Positions 1 through 64,000 of a DNA stretch of 64,000 bases are shown in pieces; the first letter of the stretch is position 1; the number at the start of each line of letters is the position of its first letter. This DNA is from Arcobacter sp. (GTDB lineage Bacteria; Campylobacterota; Campylobacteria; Campylobacterales; Arcobacteraceae). The notes beneath the pieces are model-generated. The model saw nothing but the letters and a program-made list of their open reading frames with translations. It ran no database searches and was not told the origin of the DNA. The translations under genes and the position numbers were made by a program. The stretch is from assembly GCA_002869535.1 (NCBI GenBank), contig PKUK01000002.1, positions 1 to 64,000 on the forward strand, given 5' to 3'.

Positions 1-170
1 AATATTAATTGCAATTGTTTACTGACATTACTCATTGTTTTTTTAATAGACGAGAATTGTATAAATTCTCTTGTTTTATATCATATTCGGTTTATAAAAG
101 TTACTTACTTCTTAAAACCGTAGTTTGTTAAAGAACTTCAACTCTTCGTGACGTTTGTCACTCAAATTGG
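1..170 (-). promoter_or_regulatory. Probable rRNA operon leader with boxA antitermination element
   Basis: Read on the minus strand, this stretch downstream of the 177-205 promoter contains GTTCTTTAACA (126-136), a close match to the boxA consensus TGYTCTTTAACA bound by NusB/S10 in rRNA leaders. It also has two small hairpins: GTGAC/GTCAC (148-161) before boxA and GAGAATT/AATTCTC (52-70) after it. There is no protein-coding potential. Together these fit a 16S rRNA leader with the mature 16S starting left of base 1. The whole 409-base stretch before the first gene is accounted for by this leader, its promoter and the spacer to the rightward gene. Confidence 0.7.
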
Positions 171-176
171 ACGGGA

Positions 177-205
177 ATTATAATAGGTTTTTTTATCTTT
201 GTCAA
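177..205 (-). promoter_or_regulatory. Consensus sigma70-type promoter firing leftwards, probably for an rRNA operon
   Basis: On the minus strand TTGACA (200-205) and TATAAT (177-182) are both perfect consensus hexamers with exactly 17 bp between them. The transcript would run towards base 1 and enter a leader with a boxA-like element. Perfect hexamers are rare in AT-rich campylobacterote DNA and fit a very strong stable-RNA promoter. The rRNA gene itself would lie outside the window, so the target is inferred. Confidence 0.8.
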
Positions 206-261
206 GTGCTTTTCTTTAATCTTGGCTTAAATTTTCAAAGTTCTACGATTTGCTGTTTTTG

Positions 262-278
262 TTACATAATATATGTAA
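262..278. promoter_or_regulatory. Palindrome between divergent promoters, possible operator
   Basis: TTACATA (262-268), 3-base spacer, TATGTAA (272-278): a perfect 7-bp inverted repeat. It lies between the leftward rRNA-type promoter and the rightward gene at 410, whose likely -10 box is TATAAT at 317-322. Size and symmetry suit a dimeric repressor, but in such AT-rich DNA chance is a real alternative. Confidence 0.25.
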
Positions 279-409
279 TCTCTATATATTTTCTATATAT
301 TAATAGTATTTGTTTATATAATAGAGTTAATTCTTAGATTTAAAGATATTATTAAGCTTTACATATTAGAATTACACACTATATATAAATACATACAAAG
401 GAATATATA

Positions 410-1105
410 ATGTACAAAAGAGATTATTTATCTCACAAAGATACAACGCAACAATATACAAACGAGTCATCAAAAGTTGAATTAATGAGCTTTTTAAGAG
501 CAACATACCAATTATTTGCAGGTTCATTACTTGCAGCAACTGCGGGGGCATATATCGGTTTAGATATGGTTTCTACAATTGCTAGTTGGTACTGGGGATT
601 AGTAATATTAGAATTTGCACTGCTTTTTGGTTTATTTGCTGTTAAAAGCAAACCAGGAATTAACCTTGCAGTACTTTTCGGATTTACATTTGTAAGTGGG
701 TTAACAATTACACCTTTACTTGCATCAGTATTTGCAATGCCAGCAGGAGCATCAATAGTTGCACAAGCATTTTTAATGACTTCAGTTGCATTTGGTGGAA
801 TATCAATGTTTGCACTTACTACTAAAAGAGATTTCTCTGGTATGGGTAAGATGTTGTTTATTGCTCTTATTATATTAGTAGTAGGATCTATTTCTAATAT
901 CTTTATTCAAGCTCCATTATTGCAACTTGGAATTGCAATGGTTGGTGCCGTTTTATTTTCTGCGTTCATTCTTTATGATACACAGCAAATCATTAAAGGT
1001 GGTTTTTCAACTCCAATTGAAGCAGCGATTGCTTTATACTTAGATTTCTTTAATCTATTTATCTCATTATTACAAATACTTGGTATTTTTAATAGAGAAG
1101 ATTAA
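410..1105 (+). CDS. Bax inhibitor-1/YccA family membrane protein
   Basis: A 231-residue polytopic inner-membrane protein of the BI-1 (UPF0005) family. After a polar N-terminus of about 25 residues there are around seven hydrophobic helices. Family signatures are visible: TTKRDFS near residue 137, LYDTQQII in the sixth-helix region and LYLDFFNLF in the last helix. Bacterial members are linked to calcium leak or to modulation of the FtsH-HflKC protease (YccA), but the role here cannot be fixed from sequence. The start is supported by AAAGGA 6 bases upstream. It stands alone, divergent from the putative rRNA promoter. Confidence 0.9.
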   Translation: MYKRDYLSHKDTTQQYTNESSKVELMSFLRATYQLFAGSLLAATAGAYIGLDMVSTIASWYWGLVILEFALLFGLFAVKSKPGINLAVLFGFTFVSGLTITPLLASVFAMPAGASIVAQAFLMTSVAFGGISMFALTTKRDFSGMGKMLFIALIILVVGSISNIFIQAPLLQLGIAMVGAVLFSAFILYDTQQIIKGGFSTPIEAAIALYLDFFNLFISLLQILGIFNRED

Positions 1106-1106
1106 T

Positions 1107-1130
1107 TCATAACTCCTTTGGGAGTTATGA
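1107..1130. terminator. Perfect 10-bp hairpin just after the stop codon, no U-tract
   Basis: TCATAACTCC (1107-1116), loop TTTG, GGAGTTATGA (1121-1130). It begins 2 bases after the TAA of the BI-1 gene. No run of T follows on either strand, so it is not a textbook intrinsic terminator; it may act with Rho or protect the 3' end. Similar stop-linked palindromes recur in this window. Confidence 0.4.
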
Positions 1131-1142
1131 TATACGTAATAT

Positions 1143-1547
1143 ATGAATACTACAGAACTACGACTAATCGATGCAAATTTAAATCGCCTAAGAGAAGGTA
1201 TTAGAGTTGTGGAAGATATCTTTAGATATGTTTACAATGATAAAGAAATAGCTTCAAAACTAAAAGAGTTAAGACACAAATCAAGAATAGATATCTATGA
1301 CAAACTTTTAGACTCACGGGATATTAAAAATGATGTATTGAAAAAATCAACCCCATCAGAACAAAGTAGAGATGACTTACACTCTATTTTAATAGCTAAC
1401 TTTAAAAGAGCTCAAGAGAGTTCAAGGGTACTTGAAGAAGTTTGTAAATTAGAAGCAAGCAATAATAGTGAAGTTTTTAAATATATTAGATATGAACTTT
1501 ATGATTTAGAAAAAGCTTTGATAAAAATCACTTCAAACTCTAAATAG
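1143..1547 (+). CDS. Stand-alone ThiD2-like (thiamine biosynthesis-associated) protein
   Basis: A 134-residue soluble, mostly helical protein. LRLIDANLNRLREGIRVVED at the N-terminus and FKRAQESSRVLEEVCKLE further on match the ThiD2-type domain that elsewhere sits next to or is fused to thiamine-phosphate synthase (ThiE). Family members are often annotated thiamine-phosphate pyrophosphorylase, but the ThiE TIM barrel is absent here, so this is the accessory domain alone; its expected role is handling hydroxymethylpyrimidine phosphate. No other thi gene is nearby. Its 3' end overlaps the convergent methyltransferase gene by 49 bases. The family call is from memory of the motif. Confidence 0.7.
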   Translation: MNTTELRLIDANLNRLREGIRVVEDIFRYVYNDKEIASKLKELRHKSRIDIYDKLLDSRDIKNDVLKKSTPSEQSRDDLHSILIANFKRAQESSRVLEEVCKLEASNNSEVFKYIRYELYDLEKALIKITSNSK

Positions 1548-2191
1548 TTTAAATCATACTCTTTATATAGTTTTTTAGCATCTTTAAAAGAGAGTGCTTT
1601 CCCACCACTAACGCCAGATTTTTTTATATAATCAAAAAGTTTTTTCTTGCTATCAAACTCTAAATTATACTTTATAGTCTCAAATTCACAATCACAATAT
1701 TTTGAAAATGCCTCTTTTATTGACTCTTCATCTAATATTGGAGATTTACTATTTGTAATAGTTTGGATTGTCTTAAAAGTATTAGAAGTAAATAACCCTG
1801 TAAAAATTGTAGGAGAAATTGAACTTATTGCTTTTACAATTTTACTTAAATCTTTAGACCATTGTAGTGCTGAAGATGATATTACCACATCATAATTATC
1901 ATTTTTTATATTTTCTATAAAAGCTTTAGTATCAAAATCAAAACACTTTACTTCTATGTTTTTAGCTTTTGGATGAAGGTCACACATACTTTGTGAGAAG
2001 TCAATAGCTTTATAATAATCATATTCCCAAGAAATATGTTTTATAATCTGTCCAGAACCACAACCTAATTCTAAAATCCGTTTTGGTTCATCTTTAATAT
2101 CTCTAATGATAGATTTTGCTACAATTTGTTGTATTATATTGTAAGAATTGTATTGATTTGCATATTTTGAAAATTCGTTTTTTACGGACAT
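1499..2191 (-). CDS. bioC: BioC-like malonyl-[ACP] O-methyltransferase
   Basis: A 230-residue class I SAM-dependent methyltransferase. Motif I is ILELGCGSG (residues 39-47), followed by an acidic ribose-binding position (AIDFS) and the post-III segment SSSALQWSKDL. SALQW and a late KKSGVSGG are typical of BioC, which methylates malonyl-ACP to prime pimeloyl synthesis for biotin; other small methyltransferases remain possible because no other bio gene is in view. It is convergent with the ThiD2-like gene and shares 49 bases with it tail to tail. Confidence 0.6.
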   Translation of the reverse strand: MSVKNEFSKYANQYNSYNIIQQIVAKSIIRDIKDEPKRILELGCGSGQIIKHISWEYDYYKAIDFSQSMCDLHPKAKNIEVKCFDFDTKAFIENIKNDNYDVVISSSALQWSKDLSKIVKAISSISPTIFTGLFTSNTFKTIQTITNSKSPILDEESIKEAFSKYCDCEFETIKYNLEFDSKKKLFDYIKKSGVSGGKALSFKDAKKLYKEYDLNYLEFEVIFIKAFSKS

Positions 2192-2261
2192 AAGCGAATC
2201 TTAACTTTTTTTTAATAAATTTTGGATAAAATACCTACCATTTTTTCAAAGGAATAAAATT

Positions 2262-2615
2262 ATGACATCAACACTTTTAGTAGTTCAATTTATTTTAGCA
2301 GTACTATTAACAATTTCTATCTTACTTCAAAAAAGTTCAAGCATGGGACTAGGTGCTTACAGCGGAAGCAATGACTCTTTATTTGGAGCAAAAGGTCCTG
2401 GTAACTTTTTATCAAAAGCAACAATGCTTTTAGGATTAGTTTTTGTTTTAAATACTCTATTTTTAGGATATCTTTACAATGAAAATAGACAAAAAAGTGC
2501 AGTTGACAGTGTAAAAACAGAGAGTTTAATTCCAGCAACTCCTGAAGCAAACCAAGCGCCAGTAGCTCCTACTCCAGCTCTTCCAGCTGCGCCTGCTGTA
2601 CCAACTACTAAGTAG
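2262..2615 (+). CDS. secG: SecG, preprotein translocase subunit
   Basis: A 117-residue protein with the SecG layout: transmembrane helix 1 at about 3-21, the conserved ILLQKSSSMGLGAYSG loop, a FLSKAT segment and helix 2 at about 53-71. SecG assists SecYE/SecA-driven protein export at the inner membrane. The C-terminal tail (about residues 90-117) is rich in Ala, Pro and Thr and is longer than the E. coli tail. The start has AAAGGA upstream; a TAAAAT -10-like box lies at 2227-2232. It precedes frr with a 189-base gap. Confidence 0.92.
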   Translation: MTSTLLVVQFILAVLLTISILLQKSSSMGLGAYSGSNDSLFGAKGPGNFLSKATMLLGLVFVLNTLFLGYLYNENRQKSAVDSVKTESLIPATPEANQAPVAPTPALPAAPAVPTTK

Positions 2616-2684
2616 TTGACTTGAAGTAGCAAAAGTGAAAAAAAATTTTCAACTAGCTATTTCTTCTTTTAATAAACAAGGTAT

Positions 2685-2719
2685 TAACTGTTCTTCTAAC
2701 TATAAAAGAAGAACGGTTA
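2685..2719. other. 13-bp hairpin in the secG-frr intergenic region
   Basis: Arms 2685-2697 and 2707-2719 pair over 13 positions with one G-T wobble around a 9-base loop (core TTCTTCT/AGAAGAA). No T-run follows. It may be the 3' end structure of secG mRNA; the remainder of 2616-2804 holds only the frr promoter candidate. Confidence 0.35.
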
Positions 2720-2740
2720 TCGCCACAGATTCAGTTAAAT

Positions 2741-2769
2741 TTAAAATAATAAACAATAAATGGTATAAT
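2741..2769 (+). promoter_or_regulatory. Candidate promoter for frr-pyrE
   Basis: TATAAT (2764-2769) preceded at 17 bp by TTAAAA (2741-2746), a 4/6 match to the -35 consensus. It lies 35 bases before the frr start. Confidence 0.4.
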
Positions 2770-2804
2770 TAGCCAAATTTTTATAATACATCAAAGGAGA
2801 GAGA

Positions 2805-3362
2805 ATGTTAAATGAGATTTATTCAGAAACAAAAGAGAAAATGGATAATGCAATAGATGCATTAAAAAGAGACTACAAAACACTTAGAACTGGTAAAGTT
2901 AGCACTGCAATTTTAGATGGTATTAAAATCGATTACTATGGAACACCAACAGAGTTAACACAAGTAGGTTCAGTTCTTGCACCTGACGCAACAACAATTG
3001 TAATTAACCCATGGGAAAAACACCTTGTAGGTGATATTGAAAAAGCAATTCAAAATGCAAATATTGGAGTAAATCCAAACAATGATGGAGAAGTAGTTAA
3101 ACTTTTCTTCCCTCCAATGACTGTTGAGCAAAGAGGCGAAGCTGCGAAACAAGCAAAAGGTATGACTGATAATGCAAAAGTTGCAATTAGAAATATCAGA
3201 AAACATGCAAATGACAGAGTTAAAGTTCTTCATAAAGATAAAGAAATAACTGATGATGAAAATAAAAAAGCTCAAGATGAAATCCAAAAAATTACAGATT
3301 CTTATGTAACAAAAGCTGATGATACTTTCAAAGCAAAAGAAACTGAAATCTTAAAAGTGTAA
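2805..3362 (+). CDS. frr: Ribosome recycling factor
   Basis: 185 residues, the normal length for RRF, which with EF-G splits post-termination ribosomes. Seen: the N-terminal helix ending in [14 protein letters not shown], the domain II segment [16 protein letters not shown], then [10 protein letters not shown] and the helical [12 protein letters not shown]. The start is preceded by AAAGGAGAGAG, a strong ribosome binding site. pyrE starts 2 bases after the stop, so the two are one operon. Confidence 0.97.
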
Positions 3363-3364
3363 TT

Positions 3365-3973
3365 ATGGTTGTAGAACAAATATATAAAGATGCAAATGCA
3401 CTATTAGAAGGTCACTTTAAATTAAGCTCGGGAAATCACTCTAAATACTATTTGCAATCTGCAAAGGTTTTAGAAGATACTAAAACTGCTAAATTATTGG
3501 CAGAAGAGTTGGCTAAACAGATAAAAGAATCTGGACTAAAAATTGATGCTGTTTGTTCACCTGCACTTGGTGGTCTAATTGCTGGGTTTGCACTTGCAAC
3601 TGCTCTTGATGTAAGATTTATCTTTGCTGAGCGAGTTGAAGGTGAGATGAGTATTAGAAGAGGTTTTGAAGTAACTCGTGGTGAAAAATATATTATCTGT
3701 GAAGATATTATAACAACTGGTGGAAGTGCCTTAGAAGCTGCAAAACAAATCGAAAAAGATGGTGGAGAAATAGTTGCATATGCAGCTTTAGCTAACAGAG
3801 TATTTTGTTCAAGAATTGGAAGTGAATTAGAGCCAAAAGATAATTGTAAACTACCACTTGATAAACCACTTTTTGCATTGGATGATTTTACATTTGAAAT
3901 GTACTCTCCTGATGATTGTCCATTATGTAAAGAAGGTTCAGTTGCTTACAAACCTGGTAGTAGAGGGAACTAA
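3365..3973 (+). CDS. pyrE: Orotate phosphoribosyltransferase
   Basis: 202 residues. It transfers orotate onto PRPP in de novo UMP synthesis. The type I phosphoribosyltransferase PRPP motif is [16 protein letters not shown] (about 116-131), the catalytic flexible loop region is [15 protein letters not shown], and [11 protein letters not shown] near residue 20 is a PyrE signature. It starts 2 bases after frr and is followed by the RDD gene after 5 bases. Confidence 0.95.
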
Positions 3974-3978
3974 AGCAA

Positions 3979-4464
3979 ATGAGCAGATGGAGAGATATTA
4001 AAGGTGGTAAAAAAGAAATACCAGCTGAAGATTTAAAAGAAGATAATTTAAATCTAGATATCTGTACCTCTATTGCTGCAAGAATTAAGGCATTTATTGT
4101 TGATATGTTTATGATAATGATGCCTTTAGCTTATGCAACAACTTATATTTTTATGAATGGAAAAGATGACTTCCAAGGAAACGAAGAAGCTAGATGGAGT
4201 TTATCTATTATTTATGGTTTGATAATTATTACTTTTTGGGTTCTAAAAGGTCAAACTCCAGGATTAAAAGCTTATAATTTAAAACTTATAGATGCAAAAA
4301 CAAAAGAGAAAATATCATTTGCAAAAGCTATTTTGAGATACCTTTCTTTTTTATTTAGTGCTATGACTATCGCACTTGCATTTTTGCCATTTTTTAGAAA
4401 AGATAAAAAGACTTTTCAAGACCTAGTATCCAATACCCTTGTAATCAAAACATCAACCAAATAG
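3979..4464 (+). CDS. RDD family membrane protein
   Basis: 161 residues. The RDD-type first helix IAARIKAFIVDMFMIMMPLAY is visible from about residue 33 with the Arg and Asp in place, followed by two more helices and the conserved LKGQTPGLKAYNLKLID segment. RDD proteins are inner-membrane proteins, some acting as Na+/H+ antiporters; the substrate here is unknown. Its stop codon abuts the ATG of the following MFS gene, so the two are probably translationally coupled. Confidence 0.85.
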   Translation: MSRWRDIKGGKKEIPAEDLKEDNLNLDICTSIAARIKAFIVDMFMIMMPLAYATTYIFMNGKDDFQGNEEARWSLSIIYGLIIITFWVLKGQTPGLKAYNLKLIDAKTKEKISFAKAILRYLSFLFSAMTIALAFLPFFRKDKKTFQDLVSNTLVIKTSTK

Positions 4465-5553
4465 ATGCTTTTTTTTAATCTATCTGCATTTTATTTTTTT
4501 TATTTTGCAGCAGTTGCAGTGTACATTATTTTCATGCCAAAAGTATTACATGATATCGGATATACACCTTCTCAAATAGGTGTGGTTTTTGCCTTAGCTC
4601 CCCTAATGAGATTTGCTACACCTTTTTTATTTTTAAAGCATATCAAACTTAATGCAACTATTTTTAAGTCCTCACTACTTTTATCTATACTTTCCGCAAT
4701 TGGCTTTTACTTTACACTAAATAACTTTTATGCCTTCACTTTAAATAATGCGCTTTTGGGAATCTGTTTAAGCCTTATATTACCTTACATAGAAGTAATA
4801 GCCTTAAAAGAGTTAGGAAAAGATAGATATGGGAAATCTAGACTTTATGGTTCAATTGGATTTATGTTTATTGCTTTAGTATTAGCAAAATTTCTATCAG
4901 AACCACAAATTGCATTGCACTATTATTTGTGTGTAACGATTTTGATAGTTATTTTTTCATTACTACTTTTAAAACACGATGTACCACATGAAGATACTAT
5001 TAGCTCAAAACCATTTTCCGTATTAGAGTATTGGCCATTTTGGCTAAGTCTATTTTTCATGCAAATGAGTTTTGGAGGCTTTTATAACTTCTTTACTATC
5101 TATGAAACAGAAAATGGTATTTCACTTGAAATGACTTCTTATCTATGGTCATTTGGTGTCATATGTGAAATTGTGATGTTTTATTTTCAAGCACCATTTT
5201 TTAAAAACAACCTATTATCCATAATCAAAATCTCTATTTTTGTTACTGCAATTAGATGGTTTTTACTTTACCTTTTTCCTGATAATTTATATATAACTTT
5301 CTTTGCCCAATCAATTCATGCTTTCTCATTTGGGTTATATCATAGTGCAGTCATAATATATCTATATAAAATTTATGAAAATAAGAAATTAGCTCAGCAA
5401 TTTATGTATGGAGTTGCCTATGGTCTTGGTGGTTTTGTAGGAGCATTAGTTGCAGGTTGGCTTTATGGAGAAAATCTATTTTTATATTCAGCTCTCTTTG
5501 CTCTAGCTTCTTTACTATTTGTTAGTATAATGAAAGAAGATGTAAGTAAATAG
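4465..5553 (+). CDS. MFS transporter, MFS_1-like
   Basis: 362 residues, almost entirely hydrophobic, about 11-12 helices, somewhat short for the major facilitator superfamily. YTPSQIGVVFALAPLMRFATP after the first helix and the loop RYGKSRLYGSIGFMF resemble the PF12832/LacY-nucleoside permease branch. The substrate cannot be told. ATG follows the RDD stop directly (TAG-ATG), so the start is fixed by coupling. It ends in a large palindrome that includes its own stop codon. Confidence 0.8.
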   Translation: MLFFNLSAFYFFYFAAVAVYIIFMPKVLHDIGYTPSQIGVVFALAPLMRFATPFLFLKHIKLNATIFKSSLLLSILSAIGFYFTLNNFYAFTLNNALLGICLSLILPYIEVIALKELGKDRYGKSRLYGSIGFMFIALVLAKFLSEPQIALHYYLCVTILIVIFSLLLLKHDVPHEDTISSKPFSVLEYWPFWLSLFFMQMSFGGFYNFFTIYETENGISLEMTSYLWSFGVICEIVMFYFQAPFFKNNLLSIIKISIFVTAIRWFLLYLFPDNLYITFFAQSIHAFSFGLYHSAVIIYLYKIYENKKLAQQFMYGVAYGLGGFVGALVAGWLYGENLFLYSALFALASLLFVSIMKEDVSK

Positions 5554-5584
5554 TTGTTTTATTATAATTATGATACTATTTACT
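5545..5584. other. Palindrome spanning the MFS stop codon
   Basis: AGTAAATAGT (5545-5554) and ACTATTTACT (5575-5584) form a perfect 10-bp stem around a 20-base AT-rich loop. The TAG stop (5551-5553) is in the left arm. The loop contains TATAAT (5563-5568), a possible -10 box for the next gene, so structure and promoter overlap. No T-run follows. Confidence 0.4.
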
Positions 5585-5618
5585 CCTTGTAAAATATTAT
5601 TATGAAAGGTTAACCCCT

Positions 5619-8159
5619 ATGTTCAAAACTCTCAAAAATTATTTTAGGGTATCCATCCTAGCAATTAGTGTACTTCTTTTTCTTATATTTTATTTCTTTT
5701 CATCTACTATTCATACTAATTTAGCCATCAAAGAAAATGAAAAAATATCTCAATCTTTATCTAATCAAATATTTAATTCAATGTACCAAGTTATGAGAAA
5801 AGGTTGGACAAGAGAAGAGTTAAATGAATTTATGGAAAATATTAAAAATTCTTTTGAAGAGTCTTCATATAAAGTTGATATATATCGTTCTTCAAAAATA
5901 GAAGAAATTTTTGGAAAAATAAATCAATCAGAGATCACAAAAGATGTACAGTATGTCTTTGATAGTAAAGAAAAATCTTCATTCTCTAAAGATAATAAAA
6001 TCAAAATAATAACACCTATCCTTGCAAAACAAGAGTGTCTTACTTGTCATACTAATTCGCAAGTTGAAGATGTGTTAGGTGCTGTAAAAGTAGAGTATGA
6101 CTTTAGTTATTTGATAGAAGAGACACATTCTAAATACTTTTTATTCTCTTTAATAATATTGCCATTTATGATTCTTTGTGCTTTTCTTATCTCTGGTAAC
6201 TTATTAAAAAAGATTAATCTATCCATATTAAATTTTAAAGATAAAATTGAAAATATCAATACTGTAAAAGATTTTAAAAGACTAGATATCTCAAGTAGTA
6301 AAAATAGTTTTAAAGAGTTTGACCATATAATGTTAGGCTTAAATGATTTAAGTAACAAGCTAAAAAATATTGCTGTTGACAAAGATATATTAGAGTTTGA
6401 AGTTAAACTACTAGACAAGATGATTATTACTTCTGATGTAATTAGAGACTGGAAAGAGTATATAAAAGATTTATTACATGAAATAAATGTTGTACTTCCA
6501 GTACACTGTTTAATCACAATATTTAAAACAAATGATGAGTTTTATGAAATAGAGATTTTCTGGCTAGGAAAACCAAATGAAGATGTTGTAAAACATATTG
6601 ATAATGTAGCCTTAAATATGATTAAGTCTCACCATAATTTAGATATTTTAGATTATACTATAAGCCATAACTATACAAATGAAAACTTATGTCTAACAAA
6701 CTTAGCCATAGATGATATTACTCACGAAGCAAAATCAATTCTTTTAGATACTCCAAAAATTGGTGGAATTGTAGGATTAGGAATCCAATCAGAGCTGGAA
6801 AAAGACTCTATTCACTCAATCGTTATTGATTCAATTTTAACAACTCTATTAAATCTTGTTGGTTCAATAAAAGCCATAAATAAATATACTGAAAACTTAG
6901 AGTTTTATGCGACTAGAGATCCTTTAACTTCCCTGTTTACACAAAGAGTATTTAGAGATTTATTAAACTATGAAATTAAAAGAGCCAAAAGACATGATTA
7001 CCATTTTGGATTATTAGTTATTGATTGTGATAACTTTAAACCAATTAATGATACTCATGGACATAGTTTTGGAGATGAGTTCTTAATATCACTTGCCAAC
7101 GTACTTTCTGATTCAAAAAGAGATGAAGATATTCTTTCAAGATATGGAGGAGATGAGTTTACTATAGTTCTTCCAGAGAGTGATGAAAAAGAGACATATA
7201 CTGTTGCTAAAAGAATATTAGATGCCGTTGCTGCACTAGAACTAATCGCTCCTGATGGGACAAAATGTAGTATGACTATCTCAATAGGTATGGCAATATT
7301 TCCAGAGCACTCAGAAGACTCTGTAGAACTATTTAACATAGCCGATGCTATGATGTATGAAGCAAAAACAATGGGTAAAAACTCAATTAAATTCCCTAGT
7401 GAAGATGAACTAGAAGAGATTCATAAAGATGTAGAAGATAAATCTATGCTAGTTTTAAATGCAATTAAAGATGAAAATATACACCCTCACTTCCAACCAA
7501 TTGTAAATGTTAAAACTAACAAGTGTGAAATAAATGAACTTCTTATGCGAATAGAGGTAGGTAATGCATACTTGCCAGCTGCAAAATTCATAGAAACAGC
7601 CGAAACACTTGGGATTGTTCACAAAATGGATTATATGGTTATAGAAAAAGCTTTTGCTAAAATCAAAGAAACAGACTATTCAGGGCTTCTTTTTATAAAT
7701 CTTTCGCCAAAAGCTTTAATAATAAGTGAATTTATAAATAAAATAGTAAAACTAGCTTATACATACAATATAGATAGAAAAATGATTGTATTTGAAATAA
7801 CAGAAAGAGAGACTGTAAAAAGTTTTGCTTTGCTGGAAAAATTTGTACAAAATCTAAAATTAGAAGGTTTTAGTTTTGCAATAGATGATTTTGGTTCTGG
7901 TTTTTCAAGCTTTCATTATATTAAAAAGTTCCCTATTGATTATATAAAAATTGATGGTGATTTTATTGTAAATATTCACAAAGATAAAAAAGACTTAGCC
8001 TTTGTAAAATCAATTGTAGCCTTAGCAAAAGAACTAAACGTTAAAACCATAGCAGAATTTGTAGAGAGTGAAGAGATTTTAGAATTTTTAAGAGAGATTG
8101 ATATTGATTATGTTCAAGGATATCATCTTGGAAAACCTAGTGCAGAATTAACTAAATAG
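5619..8159 (+). CDS. Membrane sensor with periplasmic heme-c motif, GGDEF and EAL domains
   Basis: 846 residues. Helix 1 at 11-30, a periplasmic domain of about 140 residues, helix 2 at 173-193, a HAMP-like/GAF-like linker, GGDEF domain with intact GGDEF at 510-514, then EAL domain. The EAL motif reads ELLMR (640-644), keeping the E-x-L-x-R core, and DDFGSG, FEITERE and QGYHLGKP are present, so both c-di-GMP synthesis and hydrolysis look possible. The periplasmic part holds CLTCH (140-144), a covalent heme-c attachment motif, in a context like the Tll0287/DUF3365-type heme sensors. Inferred role: redox- or ligand-gated control of c-di-GMP. Confidence 0.9.
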   Translation: MFKTLKNYFRVSILAISVLLFLIFYFFSSTIHTNLAIKENEKISQSLSNQIFNSMYQVMRKGWTREELNEFMENIKNSFEESSYKVDIYRSSKIEEIFGKINQSEITKDVQYVFDSKEKSSFSKDNKIKIITPILAKQECLTCHTNSQVEDVLGAVKVEYDFSYLIEETHSKYFLFSLIILPFMILCAFLISGNLLKKINLSILNFKDKIENINTVKDFKRLDISSSKNSFKEFDHIMLGLNDLSNKLKNIAVDKDILEFEVKLLDKMIITSDVIRDWKEYIKDLLHEINVVLPVHCLITIFKTNDEFYEIEIFWLGKPNEDVVKHIDNVALNMIKSHHNLDILDYTISHNYTNENLCLTNLAIDDITHEAKSILLDTPKIGGIVGLGIQSELEKDSIHSIVIDSILTTLLNLVGSIKAINKYTENLEFYATRDPLTSLFTQRVFRDLLNYEIKRAKRHDYHFGLLVIDCDNFKPINDTHGHSFGDEFLISLANVLSDSKRDEDILSRYGGDEFTIVLPESDEKETYTVAKRILDAVAALELIAPDGTKCSMTISIGMAIFPEHSEDSVELFNIADAMMYEAKTMGKNSIKFPSEDELEEIHKDVEDKSMLVLNAIKDENIHPHFQPIVNVKTNKCEINELLMRIEVGNAYLPAAKFIETAETLGIVHKMDYMVIEKAFAKIKETDYSGLLFINLSPKALIISEFINKIVKLAYTYNIDRKMIVFEITERETVKSFALLEKFVQNLKLEGFSFAIDDFGSGFSSFHYIKKFPIDYIKIDGDFIVNIHKDKKDLAFVKSIVALAKELNVKTIAEFVESEEILEFLREIDIDYVQGYHLGKPSAELTK

Positions 8160-8164
8160 TTATT

Positions 8165-8902
8165 CTACACTATATCCATAATCAAGAGTCTAATCTCTTT
8201 TTTCTCTTGTATTTCAACTAGCTTTAGTCCAGGAATTTGAGTATTCATAAACTCAGCGATTGATTGGACATTTTTTTTAGCTAAAGTTTTTAAAACCATA
8301 CCTCTATAGTGTTTTGCCCAATGGGATACAACCTTACCATCTTTTAAAAATTTCAACATGATTACTGTTGAATTTTTAGGGGTATAGAATTTTTCATAAA
8401 ATCCAGCTCTTAAATCAATAATCTCATCACCAATATATTCATCTAAATCATTAGTAAAGTTATCTTTATAAAACTTCTCTACACTTATATTAGGAAGTTT
8501 TGCACCTTGTTTATATTTGTAATCAGGAATTTTATCACTAGCCTTAATTGGACCAAAAAGGTTAGAAAACAAAATTACATTATCATCTATGTAGTTTTGT
8601 TCATTTGAGCTTAAACTATTGTAATCTAGCGCATCAAAAGCAACACCGTTATATCTTTGTATTGCTTTCATAGAAGCTTTGTTTTTTAGACTCTCTTGAT
8701 ACTTCTTTACATCATCCATCTTTTTTATTCCAAACCAAGAAGATAACTCTTCTAAAGATAAGGATTGCACATATTTTTCATAAGAATCAAAAACTTCTTT
8801 TCTAAAGGGAAAGTTTTTCTCTAAAAAGAAGTTCTCTTTTGAAAATGGTTTTTCATTTCCACCTTCATTTTTTGTCTCTGCTGGAGCTAATAATATCTTC
8901 AA
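8165..8902 (-). CDS. yaaA: YaaA family peroxide stress protein
   Basis: 245 residues, the usual size of the YaaA/DUF328 family. Seen: ILLAPAETK at the N-terminus, NGVAFDALDYNSLS near residue 85, LFSNLFGPIKASDKIPDYKYK, and IIDLRAGFYEKFY with HWAKHYRG. E. coli YaaA lowers intracellular free iron under hydrogen peroxide stress and binds DNA. It is convergent with the GGDEF-EAL gene (5-base gap) and 7 bases downstream of the YchJ gene, so it is the last gene of a three-gene leftward operon starting near 9735. Confidence 0.85.
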   Translation of the reverse strand: MKILLAPAETKNEGGNEKPFSKENFFLEKNFPFRKEVFDSYEKYVQSLSLEELSSWFGIKKMDDVKKYQESLKNKASMKAIQRYNGVAFDALDYNSLSSNEQNYIDDNVILFSNLFGPIKASDKIPDYKYKQGAKLPNISVEKFYKDNFTNDLDEYIGDEIIDLRAGFYEKFYTPKNSTVIMLKFLKDGKVVSHWAKHYRGMVLKTLAKKNVQSIAEFMNTQIPGLKLVEIQEKKEIRLLIMDIV

Positions 8903-8909
8903 AATTGGC

Positions 8910-9326
8910 CTAATCGTCTAAAAATTCGCCACTTCTATATAGCCATTTTCCATCTATTTTTAAGAATTTACTTCTTTCTGTAAAAGAGACATCTAAACCT
9001 TTTTGTTTAAGTCCTAATCTAAACGTTACATAAGCTTCATCTACACCATCTACGAATTCTATAATTTCTAAGGTATTAAAATCTGTAGAATTTACTACAT
9101 CTTCAATATCCTCTCTCCATTTACTCTTATCCCTTGAATACTCTATATTATCTTCATGAGTAGTGTTAATTATATAATCAATATTGCCTACTACAAAAGC
9201 TGTAAATCTTGACTTCATTAACTCTAAGGCAGTTTCTGGATTTTTTCCACTGTGGAAAACTTTACAACAATTTATATAACTCTTTTTACTTCCGCATGGA
9301 CAAGATGTATGTTCATTATAAGCCAT
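8910..9326 (-). CDS. YchJ family SEC-C motif protein
   Basis: 138 residues. The N-terminal zinc-binding SEC-C motif is CPCGSKKSYINCC (C9, C11, C20, C21), followed by the NTF2-like YchJ fold with ELMKSRFTAFVVGNIDYI. Function is not established in the family. It sits between the zinc-ribbon membrane protein gene and yaaA in the same direction. Confidence 0.85.
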   Translation of the reverse strand: MAYNEHTSCPCGSKKSYINCCKVFHSGKNPETALELMKSRFTAFVVGNIDYIINTTHEDNIEYSRDKSKWREDIEDVVNSTDFNTLEIIEFVDGVDEAYVTFRLGLKQKGLDVSFTERSKFLKIDGKWLYRSGEFLDD

Positions 9327-9363
9327 ATTTAGCTCCTAAATTTTAAATTTAATATATTGATAT

Positions 9364-9735
9364 TTATACTTTAAGTATTAATTCTTTGTACTCTTTTGTT
9401 CTAATTTTACGATTAATCTCTCTTTTTACAATACCAAAAGCATATTTACTATCCCCACCACCAATTACTGCTTTTTGAGAGTCACAAGATGGGCATAAAA
9501 AATATGTTTTATGTAGTAAGTAATCATTTTCATAAACTAAAACTTCATCACAGCTAGGACAATGGCACTCTAAATTTATAATATCTTTTTTCTTCCATTC
9601 CCATCTCCAAGGAACACTATACAGATTATCTTGAGTGTATTTATAAAAATCCTCTTTAGCCATAAAAAAAACATAATACAAAACTATGCAAATCAAAAGT
9701 AGTCCAACGCCAAGTGTTATATATGTAGTATTCAA
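9364..9735 (-). CDS. Membrane-anchored zinc-ribbon protein of unknown function
   Basis: 123 residues, not recognised as a named family. One helix at about 4-24, then a cytoplasmic or periplasmic domain with C59-x2-C62 and C81-x2-C84, spaced like a zinc ribbon. WRWEWKKK (44-50) just before it is unusual for its three aromatic residues. It is the first gene of the leftward run with ychJ-like and yaaA. Confidence 0.6.
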   Translation of the reverse strand: MNTTYITLGVGLLLICIVLYYVFFMAKEDFYKYTQDNLYSVPWRWEWKKKDIINLECHCPSCDEVLVYENDYLLHKTYFLCPSCDSQKAVIGGGDSKYAFGIVKREINRKIRTKEYKELILKV

Positions 9736-9844
9736 ATAAATCCTTTAAAAAAACTATTATACAAAAAAATATATTTAATACAGCACTATATTTTTAGATA
9801 TCTTTATAATGTTTAATGTATTATTATAAAAAAGAAGGAGAGAG

Positions 9845-10237
9845 ATGTTTGAGAACTTACCATTAGAACTTGTTTCTAACCTAATATCACTTATTGTAAT
9901 TGGTTTAATAATTGCAAAATTTGTTAGTTATAAAAAAAAGATTGCAGTTATTGAAGGCTTATGTCAATTAGAAGAGGATAAGAAACTAACCCCTGAAGAT
10001 AAAGAATTTGTCTCTTCAAGTATAAAAGAGTATGAAATACTACAAGCAAAACAACAAGGTTTTAATAAATTGATGTATCCTGCATTTATCTTAATTGCTG
10101 GTGTATTTTTTATATTTTTTGATTTTGCTGAAGCTATGATTCATATTAATATTCTAGTTGTTACTTATATTTATCTATTTATAAAAACAATTCACTATAA
10201 AAACTTCATTAACCTTCTTAGGAAAATCAACATTTAA
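9845..10237 (+). CDS. Small membrane protein of unknown function
   Basis: 130 residues, unrecognised. Hydrophobic helices at about 8-27, 78-97 and 99-118, with a charged helical segment (about 30-70, many Lys and Glu) between the first and second. GAAGGAGAG precedes the ATG and TATAAT lies at 9805-9810. Its TAA overlaps the ATG of the following MFS gene by one base, so the pair is coupled. Confidence 0.65.
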   Translation: MFENLPLELVSNLISLIVIGLIIAKFVSYKKKIAVIEGLCQLEEDKKLTPEDKEFVSSSIKEYEILQAKQQGFNKLMYPAFILIAGVFFIFFDFAEAMIHINILVVTYIYLFIKTIHYKNFINLLRKINI

Positions 10238-11406
10238 TGAAATCTTTCTCCAAACTCTTTTTGGCATCATTTTTAATTTTACTTTCATGTCTAGGGTTTG
10301 GAAGATTTGCCTTTGGTATGATTTTACCAAATATGCAAATAGATTTAAATATCTCAACAACACTTATTGGCTTTATAGGTAGTGCAAATTTTGCTGGATA
10401 TTTTTTAGGTGTTATTTTTACAAGTAGAATCTACTCAATATTTAAAACCTCCTCTTTAATCTCAAGATTACTTCTTCTTCAAGCTCTTAGTATGATAGTT
10501 ATGACATTTTTTAATAACTATATATTAATATCTATTTTATATTTTACTTCTGGTTTTTTTGCAGCTATTATAAATATTTCTATTATGGTCTATATTTCTC
10601 ATGTAGTACCACAAAACATAAGAGGAAAAGCCTTAGGTATTGCTATAAGTGGTTTTGGAGTTGCAATTATTACTTCTGGGTTTTTAGTTCCTTTTTTAGA
10701 ACAATTCTATGAAGCAAACACGTGGAGAGTCTCTTGGCTAGTTTTTTCATTTATCATATTTATAATATCTTTTTCTATCAAATATTTACTTACATATGAT
10801 GTGGATAATAGCGTAAAATCAGATACTAAATTTTATGAATATAGAAAGAATAAGAACTTTTGGAAAATCGCCTCTTTATACTTTTTATTTGGTATAACTT
10901 ATGTTGTTTATGTTACTTTTTTTGTTAGTGCATCAATGGAGAAGTGGAACTTAAGTTCACAAGTTTCTGGTATGTTTTGGTCAACATTTGGTTTTATATG
11001 TATATTTGGTGCATTTATATTTGGTGCAATTGCAGATAAATATGGGACATTTAAGACTTTAATCTTAGTTTTTGGATTTCAAGCTTTTTCTATTTTTATA
11101 CTTATATTTGATACACCTAGTTTTGTACTATTTGTCTCTGTATTCTTCTTTGCTATATCTGTTTGGAGTGTACCAACAATCATTGCAATGCTTTGCACGG
11201 AGTTTTTTGGGCTAAATAAAACTGCCCAAGTATTTTCCTTAGTTACTCTTATTTTTGCCATAGGACAAATTATTGGACCTATTGGAGCTGGATATATTTA
11301 TGATACTCTCAACTCTTATGATTTTGTTTTTCTTATGACATTTTTATTAAGTTTTTTAGGCTTTTTATTATCAGTGATTTTTTCATACAAAAAAATATCT
11401 ATTTAA
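10237..11406 (+). CDS. MFS transporter, YbfB/YjiJ-like
   Basis: 389 residues with about 12 helices. LGFGRFAFGMILPNMQ in the first helix is the signature of the YbfB/YjiJ branch, and IADKYGTFKT is the MFS loop between helices 8 and 9. The substrate is unknown. The ATG overlaps the stop of the 130-residue membrane protein gene. A strong hairpin terminator follows 16 bases downstream. Confidence 0.82.
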   Translation: MKSFSKLFLASFLILLSCLGFGRFAFGMILPNMQIDLNISTTLIGFIGSANFAGYFLGVIFTSRIYSIFKTSSLISRLLLLQALSMIVMTFFNNYILISILYFTSGFFAAIINISIMVYISHVVPQNIRGKALGIAISGFGVAIITSGFLVPFLEQFYEANTWRVSWLVFSFIIFIISFSIKYLLTYDVDNSVKSDTKFYEYRKNKNFWKIASLYFLFGITYVVYVTFFVSASMEKWNLSSQVSGMFWSTFGFICIFGAFIFGAIADKYGTFKTLILVFGFQAFSIFILIFDTPSFVLFVSVFFFAISVWSVPTIIAMLCTEFFGLNKTAQVFSLVTLIFAIGQIIGPIGAGYIYDTLNSYDFVFLMTFLLSFLGFLLSVIFSYKKISI

Positions 11407-11422
11407 TTTAAATAAAGACATA

Positions 11423-11455
11423 AAAAAAGGGGAAGCAATAAGCCTCCCCTTTTTA
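11423..11455. terminator. Bidirectional intrinsic terminator
   Basis: A-run, GGGGAAGC, loop AATAA, GCCTCCCC, T-run: one A-C mismatch in an otherwise full stem, with A and T tracts on both sides. It lies between the convergent MFS and aldehyde dehydrogenase genes and can serve both. Confidence 0.85.
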
Positions 11456-11472
11456 TTTGAATTATAAGTTTC

Positions 11473-12867
11473 TTATAATACAGGAGATTTGATAACCATC
11501 ATTTTTTCGTTAGTCATCTCTTCCATAGAATGGTGAATACCACCTAATCCTAATCCAGAAGCTTTAGCTCCTCCAAATGGCATCCAATCAACTCTAAATG
11601 CAGTATGATCATTTACCATTACAGCTGTTCCATTTAATCTTTTTACTGCTTTTAAAGCAGTGTCAAGATTTTTTGTAAATACTGCTGCTTGGAAAGATAC
11701 TTCTAATGCATTTGCTCTATCAAACGCTTCTTCAATATCAGAGTAAGAATAGATAATTACAACTGGTCCAAATACCTCTTTTGTAGATACTAAAGCATCA
11801 TCAGCAGGATTTAAAATAACAGTTGGTTGGAAACACGAATCAGAGATTCTTTTCCCACCAGTTAAAATTTTTCCACCTTTTGTAACTGCTTCATTAACCC
11901 ACTCTTCTACTCTATTAACTTCATTATGGTTAATAAGTGGTCCAACTTCAGTTTTTGGGTCTAATTGATCTCCAACAACTAATTTAGAAGCATAATCAGA
12001 TAATCTCTTAGCTACTTCGTCAACAATTGAATCATGTACAAATACTCTTTGAACAGAAACACAAACTTGACCAGCGTGGTAGAAACCACCTTTTCCAATT
12101 GATGGAATTAAGTCATCAATATCAGCATCAGCTTCAACAATAACAGGTGCAACTCCACCGTGCTCTAAAGCAACTCTTGTTCCATTTGCAACTTTAGAGT
12201 TTAAGTACCAACCAACAGCACCAGAACCAATGAAAGTTAAGAAATCAACTTTTGGAGATGTTGCTAATAATTCACCACCATGTCTATCACAAACTACTGC
12301 TTGTGCCCAACCTTTTGGTAAACCAGCTTCTTCTAAAATCTCAACTAATTTAATAGCACTCATTGGTGTTTGAGTTGCAGGTTTAATAATTACTGGACAA
12401 CCAACAGCAATCGCAGGGATTACTTGGTGAACTGCCAAGTTAAATGGGTGATTAAATGCAGAAATTGCAGCAACCACACCAATTGGTTCTTTGAATGTGT
12501 AAGCCATTCTATTTGCACTAGAAGCAGTGTGACCCATAGCCACTTGTTTACCTTCTCTTACACCTAGGGCTTCAATAGCAAGTTTAATACCGTTGATTGC
12601 TCTTTGAATCTCAACTTTAGAATCAACATAAGGCTTTCCACCTTCACTTGCACAAAGAATTGTTAATTCTTCAACTTGTGAAGACATAATCTCTGCAACT
12701 TTTTCTAAAATCTCTACTCTTTTATATGCAGGTAATGCATTTTTGTGGTCAAGAAATGTATCACTTGCTAATTCAATCGCAGCTTCTACTTCTTCAACTG
12801 AACTAAATGGAACAGTTCCAACTACTTTACCATCAAACGGTGATGTAACTTCTATTGTTTTACTCAT
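11473..12867 (-). CDS. Aldehyde dehydrogenase family protein paired with an acetolactate synthase-like enzyme
   Basis: 464 residues, NAD(P)-dependent aldehyde dehydrogenase fold. Catalytic Cys is C269 in GQVCVSVQR. The region around the general base reads LEHGGVAPVIVEADAD instead of the common LELGGK, marking a distinct subgroup. FNHPFNLAVHQVIPAIAVGC, FIGSGAVGW and FGPVVIIY are standard family motifs. The substrate is unknown. It is the second gene of a two-gene operon: its start overlaps the 3' end of the ThDP enzyme gene by 8 bases, so they probably act in one pathway, the lyase or synthase producing or using the aldehyde. Confidence 0.85.
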   Translation of the reverse strand: MSKTIEVTSPFDGKVVGTVPFSSVEEVEAAIELASDTFLDHKNALPAYKRVEILEKVAEIMSSQVEELTILCASEGGKPYVDSKVEIQRAINGIKLAIEALGVREGKQVAMGHTASSANRMAYTFKEPIGVVAAISAFNHPFNLAVHQVIPAIAVGCPVIIKPATQTPMSAIKLVEILEEAGLPKGWAQAVVCDRHGGELLATSPKVDFLTFIGSGAVGWYLNSKVANGTRVALEHGGVAPVIVEADADIDDLIPSIGKGGFYHAGQVCVSVQRVFVHDSIVDEVAKRLSDYASKLVVGDQLDPKTEVGPLINHNEVNRVEEWVNEAVTKGGKILTGGKRISDSCFQPTVILNPADDALVSTKEVFGPVVIIYSYSDIEEAFDRANALEVSFQAAVFTKNLDTALKAVKRLNGTAVMVNDHTAFRVDWMPFGGAKASGLGLGGIHHSMEEMTNEKMMVIKSPVL

Positions 12868-14527
12868 TCTCTTCTCCTTCTAATAATGTTTCAGCATTTT
12901 TCACAAGGTCATTTAAGATAGCATGATTTAAAGAATAATCTACAGCTAAATCAATTAAATGTACACCTTTCCCATTTACACATTTATCTAAAGTTTCAGT
13001 AAACTCTTCACAAGATGTAGGTCTATGTCCACTTGCACCATAAGATTCTGCATATTTTACAAAATCAGGGTTACCATAGTCAAGTCCAAATGTATCAAAT
13101 CCCATACCTGTTTGTTTCCATTTAATCATACCAAATGCATTATCATTTAAGATTACAACAGTAAGATCAAGTCCAAGTCTAACAGCTGTTTCAAGCTCTT
13201 GTGAATTCATCATAAATCCACCATCACCACAAACAGTAACAACTTTTTTCTCTGGATGTACCATTTTTGCAGCCATTGCAGAAGGAAGTCCTGCTCCCAT
13301 TGTTGCAAGGGCATTGTCTAATAATAGTGTGTTTGGTCTAGCAGCTTTATAGTTTCTAGCAAACCAAATTTTATAAACACCATTATCTAAAGTTAAAATA
13401 TCATCTGGCCCTAAAATATCTCTAATAGTTTTTACTGCTCTTTGAGGTAAAATTGGGAATCTCATATCACCAAAATATTTTGTTAATCTTACATTGATAG
13501 TTCTAATAACTGTTTTATAGAAATCAAAATCCCAATGCTCTTGTGGAGATAATGCTCTATTTAAATCTGTAATACTTCCAGCAATATCACCTACAACATC
13601 TAAGTGTGGGAAATATGTTGGGTCAACTTCTGATGGGAAAAAGTTAACATGGATAACTTTAGTAGCATCAGGTCCCTCTTCCATGAAAAATGGTGGTTTT
13701 TCAATAACATCATGACCAACATTAATAATTAAGTCAGAAGTTTCAATTGCAGCATGAATAAAATCCGCTGAAGATAGAGCAGCAGTTCCTAAACATAATT
13801 TGTGATTATCATCAACAACACCTTTACCCATTTGAGTAGTAAAGAATGGAATTCCTGAATCATTAACAAAATCAGTTAATGCATCACCAATTCTATTTCT
13901 GTTTGCTCCTGCACCAATTAAGATAAGTGGTTTTTTTGCAGTTTCAATCATTCTAACAGCTTGTAAGATAGTTGCTTTATCAGCATATGGATATCTTACA
14001 TGTTGTACTGGATATAAATAATCAGTAGATGATTCTTCTTCAGCAATATCTTCTGGTAACTCAATATGAACAGCACCTGGTCTTTCAGCAGTTGCTATTT
14101 TAAATGCTTCTCTAACCATTGATGGAATGTTATTAGCATTTACAACTTGTTTAGCATATTTAGTCATTGGTTTCATCATACCAACGATATCAATAATTTG
14201 GAATCTTCCCTGTTTTGATTTTTTAATTGGTTTTTGACCCGTAATCATCAATGATGGCATACCACCAAGTTGTGCATATGCAGCACTTGTAGCGAAGTTA
14301 GTAGCTCCAGGGCCAAGAGTAGAGATACAAACTCCAACTTTTCCTGTAAGTCTTCCATAAGTTGCAGCCATAAATCCTGCACCTTGTTCATGTCTAGTTA
14401 AAACTAGTTTAATGTTTGATGTTCTTAAAGATTCTAAAAAATCTAAGTTCTCTTCTCCTGGTATACCAAATATATACTCAACGCCTTCGTTTTCTAAGGC
14501 TTTAACAAATAAATCAGATGCCTTCAT
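12860..14527 (-). CDS. Thiamine diphosphate enzyme, acetolactate synthase large subunit-like
   Basis: 555 residues with the three-domain ThDP fold: N-terminal PYR domain with the activating Glu in LTRHEQGAGFMAATYGR (about 42-58), central Rossmann-like domain, C-terminal PP domain with GDGGFMMNSQELETA and NDNAFGMI as the GDG-N diphosphate/Mg motif. No regulatory subunit gene (ilvN) is adjacent, arguing against the anabolic enzyme. Members with KQGRFQIIDIVGMM next to an aldehyde dehydrogenase are common in marine bacteria, but I know no proven substrate. A 294-base AT-rich gap separates it from the divergent phosphatase gene, in which I see no gene. Confidence 0.85.
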   Translation of the reverse strand: MKASDLFVKALENEGVEYIFGIPGEENLDFLESLRTSNIKLVLTRHEQGAGFMAATYGRLTGKVGVCISTLGPGATNFATSAAYAQLGGMPSLMITGQKPIKKSKQGRFQIIDIVGMMKPMTKYAKQVVNANNIPSMVREAFKIATAERPGAVHIELPEDIAEEESSTDYLYPVQHVRYPYADKATILQAVRMIETAKKPLILIGAGANRNRIGDALTDFVNDSGIPFFTTQMGKGVVDDNHKLCLGTAALSSADFIHAAIETSDLIINVGHDVIEKPPFFMEEGPDATKVIHVNFFPSEVDPTYFPHLDVVGDIAGSITDLNRALSPQEHWDFDFYKTVIRTINVRLTKYFGDMRFPILPQRAVKTIRDILGPDDILTLDNGVYKIWFARNYKAARPNTLLLDNALATMGAGLPSAMAAKMVHPEKKVVTVCGDGGFMMNSQELETAVRLGLDLTVVILNDNAFGMIKWKQTGMGFDTFGLDYGNPDFVKYAESYGASGHRPTSCEEFTETLDKCVNGKGVHLIDLAVDYSLNHAILNDLVKNAETLLEGEENE

Positions 14528-14821
14528 TTTATTCCCTTTGTTTGTTGTTTAAAATTTTTATTTTGATAAGTTTCTCACAAATAATGTTTAAAAAGTCTTA
14601 AAATTAAATTTTCCTTATACTGAATATAAAAAAATTTATTTTAGTTCTATTATTACACACTTTTTTTAAAACTCAAGATTATAGTTACATTAAATTAAAT
14701 AACTAGATTTTTTTTTCTATATAAATTAAGTTTTATGTCCATGCCCATTTTAATAAATTATCCTTATTTTTTATTTAGTTTTTTAATGTAAAATCATTAA
14801 AAAAGTTTAGGAAAAACATAA

Positions 14822-15472
14822 ATGAAATCCATGATATTTGACCTTGATGGAACACTAATAAATTCACTTTTAGATATAGCACTTAGTATGAATAGTGTTC
14901 TAAAAAAGCACGATTATCCAAGTCATGAAATTGAAAAATATAATTACTTCGTAGGCGATGGGGCCTTGGTTTTAGTAAAAAATGCTATGCCTGAAAACTC
15001 AAAAGAAGAAGAGATAAAAAAAGTACTAAAAAGTTTTATAGAGATATATGAACAAAACACACATAATAACACCTTTGCCTATGAAGGTATTTATGAGATG
15101 TTAGAAAAAATAGAACTTTTAAACATAAAAAAAGCAGTTTTATCAAATAAGCCTCACAAATTTACAATAAAATATATGGAAAAAATCTTTAATAATTTTT
15201 ATTTTCAAGAGATTCATGGACAAAAAATTGATGTTCCTAAAAAACCTGACCCAACTATGGCAGTGCAAATTGCTACAAAACTAAACACAAATATTGAAGA
15301 TATGATTTTCATAGGGGATACTTCCACAGATATAAAAACAGCAAAAAACGCAAATATGAAAAGTATAGGCGTAGCATGGGGCTTTAGACCAATCGAAGAG
15401 TTAAAAGAAGCAGGGGCTGATTTTATTGCCCATAAGCCTATGGATATAGTTGATTATGTATCATCGTTGTAA
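14822..15472 (+). CDS. HAD hydrolase, phosphoglycolate phosphatase-like
   Basis: 216 residues. HAD motif I is FDLDGTLINS (6-15, nucleophile D7), motif II region AVLSNKPHK, motif III lysine in PKKPDPTMA and motif IV IGDTSTD. The helical cap and length match Gph-type phosphatases that remove 2-phosphoglycolate formed in DNA repair or metabolism; related pyrophosphatases cannot be excluded. It is convergent with the 127-residue gene, and both stop codons lie in one palindrome. Confidence 0.82.
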   Translation: MKSMIFDLDGTLINSLLDIALSMNSVLKKHDYPSHEIEKYNYFVGDGALVLVKNAMPENSKEEEIKKVLKSFIEIYEQNTHNNTFAYEGIYEMLEKIELLNIKKAVLSNKPHKFTIKYMEKIFNNFYFQEIHGQKIDVPKKPDPTMAVQIATKLNTNIEDMIFIGDTSTDIKTAKNANMKSIGVAWGFRPIEELKEAGADFIAHKPMDIVDYVSSL

Positions 15473-15494
15473 AATAGATTTTCTATTTTACAAC
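15466..15494. other. Perfect 13-bp palindrome containing both convergent stop codons
   Basis: GTTGTAAAATAGA (15466-15478), loop TTT, TCTATTTTACAAC (15482-15494). The TAA of the phosphatase gene (15470-15472) lies in one arm and that of the leftward gene (15488-15490) in the other, so both genes end in the same codons by symmetry. It has no flanking T-run. Confidence 0.55.
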
Positions 15495-15871
15495 TCCACT
15501 TCAAAAAACTTCTCATCGATTTTTTTATACTCTGCAACGGAACAAGTTATTTTAGAAGCATTTTTATAATCTCCAAACTCTTTTGCAAATAGTTTTTGAA
15601 GGTCACTTAGATTTGCTGTTCTAAAAATAAAATAACCCAAAATATCTTTTCCTCTTGAACCTGCTTTTTCTATACCAAAACTATCAAATTTCCACTCAAC
15701 ACCTTTAGCAAACAAAAATACTTCACTTAATCTTTTTTCCAATTCATCTCTCACAGAATTGTTATACTCTTTTAAGTGTATATAAAAAGCAACATTTATA
15801 TTATAGTTTTCTTGTGATAATTTCTCTTCATATGAGTTCTGTGGTTCTTGTACGATTTTCGTATTATCCAT
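15488..15871 (-). CDS. Conserved-looking hypothetical protein
   Basis: 127 residues, soluble, no signal or membrane helix, unrecognised. It has an acidic N-terminus (VQEPQNSYEEKLSQ), then an alternating hydrophobic pattern suggesting an alpha/beta fold (NINVAFYIHLKEYN, EVFLFAKGVEWKFDSFG, DILGYFIFRT). Coding is supported by its good ribosome site (CAGAGGA upstream) and by its position between defined neighbours. It is divergent from the cytochrome-like gene. Confidence 0.6.
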   Translation of the reverse strand: MDNTKIVQEPQNSYEEKLSQENYNINVAFYIHLKEYNNSVRDELEKRLSEVFLFAKGVEWKFDSFGIEKAGSRGKDILGYFIFRTANLSDLQKLFAKEFGDYKNASKITCSVAEYKKIDEKFFEVEL

Positions 15872-15945
15872 TAAATAAATCCTCTGTAAAATATATCTGT
15901 TATTATAATATGTTATACTTTTTTTAAATATAAAAGGAGTAAATT

Positions 15946-16362
15946 ATGATTAGAAACTTATTTGTTTTTTTATTTTTAGTTAGTTTTGTTTTTGCAAACA
16001 ATTTAACAAACCCACAAACCATCTATCAAAAAAAGTGTCAAATGTGCCATGCTATGGATTATCCAGAAACTCTTGAAGAAAAAAGAGCTCAAGTTGCGCC
16101 TAATATACTAATGGTTATGCGTAATATTAGTATTGGAATTGAAGCAGTTGAAGAGCCAAAAAACAAAGAAGAGTTAAGAAAACTTGTCATAGAGTTTATG
16201 AATGACTATATTTTTGAACCAACTGCACAAAAAAGTTATTGTGAAGAGGTTATTTTTAAGCACTTTGATTATATGCCATCCCTTAAAGGTTTTATTTCAA
16301 AACAAGAGGCTCAAATTGTTGTACCATGGGTTTATGACACTTTTTCACCTAAAAAGGATTAG
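15946..16362 (+). CDS. Small periplasmic heme-c protein
   Basis: 138 residues. A signal peptide (hydrophobic 4-17, cleavage near FA-NN) precedes a single heme-c attachment motif CQMCH (31-35). The C-terminal half (MPSLKGFISKQEAQIVVPWVYDTF) resembles the distal Met-containing end of a monoheme class I cytochrome, with M-P as possible axial ligand. The spacing between CxxCH and that Met is long. Likely an electron carrier or redox sensor subunit. It is followed 2 bases later by the ABM gene. TATAAT (15904-15909) is a candidate -10 box. Confidence 0.75.
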   Translation: MIRNLFVFLFLVSFVFANNLTNPQTIYQKKCQMCHAMDYPETLEEKRAQVAPNILMVMRNISIGIEAVEEPKNKEELRKLVIEFMNDYIFEPTAQKSYCEEVIFKHFDYMPSLKGFISKQEAQIVVPWVYDTFSPKKD

Positions 16363-16364
16363 AT

Positions 16365-16706
16365 ATGTATGCAGTTATATTTGAAGTTTGGCCTACTATT
16401 AATGGCAAAGAGGAGTATCTAAATATAGCCTCACAGTTAAAACTCTTTTTAGAAGAGCAAAAGGGATTTATCTGTATAGAGAGATTTCAAAGTCTAAGCA
16501 ATGAAGATAAGCTTTTGAGCCTTTCTTTTTGGGAAGATGAAGAGGCTATAGGCTTGTGGAGAAACCTTTTTGAACATAGAATTGCCCAACAAAAAGGTAG
16601 AAAAGAACTTTTTGATGACTATCGAATTAGAGTTTCTAAAGTTGTTAGGGATTATAGTATGAATAATAGAGATGAGATTCCTCAAGACTCAAAAGATACT
16701 AATTAG
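16365..16706 (+). CDS. Antibiotic biosynthesis monooxygenase (ABM) domain protein
   Basis: 113 residues with the dimeric alpha/beta ferredoxin-like ABM fold: MYAVIFEVWP at the first strand, EEQKGFICIERFQS, LLSLSFWEDEEAIGLWR and HRIAQQKGR. Bacterial relatives include heme-degrading IsdG-like and quinone-handling proteins; the exact activity is unknown. Proximity to a heme-c protein is suggestive but no more. The next gene starts 64 bases after its stop. Confidence 0.8.
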   Translation: MYAVIFEVWPTINGKEEYLNIASQLKLFLEEQKGFICIERFQSLSNEDKLLSLSFWEDEEAIGLWRNLFEHRIAQQKGRKELFDDYRIRVSKVVRDYSMNNRDEIPQDSKDTN

Positions 16707-16770
16707 TTTGTTTAAAGAAACCTTCTTAAAAGTTTTAATTGATATAATATTTTTTCTATTAAGGATAAAA

Positions 16771-18921
16771 ATGAAAATACTTTTTATACAAATACTGATT
16801 ATTTTTTCTTTTTCAATTAATTCATTTGCAGATTCAATTAAATTTTCAAAAAAAGAAAAAGATTTTATTGATTCAAATCCTGTCATCAAAGTTGCGATGA
16901 TGCCAGACTTCACACCCTTTACATACTATATAAACACTACACCTGTTGGATTTGAGCATGATTTATTGAAAATCATTTCTCAAAAAACCGGATTAGTGTT
17001 TGAGAAAAAAATTGATAAATGGACAAATATTTATACCTCTTTTAAAAATAAAGAGGTGGATATGATTAGTAGTATTTCATATAAAAAGTATAGAGAACCT
17101 TTTACTACTTTTACAAGCTCTTATTATGATATTCCTATTATGATATTTGTAAGGGATTCTTTTGGAGAATATAATGGAATAAAGAGCCTAAAAGGCAAAA
17201 AAGTTGGAGTATTAAAAGATGTATTTTATGTAAAAGAGTTAGAAAAACTAGAAACAATGAACTTAGTATATTATGATAACTATGCAGAGTTAACGAAAGA
17301 TTTGGTTTTTGGTAAAATTGATGCTCTAATTCAAAATCTTACAAATATAAATTATCTTATTAAAAAGAACCTCTATTCAAACTTGAAACTTGCTAGTGAA
17401 TTAACTCTTCCAAATACAAAAAAAGAGGATTTGAGATTTGGAGTTCAACCTGAAAAACCACTTTTAAGTTCTATCATACAAAAAGCTCTTACTTCCATAA
17501 CAAGTAAAGAAAAAGAGAGTTTAGTCAATAAATGGATTGGCTCAATAAAAGAGTATAAGGGTGGACATATTGAACTTAATAAAGAAGAAAAAGCATACCT
17601 AAATACTACTATTATCAAATATTGCATAAATCCAGATGGATTACCCTTTGAAGGTCTCAATGAAGAAGGTAATCATTCGGGCATGAGTTCTGATTATTAT
17701 GATCTATTTGAACAGATACTTTCTGCAAAATTTGAACTTGTAAAAACAAAAAACTGGAATGAATCCATAACTTATATAAAAGAGCACAAGTGCGATATGC
17801 TAGCTCTTGGAATGGAAACCCCTGAAAGAAGAAAATACCTAAATTTTACAAGTAACTATTTAGAAGTTCCATTAGTAGTAGCCACAAGAGTTGATGTGCC
17901 TTTTATAAATAATATATTGGATTTAGAAGGTGAGAATATAGGTATTGTAAAAGGAGATGCTTTTGTAAAAATACTTCGACAGAAATATCCCTCTTTAAAT
18001 CTAATAGAAGTAACTAATATAAAAGAAGGACTAGATAAGGTAAAAGATGGAGAACTCTTTGGATATATTGATACCCTTGCTAGCATAGGGTATGAGTTTC
18101 AGCAAAAATATTTTGGAGAACTAAAAATAGCAGGAAAGATATCTGAAAACTTAAAATTATCAATCGCTATTGTAAAAGAGAATCATTTATTATTAGATAT
18201 CTTACAAAAAACAGTCAATAATATAACAAATGAAATGCATAGAGAGATATTTACAAAATGGATTCCTATAAAATATCAAAAAGGAATAGATTATACTCTT
18301 GTTTGGAAGATATCTATTGCTGCGATACTTTTAATCATACTTGTTATATATTGGAATAGAAAAATCATACAAGCAAACAACTTACTAAAACAAGCCCAAA
18401 AAGATATCCAAGAAAAGAATAAAGAGCTAGAGAGACTCGCAATTACAGATAAGTTAACCAATTTATATAATAGAAGAAAACTAGATGAACTCTTACATAA
18501 TGAGTTAAATAGATACGAACGATTTGGTCATACATTTGGTATAGCAATTTTAGATATAGACCACTTTAAAAAAGTAAATGATTCATTTGGGCATCAAGAG
18601 GGAGATAAAGTATTAGTAGAGATTTCAAATATCTTAAGAACACATATAAGAAAAACAGACTTCGTAGGTAGATTTGGGGGAGAAGAGTTCGTGATTATTT
18701 GTCCAGAATCCCAAGAAAATGGTGTATATAATCTTATGGAAAATATCCGTAAAGATATAGAAAAGCATGACTTTAAAAAAATAGAAAAGATAACCACTAG
18801 TTTTGGAATTGCCATATTAAAAGAGAATGATACAATTGAATCTCTTCTAAAAAAAGCAGATGAAGCACTTTATGAGGCTAAAAAATTAGGTAGAAATAGA
18901 GTCGTAGTAAGTAGTAAGTAG
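16771..18921 (+). CDS. Diguanylate cyclase with two periplasmic solute-binding domains
   Basis: 716 residues from the ATG at 16771, chosen because AAGGA (16761-16765) precedes it and a signal peptide follows at once (FIQILIIFSFSINSFA); the open frame extends upstream into the ABM gene without a ribosome site. Two tandem SBP_bac_3 domains (about 20-265 and 275-510) face the periplasm, then a helix near 525-543, a short coiled coil and a GGDEF domain carrying GGEEF, the active variant. This is the sensor layout known from BvgS-like and related proteins, here outputting c-di-GMP in response to a small solute. Confidence 0.88.
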   Translation: MKILFIQILIIFSFSINSFADSIKFSKKEKDFIDSNPVIKVAMMPDFTPFTYYINTTPVGFEHDLLKIISQKTGLVFEKKIDKWTNIYTSFKNKEVDMISSISYKKYREPFTTFTSSYYDIPIMIFVRDSFGEYNGIKSLKGKKVGVLKDVFYVKELEKLETMNLVYYDNYAELTKDLVFGKIDALIQNLTNINYLIKKNLYSNLKLASELTLPNTKKEDLRFGVQPEKPLLSSIIQKALTSITSKEKESLVNKWIGSIKEYKGGHIELNKEEKAYLNTTIIKYCINPDGLPFEGLNEEGNHSGMSSDYYDLFEQILSAKFELVKTKNWNESITYIKEHKCDMLALGMETPERRKYLNFTSNYLEVPLVVATRVDVPFINNILDLEGENIGIVKGDAFVKILRQKYPSLNLIEVTNIKEGLDKVKDGELFGYIDTLASIGYEFQQKYFGELKIAGKISENLKLSIAIVKENHLLLDILQKTVNNITNEMHREIFTKWIPIKYQKGIDYTLVWKISIAAILLIILVIYWNRKIIQANNLLKQAQKDIQEKNKELERLAITDKLTNLYNRRKLDELLHNELNRYERFGHTFGIAILDIDHFKKVNDSFGHQEGDKVLVEISNILRTHIRKTDFVGRFGGEEFVIICPESQENGVYNLMENIRKDIEKHDFKKIEKITTSFGIAILKENDTIESLLKKADEALYEAKKLGRNRVVVSSK

Positions 18922-18934
18922 TTTAAATAAGTTC

Positions 18935-19621
18935 CTAGGATACTTTTATAAACTGCTTTCTATAGTTCTCTTCTAAAGCTGTTTTATCTTTATAATCAAT
19001 TATATCACCAATTTCTATTTGAACTTTTAAGCCTTTTGTTCTATTTTTAATAGCATCTTCCAAAACTTCATTTGCATTTGATTTTATATATACAGGCAAA
19101 ATTGGCAATCTATTTTTCAAAGCAATAATTCTAGAGCCTTCTTTAAAAGAGGACAAAGGAGTATTCTCTTTATTTCTCGTTCCTTCAGGAAAGATATATA
19201 AAGAGTGTCCCTCTTTTACTACTTTTTTACTATCTTTAAAAAATGGTGCCATATTTGAAGCATCTCTATCGAGTAAAACTGTTCCAGCATTTTTGGTAAA
19301 TGTTCCAAAGAAAAAGGAGTTATACAACTCTTTTTTAGCTACCCAAAAGCCATTAATCTTACTACTTTTTAAAGCAAGTTCAATAATCAAAGGGTCGATA
19401 ATACTTCTGTGATTTGAGACGACTAAATACTGTCCATCAAATGGTAGTTTTTCTTTGTTTATCACATCAACACTTATGTTGAGTTTTCCTAATAGTTCTT
19501 GTGCATATTTTAATCGTAAATCAAATATTTCTTGAGAGTTTTTTACTTTTTTGAGTTTAAATCCATATTTATTTGTAAGATACGTGGCATATATTGCCAT
19601 ACTTATTTGTTTAAAATTCAA
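18935..19621 (-). CDS. Lysophospholipid/1-acylglycerol-3-phosphate acyltransferase (PlsC-like)
   Basis: 228 residues. The acyltransferase catalytic motif NHRSIIDP and the substrate-binding motif FPEGTR are intact, with LDRDA between them. PlsC-type enzymes add the second acyl chain in phosphatidic acid synthesis at the inner membrane. It is convergent with the diguanylate cyclase gene (13-base gap) and is a single gene in its direction. Confidence 0.88.
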   Translation of the reverse strand: MNFKQISMAIYATYLTNKYGFKLKKVKNSQEIFDLRLKYAQELLGKLNISVDVINKEKLPFDGQYLVVSNHRSIIDPLIIELALKSSKINGFWVAKKELYNSFFFGTFTKNAGTVLLDRDASNMAPFFKDSKKVVKEGHSLYIFPEGTRNKENTPLSSFKEGSRIIALKNRLPILPVYIKSNANEVLEDAIKNRTKGLKVQIEIGDIIDYKDKTALEENYRKQFIKVS

Positions 19622-19689
19622 TAATATCCTAGTATTTTTTCGTAGTATATCCAGATGAACTTAGGTGGAGGATTGATTTTAAATTTACA

Positions 19690-19719
19690 TTGACTATTGA
19701 ATTAAAAGTATGCTATAAA
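19690..19719 (+). promoter_or_regulatory. Promoter for the 62-residue gene
   Basis: TTGACT (19690-19695), 18-bp spacer, TATAAA (19714-19719). It lies inside the upstream open frame of the next gene and so supports the later start at 19738. Confidence 0.6.
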
Positions 19720-19737
19720 ATAGTTTTAGGAGTTGTT

Positions 19738-19926
19738 ATGAATATAGAACAAAGGTTTTTACTAAAAGCTATGGAAGATAGGAATTTTGTCTGCTTTAAT
19801 TATGAAGACAAAAGTTTTAAAAGTGTCAAGATTTTAAAGTTTGAGAATGGTTTATTGTATACGGATAGTGGTAACTTTGAGATTGAAAAGATGAAAAAAA
19901 TTATTGTTTTGAAAGATAGATTTTAA
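19738..19926 (+). CDS. Small conserved-looking protein of unknown function
   Basis: 62 residues from ATG 19738, preceded by TTAGGAG; the longer open frame back to 19690 overlaps the promoter and lacks a ribosome site. The protein has no helix or signal. MEDRNFVCFNYEDKSFKSV and LKFENGLLYTDSG suggest a small beta-rich fold, vaguely like a WYL-domain fragment (the F-x-Y and LYT pattern), but it is too short to be sure. It directly precedes the repeat-bordered island. Confidence 0.6.
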   Translation: MNIEQRFLLKAMEDRNFVCFNYEDKSFKSVKILKFENGLLYTDSGNFEIEKMKKIIVLKDRF

Positions 19927-19932
19927 TAGTTT

Positions 19933-20039
19933 TCTTGAAGACCTAAAGGTCTTCGCTTCTTCACTTTTTACCCTTCGGGTTTAGTCACTACGTTTCTGCA
20001 TGATGGCAAAAAGTAAAACAAAAAGTTACCAGCCGAGTT
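19933..20039 (+). repeat. Dispersed repeat, copy 1
   Basis: Bases 19933-19969 are identical over 37 bases to 20958-20994, and 20004-20025 are identical over 22 bases to 20997-21018; both are followed by a nearly shared tail ending CCGAGTT. This copy has about 34 extra bases between the two blocks. Block 1 contains the hairpin GAAGACCTAAAGGTCTTC. It carries no open frame of note and lies just downstream of the 62-residue gene. Confidence 0.8.
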
Positions 20040-20091
20040 ACCAAATAAAAGTATAAATTTTAATAAAAGCTTACGATTGATAATTTCATAC

Positions 20092-20832
20092 TTATTTATT
20101 AAGGTATTCAATTGTTTTATTAATCAATCCATTTAGATGTATATTATTCATTTTATTTACTGGTTCCATTTCTGATTGTGTTATATTTTCAATATTATTT
20201 GGAATCTTAAATCCACTTTTTTCCTCAAATGAATTTAACATAGGATCATAAATAATTGTAACTAAAGGATCTCTATTTACATTTATTTTAGCAAGAGGAT
20301 TAAATAAATAAATCTGTGATTCTACTGATAAAACAGCAAAAAACCTTTTCACACCTAGAAAATTTGAGGACACTACCCCTGTTCCTTTTACATCAAAAAC
20401 ATATGGATTAAGAAAAAATGACCCTGGACCATCTGTAATTACAATTAATGCTTTTAATTTTAGATCATTAACTAATTTTTGATATAAAGTTTTATTATTA
20501 ATAACCCACTTATTATCTTTTCCTACAATTAAATCTTTAAAATCACTATTTTTAAATCCTAATAAAGATAAATTAATTAACTCTTGTCCTAAATTATCAT
20601 GTAACTGCTTTTCAATGATACCTTCTTTTTCCCATGCATATAAATAGCTTTTTTCAAAGTTATTAAATGCTGTTGTTCCAACATGACTATGTTCAACTTT
20701 TTTAGGAATATTAATAATATAACCAATTTTGTCATTTTTGTTAATTGTATACTTTGGAATATCAGGTTGTTGAACTGCACATCCTGAAAACAAAACTATA
20801 AGTAAAAAAGAGAAACCTAATATTTTTTTCAT
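20092..20832 (-). CDS. Orphan outer-membrane or periplasmic lipoprotein
   Basis: 246 residues, family not recognised. The lipoprotein signal is clear: MKKILGFSFLLIVLFSGC with lipobox FSGC and C18 as the lipidated residue. The mature part starts AVQQPDIP, and has repeated mixed-strand segments (IGYIINIPKK, LKALIVITDGPGSFFLNPYVF, RFFAVLSVESQIYLFNP). ATAAGGAT precedes the start. It is bracketed by two direct copies of a dispersed repeat about 1 kb apart, consistent with an acquired cassette. Confidence 0.7.
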   Translation of the reverse strand: MKKILGFSFLLIVLFSGCAVQQPDIPKYTINKNDKIGYIINIPKKVEHSHVGTTAFNNFEKSYLYAWEKEGIIEKQLHDNLGQELINLSLLGFKNSDFKDLIVGKDNKWVINNKTLYQKLVNDLKLKALIVITDGPGSFFLNPYVFDVKGTGVVSSNFLGVKRFFAVLSVESQIYLFNPLAKINVNRDPLVTIIYDPMLNSFEEKSGFKIPNNIENITQSEMEPVNKMNNIHLNGLINKTIEYLNK

Positions 20833-20957
20833 AAAAAATCCTTATCTTATAGGTAAATTATAAATGTATTGTATTTAAATTACATTTATATAATCCTAAT
20901 ATGTTACTCTATAGCTAGTTAATTTATGAAAATCATTAGTTTTAATTTTAATATTCT

Positions 20958-21032
20958 CTTGAAGACCTAAAGGTCTTCGCTTCTTCACTTTTTGGTGGCA
21001 AAAAGTAAAACAAAAAGCCACCAGCCGAGTTG
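20958..21032 (+). repeat. Dispersed repeat, copy 2
   Basis: Same orientation as copy 1 (see 19933-20039), with identical blocks 20958-20994 and 20997-21018. Here the sequence after block 1 gives GGTGGC ... GCCACC (20995-21000 and 21017-21022), a 6-bp stem not conserved in copy 1. Confidence 0.8.
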
Positions 21033-21208
21033 TCAAAGGCAAAGCTCCCCTTCCACTTCACTTTTTAAAGCTAGCCTGCAAAACTCGTCGAAAAAGTGCA
21101 TTTAGCACTTTTCTCTCCTCAAACAGTTTCGGCTTTTTCCACTTAAAAAAGCAAAGCACTCGGCTTTAACAAAGGCTGGATTTCTATAGTTGAAACTTTA
21201 TCTAATAA
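21033..21208. other. Non-coding tail of the repeat region
   Basis: Between repeat copy 2 and the DUF2971 gene. More GC-rich than the surroundings and without an open frame. It contains AAAAGTGC (21092-21099), loop of 5, GCACTTTT (21105-21112), a terminator-like 8-bp hairpin. Several words such as CACTTTT and GGCTTT recur, so it may be decayed repeat material. The full 20833-21208 gap holds only this and copy 2. Confidence 0.4.
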
Positions 21209-21982
21209 TTATTTTGTCAAAATATATGGAATATAATTGAAATCTTTAAAACCTACATTAAAGGAATCCTCAGATTTTAAACCTTCGTAAAATTTAACAT
21301 TTGGATTTTGTCCTTGAAGAATCAAACAAATTATTTCTAAAAACTCTCTTTCAATTTCTGAACCAAAATATACACCCGTTAGTGCATTGGAGTCATATCC
21401 ATAAGCCTTATTAATTTCATTATGAAAACATCGCCATTCTTTTTCATAAGTCCAATCTAAAGACTTTACACAAAGTAATTTTTTGAGAAGATAAATTTTT
21501 TCTGAAGAAACCATTTCAACTAAATCTAAATAAGGAGGTTTATCTTTATATTCTACAGGAAAAAGTTTTTGAAAGGGTTCTTTTTTTGTATCAAACTCAA
21601 GACAAAATCCTTTTCCAGAAGATGCATAATGTGACCACATAAGCTGATTATCATTTTTTTCGCTAAAACAACTAACACCTTTATTTTTATAAACATTATC
21701 TATTCTTTCATTCATTACATCATTAGCTATTTCTAAAAATTCTGAAGATGAAAAATTTTCTAATTCTTTTTCCCATGTTTCATTCTTAATATATTTAGAA
21801 AAATATTCTTTTAACTCTTTTATTTCTTTTGTATTTAAATTTTTAAACTTTAATTTAATATTACAATCAAATGGGTCATTAAATTTAATAGAAGAATTAA
21901 AATAAATACATTGAGATTTTAAATTAATTAATGATTGAACAGTTGCTGGTTGATATTTATAAATCTTTTCTGGAATATTCAA
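21209..21982 (-). CDS. DUF2971 domain protein
   Basis: 257 residues. The DUF2971 pattern is clear: KIYKYQPATVQSLINLKSQC at the start, IYFNSSIKFNDPFDCN, NQLMWSHYASSGKGFCLEFD in the middle and WTYEKEWRCFHNEI near residue 175. The domain is found on phage, genomic islands and near defence genes in many bacteria; its activity is not established. It is a single gene between a repeat region and the 150-bp palindromic element, and its low GC matches acquired DNA. A ribosome site GGGAGAT precedes the start. Confidence 0.82.
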   Translation of the reverse strand: MNIPEKIYKYQPATVQSLINLKSQCIYFNSSIKFNDPFDCNIKLKFKNLNTKEIKELKEYFSKYIKNETWEKELENFSSSEFLEIANDVMNERIDNVYKNKGVSCFSEKNDNQLMWSHYASSGKGFCLEFDTKKEPFQKLFPVEYKDKPPYLDLVEMVSSEKIYLLKKLLCVKSLDWTYEKEWRCFHNEINKAYGYDSNALTGVYFGSEIEREFLEIICLILQGQNPNVKFYEGLKSEDSFNVGFKDFNYIPYILTK

Positions 21983-22026
21983 TTATATCTCCCTTATTGG
22001 TATTAAATTTTATATTAACTAAACTT

Positions 22027-22176
22027 AAAAATAACGGCTAGAAATTGGTCAATTTTGTTCTAGTTCAAGGCGGAGTGAAAATTAGCTTAGGAGCTTACTA
22101 GAAGTAAGTGAGTAAGTTAATTTTTGCGACAACGCAGAAATCGGGCAAAAGTGGCTGATTTATAGCCGTTATTTTT
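22027..22176. mobile_element. 150-bp MITE-like palindromic element
   Basis: Perfect 14-bp terminal inverted repeats (AAAAATAACGGCTA at 22027-22040, its complement at 22163-22176). The interior is an imperfect inverted repeat over most of its length, with an inner hairpin CTTACT/AGTAAG near 22094-22108, so the whole element can fold into one long stem. No open frame. Its right end supplies the TAA stop (22169-22171) of the leftward flavoprotein gene. Whether it is a true miniature transposable element needs other genomic copies. Confidence 0.6.
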
Positions 22177-23398
22177 TTGCTAGGCTGACGCCTGCTAGAT
22201 AGCCACTAGCCCACGCGAATTGTAGATTGTATCCACCTCTGTTTCCCACTATATCTAAAACCTCTCCTGCCAAATACAATCCTTCTACCTTCTTACTCTC
22301 ATAAGTTTTATTATCCACCTCATCGGTTCTCACTCCACCACCACTTGCTTCTGCGTGTTTGAAGCCTTGGGTGTCTGTGATTTTAAATCTCCAGTTTGTT
22401 AGGGTGTTTATTAGGCTTCTTATTTGTTTGGCATTTATATCTTTTGCATTTGCCTCTTTGTCTATGTTATTTATTTGACATATTACGGGGGCTAGTTTGT
22501 TTGATACTATTCCTGTTAGTAGTAAGGCTGCATTTGAGTTTGGTAGGATTTTAAATAGATTTTCTATTTGTCCTAGAAGTTCATTTCGGCTTATATTTGG
22601 GAAAAGATTTATTGATAGTTGAACATCTTGGTAAAGGCTTAGGGGATATACTGCATATTGGGAAATGTCTAGTATAGCAAACCCTGATAAACCGTATTTT
22701 GTGAAAAGTACATCACCATATATTTCACACTCTTTTTTTCCATCAAGATATAAAGATACATTTGCCTCTTTTTTTACCCCTTGTATTCTTGACGCTTGTT
22801 CAAAATCTGTATGAAGTCCTACAAGAGAGGGATAAGTTAGGTTGTAGGTGTGTCCAAATTTTTCGGCAATATTCATGCCCACCTCTGTGGCATTTAATTG
22901 TGGGGCGGCACCTAGTCCTGAGCTAATTACTACTTTGTCATAATCTTTGAACTCATTGTGTGTACTTTTTATTATGAATTTATTTGCTTGTTTTTGTATA
23001 TCTATTACTTTTGTCTCTAGGATTAGATTTACTCCTAGATTTTCTAGTTCATTTTCTAGTAGATTTACTACTGATTTTGCTTCATTTGATAGGGGGTATA
23101 CTTTGTTTGTCTCTTTTATATCAAGTAAGAGTCCAATGCTTTTACAAAACTTTTCAAAAGCTTTATAATCAAACTCTTTTAGGGCATAACTTGTAAACTC
23201 TGGTTTTTCACCTATGAAGTTCTCTACTCTTGCTTGGGTATTTGAGATATTACATCTTCCATTTCCGCTTGCAAGTATTTTTTTACCTATGGCATTGTTA
23301 TTATCAAAGAGGTCTATTTTTATATTTTTATTTAATCTTTTAGCAGTGATTGCAGATATTATTCCTGCTGCCCCTGCTCCTATTATTGCTATTTTCAA
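22169..23398 (-). CDS. FAD-dependent oxidoreductase, HI0933/BaiN family
   Basis: 409 residues. The N-terminal Rossmann motif IGAGAAGIISA (5-15) and the family signature GKKILASGNGRCNISN (43-58) are intact; a second FAD segment near the C-terminus reads GLYLAGEVLDIVGNRGGYNLQ. Members are flavoproteins of poorly defined substrate, often called aminoacetone oxidase-like. The last residues AKK and the stop codon come from the edge of the palindromic element at 22027-22176, so the original C-terminus may have been slightly different. Confidence 0.85.
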   Translation of the reverse strand: MKIAIIGAGAAGIISAITAKRLNKNIKIDLFDNNNAIGKKILASGNGRCNISNTQARVENFIGEKPEFTSYALKEFDYKAFEKFCKSIGLLLDIKETNKVYPLSNEAKSVVNLLENELENLGVNLILETKVIDIQKQANKFIIKSTHNEFKDYDKVVISSGLGAAPQLNATEVGMNIAEKFGHTYNLTYPSLVGLHTDFEQASRIQGVKKEANVSLYLDGKKECEIYGDVLFTKYGLSGFAILDISQYAVYPLSLYQDVQLSINLFPNISRNELLGQIENLFKILPNSNAALLLTGIVSNKLAPVICQINNIDKEANAKDINAKQIRSLINTLTNWRFKITDTQGFKHAEASGGGVRTDEVDNKTYESKKVEGLYLAGEVLDIVGNRGGYNLQFAWASGYLAGVSLAKK

Positions 23399-23509
23399 AG
23401 TTTGCCTTTATCTTTATGCTTGGATTATACACTTTTTATGTTTTGAGTTTATTCAAGTAAAGGGCATAGTTCTTGCAATGACTCTTTTATAAATAATATA
23501 AGGAAGCTC

Positions 23510-24511
23510 ATGAATCCCCAAAGCGCTAAAAGAGCAATTGCACATTTAAGTAAAAGAAAAGTTCCAATATTTTTGTGGGGACCTCCTGGTATTGGTAAGT
23601 CTTCTATTATTGCTCAAATAGCAAAGGAAGCAAATATAGCCTGTATAGATTTACGTCTTTCACTTCTTGACCCAACAGATTTAAGAGGAATACCCTTTTT
23701 TAATGCCAATGATAACTCAGCAGTTTGGGCACCAGCTTCATTTTTACCAGATGGAAGCCAAAAAGAGGGAATACTATTTTTAGATGAGCTAAATACTGCG
23801 GCTCCCATGGTGCAAGCTTCTGCTTATCAGTTAATATTAGATAGAAAGATTGGTGAATATACTCTTCCAGATGGGTGGAGTATAGTTGCTGCTGGTAATA
23901 GGGAAAGTGATAGAGGTGTAGTATTTCGTATGGCTAGTCCACTTGCAAATAGATTTGTTCACTTAGAGATGGAAGCAAATAGTGATGATTGGAAAGCATG
24001 GGCTATAAAAGCAAATATTCATCCTACTATTATCGCTTTTATCTCATATAGACCTGATGCCCTTTTTGCTTTTAATACTCAAAATGATGAAAAAGCTTTT
24101 GCCACGCCAAGAACTTGGGAGTATGTAAATGAGATACTAATGTCCGAACCTGATGATGATTTACTTTTGACTATGGTAAAAGGTTCTATTGGGGAAGAGT
24201 TAGCCTCTTCTTTTTTAGGATTTAAAAGTGTTGAAAAAGATTTACCATCTATTGATGATATTTTAGAAGGTAAAACTACTGAAGCTCCAAAAGACACATC
24301 AGCTTTACATATTTTGTGTACGGCACTTACTATTAGAATAGATGATGAAACAAGAGCAAAAGAGATAAATAATCTTATTTTATACACTCTAAATCTTCCA
24401 GGAGAGTTTGCTGTTATGGTAATACAAGATTTAAGACAGAGAAAGATTGAGTTAGATTATCTAAGTAATTGGCCTCTTTGGATGAAAAAATTCAATAATC
24501 TATTACACTAA
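23510..24511 (+). CDS. MoxR-type AAA+ ATPase
   Basis: 333 residues. Walker A GPPGIGKSS (24-32), Walker B LFLDELN (89-95), sensor 1 region IVAAGNRESDRGVV and arginine-rich MASPLANRFVHLEM. MoxR ATPases act with von Willebrand A partners as chaperones that assemble or activate metal enzymes or complexes. The DUF2201/VWA gene starts 2 bases later, giving the classical two-gene unit. No target operon is obvious nearby. It is divergent from the flavoprotein gene. Confidence 0.88.
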   Translation: MNPQSAKRAIAHLSKRKVPIFLWGPPGIGKSSIIAQIAKEANIACIDLRLSLLDPTDLRGIPFFNANDNSAVWAPASFLPDGSQKEGILFLDELNTAAPMVQASAYQLILDRKIGEYTLPDGWSIVAAGNRESDRGVVFRMASPLANRFVHLEMEANSDDWKAWAIKANIHPTIIAFISYRPDALFAFNTQNDEKAFATPRTWEYVNEILMSEPDDDLLLTMVKGSIGEELASSFLGFKSVEKDLPSIDDILEGKTTEAPKDTSALHILCTALTIRIDDETRAKEINNLILYTLNLPGEFAVMVIQDLRQRKIELDYLSNWPLWMKKFNNLLH

Positions 24512-24513
24512 TC

Positions 24514-25626
24514 ATGACTTCTGATACTCTATTAACCAAAGCAAAAAGTCAACTAACTTCAAAATATCCCTACTTTGGGATGTTGGCTTCAAGACTTAAA
24601 CATGAAAGCAATGATGAAGTACGATTTTATGCAAGTAATGGTGTAGTGTTTAAATATAACCCAGAGTTTATAGAAAAGTGCTCTATAGATGAACTTATCT
24701 TCATACTCACAAACTGTGTTATGCACCATATTCTATCCCACAGTCAGCGAAAACTCAAAAGAAAAGGTTTTTTGTGGCAGTTAGCAACTGATTATGCTAT
24801 AAATAATCTACTTAAAAAAAATGGTCTCAAAATCCCAAAAGGTGCAAACTTTAATAGTGACTTTAAAAATATGTACGCAGAAGAGATATATGAAGTCCTA
24901 AAAGAGCAAAATAACCTTGAAGAGATAAGCAGTAGCTTTAGCGATGAACAAGAAGAGGAAAAGAAGTTTGCAGATATAAATAATGTAGAGGAAGACTTAG
25001 ATGAGAAAGATGAAGCAGCTTGGGAATATGCAGACTCTTTAGCAAAAGAGGTAGCTTTGAGAAAAAGTAAAACTCCCTTAGGACTTGAAAGACTAGCAAA
25101 AAAGATGCAACTCAAAAATGTGGATTGGAAGTTTGAACTTTACAATGCCATAAATAGACATATGAGAAATAACTACGCCTTTATGCCACCAAATAAAAAG
25201 CATATTTACAGAGGCGTTGCCCTTCCCTCACTTTCTAGTGATACATTAAGTCTTGTAGTTGCTATTGATACATCTGGGTCTATTCAAGATGAACTTTTAG
25301 GTGCTTTTTTAGATGAGTTTAAATCTATCATGCAAAGTTTTCCCTCTATTGCTATTGAGCTTATTATTGCAGATGCAAAAGTGCATGCACACTATAGTTT
25401 TCAAGGAGCAAATGAGATTGACTTTGCCCTAAAAGGTGGTGGGGGAACTGATTATCGACCTACTTTTGAGTTTATTGAAGCAAATTTACCTATGAGTTCT
25501 ATGCTTTTGTATTTTACAGATGGGGAAGGAATATTTCCAAGAATTCCACCACCATATGAAGTAATTTGGGCACTGTCTCAAAATAAAAATAAAATACCTT
25601 TTGGAAGAGCTTTAGTAATTCTTTAG
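24514..25626 (+). CDS. DUF2201 metallopeptidase-like / VWA domain protein, MoxR partner
   Basis: 370 residues. N-terminal DUF2201 putative metallopeptidase-like part with CVMHHILSHSQRK (H71, H72, H76), an acidic linker (about 130-170, EEEKK and EEDLDEKDE), then a C-terminal VWA-like domain with the MIDAS motif DTSGS (D252-S256) and a later GGGGTDYRP segment that supplies the conserved Thr. It is expected to bind a divalent metal and its MoxR partner. The HxxxH spacing differs from a canonical HExxH, so peptidase activity is doubtful. Confidence 0.82.
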   Translation: MTSDTLLTKAKSQLTSKYPYFGMLASRLKHESNDEVRFYASNGVVFKYNPEFIEKCSIDELIFILTNCVMHHILSHSQRKLKRKGFLWQLATDYAINNLLKKNGLKIPKGANFNSDFKNMYAEEIYEVLKEQNNLEEISSSFSDEQEEEKKFADINNVEEDLDEKDEAAWEYADSLAKEVALRKSKTPLGLERLAKKMQLKNVDWKFELYNAINRHMRNNYAFMPPNKKHIYRGVALPSLSSDTLSLVVAIDTSGSIQDELLGAFLDEFKSIMQSFPSIAIELIIADAKVHAHYSFQGANEIDFALKGGGGTDYRPTFEFIEANLPMSSMLLYFTDGEGIFPRIPPPYEVIWALSQNKNKIPFGRALVIL

Positions 25627-25636
25627 AAAAGAATTA
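25616..25636. other. Hairpin enclosing the DUF2201/VWA stop codon
   Basis: TAATTCTTT (25616-25624), loop AGA, AAAGAATTA (25628-25636): a perfect 9-bp stem. The TAG stop (25624-25626) is at the apex. No T-run follows. Confidence 0.4.
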
Positions 25637-25648
25637 AAATATAAGTAC

Positions 25649-25963
25649 CTAATAAAATATAGCCAACCAAATAGTTGGCTGATCTAAAGAGGTATATTTT
25701 ATCCTATGTCTTTGTCTTGATTTTATATCAATAAAATCACCTTTTTTTAGTTTTACATCTTTGTTTTCAAACTGTAAAATTGCTTCACCCTCTAAAAGTA
25801 ATACAAACTCATTCTCATTTTGTTCATACCAAAAATCTTCATCACTAACTTGCCCATTTGAAACAATTCTTTCAATTCGTACATCTTTGTCTCTTAATAT
25901 CTCTATAAATTCTTCATTAATTTTATCAACATTGATATTATCAAATATATTTTTCTTATCCAT
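25649..25963 (-). CDS. Small cupin protein
   Basis: 104 residues from the ATG at 25963, chosen because AAGAGGA lies just upstream; the frame opens 21 bases earlier at 25984 without a ribosome site. Single cupin barrel: GEAILQFENKDVKLKKGDFIDI and RQRHRIKYTS supply the usual GD and His positions. Cupin motif 1 lacks its usual His pair (EQNENEFVLLLEG), so metal binding may be incomplete. The substrate is unknown. It is convergent with the MoxR/VWA unit and divergent from the cysteine operon. Confidence 0.72.
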   Translation of the reverse strand: MDKKNIFDNINVDKINEEFIEILRDKDVRIERIVSNGQVSDEDFWYEQNENEFVLLLEGEAILQFENKDVKLKKGDFIDIKSRQRHRIKYTSLDQPTIWLAIFY

Positions 25964-26038
25964 TTTTCCTCTTTTATAGTTCATAGTATATTAGTAAAGA
26001 TTTATTTTATCTACTATTTATGATTTTATAATCTTTAA

Positions 26039-26086
26039 AAAGTACTATAAAAAGGTACTTTATAAGATATAAAGATACTAAAGTAC
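26039..26086. promoter_or_regulatory. Candidate operator of the cysteine operon
   Basis: Three copies of the 7-mer AAAGTAC: direct at 26039-26045, inverted at 26055-26061 (9-base spacer, so a perfect inverted repeat) and direct again at 26080-26086. They lie 20-70 bases upstream of the -35 box. The operon encodes an Rrf2 regulator, the natural candidate to bind here. Confidence 0.4.
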
Positions 26087-26106
26087 ATTAATCACTATTA
26101 AATCAC

Positions 26107-26135
26107 TTGACATTAAATGAAAAATATATTACAAT
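26107..26135 (+). promoter_or_regulatory. Promoter of the sulfate assimilation/cysteine operon
   Basis: TTGACA (26107-26112), 17-bp spacer, TACAAT (26130-26135): an almost perfect sigma70-type promoter 40 bases before metY. Confidence 0.75.
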
Positions 26136-26175
26136 TTCACTATAGATTTAATATAATATACAAAAAGGAATAAAT

Positions 26176-27444
26176 ATGCAACAAGATACAATCGCATTAC
26201 ACGCTGGATATAATAAAAAAGAGGGATGGGGAACAATGAATGTACCTATTGCTCAAACTACTGCTTTTGCATTTAGAGATGCAGAACATGCAGCTAATTT
26301 ATTTGCACTTAAAGAGTTAGGGTCAATCTACTCAAGACTTACAAACCCAACTACTGATGTACTAGAGCAAAGATTTGCACAACTTGAAGGTGGAGCTGCT
26401 GCTATTTGTGTAGCATCTGGGCAAAGTGCTATTTTTTATGCTATTGCAAATGTTGCAAGTGCAGGAGATAATATCTTAATCTCTGACAAATTATATGGTG
26501 GAGCTGTTACACTTTTAACTCATACAATTAAAAGATTTGGTATTGAAGCTAGAGTATTTAAAGTATCAGATGCTTCAAATTTAGAAGAACAAATTGATGA
26601 TAAAACAAAAGCTATTTTCTTTGAATCACTATCAAATCCTCAAATTGCAGTTGCAGATGTGGAAGCAATAGTTGAAGTTGCAAAGAAAAAAGGTGTTTTA
26701 ACTGTATGTGATAATACAGTTGCAAGTGCAGCTTTATTTAACCCAATCAAATGGGGAGTTGATGTTGTAGTTCACTCTACTTCAAAATATACAAATGGAC
26801 AAGGTAGTGCTATTGGTGGTATTATTGTTGAAAGAGATGGATTAGCAGAATTTTTCAAAGAAAACTCTTCTAAATATCCAGAATTTACACAACCTGATGA
26901 ATCATACCATGGTTTAGTTTATGTGGATGTTCCTCTTCCAAACTTTTGTTTAAGAATTAGATTATCACTACTTAGAGATATAGGGGCTGCGCAATCTCCA
27001 CATAACTCTTGGATATTAATTCAAACATTAGAGACATTATCTTTAAGAATGGATAAACACTCAAGTAGTACTTTAGAAGTTGCTAAGTTCTTAGAGTCTC
27101 ATCCAAAAGTAAAATCAGTAAATTACCCAGGACTAGAGTCAAATGGTGATTATGCAAAAGCACAAAAATATTTCAAAGATGGTAAAGCATCAGGACTATT
27201 ATCTTTTGAAGTAGAGACTTATGAAGAGGCAAAAAGGATAATTGATAGTACAAAATTATTTTCAGTTGTAGTAAATATCGGTGATTCTAAATCATTAATT
27301 GTACACCCAGCTTCAACAACTCACTCTCAAATGAACGAAAGTGAACTACTAAAAGCAGGTGTTAACCCAACAACTGTTAGGCTTTCTATTGGATTAGAAG
27401 ATCCTATTGATTTAATTGAAGATTTAACACAAGCGTTAAACTAG
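26176..27444 (+). CDS. metY: O-acetylhomoserine aminocarboxypropyltransferase
   Basis: 422 residues, Cys/Met metabolism PLP family. The PLP lysine is K204 in HSTSKYTNGQGSAIGG. LHAGYNKKEGWGTMNVPIAQT, YSRLTNPTTDVLE and CVASGQSA are typical of MetY, which makes homocysteine from O-acetylhomoserine and sulfide. It is the first gene of the sulfur operon, with AAAAAGGAAT before the start, so sulfide made by the downstream reductases can feed directly into it. Confidence 0.9.
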   Translation: MQQDTIALHAGYNKKEGWGTMNVPIAQTTAFAFRDAEHAANLFALKELGSIYSRLTNPTTDVLEQRFAQLEGGAAAICVASGQSAIFYAIANVASAGDNILISDKLYGGAVTLLTHTIKRFGIEARVFKVSDASNLEEQIDDKTKAIFFESLSNPQIAVADVEAIVEVAKKKGVLTVCDNTVASAALFNPIKWGVDVVVHSTSKYTNGQGSAIGGIIVERDGLAEFFKENSSKYPEFTQPDESYHGLVYVDVPLPNFCLRIRLSLLRDIGAAQSPHNSWILIQTLETLSLRMDKHSSSTLEVAKFLESHPKVKSVNYPGLESNGDYAKAQKYFKDGKASGLLSFEVETYEEAKRIIDSTKLFSVVVNIGDSKSLIVHPASTTHSQMNESELLKAGVNPTTVRLSIGLEDPIDLIEDLTQALN

Positions 27445-27454
27445 GAATGAGATT

Positions 27455-27868
27455 ATGCCTTTAATCTCTTCAAAAGGTGTGTATGGACTTGCTGCCATGC
27501 ATGAGTTACTTCAAAATGAAGAAAACAAACCAATGCAAATTAGAGAGATATCTGCTCGCGCTGATATTCCTCAAAATTATTTAGAGCAGCTTCTAGGAAA
27601 ACTAAGACATGCAGGATTAGTTACTAGTACTAGAGGTTCTAAGGGTGGCTACATGTTAGCTAGAGATGCAAAAGATATACTTATAAAAGATATTATTATT
27701 GCTTTAGAAGATGATATAAAAATTATCGATACAAAGAGTAATAGTCCTATTTTAAATATATTTTTTGATGAAACAAAAGAGAAAACGAAAAAGTTGTTTA
27801 ACTTGTCACTGAAAGATTTAACTCAGTATCAAGATAAATATAATAAATATCTACATTATAGTATTTAA
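27455..27868 (+). CDS. Rrf2 family regulator without cysteines (CymR-like)
   Basis: 137 residues. Winged helix-turn-helix Rrf2 domain: SKGVYGLAAMHELLQ, IREISARADIPQNYLEQLLGKLRHAGLV, STRGSKGGYMLAR. The protein contains no cysteine at all, so unlike IscR or NsrR it cannot hold an iron-sulfur cluster; this is the CymR situation, where the regulator senses cysteine status through cysteine synthase. Its gene sits between metY and cysK, which supports that model. Probable autoregulator of the operon. Confidence 0.85.
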   Translation: MPLISSKGVYGLAAMHELLQNEENKPMQIREISARADIPQNYLEQLLGKLRHAGLVTSTRGSKGGYMLARDAKDILIKDIIIALEDDIKIIDTKSNSPILNIFFDETKEKTKKLFNLSLKDLTQYQDKYNKYLHYSI

Positions 27869-27878
27869 GGAGAAAACG

Positions 27879-28808
27879 ATGAAATATGCAAATAACGTAA
27901 CAGAATTAATTGGAAATACACCGCTAGTAAAGTTAAACAAAGCAAGTGTAAATGGTACAACAGTTTTAGGTAAATGTGAATTTATGAATCCTACTCATTC
28001 AGTAAAAGATAGAATCGGATTTAACATGGTTGAAGAGGCTATCAAAGCTGGTAAGATTGGTGAAGGTACTACTGTAATTGAACCTACAAGTGGAAATACT
28101 GGTATTGCTTTAGCATCTGTTTGTGCAGCAAAAGGAATCAAACTAATCCTTACAATGCCTTCAAGTATGAGTATTGAAAGAAGAAAACTTTTAAAAGCTC
28201 TTGGTGCAGAGATTGTATTAACTGAGCCTGAAAAAGGTATGAAAGGTGCAGTTGAAAAAGCAGCTGAATTAAGTGAAGCAATGGATAACTCAATTGTATT
28301 ACAACAATTTGCAAATGAAGCGAATCCTGATATTCATAGAAAAACTACAGCAATTGAGATTTTAAGAGATACAGAAGATAAAGTTGATATTTTAGTTATT
28401 GCTATTGGAACAGGAGGAAGTATCACAGGTATTTCTGAAGTTGTAAAAGCTAAAAACCCAAATGTTAAAATAGTTGCAGTTGAGCCAACTGACTCTCCTA
28501 TACTTTCAGGTGGTAATCCTGGACCTCATAAAATCCAAGGTATTGGAGCTGGATTTGTTCCTGCTATTTTAAATACAGATATTTATGATGAAGTTTTAAC
28601 TGTATCAAATGATGATGCAATGGAAACAGCTAGAAACCTTGCAAAAGATGAGGGATTATTAGTAGGTATTTCTGCTGGAGCAAATGTATATGCTTCAACT
28701 GTTGTTGCGCAAAGAGAAGAGAACAAAGGTAAAACAATTGTTACTATTCTATGTGATACAGGAGAGAGATATTTAAGTACTCCTTTATACCAATTAGATG
28801 ACGAATAG
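27879..28808 (+). CDS. cysK: Cysteine synthase A
   Basis: 309 residues. The PLP lysine is K43 in PTHSVKDRIG, the phosphate-binding loop is GTGGSITG, and the substrate loop is PTSGNTGIAL. It makes cysteine from O-acetylserine and sulfide. It is 10 bases after the Rrf2 gene with GGAG in the ribosome site. In CymR systems CysK also forms the sensor complex with the regulator, which is plausible here from gene order. Confidence 0.95.
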   Translation: MKYANNVTELIGNTPLVKLNKASVNGTTVLGKCEFMNPTHSVKDRIGFNMVEEAIKAGKIGEGTTVIEPTSGNTGIALASVCAAKGIKLILTMPSSMSIERRKLLKALGAEIVLTEPEKGMKGAVEKAAELSEAMDNSIVLQQFANEANPDIHRKTTAIEILRDTEDKVDILVIAIGTGGSITGISEVVKAKNPNVKIVAVEPTDSPILSGGNPGPHKIQGIGAGFVPAILNTDIYDEVLTVSNDDAMETARNLAKDEGLLVGISAGANVYASTVVAQREENKGKTIVTILCDTGERYLSTPLYQLDDE

Positions 28809-28823
28809 GACTAAGTAACAAAG

Positions 28824-29048
28824 ATGGCAGAGAAAGCTTATAGATCTGTAGCTAAAACCGTTTCGTGGCGAACAGTAGGAACTTTAGACACAATTATTAT
28901 TTCATACTTTATTACAGGCAACCTAATCATGGCTGCCTCTATTGGTTCTATTGAAGTTGTTACGAAAATGATTTTATACTATTTTCACGAAAGAGCTTGG
29001 AATAAGATCTCTTTTGGGAAAATAAAAGAACCTGATTATCAGATTTAG
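28824..29048 (+). CDS. DUF2061 small membrane protein
   Basis: 74 residues, two hydrophobic helices (about 20-34 and 36-52). AKTVSWRTVGTLDTIIISY and EVVTKMILYYFHERAW are the DUF2061 signature. Its place between cysK and cysH suggests a membrane role in sulfate or sulfite handling, but no function is established. The start is 15 bases after cysK. Confidence 0.85.
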   Translation: MAEKAYRSVAKTVSWRTVGTLDTIIISYFITGNLIMAASIGSIEVVTKMILYYFHERAWNKISFGKIKEPDYQI

Positions 29049-29058
29049 GAAGATTATA

Positions 29059-29760
29059 GTGGTAAAAAAAATAGAAGAATTAAACAAAAAATTAAAAGAT
29101 TATAGTGCTGTTGAGATTTTAAAATACTTTTTAAATGAATACAAAAATGAGGCAGCACTGTCATCTAGTTTTGGAGCAGAAGACCAAGTTTTAACTCATA
29201 TGATGTTAAACCTTGACAAAGATGCAAATATTTTTACGCTAGATACAGGAAGACTTCCATATGAAACATATAGCGTAATGGATAATACGAATTTAAAATA
29301 TAATATAAAAGTGAATGTATTTTTTCCAAAAAGTGAAGATGTAGAAGAACTTTATAAAAAACAAGGAATCAATGGATTTTATGAATCTATTGATAATAGA
29401 AAATCTTGCTGTAATGTAAGAAAAATAGAACCATTAAAAAGAGCATTAAAACCACTAAAAATCTGGATTACAGGTCTAAGAGCTGCACAAAGTGTTACAA
29501 GAGTAGAGATGCCCTTAGTTGAATGGGATGATAATTTTCAAGTAATAAAAGTAAACCCTCTTATTTCTTGGAGTGAAGATGATGTTTGGGACTTTATAAA
29601 AGAGAATAAAGTTCCATATAATAAACTTCATGACAAAGGATATCCAAGTATTGGATGTGCCCCATGTACAAGGGCAGTAAAAGAGGGTGAAGATATTAGA
29701 AGTGGAAGATGGTGGTGGGAAAACCCAGAACATAAAGAGTGTGGATTACACGCAAAATAG
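29059..29760 (+). CDS. cysH: Assimilatory adenylyl-sulfate (APS) reductase
   Basis: 233 residues from a GTG start, with AGGAAG upstream. CysH fold with [13 protein letters not shown] and [10 protein letters not shown]. Two cysteine pairs, C117-C118 and C200/C203, bind the [4Fe-4S] cluster that marks the APS-using type, and the catalytic C228 sits in ECGLH near the C-terminus. It reduces APS to sulfite with thioredoxin. No cysC (APS kinase) is present in the operon, consistent with direct APS use. Confidence 0.92.
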
Positions 29761-29774
29761 AAAAAGAGAAAGTG

Positions 29775-30686
29775 ATGATTAGTAAAGAAAGACTTACACA
29801 TTTAAAACAGCTTGAGGCTGAATCTATTCATATTATGAGAGAAGTTATTGCAGAGTTTCAAAACCCAGCAATGCTTTACTCTGTAGGAAAAGATTCTTCT
29901 GTAATGTTACACATTTTACAAAAGGCCTTTTATCCAGCGCCTCCACCACTTCCACTGGTACATGTTGATACAACATGGAAGTTTAAAGAGATGATAGAGT
30001 TTAGAGATAGACGTGCAAAAGAGGTTGGAATGGAACTAATAGTTTACTCTAACCCAAAAGGTGAAGAGATGGATATCTCTCCATTTACACACGGTTCAGC
30101 AGTTCATACTGATATTATGAAAACTGAAGGTCTAAAAAACATGCTTAACATCCAAAAATTCGATGCAGTTTTTGGAGGTGCTAGAAGAGATGAAGAGAAG
30201 TCTCGTGCAAAAGAGAGAATCTACTCTTTTAGAGATGAAAACCATAGATGGGATCCAAAAAATCAAAGACCAGAATTATGGAACATCTACAATGGAAGAC
30301 ACACTAAAGGTGAGTCTATTAGAGTTTTTCCTATATCTAACTGGACAGAGCTTGATATTTGGCAATATATCTATTTGGAAGGTATTCCTATTCCTGATTT
30401 ATACTTCTCTAAAGAGAGGGAAGTAGTAGAATACATGGGTACAAAAATCATGGTTGATGATGAAAGAATGCCTGAGGAATTACGAAAGACTGCTAAAAAA
30501 GAGATGGTTAGATTTAGAACACTTGGTTGTTATCCATTAACAGGTGCTGTAAATAGTGAAGCTACAACACTGCCTGAGATTATTCAAGAGATGTTGATTT
30601 GTACAACTAGTGAGAGACAGGGAAGATTGATAGATAGTGATGGTGAAGCATCAATGGAGAAGAAAAAACAAGAGGGGTATTTTTAA
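29775..30686 (+). CDS. cysD: Sulfate adenylyltransferase subunit 2
   Basis: 303 residues from the ATG at 29775, chosen over an earlier one inside cysH because it matches the usual N-terminus ([22 protein letters not shown]) and has AAAGAGAAAG upstream. PP-loop ATPase motif [11 protein letters not shown], then FVHVDTT-like [10 protein letters not shown] and [16 protein letters not shown]. With CysN it activates sulfate to APS. It ends 1 base before the cysN start. Confidence 0.94.
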
Positions 30687-30687
30687 G

Positions 30688-32154
30688 ATGGCACACCAAT
30701 CAGATTTAATTGCAGAAAATATTGAACAATATTTAAAAGAGCATGAGAATAAAGAGATATTAAGATTTATCACATGTGGTAGTGTGGATGATGGTAAAAG
30801 TACTCTAATTGGAAGATTACTTTACGATTCAAAAATGATTTTTGAAGACCAATTAGCTGCTATTGAAAAAGATAGTAAAAAAAGCGGAACAACTGGTGAT
30901 AAGATTGACTTAGCACTTTTGGTTGATGGACTGGCATCTGAGAGAGAACAAGGTATTACTATTGATGTTGCTTATAGATTTTTCTCAACTGAAAAAAGAA
31001 AGTTTATCATAGCAGATACTCCAGGACATGAACAATACACAAGAAATATGGCAACAGGTGCTAGTACTGCTGATGTAGCTATTATCTTAATTGATGCAAG
31101 ACAAGGGATTTTAACTCAAACAAAAAGACACTCTTATATAGCTTCATTACTTGGTATTAAGAACCTAGTAGTTGCTATCAATAAAATGGATTTAGTTGAC
31201 TTTTCACAAGAAGTATTTGAAAATATTAAAAAAGATTATGCACAAATTATCCCTAATCTTCCACATAATGAAGATATCAATTTTGAGTATATCCCAATCT
31301 CTGCTTTAGATGGAGATAATATTCTTACAGTTTCACCAAAATGTTCTTGGTACACGGGTCTTCCTCTTATGCAATTACTTGATACAATATCAATTCATAA
31401 AGATGAGAATGATGACTTTAGATTGCCAGTTCAGTATGTGTCAAGACCTCACCTTAACTTTAGAGGATTCTCTGGAACAATTGCAAGTGGAAAAATCAGC
31501 GTAGGTGATGAGATTACAGTATTACCTTCAAGAAAAACATCAGTTGTAAAATCAATAGTATCAAATGAGATTAAAGATTTAAGACCAATAGGAAAAGATG
31601 AAACTGTTGAGACTATGGAGACTGCATTTGCTCCAATGGCTACAACTATTACACTAAAAGATGAGATTGATATTTCTAGAGGAGATATGATTGTAAAATC
31701 TAACTCTATTCCTCAAGTATCAAATAAGCTTGAGGTTATGGTTGTTTGGATGGATGAGAAAAAGCTTGAGCTTAATAGTAATTATATTATTAAAAGAGCA
31801 ACTTCTGTTATTAATGGAACATTCAAATCAATAGAGTATAAAAAAGATATCAATAGCTTCAAAGAGATGTCAGCAGATACTTTAGAGCTAAATGATATTG
31901 CAAAATGTACTCTATCAATAGATAGACAAATTGCAGTTGATGCATACAATAAAAACAGACATACTGGAAGTTTTATTATCATTGATAGATATACAAATAC
32001 TACAGTAGGTGCAGGAATGATTGTATCTTCAGTTATGAATGAATCTGAAGATAAGGATGAGAAGATAAGAGATTATACAAAAGCAGAAATTGAGCTTAAT
32101 GCGTATATTAGAAGTAACTTTCCAGAATGGGAATGTAAAGAGATAATAGGATAA
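30688..32154 (+). CDS. cysN: Sulfate adenylyltransferase subunit 1 (GTPase)
   Basis: 488 residues from the ATG at 30688, with GAGGGG upstream; the open frame extends 51 bases into cysD. EF-Tu-like GTPase: G1 GSVDDGKSTL, G3 DTPGHEQYTRNM, G4 NKMDLV, followed by two beta-barrel domains. GTP hydrolysis drives APS synthesis by CysD. There is no C-terminal APS kinase domain, unlike CysNC fusions. Confidence 0.95.
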   Translation: MAHQSDLIAENIEQYLKEHENKEILRFITCGSVDDGKSTLIGRLLYDSKMIFEDQLAAIEKDSKKSGTTGDKIDLALLVDGLASEREQGITIDVAYRFFSTEKRKFIIADTPGHEQYTRNMATGASTADVAIILIDARQGILTQTKRHSYIASLLGIKNLVVAINKMDLVDFSQEVFENIKKDYAQIIPNLPHNEDINFEYIPISALDGDNILTVSPKCSWYTGLPLMQLLDTISIHKDENDDFRLPVQYVSRPHLNFRGFSGTIASGKISVGDEITVLPSRKTSVVKSIVSNEIKDLRPIGKDETVETMETAFAPMATTITLKDEIDISRGDMIVKSNSIPQVSNKLEVMVVWMDEKKLELNSNYIIKRATSVINGTFKSIEYKKDINSFKEMSADTLELNDIAKCTLSIDRQIAVDAYNKNRHTGSFIIIDRYTNTTVGAGMIVSSVMNESEDKDEKIRDYTKAEIELNAYIRSNFPEWECKEIIG

Positions 32155-32157
32155 AAA

Positions 32158-33747
32158 ATGGCAAGAGAAACAGCAGCTCAACAAAATGAGAGATTAAAAA
32201 AAGAAAAAAATGGACTTGATGTTCTAAAAGACATATACTTATATGCTGTTCTAGGGGAAGAGATAAGTCCTGAAGATATAATTAGATTTAAATGGTATGG
32301 TTTATATACTCAAAATAGAAATCTTCAAGATGAGGATGATAATACCTTGTATTTTATGTTGAGAGTAAAACTTGAGCATGGTTCTATGAACCTAGAACAG
32401 ATGAGAGAAGTTTCAAAAATCTCCCATGAATATGCAAGGGGAACTGCTGATTTTACAACAAGACAAGATATTAAGTTTCATTATATTAGAGTTATAGATT
32501 TACCTGAGATTTTTAGAAGATTAAATGAAGTTAATTTATCGACAGTTTTTGCAGCAGGTGATGTACCAAGAAATGTTGCAACTTGTCCTGTTTCAGGAAT
32601 AGAACATGATGAAATTTATGATGTTAGACCAATTGTTGACAAAGTAAACAACTACTTAAGAGGAAACAAAAACCTATCAAATTTACCTAGAAAATATAAA
32701 ATAGGTATTAGTGGCTGTCATAAACACTGTATGGGACATGAGATACAAGATTTATCTTTTACTGCTGTGGTTTGCGACTGTACAGATAAAGTACTTTTTG
32801 ATGTAAGTGTTGGGGGAGGATTAGCTTCAAATAAACAAATTGCAAAACATATTGGATTTGTAACTCCTTCTCAAATCTTACCAATAACTAAAGCTGTTAG
32901 TACAATCTATAGAGACCATGGACTTAGAGAAAATAGAAGAAAAGCAAGACTTGGACATCTAATTGATGAATGGGGAATTGAAAAGTTCAAAGAAGAAGTA
33001 GTTTCAAGATCAAAAGTTGCATTTAAAGAAGAGAAAGAAGTTCCTTATACTCCTTATGCAAAAAGACAACACTTTGGAATCCAAGACTCAAAAGAGAAAG
33101 AGAAATCATATATTGGATGTGCTATAAATGGTGGACATATTGGGGCTAAAGGATTAGAAGATTTAGCAAATATTTTAGAAAAACATGGTGCAACAACTAT
33201 AAAAACAACACCAACTCAAAACTTTGTAGTAAAAGATGTACCAAGCAAAAATGCTCAAACTTTAGCAGATGAATTAATCACTATTGGAGTTGATTATAAG
33301 CCAAGTCCATTCAAAGCAAGAACTCTTTCATGTACAGGATTAAACTTTTGTAAATTTGCCATTTCAGAAACAAAAGACAAAGCAATTTCGCTGGCAGAAA
33401 ATCTAGAAAAAAAGTTTCCTGATTTTAATGAAACAGTATCTATTTCTGTAAATGGTTGTCCAAACTCTTGTGCCCATCCACATGTGGTTGATATTGGATT
33501 ACTTGGACTGAAAGTAAAAAATGCAGAGGGTGTTACAGTTCCTGGATTTGAGCTAATTATTGGTGGAAATTTAGAAGGGGCTAAATCATCTTTTGGAGAA
33601 AAAACTAAAATCAAGTTTTTACCAGAAGAGGCTGAAGGTGTTGTAGAAAAAATTATTCAAAGCTATATAAATAGTGGAGAAAAAAACTTAAATAACTATT
33701 TAAAAGAGAGAATAAATGACGAAGAATTTATTTCGTCCCTTCACTAA
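32158..33747 (+). CDS. Assimilatory siroheme sulfite reductase (nitrite/sulfite reductase family)
   Basis: 529 residues, single-subunit siroheme/[4Fe-4S] reductase. Cluster and siroheme cysteines: C392-x5-C398 (SCTGLNFCKF) and C434-x3-C438 (NGCPNSCAHP). A duplicated ferredoxin-like half carries SGCHKHCMGHEIQD. Context (cysDNH, metY, cysK) points to sulfite rather than nitrite as substrate. Its last 32 bases overlap the start of the aminotransferase gene. Confidence 0.88.
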   Translation: MARETAAQQNERLKKEKNGLDVLKDIYLYAVLGEEISPEDIIRFKWYGLYTQNRNLQDEDDNTLYFMLRVKLEHGSMNLEQMREVSKISHEYARGTADFTTRQDIKFHYIRVIDLPEIFRRLNEVNLSTVFAAGDVPRNVATCPVSGIEHDEIYDVRPIVDKVNNYLRGNKNLSNLPRKYKIGISGCHKHCMGHEIQDLSFTAVVCDCTDKVLFDVSVGGGLASNKQIAKHIGFVTPSQILPITKAVSTIYRDHGLRENRRKARLGHLIDEWGIEKFKEEVVSRSKVAFKEEKEVPYTPYAKRQHFGIQDSKEKEKSYIGCAINGGHIGAKGLEDLANILEKHGATTIKTTPTQNFVVKDVPSKNAQTLADELITIGVDYKPSPFKARTLSCTGLNFCKFAISETKDKAISLAENLEKKFPDFNETVSISVNGCPNSCAHPHVVDIGLLGLKVKNAEGVTVPGFELIIGGNLEGAKSSFGEKTKIKFLPEEAEGVVEKIIQSYINSGEKNLNNYLKERINDEEFISSLH

Positions 33748-35035
33748 TCAACACACAGAAAAACTTTCATACTTAAAGTATGGAACAATAGGTAAGCACA
33801 AAAGTGCTTACTTTGATTATACTGCTTCAGGATTGGCATTTAGGGCTATTGAAAATCGTATTTATGATATGTTAACAACCTATGCTAATACCCACTCAAA
33901 AGAATCCGGTATGGCAAATCAAACCCATAATTACTATGAAGAAGCCTTAGAAAATCTAAAAAAATCTTTAGAATTAAATGATGATTTTGAAGTTATCCCT
34001 AGTGGCTGTGGTTCAACTGCTGCTATAAAAAGATTTCAAGAGTTATTGGGACTTTATATTCCCCCTGCTACTAAAAGAAGGTTGAATATAAACATCGATA
34101 AATCAAAACTTCCCCTTGTAATTGTTGGACCTTATGAACACCACTCAAATGAGATAAGCTATAGAGAAGCTATGTGTGAGACTGCAAGAATCGGCCTTAC
34201 AAGTGAAGGCTTAGTAGACGTAGAAGAGCTTGAAGAGGTATTAAAGAAGAATCAAGACAGAGAACTTATTGGTTCTTTTTGTATAGCTTCAAATGTTACA
34301 GGAATAGTAACTTGTTATAAAGAGATTTCTAATATATTAAGACGTTATAATGCTATAGTTTGCCTTGATGCGGCAGCTTCTTCATCATATATGAATATTG
34401 ATTGTAACTACTTTGATGTTATGTATCTATCTCCTCACAAACTTTTAGGTGGCCCAGGAAGTTGCGGTTTACTTGTCATAAAAAAAGATTTAATCGACCC
34501 AACCCTATCCCCAACTTTTGCAGGTGGAGGAACAGTTAGTTATGTTAGTAGAACAACTGTAGAGTATGAAAATAATTTAAGAGCAAGGGAAACAGCTGGA
34601 ACTCCTGGAATAATCCAAGTTATAAAAGCAAGTTTAGCTTATCAGCTAAGAAATGAGATAGGTTTTGATTTTATTTTAAAAAGAAAAGATGAGTTGTTAT
34701 CCTATTTTTTAATGCAATTAGAAAAAGTACCAAATATCATCATTTATGGGAATAAAAAGTAATACAATATAGGGATTGTTTCATTTAATATAAAAGATTT
34801 AGACCCTTATATGATTTGTGAAAAAATCTCAACAGACAATGGGATACAAACAAGAGCAGGATGCTCATGTGCAGGACCTTATGGGCATGATTTATTGGAT
34901 TTTGATGATAAAGATGAGCTTGATAAAAAACCAGGTTGGATAAGAGTATCTATTCACTACACTCAAACAAAAGAAGAGATTGATAATCTAATTGAAGCTA
35001 TCAATAGTTCAATAAAAACTATAATAAAGAATTAA
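33716..35035 (+). pseudogene. Class V aminotransferase (cysteine desulfurase-like), interrupted by an in-frame stop
   Basis: One reading frame from 33716 to 35035 is continuous except for a TAA at codon 349 (34760-34762). Upstream: DYTASGLAFRAIENRI, the PLP lysine K242 in SPHKLLGGPGS, TAGTPGI-like ETAGTPGIIQ. Downstream of the stop the same frame continues with YNIGIVSFNIKDLDPY and then TRAGCSCAGPYG, where the catalytic-loop cysteine of desulfurase-like enzymes lies. With the TAA read as an amino acid the product is 439 residues. Loss of the last 90 residues should inactivate it. A sequencing error, recent pseudogene or read-through are the options. It terminates the sulfur operon. Confidence 0.85.
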
Positions 35036-35069
35036 CACTTAATTAAAAAACTTTCTATATAATCCTATC

Positions 35070-36173
35070 ATGAGATTTATAATATTTGCCACAATTCTTA
35101 TAGTCGTGATGGGATTACTTAGCCTTTTTATTTCAAAAAGGTTTATCAATAAGTTAGCTATTTGCCAAAAATCAAAAAAGTTTTTAAATCTGTTTTTACT
35201 AATTAACCTATTTGGTGTAATTTTATATATGACATCAAGGTATTTAATTTCTGTACCAAATGAAATATACTTTTTACTCTCACTTCCAATAGGAGTTATA
35301 TTTCTACTATTTTCTACAACAGTAATTTATGAAATAATCTCACATCTTCCAAAGATACGAAAAGATGAAAAAAGAAGAGCCTTTATAAAAAAGTCTATTG
35401 ATTTAGGCTCTTTAGCTTTTGCAACTTCTATTACCACAAAAGCCATCTATAATGCAAAAGAATCTTATGTAGAAAATATAGAAGTAAAAATTCCTAATTT
35501 AAAAAAGCCATACAATATTGTTCAACTAAGTGATGTACATATTGGTGGACTAATTGACCATGATTTTATAAAAAATATTGTTTATAAAGTAAATAAATTA
35601 AATGCAGATATTGTTGTAATAACAGGCGATTTAATAGATACAGATATAAATTATATAAAAGATGCAGTTGATGAACTTAAAAATTTAAAATCAAAATATG
35701 GCACATATTTCATAGTTGGAAATCATGAATATTTTCATGAAATAGAGAGAATCCTTGAGTATATAAAATCAATAAATATCAAAGTTTTAGAAAATGAAAA
35801 TGTCTATATTGGAGAAAAAAATAGTGGCTTCAATCTAGCAGGAGTTTATGATATTTTTGGATATAAAGCTAAAAAATTTGAGCCAAATATAAATAAAGCT
35901 TTAGAAAATATAGAAGATTCACCAACGATTCTTTTAGCCCATCAACCAAAATATATAAAAGAAATAGATACTCAAAATATCGACCTAGTTTTGAGTGGAC
36001 ACACCCATGGAGGCCAAATTGTTCCTTTTAATTTGCTAGTAAGACTTGCTCAACCATATATAAAAGGATTACATCAACACAATAAAAAAACTCAAATATA
36101 TGTAAACAAAGGGACAGGTTTTTGGGGACCACCTATGAGACTAGGCGCAAGTGCAGAAATTAGCAATATTTAA
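35070..36173 (+). CDS. Membrane-anchored metallophosphoesterase with internal Tat-like motif
   Basis: 367 residues. Three hydrophobic helices (about 2-21, 39-58, 66-90), then RRAFIKK (102-108) followed by a moderately hydrophobic stretch (SLAFATS), a twin-arginine-like motif, then the calcineurin-like phosphoesterase domain: LSDVHIG, TGDLIDTD, GNHEYFHE, AHQPK, GHTHGGQ. The metal ligands are complete. Relatives (YkuE type) act on lipid or sugar phosphates outside the membrane; the substrate here is unknown. A paralogue lies at 62279-63010. Confidence 0.85.
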   Translation: MRFIIFATILIVVMGLLSLFISKRFINKLAICQKSKKFLNLFLLINLFGVILYMTSRYLISVPNEIYFLLSLPIGVIFLLFSTTVIYEIISHLPKIRKDEKRRAFIKKSIDLGSLAFATSITTKAIYNAKESYVENIEVKIPNLKKPYNIVQLSDVHIGGLIDHDFIKNIVYKVNKLNADIVVITGDLIDTDINYIKDAVDELKNLKSKYGTYFIVGNHEYFHEIERILEYIKSINIKVLENENVYIGEKNSGFNLAGVYDIFGYKAKKFEPNINKALENIEDSPTILLAHQPKYIKEIDTQNIDLVLSGHTHGGQIVPFNLLVRLAQPYIKGLHQHNKKTQIYVNKGTGFWGPPMRLGASAEISNI

Positions 36174-36255
36174 ATTAGCTAAACAAATAAAATTATTTAA
36201 AGATTTTACGTCTTATATTACTGTATAATATTACTTTAAAATAAAAGGATTTAAT

Positions 36256-39200
36256 ATGTCTTTAAAAGTTGTACTTTCTCACAAAACTAAATATAAATAT
36301 GATAGAAAAATTTCATTATCTCCACATATAATAAGACTAAGACCAGCAGCTCATAGTAGAACTCCTATTGAGGCTTATTCATTAAATATAACACCAAAAA
36401 ATCACTTTATAAATTGGCAACAAGACCCTTTTGGGAACTACCTTGCAAGAATAATTTTTCCAGAAAAAACTGATGAATTTTCAATTGATGTGGAAATTAT
36501 TGCAGACTTAATTACCTTAAATCCTTTTGATTTCTTTGTTGAAGAGAGTGCAACAAACTTTCCTTTTGAATATAAAAAAGATTTAAAAAAAGAGCTAAAA
36601 CCATATTTGAAAATTAATGAAAAAGGCAAACTTTTAAAAGAGTTTGTAAAAAGCATAGATAAAAGTGAAAAACCTATTATTGATTTTTTAGTTGAAGTAA
36701 ATCAAAAAATCTGTGACTATGTAAACTACACTGTAAGATTAGAACCAGGTGTTCAATCTTGTAAAACAACACTAGAAAATAAACTTGGTTCGTGTAGAGA
36801 TTCTGCTTGGCTTTTTGTACAAGTATTAAGACATCTAGGTCTTGCTTCTCGTTTTGTATCAGGATATTTAGTTCAATTAACAGCTGATGTTAAATCATTG
36901 GATGGTCCAAGTGGTCCAGAAAAAGACTTTACAGACTTACACGCATGGACAGAAGTTTATATTCCAGGTGCTGGATGGGTAGGTCTAGATAGTACAAGTG
37001 GACTGTTTGCAGGAGAAGGTCATATTCCACTTGCTTGTACTCCTCACTATAATAGTGCCCATGCCATAGAAGGATTTAGTGATAAGTGTGAAACAGAATT
37101 TTTCTTTGATAATAGTGTAACAAGAATTTTTGAATCACCAAGGGTTACAAAACCATATAGACAAGAGCAGTGGGATGAGATTTATGAACTTGGATTTAAA
37201 GTTGATGAAGATTTAGAAAAAAATGATGTAAGACTTACTATGGGTGGAGAGCCAACTTTTGTATCCATAGATGATATGGAATCTGCACAATGGAATACAG
37301 ATGCAGATGGAGAGCATAAAAGAGAATTAGCTAATAAACTCTCAAGAAAACTACTTGATTCTTCTACAACTGGTGGATTACTTCATCATGCCCAAGGTAA
37401 ATGGTATCCAGGTGAGCCACTTCCAAGATGGCAGACAACTGTTTTTTGGAGAAAAGATGGAAAACCAGTTTGGCAAAATCCTGAACTTTTAGCTGATATG
37501 AATAAATCATATTCATATACAAATGATGATGCCAAAAAGTTTATTTCAACTTTATCACTAGTTTTAGGAATAAGTGATGAAAATATCGTACCAGCTTTTG
37601 AGGACCCAGTTTATTATATTATGAAAGAAGCAGAACTTCCACTTGATATTGATCCTTTAGAGTTTAATTTAGATGACCCATTAGAAAGACGCACTATTGC
37701 CCAAAAACTGTCAAATGGTTTAAATAAAGAGGTAGGATATGTACTACCTGTAAACTATGGAGAAACAAAATGGATTAGTTCAAAATGGGAATTTAGAAGA
37801 GGTCATATGTTCTTAGGTGCTGGGAACTCGCCACTAGGATTTAGACTTCCTCTTGAGTCTCTAATTGCGAATCCACAAGTTGAATTAGAACAAGAGTTTG
37901 AAAATGACTTATTTGCTTCTTATCCTGCTTTAGGTGAGTATATACCTTTAGTTCAAAAAAGAGCTAAAAAGTTGAGCAAAAAAACTACAATAAAAAATAA
38001 AAACAAAGAGTTTGTAAGAACTGCACTTTCTGTTGAAGTAAGAGATGAAAAACTTTGTATTTTCCTTCCACCAATAGAAAAAACAGAGCCATTCTTAGAC
38101 TTAATTGCTTCTATTGAAGAGAGTGCAAAAAGATTAGATATGGCAGTTATTATTGAAGGTTATGAACCACCTCATGACTTAAGAACTGATAGAATAAAAG
38201 TAACTCCAGACCCAGGTGTTATTGAAGTTAATATCCAACCAGCAACTTCTTGGAAAATGTTAAGTGATAATTTACTAGGTCTTTATGAAGATGCAAGACA
38301 GTGTAGACTTGGAACTGAAAAGTTCTTAATAGATGGACGACACACAGGTACTGGTGGAGGTAATCACGTTACTATTGGAGCCCTTGAGCCTAGTGATTCA
38401 CCACTATTAAGAAACCCTCAATTACTTAGAAGTCTAATCACTTTTTGGCAACACCATCCAGGTCTTTCATATCTATTTAGTGGAGCATTTATAGGCCCAA
38501 CTAGCCAAGCACCAAGAGTAGATGAAGGAAGAATGGAAAATCTTTATGAATTAGAGATTGCTTTTTCTCAAATCCCTGAAAAAGGAGATGTTCCTTTTTG
38601 GTTGACAGATAGATTATTTAGACACTTATTAACTGATATTACGGGAAATACTCACAGAAGTGAATTTTGTATAGATAAACTATACTCTCCAGATAGTAGT
38701 ACAGGAAGACTTGGTATTTTAGAGCTTAGAGCTTTTGATATGCCACCTCACTCTCAAATGGCACTTTTACAAATGCTGTTAGTGCGAGCTTTGGTTTCAT
38801 GTTTTTGGAAAAGACCATATAAACATGATTTAGTTAGATGGGGGACAAGACTACATGATAAGTTCTTACTTGAGCATTATGTAAAAGAGGATATTAAAAG
38901 TGTAGTTCAATACCTAAATGATGAAGGATATGAGTTCAAACTTGATTGGTTTGACCCATTCTTTGAATTTAGATTTCCATTACATGGTATGACAATGGTT
39001 GAAGGAATGCCAGTTGAGATTCGTTCTGCAATTGAGCCTTGGCATGTACTTGGAGAAGAGTCAAGTTCTCAGGGAACTGCAAGATATGTTGACTCATCAG
39101 TTGAGAGACTGCAAATAAAGATTGAAAACTTTAATTTAGAGCGATATATTGTATCTTGTAATGGAGTACAAGTTCCACTTAGTGCGACAGATGTTGAAGG

Positions 39201-39618
39201 GGTGTATGTAAGTGGTGTTAGATATAAAGCTTGGCAACCTTGGTCAGCACTGCATCCAACAATTAAAGTGGATACACCTTTAACTTTTGATATTATAGAT
39301 AAATGGAATACTAGATCTATTGGAGGGTTTAATTACTTTGTTACACATCCAGGTGGAAGAAGTTATGATACATTCCCTGTAAACTCTTATGAGGCAGAAT
39401 CTAGAAGAATAAATAGATATTGGGATTTCAATCACTCTCAAGGTGAAGTTGAATCTCATCAACCAGAAATCGGAGGAGAGAGTAACTCTATTTTTGCAGT
39501 AGAAGCAAATAGAACATTAAGTGCAACCAAAGGAAGTAAGAAACTTTACTTCAAAGAGATGCCAAAAAATAAAGAGTACCCTCATACTTTAGACTTAAGA
39601 CAAAGATGGACGAAATAA
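36256..39618 (+). CDS. Transglutaminase-like / DUF2126 putative amidoligase fusion
   Basis: 1120 residues. N-terminal beta domain (1-about 100), transglutaminase core with the Cys-His-Asp triad C180 (GSCRDSAWLF), H229 (DLHAWTEVY), D245 (GLDSTSG), then a long C-terminal DUF2126 domain (about 310-1100), annotated in Pfam as a putative amidoligase. Visible conserved pieces there: MGGEPTFVSIDD, WYPGEPLPRW, TGTGGGNHVTIG, HPGLSYLFSGAFIGPTSQAPR. Cytoplasmic, no signal. First gene of a three-gene operon (3- and 2-base gaps). TATAAT at 36224-36229 is a candidate -10 box. Inferred role: forming and breaking isopeptide bonds on an unknown peptide. Confidence 0.88.
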   Translation: MSLKVVLSHKTKYKYDRKISLSPHIIRLRPAAHSRTPIEAYSLNITPKNHFINWQQDPFGNYLARIIFPEKTDEFSIDVEIIADLITLNPFDFFVEESATNFPFEYKKDLKKELKPYLKINEKGKLLKEFVKSIDKSEKPIIDFLVEVNQKICDYVNYTVRLEPGVQSCKTTLENKLGSCRDSAWLFVQVLRHLGLASRFVSGYLVQLTADVKSLDGPSGPEKDFTDLHAWTEVYIPGAGWVGLDSTSGLFAGEGHIPLACTPHYNSAHAIEGFSDKCETEFFFDNSVTRIFESPRVTKPYRQEQWDEIYELGFKVDEDLEKNDVRLTMGGEPTFVSIDDMESAQWNTDADGEHKRELANKLSRKLLDSSTTGGLLHHAQGKWYPGEPLPRWQTTVFWRKDGKPVWQNPELLADMNKSYSYTNDDAKKFISTLSLVLGISDENIVPAFEDPVYYIMKEAELPLDIDPLEFNLDDPLERRTIAQKLSNGLNKEVGYVLPVNYGETKWISSKWEFRRGHMFLGAGNSPLGFRLPLESLIANPQVELEQEFENDLFASYPALGEYIPLVQKRAKKLSKKTTIKNKNKEFVRTALSVEVRDEKLCIFLPPIEKTEPFLDLIASIEESAKRLDMAVIIEGYEPPHDLRTDRIKVTPDPGVIEVNIQPATSWKMLSDNLLGLYEDARQCRLGTEKFLIDGRHTGTGGGNHVTIGALEPSDSPLLRNPQLLRSLITFWQHHPGLSYLFSGAFIGPTSQAPRVDEGRMENLYELEIAFSQIPEKGDVPFWLTDRLFRHLLTDITGNTHRSEFCIDKLYSPDSSTGRLGILELRAFDMPPHSQMALLQMLLVRALVSCFWKRPYKHDLVRWGTRLHDKFLLEHYVKEDIKSVVQYLNDEGYEFKLDWFDPFFEFRFPLHGMTMVEGMPVEIRSAIEPWHVLGEESSSQGTARYVDSSVERLQIKIENFNLERYIVSCNGVQVPLSATDVEGVYVSGVRYKAWQPWSALHPTIKVDTPLTFDIIDKWNTRSIGGFNYFVTHPGGRSYDTFPVNSYEAESRRINRYWDFNHSQGEVESHQPEIGGESNSIFAVEANRTLSATKGSKKLYFKEMPKNKEYPHTLDLRQRWTK

Positions 39619-39621
39619 TAG

Positions 39622-42111
39622 ATGTCAATATTTGATGCATATAAATTAGAATCATCATTTGATGAAATGATTGATAAAGATAATAATGTAAAAGAACACT
39701 GGAAAGAGATATTAAAAAATCTTGAAACTTCAGGTGTAGAAAAGCTAGAACAAAAACAAACAGAAATTGATTGGCGTTTAGAAGATAATGGAGTTACTTA
39801 TAATATCTATAATGATCCAGATGGTACAAATAGAAGATGGAATCTAGATCCAATTCCTTTTGTGATTACAAAAGAGGAGTGGGATGAAGTATCAAAAGGT
39901 CTAGCACAAAGAGCAAAACTTTTAAATCTTATTTTTAAAGATATCTACACAGAACAAAGACTTATAAAAGAAGGGATTGTTCATGCTGAGATTATTTTTG
40001 GGCATAAGAGTTTTTTACCAACAATGTTTAATTTTGAAAATATAGAGTACTACTCTATGAAATTTTATGCAACAGATATAAGTAGGGGTCCAGATGGTAA
40101 GTTTTGGGTTCTAAATGATAGAACTCAATCTCCTTCAGGACTTGGTTATGCAATAGAAAATCGTCTTACTATGAACTCTGTATCTTCTGAATTATATCCA
40201 AATGTAAAGATGCATAGAATATCGAAGTTTGTTGAAGGTTTTAAAAATATGCTTACTTCCGTAGCATCTAAAAACAACTCAAATCCTTTGATAACCCTGC
40301 TTACTCCAGGCCCTCACAATGAAACATATTTTGAGCACTCTTATCTTAGCTCGTTTTTAAATATCACTTTAGTACAAGGGGAAGATTTACTTACAAAAAA
40401 TAATCAACTATGGCTTAAAACTTTAAGTGGATTGAAAAAAGTTGATGCAATGATAAGAAGAGTTGACTCAAAGTTCTGTGACCCACTAGAACTAAGAAGT
40501 GACTCACAACTTGGAGTGGCAGGACTTGTTAATGTTTTAAGAAATGACAACCTATCTATGATAAATCCTATTGGTGTAGGTATTTTAGAAAATGTTGGTC
40601 TGATTCCTTTTATGGAAAATATTGCAAAGTTTTTCCTAGATGAAGAACTAATTCTACCTCAAATAGCAACTTGGTGGTGTGGACAGAAAAAAGAGTTAGA
40701 TTTTGTTTTAGAAAACTTGACAAATTTGATTGTAAAAAAAATAGATAAATCTAGTAAATTGGAAGTATATTTTGGTAATCAATTAGATGAAGCACAAATT
40801 CTTGATTTAAAAGAAAAAATCCAACAAAATCCTCACTATTATGTTGGTCAAGAGATTATTGACTTCTCTACTGTTCCTTCATTTTATGAAGATAAGATTG
40901 AGCCAAGAAATGCAGTTATTAGAGCCTTTTCATATTTAAATGAAGATGAATATGCTGTAATGCCAAGTGGTCTTGTTAGAGTATCTAGTTCAAAAAACTC
41001 TTTAGTTGTTTCAAACCAAAAAGGCGGAACAAGTAAAGATTTATGGATTTTAGGTGAAAATGATGCAAGTGCTGCTGTAAATATATTTAAAAATAAAGAC
41101 TTTATTGATTCAAGGCTAGAAAATATCTCTACTAAAAGAGCTGAAAATCTTTTTTGGCTTGGAAGATATCTTACACGTGCTATTAGTACTACTAGAATGA
41201 TTAGATTTAATTTAAAAAGTTTATTAAACCTAAACAGATATGATGATCAAAATATATCTAAAAAGACTACAAATATATTAAATGTAAGTCTTACTCATCT
41301 TACTATGACTTATCCTGGGTTTTTAAGTGAAGAAGAGGTTAAACCCCTCAAAGAAGTAATTTCTGTGATAAAAGATGCAAACAAAGCAGGAAGTCTATCT
41401 TTTACTTTGTCAATGCTTTCAAACATAAATGCAAACGTTAAAAATCTTCTTACAATGGAAGCTTGGAGAATCTATGAACGTATGCAAAAAGATTGGTTTT
41501 TTTACAGTAAAAGAGATGTCCTTTCAAACAGAGAACATATAAATGAACTAGATAATCTTTTAATATATCTTATGGCCTATAAAGAGCTAATAGATGAGAG
41601 TATTTTCAAAGAACAAGGTCTTATTTTATATGATATTGGATGTAAAATAGAGGCTTCTCAACTTCTTATTTCAAAAATGCGTTCTCTTCTTACAACAAAA
41701 TTAGATAAAATTTTGGAGTATGATATTTTGGACTCTATGTTAAACTCTTATGAGAGTTATAACTCATATAGAGCACACTATAAGTCATCATTAGACCTAG
41801 AAAATATTGTGGAATTTTTACTTTTCAATTCTAAATATCCTAAATCATTAATTTATATTATTAATGATTTATTAGAAGATTTAAAAGAGCTTCCATATAT
41901 AAACAAAGATACTCATTTAAGTGATTTTGAGGCACCTATTTTTAAGATTTATTCCATGTTAAAACTTTCAAATGCACAGGGTCTATTAAAATCTAAAGAG
42001 AGTGATTTTATTTATCCAAAGTTAGATAGTTTTCTATCTAAAGTTTCTCATCATTTAGGTAATACTTCTGAAGAGTTAACAAAAACATATTTTTCACACT
42101 ATAACGAGTAA
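39622..42111 (+). CDS. Circularly permuted ATP-grasp / alpha-E domain fusion
   Basis: 829 residues. The first 500 or so are the circularly permuted type 2 ATP-grasp (DUF404/DUF407): PIPFVITKEEWDEVSKGLAQ, DRTQSPSGLGYAIENR, LLTPGPHNETYFEHSYLSSF, VDAMIRRVDSKFCDPLELR, ATWWCGQKKE. From about 505 the alpha-E (DUF403) helical domain follows: RAENLFWLGRYLTRAISTTR. ATP-grasp enzymes ligate carboxylates to amines. The same two domains also exist as separate genes on the opposite strand at 43027-45057. Confidence 0.9.
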   Translation: MSIFDAYKLESSFDEMIDKDNNVKEHWKEILKNLETSGVEKLEQKQTEIDWRLEDNGVTYNIYNDPDGTNRRWNLDPIPFVITKEEWDEVSKGLAQRAKLLNLIFKDIYTEQRLIKEGIVHAEIIFGHKSFLPTMFNFENIEYYSMKFYATDISRGPDGKFWVLNDRTQSPSGLGYAIENRLTMNSVSSELYPNVKMHRISKFVEGFKNMLTSVASKNNSNPLITLLTPGPHNETYFEHSYLSSFLNITLVQGEDLLTKNNQLWLKTLSGLKKVDAMIRRVDSKFCDPLELRSDSQLGVAGLVNVLRNDNLSMINPIGVGILENVGLIPFMENIAKFFLDEELILPQIATWWCGQKKELDFVLENLTNLIVKKIDKSSKLEVYFGNQLDEAQILDLKEKIQQNPHYYVGQEIIDFSTVPSFYEDKIEPRNAVIRAFSYLNEDEYAVMPSGLVRVSSSKNSLVVSNQKGGTSKDLWILGENDASAAVNIFKNKDFIDSRLENISTKRAENLFWLGRYLTRAISTTRMIRFNLKSLLNLNRYDDQNISKKTTNILNVSLTHLTMTYPGFLSEEEVKPLKEVISVIKDANKAGSLSFTLSMLSNINANVKNLLTMEAWRIYERMQKDWFFYSKRDVLSNREHINELDNLLIYLMAYKELIDESIFKEQGLILYDIGCKIEASQLLISKMRSLLTTKLDKILEYDILDSMLNSYESYNSYRAHYKSSLDLENIVEFLLFNSKYPKSLIYIINDLLEDLKELPYINKDTHLSDFEAPIFKIYSMLKLSNAQGLLKSKESDFIYPKLDSFLSKVSHHLGNTSEELTKTYFSHYNE

Positions 42112-42113
42112 AC

Positions 42114-43007
42114 ATGATATACGAAATTTTTCACGAAACCAAATTTGATTATGAATCTATAGTTACCTTTAGCCATAATATTGCTAAGTTAAAACCAAAA
42201 AACTATATAAGACAAAAACTACTTAGTCATAAAATTAAAATAGACCCAAAACCATACGAAGTAAGTGATTTTGTTGATTATTTTGAAAATGCTAATACTT
42301 TCATGCTTATTAGAGAATCCCATAACTCTTTAACCGTAACTGCAACTTCAAAAGTCGAAAGGGTTGAAGAAGAGATAAAAAAATATATGGCTACTTTAAA
42401 AGCCTCTACAATAACAGTTAAAGAGACTAGAGAATTACTATCTTCATACAATAAAGATCATGTTTTTGCAAAACAATTTCTTTTTGAAACAGAGTCTATT
42501 CCCGCTCCATCAAAAGAGATTATGGATTATGTTTTAGAATCTTTTGATGAAAATAGATCCCTTTTTGAAGCAACCAATGAGTTTATGGCTAGAATTTTCA
42601 AAGAGTTTAAATTTGTAGCAGAATTTAGTGATATAACAACACCAATCGAAGAGATTTTTAAAGAGAAAAAAGGTGTTTGTCAAGACTTTGCCCAGTTTGC
42701 AATTTCAGCTCTAAGAGGTATTGGAATTCCTACAAAATATGTAAGTGGATATATTCAAACTTATCCAAAAGAGGGACAAGAAAAACTTTTTGGAGCGGAT
42801 GCTTCTCATGCATGGTTTTCTATCTATATTCCAGGTTTTGGCTGGGCTGATTTTGACCCAACAAATAATAAAATACCAAATGAAGAGTATATAATTTTAG
42901 GCTATGGAAGAGATTATTTGGATATTTCTCCGCTTAAAGGTGTTGTTCAAAGTAGTGGAGATAGTGAATTGAAAGTTAGGGTAAATGTTCAAAGATTGGA
43001 TAAATAA
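42114..43007 (+). CDS. Transglutaminase-like protease/amidase-fold protein
   Basis: 297 residues. N-terminal beta domain typical of bacterial transglutaminase-like proteins, then the core with triad C189 (GVCQDFAQF), H232 (SHAWFSIYIP) and D248 (ADFDPTNN). It starts 2 bases after the ATP-grasp/alpha-E gene. Many such proteins are thought to hydrolyse rather than form amide bonds. Its stop codon sits in the loop of an 11-bp palindrome. Confidence 0.88.
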   Translation: MIYEIFHETKFDYESIVTFSHNIAKLKPKNYIRQKLLSHKIKIDPKPYEVSDFVDYFENANTFMLIRESHNSLTVTATSKVERVEEEIKKYMATLKASTITVKETRELLSSYNKDHVFAKQFLFETESIPAPSKEIMDYVLESFDENRSLFEATNEFMARIFKEFKFVAEFSDITTPIEEIFKEKKGVCQDFAQFAISALRGIGIPTKYVSGYIQTYPKEGQEKLFGADASHAWFSIYIPGFGWADFDPTNNKIPNEEYIILGYGRDYLDISPLKGVVQSSGDSELKVRVNVQRLDK

Positions 43008-43018
43008 ATCCAATCTTT
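42991..43018. other. 11-bp palindrome with stop codon in its loop, between convergent operons
   Basis: AAAGATTGGAT (42991-43001), loop AAATAA containing the TAA stop (43005-43007), ATCCAATCTTT (43008-43018). It ends 8 bases before the stop of the leftward alpha-E gene. No T-run, but its position suits a shared 3' end. Confidence 0.5.
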
Positions 43019-43026
43019 ACATCTGC

Positions 43027-43692
43027 TTATTGTTCAACTACAATTTTGTCAATCTTACCATTAATTGAGTTTAATATAGCCTCATAAGTCTCTCTTTCAT
43101 CATGGGTATTGAACTGTGCATCTGGTGCTAAAATAGATACAATAGTATCAATCTCATCCATAACTACTAGTGAGAAACCTTTGTCCCTCTCAAGTCTTAA
43201 GTGAAAGTCTGTCTTCTCTACAAGTTTTCCAAGTCTTATAAAATAATCACTTGTATTTCTCTCTTGATTTCTTGTTAGCTCGCCCCAAATCTCACTGATT
43301 AAAGATAGAGCTTGGTCTATAAAATTACAATCAATCCAAAAGCTACTATTATCTGCATGCTTTAATAAATCAGACAACTCAATTACTGAACCAAAAGCTT
43401 CTGTATCTAGATAAGTTCTAGAAATAATTGCATTTTCTCTTGCATATCCCATAAGAACATTTATATTTGCATCATGTTCTCCAAAAACTGATGTATCTAA
43501 AAACTCTTTTGCATTTTTATATTCAATATCTATTTCAAACTTTTGATAGAGTATTTTTCCTGCATCTTTATCTATATCTATGATTTTATCAAAGGCATTA
43601 ACCACTTCAATTAAGGTTGCTTCTATTCTTTCTAAGTATCTACCAAACCAATATAAATTTGATGCTACATTTGCTGTTAATAATTGTTCCAT
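43027..43692 (-). CDS. Alpha-E (DUF403) domain protein
   Basis: 221 residues from the ATG at 43692, chosen because GGAGG lies 7 bases upstream and the family N-terminus begins here (LLTANVASNLYWFGRYLERIEATL). All-helical, many acidic residues. SDYFIRLGKLVEKTDFHLRL is a second signature. It follows the second ATP-grasp gene by one base, so the two are coupled. Function unknown; the domain almost always travels with ATP-grasp/transglutaminase genes. Confidence 0.85.
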   Translation of the reverse strand: MEQLLTANVASNLYWFGRYLERIEATLIEVVNAFDKIIDIDKDAGKILYQKFEIDIEYKNAKEFLDTSVFGEHDANINVLMGYARENAIISRTYLDTEAFGSVIELSDLLKHADNSSFWIDCNFIDQALSLISEIWGELTRNQERNTSDYFIRLGKLVEKTDFHLRLERDKGFSLVVMDEIDTIVSILAPDAQFNTHDERETYEAILNSINGKIDKIVVEQ

Positions 43693-43693
43693 A

Positions 43694-45057
43694 TTATGCC
43701 TCCATAACCCAAGTATCTTTAAATCCACCACCTTGAGATGAATTAACTAAATAATTACCAGCTTCCATTGCATATCTTGTCAATCCACACTGCCAAACAG
43801 TTGGTTCTTCATCCATTACAACATAAGCTCTAAAGTCAGCCTTTCTTGGAACTATCTCATTGTTTAAATAACACTCTTCATCATAGAACTCTATTAACTC
43901 TTGAGCAATAAATCTTCTTGGATTTGCAGTTATAATTGTTTTTAAATCATCAAGTTGGATTTTAGACATAGAGTGTCCAAACATTACACCATAACCACCA
44001 GCTTCTGCTACATCTTTAATAACAAGTTTTTCAATGTTTTCAAAAATATATTTTTTGTCTTTTTCAAAATATGGTAAATACGTAGGTGCATTACTTAATA
44101 TTGGTTCTTCACCTAAATAGTATTTAATCATCTTAGGAACAAAATAATATATACCTTTATCATCGGCAACTCCATTTCCAGGGGCATTCATAATTGCTAC
44201 ATTTCCAGCTAAATAAGCTTCCATGATTCCTGGAACTCCAATCAAACTATCTTTATTGAAAAATTTTGGATCTAAAAACTCATCATCAAGTCGTCTATAA
44301 ACAGCCCCTACTCTTATTTTTTGTCCATCATAGTTCTTAAAGTATAGAACTTTATTTTGAACAACAAGTTCACTATTTCGTACAAGGTGAGCACCCATTT
44401 TTTTAGCTAAATAGGCATGTTCATAATAAGCGGAGTTAAATCTACCAGGAGTTAAAACTACATTTATTCCTCCACAATTTACATAATCCATTGATTTAGC
44501 CAAAATAGATGGATAACCTTTTATTGGTTTAATTTTAAGTTTCTCAAAAAATTCTGGATATAATTTTCTATAGGTATCTCTAATAGATAAAGGATAACTA
44601 GCTCCACTTGGAACTCTTAGATTATCTTCTAATATAACCCATTCATTACTTACGGTATCTTTTACTAAATCTATACCATTGATATGTGTTCTAATTTGTT
44701 TTGAAGGAGAAACCCCTTCTAGCTCTTTTAAATACCCCTTTGCTTGGTAAATAAACTCTTCGGGGATTACTTTATCTTTTAGAATTTTTTGTCAGTGTAT
44801 AAGTCTTCTAAAAAGAGATTTAATGCTTTTATTCTTTGGCTCAAACCTCTATCCATCTTATCAAACTCTTTTGTGTCGATAATTCTAGGGATTACATCAA
44901 AAGGAAGTGATCTCTCAATAAAATTTCCATCTTTGTATAGGTTAAAATTTACTGCAAATTTGTCCATATATTTTTTGAATTCATCAATTTTTTGCCTATC
45001 TTGGTTTGAAAATATCTCCCAAAATATTTCTGTTGCACTATTTTTACTATCTAGCAA
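43694..45057 (-). pseudogene. Second circularly permuted ATP-grasp gene, broken by a one-base frameshift
   Basis: Translation starts at a TTG (45057) with a perfect AGGAGG 6 bases upstream and reads 92 codons to LEDLYTDKKF-stop (44779). The protein continues in another frame: ILKDKVIPEEFIYQAKGY, then EDNLRVPSGASYP, NCGGINVVLTPGRFNSAYYE, YRRLDDEFLDP, NAPGNGVADDK, down to 43694. The break is at six T on the plus strand (44785-44790, six A in the coding strand); seven would restore one 454-residue protein. Homopolymer slippage, a phase switch or a sequencing error could each explain it. Paralogous to residues 1-500 of the fusion at 39622-42111. Confidence 0.87.
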
Positions 45058-45187
45058 ATTACACCTCCTAGGTCTATATTAAATTTTAATACTATTAATA
45101 TAAAAAGGTTATAAATTATTTTATATTTTTATTAATTAATTGTATAAAAAATATACTATTAGAGTAATATTATTATAAAATGCATAA

Positions 45188-45221
45188 AAAAAGGGGAAGA
45201 AAGTTATTTCTTCCCCTTTTT
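45188..45221. terminator. Strong bidirectional intrinsic terminator
   Basis: AAAAAGGGGAAGAAA, loop GTTA, then the full complement ending in TTTTT: a perfect 15-bp stem with GGGG/CCCC core and A/T tracts. It lies downstream of the hsp20/small-peptide transcript (leftward). The 45058-45320 stretch contains nothing else that I can support. Confidence 0.88.
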
Positions 45222-45320
45222 ACTCAAAAAATTGTGCTTTAATTTTAAATATACTTTATACTAAAAAACCAGTGCACCTCCAAAATTTAATCATATCTTT
45301 TTATATTTCTTATCAAATCT

Positions 45321-45428
45321 TTACTGAGCAATATATAAAAATGTTGTTGCAATTGCAATCATGTAGATTGTCAATGTTATCAAATAATCTTTTCTATTCT
45401 TTTTTACTGCTACTTTTATTCTTTCCAT
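45321..45428 (-). CDS. 35-residue single-helix membrane peptide downstream of hsp20
   Basis: ATG at 45426-45428 with AAAGGG upstream, stop at 45321. A basic head (MERIKVAVKKNRKDY) followed by a hydrophobic helix (LITLTIYMIAIATTFLYIA). It starts 34 bases after the hsp20 stop and precedes the 45188 terminator, so it should be co-transcribed with hsp20. The KDYLITLTIY segment resembles KDYIILITIY in the 30-residue peptide at 46016-46108. Plus-strand open frames here are shadows without ribosome sites. Confidence 0.6.
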   Translation of the reverse strand: MERIKVAVKKNRKDYLITLTIYMIAIATTFLYIAQ

Positions 45429-45462
45429 TTATTCCCTTTAATAAAGAAGGAATAAATCCTTC

Positions 45463-45876
45463 TTATTTAATCTCTACTATCTTTTTATGTTTTTCTTCAC
45501 TAAGTTTTGGAACAACTACTTCTAAAACTCCATTATCTCCACTTGCTTCAATATTCTCCACATCTGCATTTTCAGGAAGATTAAAACTTCTAGAGAATTT
45601 ACCAAATGATGTTTCTATTTTATAATAATCATCTTCCTTAATCTCTTCTTTTGTTTTTCTTTCCCCTGAGATTGTAAGAATATCTTTGTGTATATCAACT
45701 TTTATATCTTTTTTATCTACACCTGGCAAATCTACATCTATGTGATAAGCAAACTCTCCTTCCCTTGTATTAACTACAGGAACAAACCCACTTACTCCTT
45801 CATTTGAAGGGTACTCATATAAACTTTTTTCCAAGTTTCTAAATTGTTTAAAAGGGTCAAATCTTGTAACTAACAT
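45463..45876 (-). CDS. Hsp20/alpha-crystallin small heat shock protein
   Basis: 137 residues from the ATG at 45876 (AAGGAG 6 bases upstream, N-terminus LVTRFDPFKQFRNLE); the 15 further upstream codons are leader. The alpha-crystallin domain spans about 35-130, with VDLPGVDKKDIKVDIHKDILTISGER and FSRSFNLPENADVENIEAS; the C-terminal tail has the partial I-x-I-like VEIK. An ATP-independent holdase. Transcribed from 45931-45959 under CIRCE control. The 5' UTR has a CTTGATA/TATCAAG hairpin (45902-45922). Confidence 0.93.
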   Translation of the reverse strand: MLVTRFDPFKQFRNLEKSLYEYPSNEGVSGFVPVVNTREGEFAYHIDVDLPGVDKKDIKVDIHKDILTISGERKTKEEIKEDDYYKIETSFGKFSRSFNLPENADVENIEASGDNGVLEVVVPKLSEEKHKKIVEIK

Positions 45877-45930
45877 ATCAAACTCCTTAAAAATAATATT
45901 TCTTGATAACTTTTGTATCAAGTTAATGGA

Positions 45931-45959
45931 ATAATAACATAATATTTAGCACTTGTCAA
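45931..45959 (-). promoter_or_regulatory. hsp20 promoter
   Basis: On the minus strand TTGACA (45954-45959), 17-bp spacer, TATTAT (45931-45936). The -35 hexamer lies inside the first CIRCE element, so bound HrcA would exclude RNA polymerase. Confidence 0.8.
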
Positions 45960-45972
45960 TATCTAGTGCTAA
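45946..45972. promoter_or_regulatory. CIRCE element 1 (HrcA operator)
   Basis: TTAGCACTT (45946-45954), 9-base spacer, TAGTGCTAA (45964-45972). The consensus is TTAGCACTC-N9-GAGTGCTAA; each arm differs only at its innermost base. It covers the -35 box of hsp20. Confidence 0.88.
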
Positions 45973-45977
45973 TATTT

Positions 45978-46004
45978 TTAGCAGTTATATAAATAAAGTG
46001 CTAA
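45978..46004. promoter_or_regulatory. CIRCE element 2, degenerate
   Basis: TTAGCAGTT (45978-45986), 9-base spacer, AAGTGCTAA (45996-46004): 7/9 and 8/9 matches to the CIRCE arms with the same 9-9-9 geometry. Its centre is 32 bp, about three helical turns, from that of element 1. Confidence 0.65.
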
Positions 46005-46015
46005 AGATGCTTCTT

Positions 46016-46108
46016 CTAAGTAATTACTATATAACTTGCAAATATTGTAATAGTATATATTGTGATTAAGATAATATAATCTTTCTCTTTTGTATTAATA
46101 TTATTCAT
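46016..46108 (-). CDS. 30-residue membrane peptide upstream of hsp20
   Basis: ATG at 46106-46108 with AAAGGAG 6 bases upstream, TAG at 46016-46018. A short polar head (MNNINTKEKDY) then one hydrophobic helix (IILITIYTITIFASYIVIT). It aligns with the peptide at 45321-45428 over KDY-x-I-x-x-TIY-x-I-x-I. It ends 12 bases before CIRCE element 2 in the direction of transcription, so it belongs to a separate upstream transcript or reads through into hsp20. No plus-strand gene competes here. Confidence 0.55.
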   Translation of the reverse strand: MNNINTKEKDYIILITIYTITIFASYIVIT

Positions 46109-46144
46109 TTTTTCTCCTTTTAGTAGGAGAAAAAATCTCCTACT
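46109..46144 (-). promoter_or_regulatory. Leader with two mutually exclusive hairpins over the ribosome binding site
   Basis: Read on the minus strand: AGTAGGAGA, TTTTT, TCTCCTACT, AAA, AGGAGA, then the ATG. TCTCCT can pair with the first AGGAGA (9-bp stem 46122-46130/46136-46144, leaving the Shine-Dalgarno free) or with the second AGGAGA (the Shine-Dalgarno itself), but not both. This is the layout of a translational switch or RNA thermometer. Confidence 0.4.
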
Positions 46145-46224
46145 CTTTTATAAATTTATTTGTTTTTTTGAATCTCATATGGGACTTCAAATTTTTCCTT
46201 TTTTTGTTTGCTTTTTTTAGACAT

Positions 46225-46256
46225 AAAAAAAGGGAAGAGCTAAAAGCCCTTCCCTT
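46225..46256 (-). terminator. Intrinsic terminator of typA
   Basis: On the minus strand AAGGGAAGGGC, loop TTTTA, GCTCTTCCCTT, then a T-run: one mismatch in an 11-bp stem. It lies 24 bases after the typA stop. Confidence 0.85.
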
Positions 46257-46279
46257 CGTAAAATTTATTATTTTAAATT

Positions 46280-48094
46280 TTATTCGAATTTCGTCTTTTT
46301 AGCTGTTCTTTTTCTTACTGTTGGATCAAGTTCTCTTTTTCTAACTCTTACAGACTTAGGAGTAACTTCAACTAACTCATCTTCTTCAATCCACTCTAGT
46401 GCATTTTCTAAAGACATTTGTCTTGGTGGGATTAGCTTAATAGCTTCATCAGCACCTGAAGATCTAACATTTGATTGTTGTTTCCCTTTTGTAGGGTTAA
46501 CATCTAAATCATTTCCTTTAGCATGCTCACCAATAACCATACCGTTGTATACTTTATCTTGAGGCTTAATAAACATAACCCCTCTATCTTGTAGGTTGAA
46601 AATCGAGTAACCTAAAGCTTCTCCATTTTCCATAGAAGTTAAAGCACCATATTTTCTAGACTCAACAACTCCTGAATATGCTCTAAAATCTAAAAATGAG
46701 TGATTCATAACACCCTCACCTTTTGTTTCAGTTAAAAATTCAGTTCTAATACCAATCAAACCTCTTGCTGGAATTTCAAACTCTAATCTTGTAGAACCAG
46801 AACCCATTGGTACCATATTTGTCATATTTGCTTTTCTTTTTCCAAGTTTTTCAATAATTGCACCTGAAAATTCATCTGGAGTATCAATAACTAAATGCTC
46901 AAATGGCTCCATTTTAACGCCATCTTCAATTTTAGTAATAACTTCAGGTCTTCCAATACAGAACTCAAAACCTTCTCTTCTCATGTTCTCTGCTAAGATA
47001 CAAATTTGAAGTTCACCTCTTCCGTTAACTTTAAATTTACCCTCACCAATTTGCTCATAATTCATAGCAATATTAGTATTCATCTCTGCATTTAATCTCT
47101 CATCAATTTTATTTGAAGTTACATACTTACCTTCAGTTCCTGCTAATGGAGAATCATTTACTGCAAATGTTACAGACAGTGTTGGCTCTTCAATATGCAT
47201 AGGATCAAGAGGCATTGGATTTGCAGGGTCACAAAGTGAATCACCCACATCAATAGTTTCAAAACCTGCAACAGCAACGATGTCACCAGTTCCAGCTGTT
47301 TTGATATCAAATCTATCAACACCCTTAAATCCAATAAGTTTTGTAACTCTTCCTTTAATCTTTTCACCATCAGCTTTAACTAAAAGTACAGTCTCACCCA
47401 TAGAGATTGTTCCATTAAAGATTCTAGCAATACCGATTTTCCCAATAAAATTATCATAATCAAGAGTAAATACTTGAAGTTGTAAACCATTTGCATCATC
47501 ACCTTTTGGTTTTGGAACTTCTTTTAATATTGTTTGAAATAGTGGAGTTAAGTTTTCATTTGCATCTTCTAAAGCAAGTTTTGCATAACCATCTCTTGCT
47601 GCTGCATAAACTACTGGGAACTCTAATTGTTCTTCAGTTGCACCCATTTGATCAAACAGGTCAAATACTTCATCAACAACTCTATCTGGATCTCCACCTG
47701 GTTTATCAATTTTATTGATAACAACAATTGGTCTATGTCCTAGTTGTAAAGCTTTTTTCACAACAAACTTAGTTTGTGGCATAACACCCTCTTGTGCATC
47801 AACAAGTAATAAAACAGAATCAACCATTTTTAAAACCCTCTCAACTTCTCCACCAAAGTCAGCATGGCCCGGAGTGTCAATAATGTTGATTCTTACATCT
47901 TCATAATCTATTGCTGTATTTTTAGAAAGAATAGTAATCCCTCTTTCTTTTTCAATGGCATTACTATCCATAACTCTTTCATCAACTTGCGTATGCGCTG
48001 CGAAAGTTCCTGATTGCTTTAATAGCTCATCAACTAATGTTGTTTTACCGTGGTCAACGTGTGCGATAACGGCAATATTTCTGATGTCTCTCAT
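46280..48094 (-). CDS. typA: Ribosome-associated GTPase TypA/BipA
   Basis: 604 residues. GTPase motifs G1 [10 protein letters not shown] (10-19), G2 ERGITI, G3 [12 protein letters not shown]4 NKIDKP; then EF-G-like domains III and V and the BipA C-terminal domain ([37 protein letters not shown]). It acts in 50S assembly and stress and low-temperature growth. Single gene with its own terminator at 46225-46256. The 212-base gap to glsA contains no gene that I can see. Confidence 0.96.
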
Positions 48095-48306
48095 GTTTTC
48101 TCTTTATGATAATTTTTGTTTAACTTTCATTTTATTAAAAGCTATTTTATTAATTTTGCGGATTATACCCAATATTCTCTTAAAACTTAATGTAATCTAA
48201 AATTAATTTTTGTTTTAGTAAAAAATAAAAAATCCTTTTTTATTTAAAACAACTACTTTTTATACTCTATTCTTAGATATACTTATAAAAAAACAAAAGG
48301 GAGATA

Positions 48307-49224
48307 ATGGATTTTAATACTATTTTAAAAGAGATTCAAGATGAGATTCAAAAATATTTTACAAAAGGAAAACTTCCTAATTATATACCAATGCTAGCCC
48401 AAGCCGATGAAAATGATTTTGCCATGAGTTTAGTAACACTTGATGGAGAAGAGTACCATACAGGATGTAGTAATAAGAAATTTTCTATTCAAAGTATCTC
48501 TAAGGTATTTACTTTTACTTTAGCTTTAGAGCACTATAGCAAAGAGCTATATAAAAGAGTAGGACATGAACCATCAGGAAATCCATTTAACTCACTTGTA
48601 CAACTAGAATATGAGAGTGGAATTCCAAGAAACCCTTTTATTAATGCAGGGGCAATAGTCACAACAGATTGCTTATCCTCAATTTATGAGAATAATGTTT
48701 TTAGTAAAATTCTAGATTTTATTAAAAAAGTCTCAAATGACCAAGATATAACTTTTGATGAAGATATTTTTATATCTGAACTAGGGCATGGTTTTAAAAA
48801 CTTTGCACTTATCAATATGATGAAAAGTTATCATAATATAAAAAATCCTATAGACGATGTAATCCAAACATATTTTAAACAGTGCTCTATCATGATGAAC
48901 ACAAAGCAACTTGCCCACGCGATGTTATTTTTAGCAAATCACGGGAAAGACCCTTTTTCAAAAGAGCCAATCATAAGTGAGTCAAAAGCAAAAAGAATAA
49001 ACTCACTAATGCTAACTTGTGGACACTATGATGCAAGTGGTGATTTTGCATATAAGGTTGGACTTCCAGGTAAAAGTGGTGTAGGTGGCGGAATTGTAGC
49101 TGTTGTTCCAAAGAAAATGGCCATATGTGTTTACTCACCAAAACTAAATTTTCATGGAAACTCTTTAATTGGAACAAAAGCCTTAGAACTTTTCACTACA
49201 AAAACAGGTCTTTCAATTTTTTAA
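48307..49224 (+). CDS. glsA: Glutaminase
   Basis: 305 residues, serine-dependent beta-lactamase-like glutaminase that releases ammonia from glutamine. The catalytic S-x-x-K is S63-I-S-K66 (IQSISKVF); GNPFNSLVQLE, NPFINAGAIV and LPGKSGVGGGIVAVVP are family signatures. AAAGGGAGAT precedes the start. Its last 12 bases overlap the end of the convergent histidine kinase gene. Confidence 0.95.
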   Translation: MDFNTILKEIQDEIQKYFTKGKLPNYIPMLAQADENDFAMSLVTLDGEEYHTGCSNKKFSIQSISKVFTFTLALEHYSKELYKRVGHEPSGNPFNSLVQLEYESGIPRNPFINAGAIVTTDCLSSIYENNVFSKILDFIKKVSNDQDITFDEDIFISELGHGFKNFALINMMKSYHNIKNPIDDVIQTYFKQCSIMMNTKQLAHAMLFLANHGKDPFSKEPIISESKAKRINSLMLTCGHYDASGDFAYKVGLPGKSGVGGGIVAVVPKKMAICVYSPKLNFHGNSLIGTKALELFTTKTGLSIF

Positions 49225-51054
49225 GAATATAACTATTTTAAAACACAAGCCATCATTTTTATTTTGAGCTGTTATCTCTCCATTTAGTTTTTTAGAAACT
49301 ATCTCTTTAGCTAAATAGAGACCAATTCCCGTAGAAGAACTCTCAGAGAAGTCTTTTTCAAATATCTTTTCTAAGAAGTCTTCACTTACTCCACCTGCAT
49401 TATCTTCAAAAGCAACTTCAAGTTCTTTTTCTATTTTTCTTTGAGAAATTTCTATTTTATGATTTTTTATCTTTTGAACTTCAAAGGCTTTCAGTGAGTT
49501 TTCAAATAAAATCATCAAAACATTTAAAAAATAGTTTTTTTCTATTTTTATTTTTATCTTATCATTACAATCATAATTTATCTTAATATCTTTTTTTATA
49601 AACTCATTTTCAATAAGTTTTATAACATATTTTATCTCTTCACAAAACTCAACTTCTTCAATATTCTTTTCTTCTTTATAGAAATGTAACTGCCCAAGAG
49701 CTGTCTCTTTAAGATAACTTGTAGTTTGTTTTATATTTTTAAGATTATCCATGATAATCATATTTAAATTAGAGTCATTGAATTCATATGCTGTTTCTAT
49801 GTGATTAATACTATTGTATATACTATTAACAGGGCTTTTCCATTGATGTGAAATATTTACCATTGTTTGACCTATTAAAGAAAGTTTCGAATAGTCGTTT
49901 AAAAGTTCTACATTTTTTTCATGCTCTTTACTTAATCTATATGCTGAATGTATCAAAGCAAATCCTAAAAATAAATCTTGCCCGATAGTTCCAATTGCAA
50001 AGAAGTAATAAAAAAAGTTTTCCAATCTTAATACTCCAAAAAATACTAAAATATATATAACAACAAAAATAAAAAAAATCCCATTTGAGAAAAAATAAAA
50101 TAAAGAACCTTCTTTTTTAATTAGTAATAGCCTAATAGAAAATATTAAAAGAATTAACATTAATAAAAAACTAAATAGACCATTAAATCTACTTAGTAAT
50201 AAAATATCATTATATAATGGATAAAAAAGTTGTAAAAATCCTATAAATAAGAGTAAAAAGACTAATACCTTTATAATAAATTTTGTAACTTTATATTCAT
50301 CTTTTTTAATCTTAAAAAAATACAAAGGGAATAAACCCAATAAAGCCATTGATACTTCTGAAATAGAAAACCCAAATATAGTATTTAAATAAACGGGGAT
50401 ACCAAACTGATAAAAAAAGCCTGATATGGTAAATTGATAGATAATACTACATATTGTAAAAAAAGAATAAATTAAATAACATTTGTTTTTTAGAAGAAAA
50501 AAAAGAAATAATGAAATAATAGCTGTGACACTAAAAAACCCAAAACAATAAAAATATACCATTGATTGTTCATAATAATAAGAATTAAATTCTTTAATGT
50601 TTTTTGCATTCCATTTAATATCCATAGGACTATAAGTTTTTTGTTTTATAAATACTTGCACTTTTTCATTTGCATGAAGAGATAAGTCAAAATAAGAAAC
50701 TCTAAAGTTATTATCTCTTATGTCATACTCTCTAAAATCTCCTAGTTTATAAGTTTTTACTATTTTATTGTTTTTAAAAATATATACATCTATTAAATCG
50801 ATTCCTGATCTTTTATTATATATTCTTCTTTTTATCATTTTTTCTGAATTATTAAAAAAAGTTAGTTTTACCCATACTACATTTTTAGTAACACCCAAAT
50901 TATCTTTAGATAGGGGATAAAAAGACTCTTTATTTTTCAAAACCTCTTTTATATCTAAAGAATTATTTTTATCGATGAAATATTTTTCATCAATAAGTAT
51001 TCCCTTAGCAGAAAGTGAAGAGATAAATATAAGAATTACTATAAAAAATTTCAC
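49213..51054 (-). CDS. Sensor histidine kinase with 7TMR-DISM-type sensor
   Basis: 613 residues. Signal peptide (1-16), periplasmic beta domain (about 20-170) with WVKLTFFNNSE and SYFDLSLHANEKVQVFIKQ like 7TMR-DISMED2, seven helices (about 180-375), then kinase core: H403 in NISHQWKSPVNSI, N-box NVLMILFENSLKA, G1 DNAGGV, G2 GIGLYLAKEIV. The DISM class is thought to sense carbohydrate or small ligands outside the cell. Its gene follows the response regulator gene by one base. Output probably controls the divergent TPS genes. Confidence 0.88.
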   Translation of the reverse strand: MKFFIVILIFISSLSAKGILIDEKYFIDKNNSLDIKEVLKNKESFYPLSKDNLGVTKNVVWVKLTFFNNSEKMIKRRIYNKRSGIDLIDVYIFKNNKIVKTYKLGDFREYDIRDNNFRVSYFDLSLHANEKVQVFIKQKTYSPMDIKWNAKNIKEFNSYYYEQSMVYFYCFGFFSVTAIISLFLFFLLKNKCYLIYSFFTICSIIYQFTISGFFYQFGIPVYLNTIFGFSISEVSMALLGLFPLYFFKIKKDEYKVTKFIIKVLVFLLLFIGFLQLFYPLYNDILLLSRFNGLFSFLLMLILLIFSIRLLLIKKEGSLFYFFSNGIFFIFVVIYILVFFGVLRLENFFYYFFAIGTIGQDLFLGFALIHSAYRLSKEHEKNVELLNDYSKLSLIGQTMVNISHQWKSPVNSIYNSINHIETAYEFNDSNLNMIIMDNLKNIKQTTSYLKETALGQLHFYKEEKNIEEVEFCEEIKYVIKLIENEFIKKDIKINYDCNDKIKIKIEKNYFLNVLMILFENSLKAFEVQKIKNHKIEISQRKIEKELEVAFEDNAGGVSEDFLEKIFEKDFSESSSTGIGLYLAKEIVSKKLNGEITAQNKNDGLCFKIVIFLKN

Positions 51055-51055
51055 C

Positions 51056-51730
51056 TTATTTTTTTACCATATAACCAATATCTTTTATATTTTTTATAAT
51101 CTTTATTGGTAATTTTTTATTTATCTTGTAGATTAAAGATATTAATGATTTTTGATTTTGAGAATCTAAAATATCCAATAATTCATCATAGGTAACAACT
51201 TGATTTACTCTTTTAAAAAGATACTCTATTATTTTTATTTCATAAGAAGTAAGTTTGTATTCTCTTCCTTCATCAAAAATTATTCTTTTTCTTCTATCAT
51301 AATAACAAGTTTGCGAGATCTGATATTTTAATAAACTTTTTTTTTCAATGTTATTTACAAATCTATTTAAAACATTTTTTAAAGTATCTAACTCATAAGG
51401 TTTTACAATATAATCTAATAAATTTAAAGAAATAGCACTTTTCAGTTTAACTTTATCATCATATGAACTCATTATAAATGCAGATATTTCATCATCATTC
51501 TCTCTTATTTTCGATAAAAATTCATATCCATTCATAATTGGCATATCATAATCTACTATTAATAAATGACATTCATTTGTAAAATAAGTTTCTAAGGCTT
51601 CTTTTCCATTATTTGATATAAATACATTTTTAAAATAGTATTGCAATATTTTTTTTAGACTTTCACAAGCTTTTATATCATCATCAACATATAAAACATT
51701 TAGTTCTTTTAAAATACTTAAGTTATTCAT
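51056..51730 (-). CDS. Response regulator, receiver plus OmpR-like winged helix
   Basis: 224 residues. Receiver domain with acidic pocket DDD (16-18), phospho-acceptor D60 in LLIVDYDMPIMNG and Lys in YIVKPYE. The C-terminal domain YKLTSYEIKIIEYLFKRVNQVVTYDELL is an OmpR-type winged helix, shorter than usual at the end. First gene of a two-gene operon with the kinase; divergent from tpsA with 122 bases between, where an 11-bp-phased direct repeat lies. Confidence 0.88.
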   Translation of the reverse strand: MNNLSILKELNVLYVDDDIKACESLKKILQYYFKNVFISNNGKEALETYFTNECHLLIVDYDMPIMNGYEFLSKIRENDDEISAFIMSSYDDKVKLKSAISLNLLDYIVKPYELDTLKNVLNRFVNNIEKKSLLKYQISQTCYYDRRKRIIFDEGREYKLTSYEIKIIEYLFKRVNQVVTYDELLDILDSQNQKSLISLIYKINKKLPIKIIKNIKDIGYMVKK

Positions 51731-51792
51731 CTAAGAATTTTACCATCTTGAAACTAATTTTAACTCAACAAAAAAATTTAATACTATATTTA

Positions 51793-51813
51793 TTGATTTT
51801 GTGTTGATTTTGT
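51793..51813 (+). promoter_or_regulatory. Tandem 11-bp-phased repeat, candidate response-regulator box
   Basis: TTGATTTTGT at 51793-51802 and again at 51804-51813, start to start 11 bp, i.e. one helical turn. OmpR/PhoB-class regulators bind head-to-tail on direct repeats of this phasing. It is 40 bases before the exoprotein start and 63 from the regulator start. Confidence 0.5.
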
Positions 51814-51852
51814 CATGATAAAGTGTTAAAAAGATTTTATTAAGGAAAATAT

Positions 51853-54800
51853 ATGAAAAGATTAATAGACTTTAGCTCAAGATTTAAAATCCTAAAAGGT
51901 GGAAAGATAAGCATGGTAGTATCAGCTCTTTTAACTGGAGTTACTATCTCTTATGCTGCACCTAGCGGAGGAGTAGTTACAAGTGGAACTGCAAATATCT
52001 CTCAAAATGGAAATACCACAAACATAAACCAATCTACCCATAAAGCAACTATTAATTGGAATAAATTTAACATAGCTTCAAATGAAACAGTAAACTTCAA
52101 TCAACCAAATGCAAGTTCTATTACACTAAATAGAGTAATAGGAAATGAAAGATCTGTTATCAATGGAGCACTTAATGCCAATGGTCAAGTTTGGATATTA
52201 AACTCAAATGGTGTTTTATTTGGTAAAAATGCTAGTATTAATACTGCTGGGCTATTAGCAACTACAGCTAAACTTTCTGACAATGATTTTAATATAGGAA
52301 ACTATAACTTTAAAAACTCTTCTTCAAACTCAGTTATAAACTTAGGAACAATAAATATCTCAAATGAAGCATATGCAATATTAGCTGGAAAAGAAGTAAC
52401 AAATGAAGGAAGTATAAAAGCTGTAAAAGGAAAGATACATTTAGTTGGAGCAGATGAATACTCTATAAACCTAAATGGTAATTCTTTATTAAACCTAACA
52501 GTAAAAAAAGGTATCTTAGATTCTATTGTAAAAAACAGTGGTTCAATAAAAGCAGATGGTGGAGAGATTTATCTTACAACTAATGCTGTTAATGAATTAT
52601 TAAAAGGGGTTGTGAATAATACAGGAGTTATTGAAGCTAACTCAATGGATGGATTAACTGGTAAGGTTGAACTTTTTGCTCATGGAGGTGAAGCTCAAGT
52701 TGGTGGTACGATTAGTGCTACTGATGGGTTTGTGGAAACTTCGGGGAAAGATTTTACTTTTGATGGTGCAAATATTATTACAAGTAATTGGCTTATTGAC
52801 CCTGTTAATATAACTATTGATGCTGCCCTTGCAACAGCAATACAAAATGCTTTAGATACAGCAGATGTAACTATAACTACTGATGGAAGTAATACTCCTG
52901 ATACAAATTCTGGTGAAAGTGTAGGCGATGGAAATATTAATGTAAATGCTAATATTACAACAAATGCATTGGCTTCAGATAAAACATTAAGCTTATTAGC
53001 ACATAACAATATTGTTTTTGCTGATGGTGTTTCTATAGATGCAAGTCAAAATTCAAATGCAAATAAATTAAATGTGATTTTAACAGCAGATAAAGATAAT
53101 AATGGTACAGGGCAAGTTATATTAACTGGGGCAACGGGGAATACTATTATTACAAATAATGGAGACTTGACAATTAACAATCAAGTTGATAGTAATGTGG
53201 AGGGAGAGACACCATTTACGATAAATGCAGGAACAGGAAAAGTAACATTATATGATGATTTAGGACAGAATAAAAAATTAAAATCATTAACAGTTTCTGC
53301 TGCATCTTTAGATTTAGGAACAAAACTACATTATATTAATACTCTAAATGAACAAGTTTATAATGCAGTGGTAAACTCTCTTGCAACAGCGCAATTTGCA
53401 AATGCAGGTTTTGAAAATGGTGATACATCAGGTTGGACAGTTGATACAACAAATACAATATATTTAAATGGTGGAAGTACAATAGCCGGATATGGTACAC
53501 CAAACGATGATACTTTACCAACAACTGTAGCAACAAAGACAAGTAATAGTGGTGCATATGATGATTATACATCAACAGGAACATATACTTCACAAATCTC
53601 TACAGATACGGATACAGATGGAGGAAGTTCTTCTTTACAGTTAACATATTCTGGGGGACAAGTAAGTGAAGGTTATGGTGTTGTTCACGGCCCATCTGTA
53701 GTAAGTGATAATACAGTATCTTTACAAGAAGGAGATGGAGTATCATTTAAATGGAAAGCTGCTGGAGGAAGTGATGCATATGATGTATTTGGATATATTT
53801 TAAATGTAGATACTGGGGAAACACAAGCAATATTAAATCAAACAGGTGCAAATGCAAGTGCATCTACCTCTTGGGATAGTGCTTCTGTTACAGCTACAAA
53901 AGCTGGGAACTATAAATTTATTTTTATTGCTGGTTCTTGGGATGCAAGTGGAGGTAGAGCATTAGGAGCAAACCTTTATATTGACAATATTGCAACGTAT
54001 AGTAATAAAACTTTTTCTGGCTCTGCAGTTACTTTTAATAGTCCTTTAAATGCAAATCAAAGTGAAGTACAAATAAAAGCAGATAAAGTTAGTCTTAATG
54101 CTAATGTAACAGGAACTAATATTTTAAAAATAAATCAAAGAACTGCTGGAAATGGCATTGAAATTGGTGGAGCTACAAATTCTGATACATCTGTACTAGA
54201 TATAACAACTGATGATATGGCAAAAATTGGTAATTTTTCAAAAGTTGTTTTCGGAGATGATACAACAGGAAAGATTACTACAAAAGGTGACATTACAGCT
54301 GGTTATGATTTAACTTTAATTGGGAAAACAGCTGGTGTTGAAATAGCAAATGAGCTAAATATTGGAACAAAGACTTTAACAATTGAAAGTAATAGTGATG
54401 TAACAGATACTGGTACAGGACATATCATAGCAAAAAACCTAAATCTTAAAGGAACGGGAACTTTTATATTAGATAATGATAATAATGATGTAGATGTATT
54501 AGCAGCAGGAACAAAAGATTCACCAATTGGCAAACTTATTTACAAAGATGCAGATGATGTAACAATTGGGAAAGTTGATAATTCAAAAGGGTTAAATGCT
54601 AAAGATACTATTGAAGTTACAACTTTAACAAATAATATTAATGTTTCACAAGATATTATTACAGATAATCAAAATACAGATGCAATTAAATTAAATGCAA
54701 ATGGAACAGTTTCTAAAGGTAGTTCATATGTTGGACCAAAAATCCAAACGACAGTAAAAGAAACTGATACTAGAGCAGATGAAATTAAAAAAGTAATTAC

Positions 54801-55173
54801 AACAATTACAAATAATACAACAACAAATGTTGTATTACCAAAAATAATTAATACTCCAAAAGTAAAAGTATCACAAAATCAAACACCTCAAACAAATGCA
54901 AATATCGCAAAAAATGTAGGAGTTGAGAATAATAATATAAATATTGTTTCAAAGACTAATGATGGAGAAAATGCAAATAAAGTAATAACTCTAAGTGAAA
55001 TAAAAACAGCAATGAAAGAGGATAGTACAAAAAATACTAATCCATCAAATAAACAAGAAGATGTAAGAGTACCTTTATCGTCAGATTCTGTAATAGACTT
55101 AATCAACGGTGGAGTAAATCTTCCAGATGGTGTTGATCAATTGTTCTATGTAGTTGAAAATAAAACAAATTAA
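51853..55173 (+). CDS. Two-partner secretion exoprotein (TpsA, filamentous haemagglutinin-like)
   Basis: 1106 residues. Extended signal peptide with charged N-region (1-35, cleavage near SYA-A), then the TPS domain (about 37-290): GTANISQNGNTTNINQ, NRVIGNERSVINGAL, WILNSNGVLFGKNASINTAG. The rest is beta-helix-like and rich in Asn, Thr and Asp. A block at about 512-718 (AGFENGDTSGWTVD, FKWKAAGGSDAYDVFGYIL, LYIDNIATYS) looks like an inserted jelly-roll carbohydrate-binding-type module. The C-terminus is Asn/Lys-rich with no membrane anchor or cysteine. Probably a surface adhesin or matrix protein exported by the next gene. Confidence 0.9.
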   Translation: MKRLIDFSSRFKILKGGKISMVVSALLTGVTISYAAPSGGVVTSGTANISQNGNTTNINQSTHKATINWNKFNIASNETVNFNQPNASSITLNRVIGNERSVINGALNANGQVWILNSNGVLFGKNASINTAGLLATTAKLSDNDFNIGNYNFKNSSSNSVINLGTINISNEAYAILAGKEVTNEGSIKAVKGKIHLVGADEYSINLNGNSLLNLTVKKGILDSIVKNSGSIKADGGEIYLTTNAVNELLKGVVNNTGVIEANSMDGLTGKVELFAHGGEAQVGGTISATDGFVETSGKDFTFDGANIITSNWLIDPVNITIDAALATAIQNALDTADVTITTDGSNTPDTNSGESVGDGNINVNANITTNALASDKTLSLLAHNNIVFADGVSIDASQNSNANKLNVILTADKDNNGTGQVILTGATGNTIITNNGDLTINNQVDSNVEGETPFTINAGTGKVTLYDDLGQNKKLKSLTVSAASLDLGTKLHYINTLNEQVYNAVVNSLATAQFANAGFENGDTSGWTVDTTNTIYLNGGSTIAGYGTPNDDTLPTTVATKTSNSGAYDDYTSTGTYTSQISTDTDTDGGSSSLQLTYSGGQVSEGYGVVHGPSVVSDNTVSLQEGDGVSFKWKAAGGSDAYDVFGYILNVDTGETQAILNQTGANASASTSWDSASVTATKAGNYKFIFIAGSWDASGGRALGANLYIDNIATYSNKTFSGSAVTFNSPLNANQSEVQIKADKVSLNANVTGTNILKINQRTAGNGIEIGGATNSDTSVLDITTDDMAKIGNFSKVVFGDDTTGKITTKGDITAGYDLTLIGKTAGVEIANELNIGTKTLTIESNSDVTDTGTGHIIAKNLNLKGTGTFILDNDNNDVDVLAAGTKDSPIGKLIYKDADDVTIGKVDNSKGLNAKDTIEVTTLTNNINVSQDIITDNQNTDAIKLNANGTVSKGSSYVGPKIQTTVKETDTRADEIKKVITTITNNTTTNVVLPKIINTPKVKVSQNQTPQTNANIAKNVGVENNNINIVSKTNDGENANKVITLSEIKTAMKEDSTKNTNPSNKQEDVRVPLSSDSVIDLINGGVNLPDGVDQLFYVVENKTN

Positions 55174-55196
55174 GATAAAAAATAGGAATAAACAAA

Positions 55197-56882
55197 ATGA
55201 ATAAAATAAATAAATTAATAACACTATCACTTATAGTTTCAAGTTCACTACTAGCAGCAACACCAAATATTGGTGATGCTGTAAAACAGGTGCAAACTCC
55301 TCAAAATGTTATAAAAAAAGATACTCCTCTTGTAGAAGTTTCAGGAATAAAAAAATATGCTCCTACCATGAAAGATGATAAAAGTGGCAAAACATTATTT
55401 GTTAAAAGCTTTAAAATAGAGAATGCGATTCATGTTGAAGAATCTAAATTACAAGATTTAATCTCTTCTTATGTGGAAAAAAATTTAAGCTTTAAAGAGA
55501 TTCAAGAAGTAACTTCTATTATTACAAAATACTATAGAGCCAAAGGTTACTTTGTAGCAAGAGCATATCTTCCTGTACAAAATATATATAAAAACAATGG
55601 AGTAATTACAATTTCAATTATTGAGGGTAATTATGGAAAGTTTAATTTAAAAAATAGCTCATTTGTTAAAGATAGTATTGTTAAAGGAATGCTTGATACA
55701 GCAAAAAGTGATAATATCGTTTCAACAAATACTTTAGAAAGAAGTATGTTAATTATTAATGATACACCTGGTGTAATTGTTACAAGTGCTGATGTTATGC
55801 CAGGAAGTGAGGTTGGAACTTCTGATTTTACTATCACAACAGAAGCATCAAAAAGAGTTGATGGATATATTTTAGCTGATAATTATGGAAGTAGATATAC
55901 AGGTAAAAATAGAGTTATGGCTGGAGTTAATGTAAACTCTCCTTTTAAAATAGGAGATAAGGTATCATTAAGTGGTCTTTTAAGTGATAATACTGATTTA
56001 AAAAATGGTAGGTTAGCATATAGTGCTCCTTTGATGTCAAATGGTTTAAGAGGAGAACTCTCTTATTCTAAGACTACTTATGCTTTAGGGGACAAATATT
56101 CAAATCTTGATGCAAAGGGTAATTCTACATCATTAGAAGCTACTTTTACTTATCCTATTATACTAACAAGAATGGAGAATTTAAATAGTTCATTAAATCT
56201 TGCTAAGAAAGATTTAAAAGATGAAATAAATGCTCAAGATGACACAACAAAAAAAGATGTTAAATCTTTAAGTTTAGGATTAGACTATGATAAGAGTTAT
56301 TTAGCATTTAATCTTCCTTCATCTTCACAAGTTAGTTTTAATTATACCTATGGGAAGTTAAGCTTTGATGATTCTAGTAAAGAAGCTGATGATGAAGCAG
56401 GAGCTAATACAAATGGCAATTATTCTAAAATTAATTTAGATTTATCACATAGTATTGATTTTACTGAAAAACTTTCATTAAGTACCTCATTAAACTTACA
56501 ATATGCCTTAGCAAATAAAAACCTAGATGGAAGTGAAGATTTATCTATTGGTGGAGCTTATGGAGTTAAATTATATCCAGATAGTGAAGTAAGTGCTGAG
56601 AATGGTTATGTATTTAATATAGAAACAAAATATAGATTACATAATATAAACTCTTTAACAAACACTGTTGGAATCTTTTATGATAGAGGAAGAGCATTTA
56701 TGGCTAATAACAATGTAGGCTATGAAGCTAAATCTTTACAAGATGTTGGTATTGGTTATTATGCGACATATAAAGACTTCTTTGGTCAAGTTCAAATAGC
56801 TTGGAATGCGGATAGTGCACAAGTTACTAGTGAACCTGATAGAAACAGTAGAGTTCTTTTTCAAGGTGGGTGGGTTTTTTAA
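55197..56882 (+). CDS. TpsB outer-membrane transporter (ShlB/FhaC/HecB family)
   Basis: 561 residues. Signal peptide (1-19), linker, POTRA-like domains (about 68-215) with VEESKLQDLISSYVEKNLSF and ITKYYRAKGYFVARAYLPVQ, then a 16-strand barrel ending in aromatic Phe (QGGWVF), the usual BAM recognition end. It secretes the TpsA partner, whose gene ends 23 bases upstream. GNRVMAGVNVNSPF-type barrel start is visible as NRVMAGVNVNSPFKIGD. Confidence 0.92.
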   Translation: MNKINKLITLSLIVSSSLLAATPNIGDAVKQVQTPQNVIKKDTPLVEVSGIKKYAPTMKDDKSGKTLFVKSFKIENAIHVEESKLQDLISSYVEKNLSFKEIQEVTSIITKYYRAKGYFVARAYLPVQNIYKNNGVITISIIEGNYGKFNLKNSSFVKDSIVKGMLDTAKSDNIVSTNTLERSMLIINDTPGVIVTSADVMPGSEVGTSDFTITTEASKRVDGYILADNYGSRYTGKNRVMAGVNVNSPFKIGDKVSLSGLLSDNTDLKNGRLAYSAPLMSNGLRGELSYSKTTYALGDKYSNLDAKGNSTSLEATFTYPIILTRMENLNSSLNLAKKDLKDEINAQDDTTKKDVKSLSLGLDYDKSYLAFNLPSSSQVSFNYTYGKLSFDDSSKEADDEAGANTNGNYSKINLDLSHSIDFTEKLSLSTSLNLQYALANKNLDGSEDLSIGGAYGVKLYPDSEVSAENGYVFNIETKYRLHNINSLTNTVGIFYDRGRAFMANNNVGYEAKSLQDVGIGYYATYKDFFGQVQIAWNADSAQVTSEPDRNSRVLFQGGWVF

Positions 56883-56901
56883 TAAATCTTCTACTTAAAC
56901 G

Positions 56902-56925
56902 GAATATGAATTTTTTTTCATATTC
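56902..56925. terminator. AT-rich hairpin after tpsB
   Basis: GAATATGAA (56902-56910), loop of six T, TTCATATTC (56917-56925). Perfect 9-bp stem but only two G-C pairs per arm and no clear T-run after it. Likely a weak terminator or 3' end structure. Confidence 0.4.
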
Positions 56926-56983
56926 TATTCATAAAGGCGTCATCTAAAAACTATATTATTCCCTAAAATAAAAAAGGAAATAT

Positions 56984-58066
56984 GTGTTAAGTATGTCGCT
57001 AAAAGCTTTAAAAGCCAATCCTCTAAAAACAACTTTAATATATATAAGTCTAATATTTTCAATAACATCTATTTTTCTTATTAGCTCTATTTCAAACGGA
57101 GTTATTTCTATGTACTCAAATATGCTAAAGAGTGATGGGGATATCATCATAACTCAAGCAAAAATCTCTGATACATTTTTTTCAAGTGTAGATATAAATC
57201 TAATAAATAAAATTAACCAACTAAAAGAAGTACAAAAAACTTCAGCGATAATCGTAGGGGCTAGTCCAGTTGAAAACTTGCCAATCGTTGCTGTTTATGG
57301 AGTTACAAAAAATCGATTTGATAATTATAAATTAACACAAGGTTCTTATGCAAAACTAAACGAAGTACTTGTTGGAAAATCTATTTACAATTCACTATCA
57401 AACAAAAAAACTATTCAAATAGCCCATAAAAGATTCAGAGTATCAGGAGTATATGAAAGTGAAATAGGCTTTGAAAATGGAGGTGTGGTTTTAAATATCT
57501 CTGATGCTAGTTCCATATTTAACAAAAGTGCTTCAATGATAATGGTCAATAGTAAAATTGATACAAATATCAAAAACCTTATATCAAAAATACAAAGTCT
57601 AAGTTCAAACATAGAAGCAAAATCAACTCAAAATTTTGTGGATAATTACAACCAATTTAAAATCATAAAAACCTCATCAAATCTTATTGGTCTTATCTCT
57701 TTTTGTATGGGATTACTTGGAATTGTGAGCATCATGAGTATAACAATAAATCAAAGAAAAACAGAGTTTGGTATAAAAAGAGCTATTGGAATTTCTACAA
57801 AAAAAATTATTTTACAAATTATGACGGAAAGTTCTATTTTAGGATTTTTAAGTTTTATTAGTGCCTTTTTCATCTCTTGGATTTTTTTATATTTTATAAG
57901 AACTTCATCGCTTTTTCATGGATATGTAAATGGAGAGATTTCATCTACTTTAGCTTTTTATCTCTTTGTCTGTTCTCTTACAATGGCAATCTTAGGCTCA
58001 ATTATCCCCGCGCTAAATGCCTCAAAAGTTGACCCAATTATTTTAATGCAAGGGGATAAGATATGA
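56984..58066 (+). CDS. ABC transporter permease, FtsX/MacB-like
   Basis: 360 residues from a GTG start at the right distance (5 bases) from AAAAAGGA; an ATG nine bases on is the alternative. Helix 1 at about 17-40, a periplasmic MacB-PCD-like domain (about 45-225), then three helices (about 230-260, 280-305, 325-350) and the family end SIIPALNASKVDPIILMQGD. It works with the ATPase gene, which overlaps it by ATGA. Such pairs move lipoproteins, peptides or act in envelope stress. Confidence 0.88.
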   Translation: MLSMSLKALKANPLKTTLIYISLIFSITSIFLISSISNGVISMYSNMLKSDGDIIITQAKISDTFFSSVDINLINKINQLKEVQKTSAIIVGASPVENLPIVAVYGVTKNRFDNYKLTQGSYAKLNEVLVGKSIYNSLSNKKTIQIAHKRFRVSGVYESEIGFENGGVVLNISDASSIFNKSASMIMVNSKIDTNIKNLISKIQSLSSNIEAKSTQNFVDNYNQFKIIKTSSNLIGLISFCMGLLGIVSIMSITINQRKTEFGIKRAIGISTKKIILQIMTESSILGFLSFISAFFISWIFLYFIRTSSLFHGYVNGEISSTLAFYLFVCSLTMAILGSIIPALNASKVDPIILMQGDKI

Positions 58067-58689
58067 TTATTGAAGCTTCAAATATTTCACACAATTATGC
58101 TTGTGATGTTGCACTAAAAGATATTAACTTACAAATAAAAAAGAGTGAATTTATCTGTTTAATTGGAGAAAGTGGTAGTGGAAAGACAACACTACTATCT
58201 ATATTATCTACACTTCTTAAACCTAAAGAAGGAGATTTAAAATTTGAAGATAGTAATTATTCTGATATTAAAAACATAGATAATTTTAGACAAAAAAATA
58301 TCGGTTTTATTTTTCAATTTCACTATTTGATAAATTACCTAAACAACTTTGAAAATATAAAACTAGCAAACGAAGAAGCTACAAAAGAAGAGATAAACAC
58401 TCTTCTTGAACTACTTGATATAAAAGATTTAGCAAAAAAATTTCCAAATGAAATATCAGGGGGAGAGAGACAAAGGGTTGCCATAGCTAGAGCACTTATA
58501 AATACTCCAAAAGTTCTTTTTGCAGATGAACCAACAGGAAACTTAGACTCTAAAAACGCAAAAATAGTATTTGACCTATTTAGAAAACTATCAAATGAAG
58601 GCATGACAATAGTTGTGGCAACGCACAATAAAGAGTTAGCAAAAACAGCTGATAAGATTTACGAAGTAAAGGATGGTCAACTTGGATAA
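58063..58689 (+). CDS. ABC transporter ATP-binding protein, LolD/MacB-like
   Basis: 208 residues. Walker A GESGSGKTT (34-42), Q-loop IFQFHYL, signature ISGGERQRVAIARAL, Walker B VLFADEPTGNLDS, switch His in ATHNKE. Full set, so active. It overlaps the permease gene by four bases (ATGA) and the next gene by 17 bases, forming one operon. Confidence 0.94.
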   Translation: MIIEASNISHNYACDVALKDINLQIKKSEFICLIGESGSGKTTLLSILSTLLKPKEGDLKFEDSNYSDIKNIDNFRQKNIGFIFQFHYLINYLNNFENIKLANEEATKEEINTLLELLDIKDLAKKFPNEISGGERQRVAIARALINTPKVLFADEPTGNLDSKNAKIVFDLFRKLSNEGMTIVVATHNKELAKTADKIYEVKDGQLG

Positions 58690-60244
58690 TTTTAATATTT
58701 TTGTTAATAGACACTTTAAAATATCACTAATATTTCTATTTTTAGCACTATTCTTTGGGATTTTATATTCAGTAAATTTATTAGGTTTTTCTATTGACTC
58801 TAAGACTTTATTACCATCAAATATGCGTTCGCTTCATATAAGCCTTATACTTTATGGTTTTGTTCCTTTGATGCTTTCTTATTTACCATTTTTGATTATA
58901 AATAAAGAGGGGGTAAAAAGTGAGCAAGGTTTACACTACCTAAATCTTTATACTATTTTTTGGTATATCTTTTTAGTCTTTATGATTAGCTCACTTCTTT
59001 TTGGAAACACAAGAGGCTTGGCTTTTTATGACTTTCCCTATGAGTTAAATTTTATACTTGCCCTGTCTGGTCTTTTTTATATAGTTGCTTTATACAAATA
59101 TATAAAAGCTTATGAAATTATACCTTTATGGATAAAGGTATGTTTATGGATAGTAGTTATTGCACCTTTTGGGCTTTTGATTTTGATGAATCCAACTATT
59201 GGACAAGTAGAAAGTACAATTTCAGGACCTCATGGAGATAATACTTTAGGTATGAGTTTAGCTTTGATTCCTATATATTATCTCATCATCAAACTTCTAA
59301 ATATTGGCTCTTTTAAAGCTAGATGGAACATCTTATGGATTATTCCTACTATATTTTATTTTGGCTCAGTTTTATATAGAACTTTTATAGGACACTTAAC
59401 ATATGAACAAGAGTGGTTTTTACAATGGCTTACATTTTTGTATATACCTATTTTATATAGATGGTATAAAGATGCACAAATAGAAAACTTTGCTAAAAAA
59501 GCCCTTCTTATATCTATCCTTGCCTTTTTATTTGTAGATGTTGAAGGCAATATTCTGTTTATCCCAGAGTTTAGATGGCTTTTTCATAGAAATGATCTAA
59601 TTGTTGCCCACGCACATGTTGCTATGGGGATAGGTGTATTTTTTATGGTAATTGCTATGTTTGTTTCATATATAAAAGAGTTAAAAAAAGTATCTTTTTA
59701 TGTTTTATATCTTGGTGGTCTTTTAGGTATTTTCACAGTACTTAGTATTTCTGGATTTATTCAAGCAAATGTTATCCAAGGAAATATTCAAGCACTTTGG
59801 ACATATAGAAGTATATTTGGAGTGGTGACACTCTTATCACTATTTAGTTTCATATCTTTTAAACTGCAACTTACAAATCTACAAAAGTATAATCTAATGG
59901 GAGTATTGGCTGATGGACTTGGAGGAGTATTTTTAATACTTCTTGCAAGTTTTTCATATCCACTTTTAGGTTTTACTTTTTCGGGTTCTTACGAATACAT
60001 AGTTTTTGCTTTTGTTAGTAGTACTGGGATTATTCACTATTTTGCTTTAAGATACAAAGAGCATGAGCAAATACTTACAAAAATCACAGTTATTACAAGA
60101 GTGTTGATTAGCTCCGTCTTTTTTGCACTCTTTTATAATAAAACTTTAGGAATAGAAGCACTTTTGATTTCACTATTTGATATCTCTTATGCCTCTGTTT
60201 TTTTACTATTTTTTTTAGAAAGAAGAACTCGTTCTTCTCTTTAG
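58673..60244 (+). CDS. Heme-copper-oxidase-like membrane protein lacking the copper His pair
   Basis: 523 residues, about 12 helices. HISLILYGFVPLM (H55) matches the helix II heme ligand of oxidase subunit I, and IVAHAHVAMGIG (H313, H315) matches the helix X H-x-H heme ligands. H187 in ISGPHGDNT and H in FIGHLTYEQEW might be further ligands, but the adjacent His-His of helix VII that binds CuB is nowhere in the protein. It may be a b-type heme protein with the oxidase fold rather than an oxidase. It starts inside the ATPase gene, so is translated with it. Family call inferred by motif. Confidence 0.55.
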   Translation: MVNLDNFNIFVNRHFKISLIFLFLALFFGILYSVNLLGFSIDSKTLLPSNMRSLHISLILYGFVPLMLSYLPFLIINKEGVKSEQGLHYLNLYTIFWYIFLVFMISSLLFGNTRGLAFYDFPYELNFILALSGLFYIVALYKYIKAYEIIPLWIKVCLWIVVIAPFGLLILMNPTIGQVESTISGPHGDNTLGMSLALIPIYYLIIKLLNIGSFKARWNILWIIPTIFYFGSVLYRTFIGHLTYEQEWFLQWLTFLYIPILYRWYKDAQIENFAKKALLISILAFLFVDVEGNILFIPEFRWLFHRNDLIVAHAHVAMGIGVFFMVIAMFVSYIKELKKVSFYVLYLGGLLGIFTVLSISGFIQANVIQGNIQALWTYRSIFGVVTLLSLFSFISFKLQLTNLQKYNLMGVLADGLGGVFLILLASFSYPLLGFTFSGSYEYIVFAFVSSTGIIHYFALRYKEHEQILTKITVITRVLISSVFFALFYNKTLGIEALLISLFDISYASVFLLFFLERRTRSSL

Positions 60245-60258
60245 GATTTGTTTCTTTA

Positions 60259-60277
60259 GTTGGAATTTATTTCCAAC
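60259..60277. other. Hairpin after the oxidase-like gene
   Basis: GTTGGAA (60259-60265), loop TTTAT, TTCCAAC (60271-60277). Perfect 7-bp stem 15 bases after the stop. A further AGAAGAA/TTCTTCT stem (60221-60238) ends just before the stop codon. Confidence 0.35.
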
Positions 60278-60305
60278 GATAAAAGAAAATCATAATATTA
60301 AGGTC

Positions 60306-60332
60306 CCTTTTTAAATGGGACATTTAAAAAGG
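60306..60332 (+). promoter_or_regulatory. Palindrome that can hide the ribosome binding site of the next gene
   Basis: CCTTTTTAAAT (60306-60316), loop GGGAC, ATTTAAAAAGG (60322-60332): perfect 11-bp stem whose right arm includes AAGG of the Shine-Dalgarno AAGGAG (60329-60334). A shorter competing stem GTCCC/GGGAC (60303-60307 and 60317-60321) would leave it free. Confidence 0.45.
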
Positions 60333-60339
60333 AGAATTT

Positions 60340-61317
60340 ATGCCAAAAATAGCACTTACACTTTTTATAGCATTTGAACTTTGCTATTATTTACTTATAG
60401 CGCAAACAGGTATTGTGGAATATTTTGGGTCAAATATTTTTTTAATAGCATTTTTACCTATTGGGGGAATTATTGGTTCACTATTAAGTTATTATATAAA
60501 AGTTCCAAGTCAACAGAAGATAACTATATTTTTAACAATGCAATTAATCATAACTTTTTTCTACCCAAACTTTTCAAGTATCGATCTTTTTTTATTGGGT
60601 ATTAGTGTGGGAGCATTAGCACCCTTACTTATAAATGAGTTAAAAAAGGCTAGTATCATAGAGCTTGGATTTGCTCTTTCTATCTCATATGGAGTAGGAA
60701 CTCTACTTTTTAATTATGATGTATCAAAAAGAGAGTACATAGCTATTGCTTTTACTCTAATTGCTTTACTTTGTTCTACCCAACTTCCAAGATTAAAAGA
60801 GCTAAAGAGTAATTCTGCCTTTGAGTCTTATTCTCTATTTATAATGGTTTTATGGATATTTTTAGATTCAGCACTCTTTGAAACACTATCACGAGATATA
60901 AATGTACCTATTTGGAGAGGGGGATATACTTTTGAGATAGTTGCATTTCATATTATTGGAGTAATTGCAGCTTTAAAATTTAAAATTCAAAAGTTAGAAA
61001 AAGAGCTTTTTATAGTTATCCTATTTGCACTTTCTTATCTTTTCTATTTTTTACAAGAAGCACTTTTATTATCAATTGTTTACCCTTTTGTAATCTCTTA
61101 TTACAATGTGACAATTTTACAATCATTATTAAAAAGAGATTTAAAAAGTCTAGCCTTTTATATGGTATTTATAGGATGGATAGCATCAGGGGCAGGCTTA
61201 TTTGTAGCCTTAGAAAATCTTACGCTTTTTGTACCAATTATATTTTTAATTTCACTAATAAAAGTTTTAAGTTCACAAGAAGAAAATCAATCAAAGGAGA
61301 AAGAATGTTTAAATTAG
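60340..61317 (+). CDS. Polytopic membrane protein of unknown function
   Basis: 325 residues, almost wholly hydrophobic with about 10 helices; unrecognised. Charged residues are confined to short loops. LGISVGALAPLLINELKKAS and LDSALFETLSRDINVPIW stand out; the shape resembles half or a degenerate MFS protein. It follows the oxidase-like gene and overlaps the YceI gene by 13 bases. Confidence 0.65.
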   Translation: MPKIALTLFIAFELCYYLLIAQTGIVEYFGSNIFLIAFLPIGGIIGSLLSYYIKVPSQQKITIFLTMQLIITFFYPNFSSIDLFLLGISVGALAPLLINELKKASIIELGFALSISYGVGTLLFNYDVSKREYIAIAFTLIALLCSTQLPRLKELKSNSAFESYSLFIMVLWIFLDSALFETLSRDINVPIWRGGYTFEIVAFHIIGVIAALKFKIQKLEKELFIVILFALSYLFYFLQEALLLSIVYPFVISYYNVTILQSLLKRDLKSLAFYMVFIGWIASGAGLFVALENLTLFVPIIFLISLIKVLSSQEENQSKEKECLN

Positions 61318-61829
61318 TTTTAGTCTTATTATTTGCATTAATTGTAAATGCACAAGAGTTAAAGTTGCTTGATGGTCAAATTCAAGCTCACACTGAAGTT
61401 TTTGGAGATAGTACTATTAATCCACAAACTAAAGATATCATAGCAATTGTACAAAGAGGGGACAATATAGAATCAATAAGTGGAGTATTTAGTATCAACT
61501 CTTCAACACTTGTAAGTGATAACAAAGATAGGGATAAGAATATGTATGAGTTATTAAAATCATCTATCACACCAACTATTTCTTTTAATATCACTTCAAT
61601 TACAAAAGTTGAAGATAAATACAAAATAACTGGAAACCTAACACTAAATAGCGTTACTAAAGAGATTAGTTCATTATCAACTATTAAAGAAGCTGATGGT
61701 CTAGCTATGAATGGTGATTTTTCATTTCTACTAACAGATTTTGGACTAGAGCCACCAACAATGTTTTTTCTAACTGTTAGAGATCAAATCGATATAAAAT
61801 ATAATTTTACTTTTGTAAAAGGAATGTAG
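61305..61829 (+). CDS. YceI family periplasmic protein
   Basis: 174 residues from ATG 61305, selected by AAAGGAGAAAG upstream and a signal peptide right after (FKLVLVLLFALIVNA). The YceI lipocalin-like barrel is seen: GVFSINSSTLVSDN, RDKNMYELLKSS, ITGNLTLNSVTKEIS. YceI proteins bind isoprenoid or lipid molecules. It ends directly before the next gene (no gap), so it is translationally coupled on both sides. Confidence 0.85.
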   Translation: MFKLVLVLLFALIVNAQELKLLDGQIQAHTEVFGDSTINPQTKDIIAIVQRGDNIESISGVFSINSSTLVSDNKDRDKNMYELLKSSITPTISFNITSITKVEDKYKITGNLTLNSVTKEISSLSTIKEADGLAMNGDFSFLLTDFGLEPPTMFFLTVRDQIDIKYNFTFVKGM

Positions 61830-62279
61830 ATGTTAAAGAAACTTTTAATTTTACCTCTATTTGCACTATTTTTATATGCAAATAGTTTTGAACTTAACCA
61901 AAATATTGGTAGTTTTTCTCTTCCAAATCAGTTTGATGAAAAAGAGACTATTGATAGCTCAATAGAGATGATTATTGTCTCTTTTGAAAAAGGTACGGGA
62001 GCAGACATAAACCAATTTTTATCTACTAAAGATAAAGACTTTTTGAAAAATCACCATGCTGCTTTTATTGCAAATATCTCAGGAATGCCTTCAATTATTA
62101 CAAAAATGTTTGCATTGCCTAAAATGAGAGATTATAAACACAGTGTTTTATTGATCTATGATGAAGAAGACAATAGATTTGTAAGTAAAGAGGAAAAGTC
62201 AACTCTATATAGACTTGAGAATGGTGTTATAAAATCTATCTCTTATATTACAAAAGAAGATTTAGAAAAGATTTTTTAA
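61830..62279 (+). CDS. Exported protein, possibly cysteine-less thioredoxin-like fold
   Basis: 149 residues. Signal peptide (1-17, cut near LYA-NS). MIIVSFEKGTGADINQFLS and LPKMRDYKHSVLLIYDEEDN look like the strands of a thioredoxin/YtfJ fold but there is no cysteine in the mature part, so no redox chemistry. The stop overlaps the next ATG by one base. Confidence 0.6.
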   Translation: MLKKLLILPLFALFLYANSFELNQNIGSFSLPNQFDEKETIDSSIEMIIVSFEKGTGADINQFLSTKDKDFLKNHHAAFIANISGMPSIITKMFALPKMRDYKHSVLLIYDEEDNRFVSKEEKSTLYRLENGVIKSISYITKEDLEKIF

Positions 62280-63010
62280 TGAACTTGCCAGCACTAAATG
62301 AAGTTGAAGTAGCTATAAAATCTGATGATTTAAACCATCTAAAGATACTTCATCTTAGTGATATGCATATCAATAAAAAAACTACAATAAATAGTATCCA
62401 AGAATTAGTAAAACTCAGTAATAACTGCGAAGCAGACTTTGTAGTTATCACGGGGGATATTATAGATTGTCACACAAAATACATCGCTGATAAATTAAAG
62501 CTTCTAAATACAATAGAAAAAAAAGTTTTTTATATAAGTGGAAATCATGATTTGTTTTATGGCTTTGAAGGGTTAAAATTTTTACTAAAAGATTTTATAC
62601 TACTTGATAATGAAACCTATATTTTTGAATACAACGATTCTAAAATAGCCCTTGCAGGGTTGAGTGATAGATTTTCAAAGTTTTTTAAAATCAAAAGAGA
62701 AGAGAGCAAAATTGTAAACTTTTTAAAGGAGCATAAAAACTCTATATTTTTAGCTCACCAACCAAAAGATTATAAGTTTGCTTTAAAAGCCAATGCCAAA
62801 CTTTTTTTATGTGGACATACACATGGAGGACAGATTTATCCTTTTCACTATTTTGTGAGACTTTTTCAGCCTTTTTTGGCAGGACTTTTTTATATAAAAG
62901 ATACAGCAATTTACGTTAACAAAGGTTTGGGTTATTGGGGTATAAATTTTAGATATAAAGCAAAAAGTGAAATTACCCTATTAAAATTAACATCAAAAAG
63001 TGTAAAATAA
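62279..63010 (+). CDS. Metallophosphoesterase, soluble paralogue
   Basis: 243 residues with the complete calcineurin-like set: LSDMHINK, TGDIIDCH, SGNHDLFYG, AHQPKDY, CGHTHGGQIYPF. It shares the order and the GGQI and VNKGLGYWG end with the protein at 35070-36173 but lacks its membrane helices and Tat-like motif. Coupled to the exported protein gene and followed by the two-component genes after 4 bases. Confidence 0.88.
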   Translation: MNLPALNEVEVAIKSDDLNHLKILHLSDMHINKKTTINSIQELVKLSNNCEADFVVITGDIIDCHTKYIADKLKLLNTIEKKVFYISGNHDLFYGFEGLKFLLKDFILLDNETYIFEYNDSKIALAGLSDRFSKFFKIKREESKIVNFLKEHKNSIFLAHQPKDYKFALKANAKLFLCGHTHGGQIYPFHYFVRLFQPFLAGLFYIKDTAIYVNKGLGYWGINFRYKAKSEITLLKLTSKSVK

Positions 63011-63014
63011 TCAA

Positions 63015-63683
63015 ATGAAAATCTTAATAATAGAAGATGATGTAAAAATCGTAAACTTTTTAAAAAAAGGCTTGGAAGAAGAGTCTTATAGTGTTGATTA
63101 TTCATATAATGGTGAAGAGGGATTATATTTAGCGAGTGTAAATAGCTATGATTTAATTTTACTTGATATTATGCTTCCACTACTTAATGGAATAGAAGTT
63201 TGCAAAAAACTAAGAGTAGAAGATATAAATACTCCAATTATTATGTTAACTGCACGGGATAGTATTGAAGATACTATCAAAGGCTTGGATATTGGAGCGA
63301 ATGATTATTTGCCAAAACCCTTCTCTTTTTCAGAGTTATTAGCAAGAATTAGAGTGCAATTAAGAGCAAAAGATTCAACACAAACTAAACTCAAAATTGC
63401 CGACTTAGAGTTAGACTTACTTGCAAAAACTGCCAAAAGGGCAGATGATACTATAAATCTAACTGCAAAAGAGTTTTCGCTTTTAGAGTATCTAATCAAG
63501 AACCAAAATAGAGTTTTATCAGAGACTTTATTGGGTGAAATGTTGAATAATATGGAGGAATCAAATATTAGCAATATTGTAAATGTTTATATTTATAGAC
63601 TTAGAAATAAAATAGATAAACCTTATGAAAAGAAACTTATCAAAACAGTAAGAGGATTGGGGTTTAAAATAAATGCTGAATAA
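63015..63683 (+). CDS. OmpR/PhoB-family response regulator
   Basis: 222 residues. Receiver with DD (8-9), phospho-acceptor D51 in LILLDIMLP, Thr in MLTARDS, Lys in YLPKPFS, then a winged helix (INLTAKEFSLLEYLIKNQN, VNVYIYRLRNKID, VRGLGF). Last 11 bases overlap the kinase gene. Likely to control this operon or envelope genes. Confidence 0.95.
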   Translation: MKILIIEDDVKIVNFLKKGLEEESYSVDYSYNGEEGLYLASVNSYDLILLDIMLPLLNGIEVCKKLRVEDINTPIIMLTARDSIEDTIKGLDIGANDYLPKPFSFSELLARIRVQLRAKDSTQTKLKIADLELDLLAKTAKRADDTINLTAKEFSLLEYLIKNQNRVLSETLLGEMLNNMEESNISNIVNVYIYRLRNKIDKPYEKKLIKTVRGLGFKINAE

Positions 63684-64000
63684 TCTATCAATTAAAAGAA
63701 AACTACTCATTTATAATGTTTTAATTCAAGCTTTTATTTTAATTATTCTATCATTTTCAATTTATAAAACTCTTCATTTATCAACACTTGATAAGATAGA
63801 AACCTCTTTGAAAGTTATTGTTTTAGATATTGTTGATGATATACTTGACCATAAAAGTGATCTTCTAACACTAAGTTTTGATGAAGAAAACGAATATAAA
63901 TTTAAACCCTTATATATAAGATTAGTAGAAGAGAAAAATTTCAAAATTGTAAACTCTTCTTCTTTCCCAGCTTCTATTCCACATGCTTTTAATGATATTC
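63673..64000 (+). CDS. Sensor histidine kinase, N-terminal part (truncated by the window end)
   Basis: The first 109 codons are present. LNNLSIKRKLLIYNVLIQ begins a short cytoplasmic end, followed by a helix at about 11-32, then a periplasmic sensor domain beginning LSTLDKIETSLKVIVLDIVDD. Start ATG at 63673 overlaps the regulator stop, as usual for a cognate pair. The kinase core is outside the window. Confidence 0.85.
   Translation, partial: MLNNLSIKRKLLIYNVLIQAFILIILSFSIYKTLHLSTLDKIETSLKVIVLDIVDDILDHKSDLLTLSFDEENEYKFKPLYIRLVEEKNFKIVNSSSFPASIPHAFNDI

Follow-up and report, generated by a model that had tools for sequence, protein, structure and literature searches.

Two short open reading frames (ORFs) of 30 and 35 amino acids, both missed by gene catalogues, enclose the small heat-shock gene hsp20 in the 64,000-nucleotide stretch of Arcobacter DNA analysed here (the window). 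The locus raises the question of whether these frames encode related peptides, whether both belong to the heat response of the gene between them, and what controls their translation. The initial annotation had proposed two similar membrane peptides with good ribosome sites, paired around a CIRCE-controlled gene as a membrane arm of the heat response. Both ORFs are present as described, and the motif KDY-[LI]-I-x-x-TIY-x-I-x-I recurs exactly in each, the homology being upheld by relatives. The good ribosome site (SD) was found at the upstream ORF (AAAAGGAG), whereas that of the downstream ORF is only moderate (AAAGGGA). As claimed, the downstream ORF lies between hsp20 and its terminator.

Read along the minus strand, typA is followed by a strong terminator, the 30-aa ORF, two CIRCE sites with the hsp20 promoter, hsp20, the 35-aa ORF and a strong terminator hairpin. 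We refer to the upstream-ORF type as the T class and to the downstream-ORF type as the H class. The features of the locus are as follows:

46280–48094 (−): typA/bipA, the conserved upstream neighbour of the T unit
46224–46257 (−): strong typA terminator, directly upstream of the T unit
46140–46190 (−): leader uORF MKSHMRFKKTNKFIKE, with TTG start and TAG stop inside arm 1, assigned by the uORF-at-arm-1 rule
46136–46144 (−): T-leader arm 1 AGTAGGAGA, a putative anti-anti-SD or SD mimic, forming helix 1 with 46122–46130
46122–46130 (−): T-leader arm 2 TCTCCTACT, pairing with arm 1 or with the SD
46125–46135 (−): helix 2, 5' strand TTTTTTCTCCT, from the helix 2 pairing analysis
46108–46118 (−): helix 2, 3' strand AGGAGAAAAAA, comprising the SD plus the spacer as far as the A of the start codon (ATG), from the same analysis
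46016–46108 (−): T-class membrane peptide, 30 aa, MNNINTKEKDYIILITIYTITIFASYIVIT
45978–46004 (−): second CIRCE, degenerate with 3 mismatches, just upstream of the main CIRCE (CIRCE search)
45946–45972 (−): CIRCE operator, 2 mismatches, overlapping the hsp20 promoter (CIRCE search)
45959–45931 (−): hsp20 promoter, TTGACA-17-TATTAT
45463–45876 (−): hsp20, 137 aa (Pfam HSP20, E = 3.5e-24)
45457–45464 (−): H-leader arm 1 AAGAAGGA, which overlaps the stop codon of hsp20
45444–45451 (−): H-leader arm 2 TCCTTCTT, likewise complementary to the SD that follows
45434–45439 (−): H-peptide SD, AAAGGG(A), moderate
45321–45428 (−): H-class membrane peptide, 35 aa, MERIKVAVKKNRKDYLITLTIYMIAIATTFLYIAQ
45186–45221 (−): terminator hairpin of the hsp20-H operon, −19.9 kcal/mol, z −4.7

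The two CIRCE sites at this locus compare with a chance expectation of 0.02, and a genome-wide search returned six CIRCE-like sites, four of them elsewhere. The closest named relatives of the window hsp20 belong to Arcobacter and Malaciobacter.

The peptide family and its neighbourhoods

Judged from their sequences, both ORFs are paralogues within one Arcobacteraceae family of single-helix peptides of 24–39 residues, which are presumably located in the inner membrane. When one of the peptides was shuffled with the compositions of its head and helix kept, only 5 of 5000 shuffles reached the observed alignment score. Family alignments of 21 and then 43 members revealed an invariant D, with Y-x-I and I present in at least 90% of members. 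Relatives of the 35-aa query were detected in all three genomes of the genus, and scanning around hsp20 in relatives recovered the same type of ORF with a good SD site. Profile matches at E ≤ 0.01, a few of them marginal, extended to 49 of 104 Arcobacteraceae genomes; when 399 genomes of the order were sampled, matches came from Arcobacteraceae only. The T-class coding sequences showed a pN/pS of 0.36 and an excess at third positions, pN being below pS in 143 of 144 pairs, which points to purifying selection; the corresponding H-class values were 0.50 and 7 of 8 pairs. The single hydrophobic helix proposed for each peptide was supported, and AlphaFold, run on the T peptide without an alignment, predicted one helix across residues 2–29 (mean pLDDT 90).

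Conservation, pN/pS and homology together rule out chance or non-coding ORFs. A known small-protein family was ruled out as well, since neither the window peptides nor any of the 43 members came near the curated cut-off of a Pfam or NCBIfam profile, and the PDB returned no significant match to the peptides. Mobile origin was rejected because no plasmid copies of the peptides were matched. A limited literature search found no study of small proteins or leaders in Arcobacter.

In the T class, whose homologues lie 3' of typA across the Arcobacteraceae, typA stands upstream on the same strand in 30 of the 30 loci inspected. Fourteen of these loci have no hsp20 nearby, and several T genomes contain no hsp20 relative at E ≤ 1e-20. 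The proposed tie of the upstream peptide to hsp20 thus did not hold, and linkage to typA takes its place. The H class is found directly 3' of hsp20 in all 15 loci, including those in which hsp20 lies away from typA, and peptide conservation beside hsp20 was in this way confirmed; many hsp20 genes have no H peptide. Direct bracketing of hsp20 by both classes was seen at two loci only, the window and L128, and in other genomes with both T and H longer stretches or other genes lie between them. The T/H pairing therefore appears to be mostly a neighbourhood effect. CIRCE is located upstream of hsp20 in most H loci. As both CIRCE sites of the window are downstream of the T ORF, the T peptide is not CIRCE-controlled there.

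Several side observations were made in these surroundings. Strongly diverged H-like peptides, MNNSEQRSSDHHITMGICIFSIVIVLFNMPH and LKTIQKRNNEYFITMTISIFCIVVALINMPH, occur 3' of hsp20 in L067 (near 1459, minus strand) and L134 (283–381, minus strand); they have the same hairpin leader and share a C-terminal NMPH. The element GCACAATTTTTTGAGT (window 45222–45237, minus strand) is positioned just before the hsp20 terminator as a single copy in its own genome. Across 104 genomes, similar elements gave 12 matches, roughly half of which lie at hsp20; they follow hsp20 in several genera (L063, L066, L070, L075, L089) with the H peptide present or absent. Further downstream, a circularly permuted ATP-grasp-like gene (43694–45060, minus strand) is interrupted by a frameshift close to an A6 run at about 44790; its relative in L147 is one intact frame, and the interruption is either a sequencing error or a real lesion.

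The leader RNAs of the two classes

Comparison of the T leaders revealed a common order of an SD, an ORF of 9–21 codons (the uORF), arm 1 ATAGGAGA, a short loop, arm 2 TCTCCTAT, a short linker, AGGAGAAAAAA and the ATG. The stop codon of the uORF touches or overlaps arm 1, and its N-terminus is often MSDDM-like. Under an explicit rule, 34 of 37 T leaders were scored as having a uORF that is preceded by an SD and ends at arm 1, compared with 1.65 expected from dinucleotide shuffles, and the remaining three have an ORF at the same place with no recognisable SD. The uORF is also kept where the directly upstream gene is no longer typA (L135, L145, L152, L155). Its C-termini vary between leaders and point to neither a specific arrest peptide nor a sensed amino acid; arrival at the stop codon, rather than a specific arrest peptide, is therefore probably what is sensed. 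The combination of arm 1, arm 2 and SD occurs once in the entire genome of the window. Among 104 family genomes it was counted 32 times, with 29 of the occurrences directly before a T peptide, while the reversed control gave 2. Rfam returned no match across the whole window, leader RNA included.

A 22-aa ORF starting from the typA terminator (46156–46224) was considered as the leader ORF and rejected, the conserved frame being the TTG frame that ends inside arm 1. No promoter was evident by eye between the typA terminator and the uORF, which makes read-through of this terminator the likely source of the T transcript.

In the T leaders, arm 2 has two alternative partners. Pairing with arm 1 gives helix 1 (8–14 bp), which leaves the SD free; pairing with the SD and spacer gives helix 2 (mostly 9–14 bp), which buries the SD and reaches the ATG. 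The two helices are mutually exclusive. For helix 1, 95% pairing was observed together with compensatory changes, a level reached by none of 500 shuffles, which ignore shared ancestry. In the variable outer part of helix 2, 115 of 133 cells are paired, and 11 of 5000 partner permutations reach this count, shared ancestry again being ignored. The helix 2 statistic was obtained by anchored permutation; the MAFFT alignment A3, in which many rows were out of register in the spacer, was not used. Coordinated changes in helix 2 include TATTTT/AAAATA, TGTTTT/AAAACA and a matched insertion in L150. Mean predicted energies for the T class were −13.1 kcal/mol for helix 1 and −13.4 kcal/mol for helix 2 (model values at 37 °C), with a balance that differs among species, and the mean predicted probability of a free SD core fell from 0.30 to 0.02 once arm 1 was blocked in folding.

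Eleven H leaders follow the same design with other arm sequences, the hsp20 stop codon being situated at arm 1. Here helix 1 dominates on average in the predictions, and the probability of a free SD dropped from 0.70 to 0.04 with arm 1 blocked in folding. Five H-class records have no comparable hairpin, and in four of these the SD lies directly at the hsp20 stop. As a hairpin that could hide the SD starts at the hsp20 stop in most H loci, co-transcription of the H peptide with hsp20 need not mean co-translation. In L073, L076, L078 and L080, which have no H peptide, a GAGGAAG..CTTCCTC hairpin is located directly at the hsp20 stop codon; given such hairpins without a peptide, the H hairpin may have another role.

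A candidate switch set by terminating ribosomes

We favour a reading, to which we assign a probability of roughly 0.6, in which a three-segment RNA switch gates the synthesis of both peptides, working as a translational attenuator under the control of terminating ribosomes, and in which the peptides act as small membrane regulators under stress. Segment 1 (the SD mimic) and segment 3 (SD and spacer) are each computed to be complementary to segment 2, and the stop of the preceding ORF falls at segment 1, this ORF being a dedicated uORF in the T class and, for the majority of H copies, hsp20. A ribosome footprint reaches about 12 nt past the A-site codon, and a ribosome at the stop of the uORF or of hsp20 would thus cover arm 1 and leave arm 2 free to bury the SD. 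A terminating ribosome on the preceding ORF would accordingly turn the peptide off, with segment 2 hiding the SD. When ribosomes do not get as far as the stop, because translation is slow or stalls or initiation fails, helix 1 would form during transcription, the SD would stay free and the peptide would be made. The sign of this putative switch, off by a terminating ribosome, would be reversed by termination-reinitiation coupling. The T unit would be fed by read-through from typA and the H unit by the CIRCE promoter. For the peptide itself, our best guess is a small membrane regulator of a partner protein in translation or proteotoxic stress, the main alternative being a type I toxin-like role.

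The view that both peptides belong to a membrane branch of the HrcA/CIRCE heat response and are produced alongside Hsp20 has its best ground in the H class, given the constant place of its peptide directly 3' of hsp20 and ahead of the terminator, the frequent CIRCE upstream, and the four loci in which the SD immediately adjoins the hsp20 stop, an arrangement like that of coupled translation. The transcript of hsp20 and the H peptide carries CIRCE in its promoter (45946–45972), and the position of the H peptide fits the heat induction with hsp20 that had been suggested for it. The promoter element is absent for the T peptide, whose linkage to typA, location upstream of CIRCE and occurrence in genomes with no detected hsp20 speak against a common heat arm, as do the many hsp20 genes lacking an H peptide, and we consider this explanation unlikely for the pair. 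A type I toxin-antitoxin-like system, in which stress would release a toxic membrane peptide from SD sequestration and an antisense RNA would counter it, following the example of aapA/isoA, would account for the length of about 30 aa, the one hydrophobic helix and the SD hidden by an adjacent anti-SD, the last being a described hallmark of type I toxin mRNAs (PMC6733600). An antisense promoter scan gave a cluster at the coding D-Y codons only and no clear conserved site, so that no positionally conserved antisense promoter is seen beyond coding constraint; the inheritance is vertical and syntenic beside typA, no plasmid copies were matched, and the conserved D-Y head is unlike a generic pore peptide. 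We hold a system of this kind to be improbable.

It would be simpler to regard the hairpin as an mRNA stabiliser, a spacer or a terminator remnant with incidental anti-SD complementarity, as the hairpins after peptide-free hsp20 genes and the average dominance of helix 1 in the H class might suggest. Such an element would require neither SD complementarity nor a uORF stop at arm 1, and in nearly all T leaders helix 2, with its coordinated changes, spans the spacer as far as the ATG over 9–14 bp, which renders this view decidedly improbable. Finally, a trans-acting RNA-binding protein such as CsrA, or an sRNA, could bind arm 1 or the SD and set the switch, with the uORF only opening the RNA. 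CsrA binds GGA motifs, and AGGA is found both in arm 1 and in the SD; these GGA motifs are, however, accounted for by SD function and complementarity, and the position of the uORF stop would be left unexplained, so that we see very little room for such a factor.

Beyond the favoured attenuator, the switch might be a general ribosome-termination sensor that reads the completion of any preceding frame, be it a variable leader or a heat-shock chaperone gene, and releases the membrane peptide when completion fails, a tentative extension that we hold to be possible, though short of an even chance. If true, such a sensor would tie translation capacity to the membrane in Arcobacteraceae.

Implications and relation to known systems

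The locus adds a small-protein family new to Pfam and NCBIfam and a leader RNA outside Rfam, both conserved across a bacterial family with emerging pathogens. The putative switch appears to read the position of a stop codon instead of an arrest peptide, and two paralogues seem to share one switch with two different leaders, one of which is the chaperone gene itself. A coupling of translation status to membrane or stress physiology, as proposed here, becomes directly testable with a few reporter mutants.

Leader-peptide translational attenuators include ermC/ermCL, the cat leaders and secM-secA. The present leaders resemble them in the short leader ORF, the mutually exclusive RNA helices and the use of the next gene's SD as output, and two features of this group, a leader ORF with its own ribosome site and a pair of exclusive helices of which one buries the SD, are present at the level of sequence and predicted pairing. 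In contrast to these systems, the RNA has three segments, the first of which carries the uORF stop, the terminating ribosome is predicted to turn the target off, no conserved arrest sequence is found, the target is a 30-aa membrane peptide, and in the H class a full gene, hsp20, would act as the leader. The peptides themselves recall small single-pass membrane regulators of the CydX, AcrZ, MgtS and KdpF type in having about 30–50 aa, a polar head, one transmembrane helix and a conserved core, a likeness of size and layout alone.

In the toiL-topAI/yjhQ system of E. coli, translation of the uORF is needed for the response to ribosome-targeting antibiotics, and stalling on the uORF, sometimes at its end, induces (PMC12121999). 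Both systems place a short, conserved uORF ahead of a stress-related gene, whereas the protein family and the RNA differ and occupancy of the uORF end is predicted to repress in our case. In the aapA/isoA system of Helicobacter, an AAAGGAG SD is masked by an upstream anti-SD in a metastable hairpin (PMC6733600). This system shares with ours the phylum Campylobacterota, a hydrophobic peptide of about 30 aa and SD masking, and the type I feature of a short hydrophobic single-helix peptide with a hidden SD is present here as modelled; the Arcobacteraceae leaders differ in having their own uORF and an anti-anti-SD arm that competes for pairing, in their conserved synteny on the chromosome, and in that no antisense element was found. 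Within the same phylum, a Ribo-seq census of Campylobacter jejuni has demonstrated that leader peptides are translated and detectable (PMC11955535).
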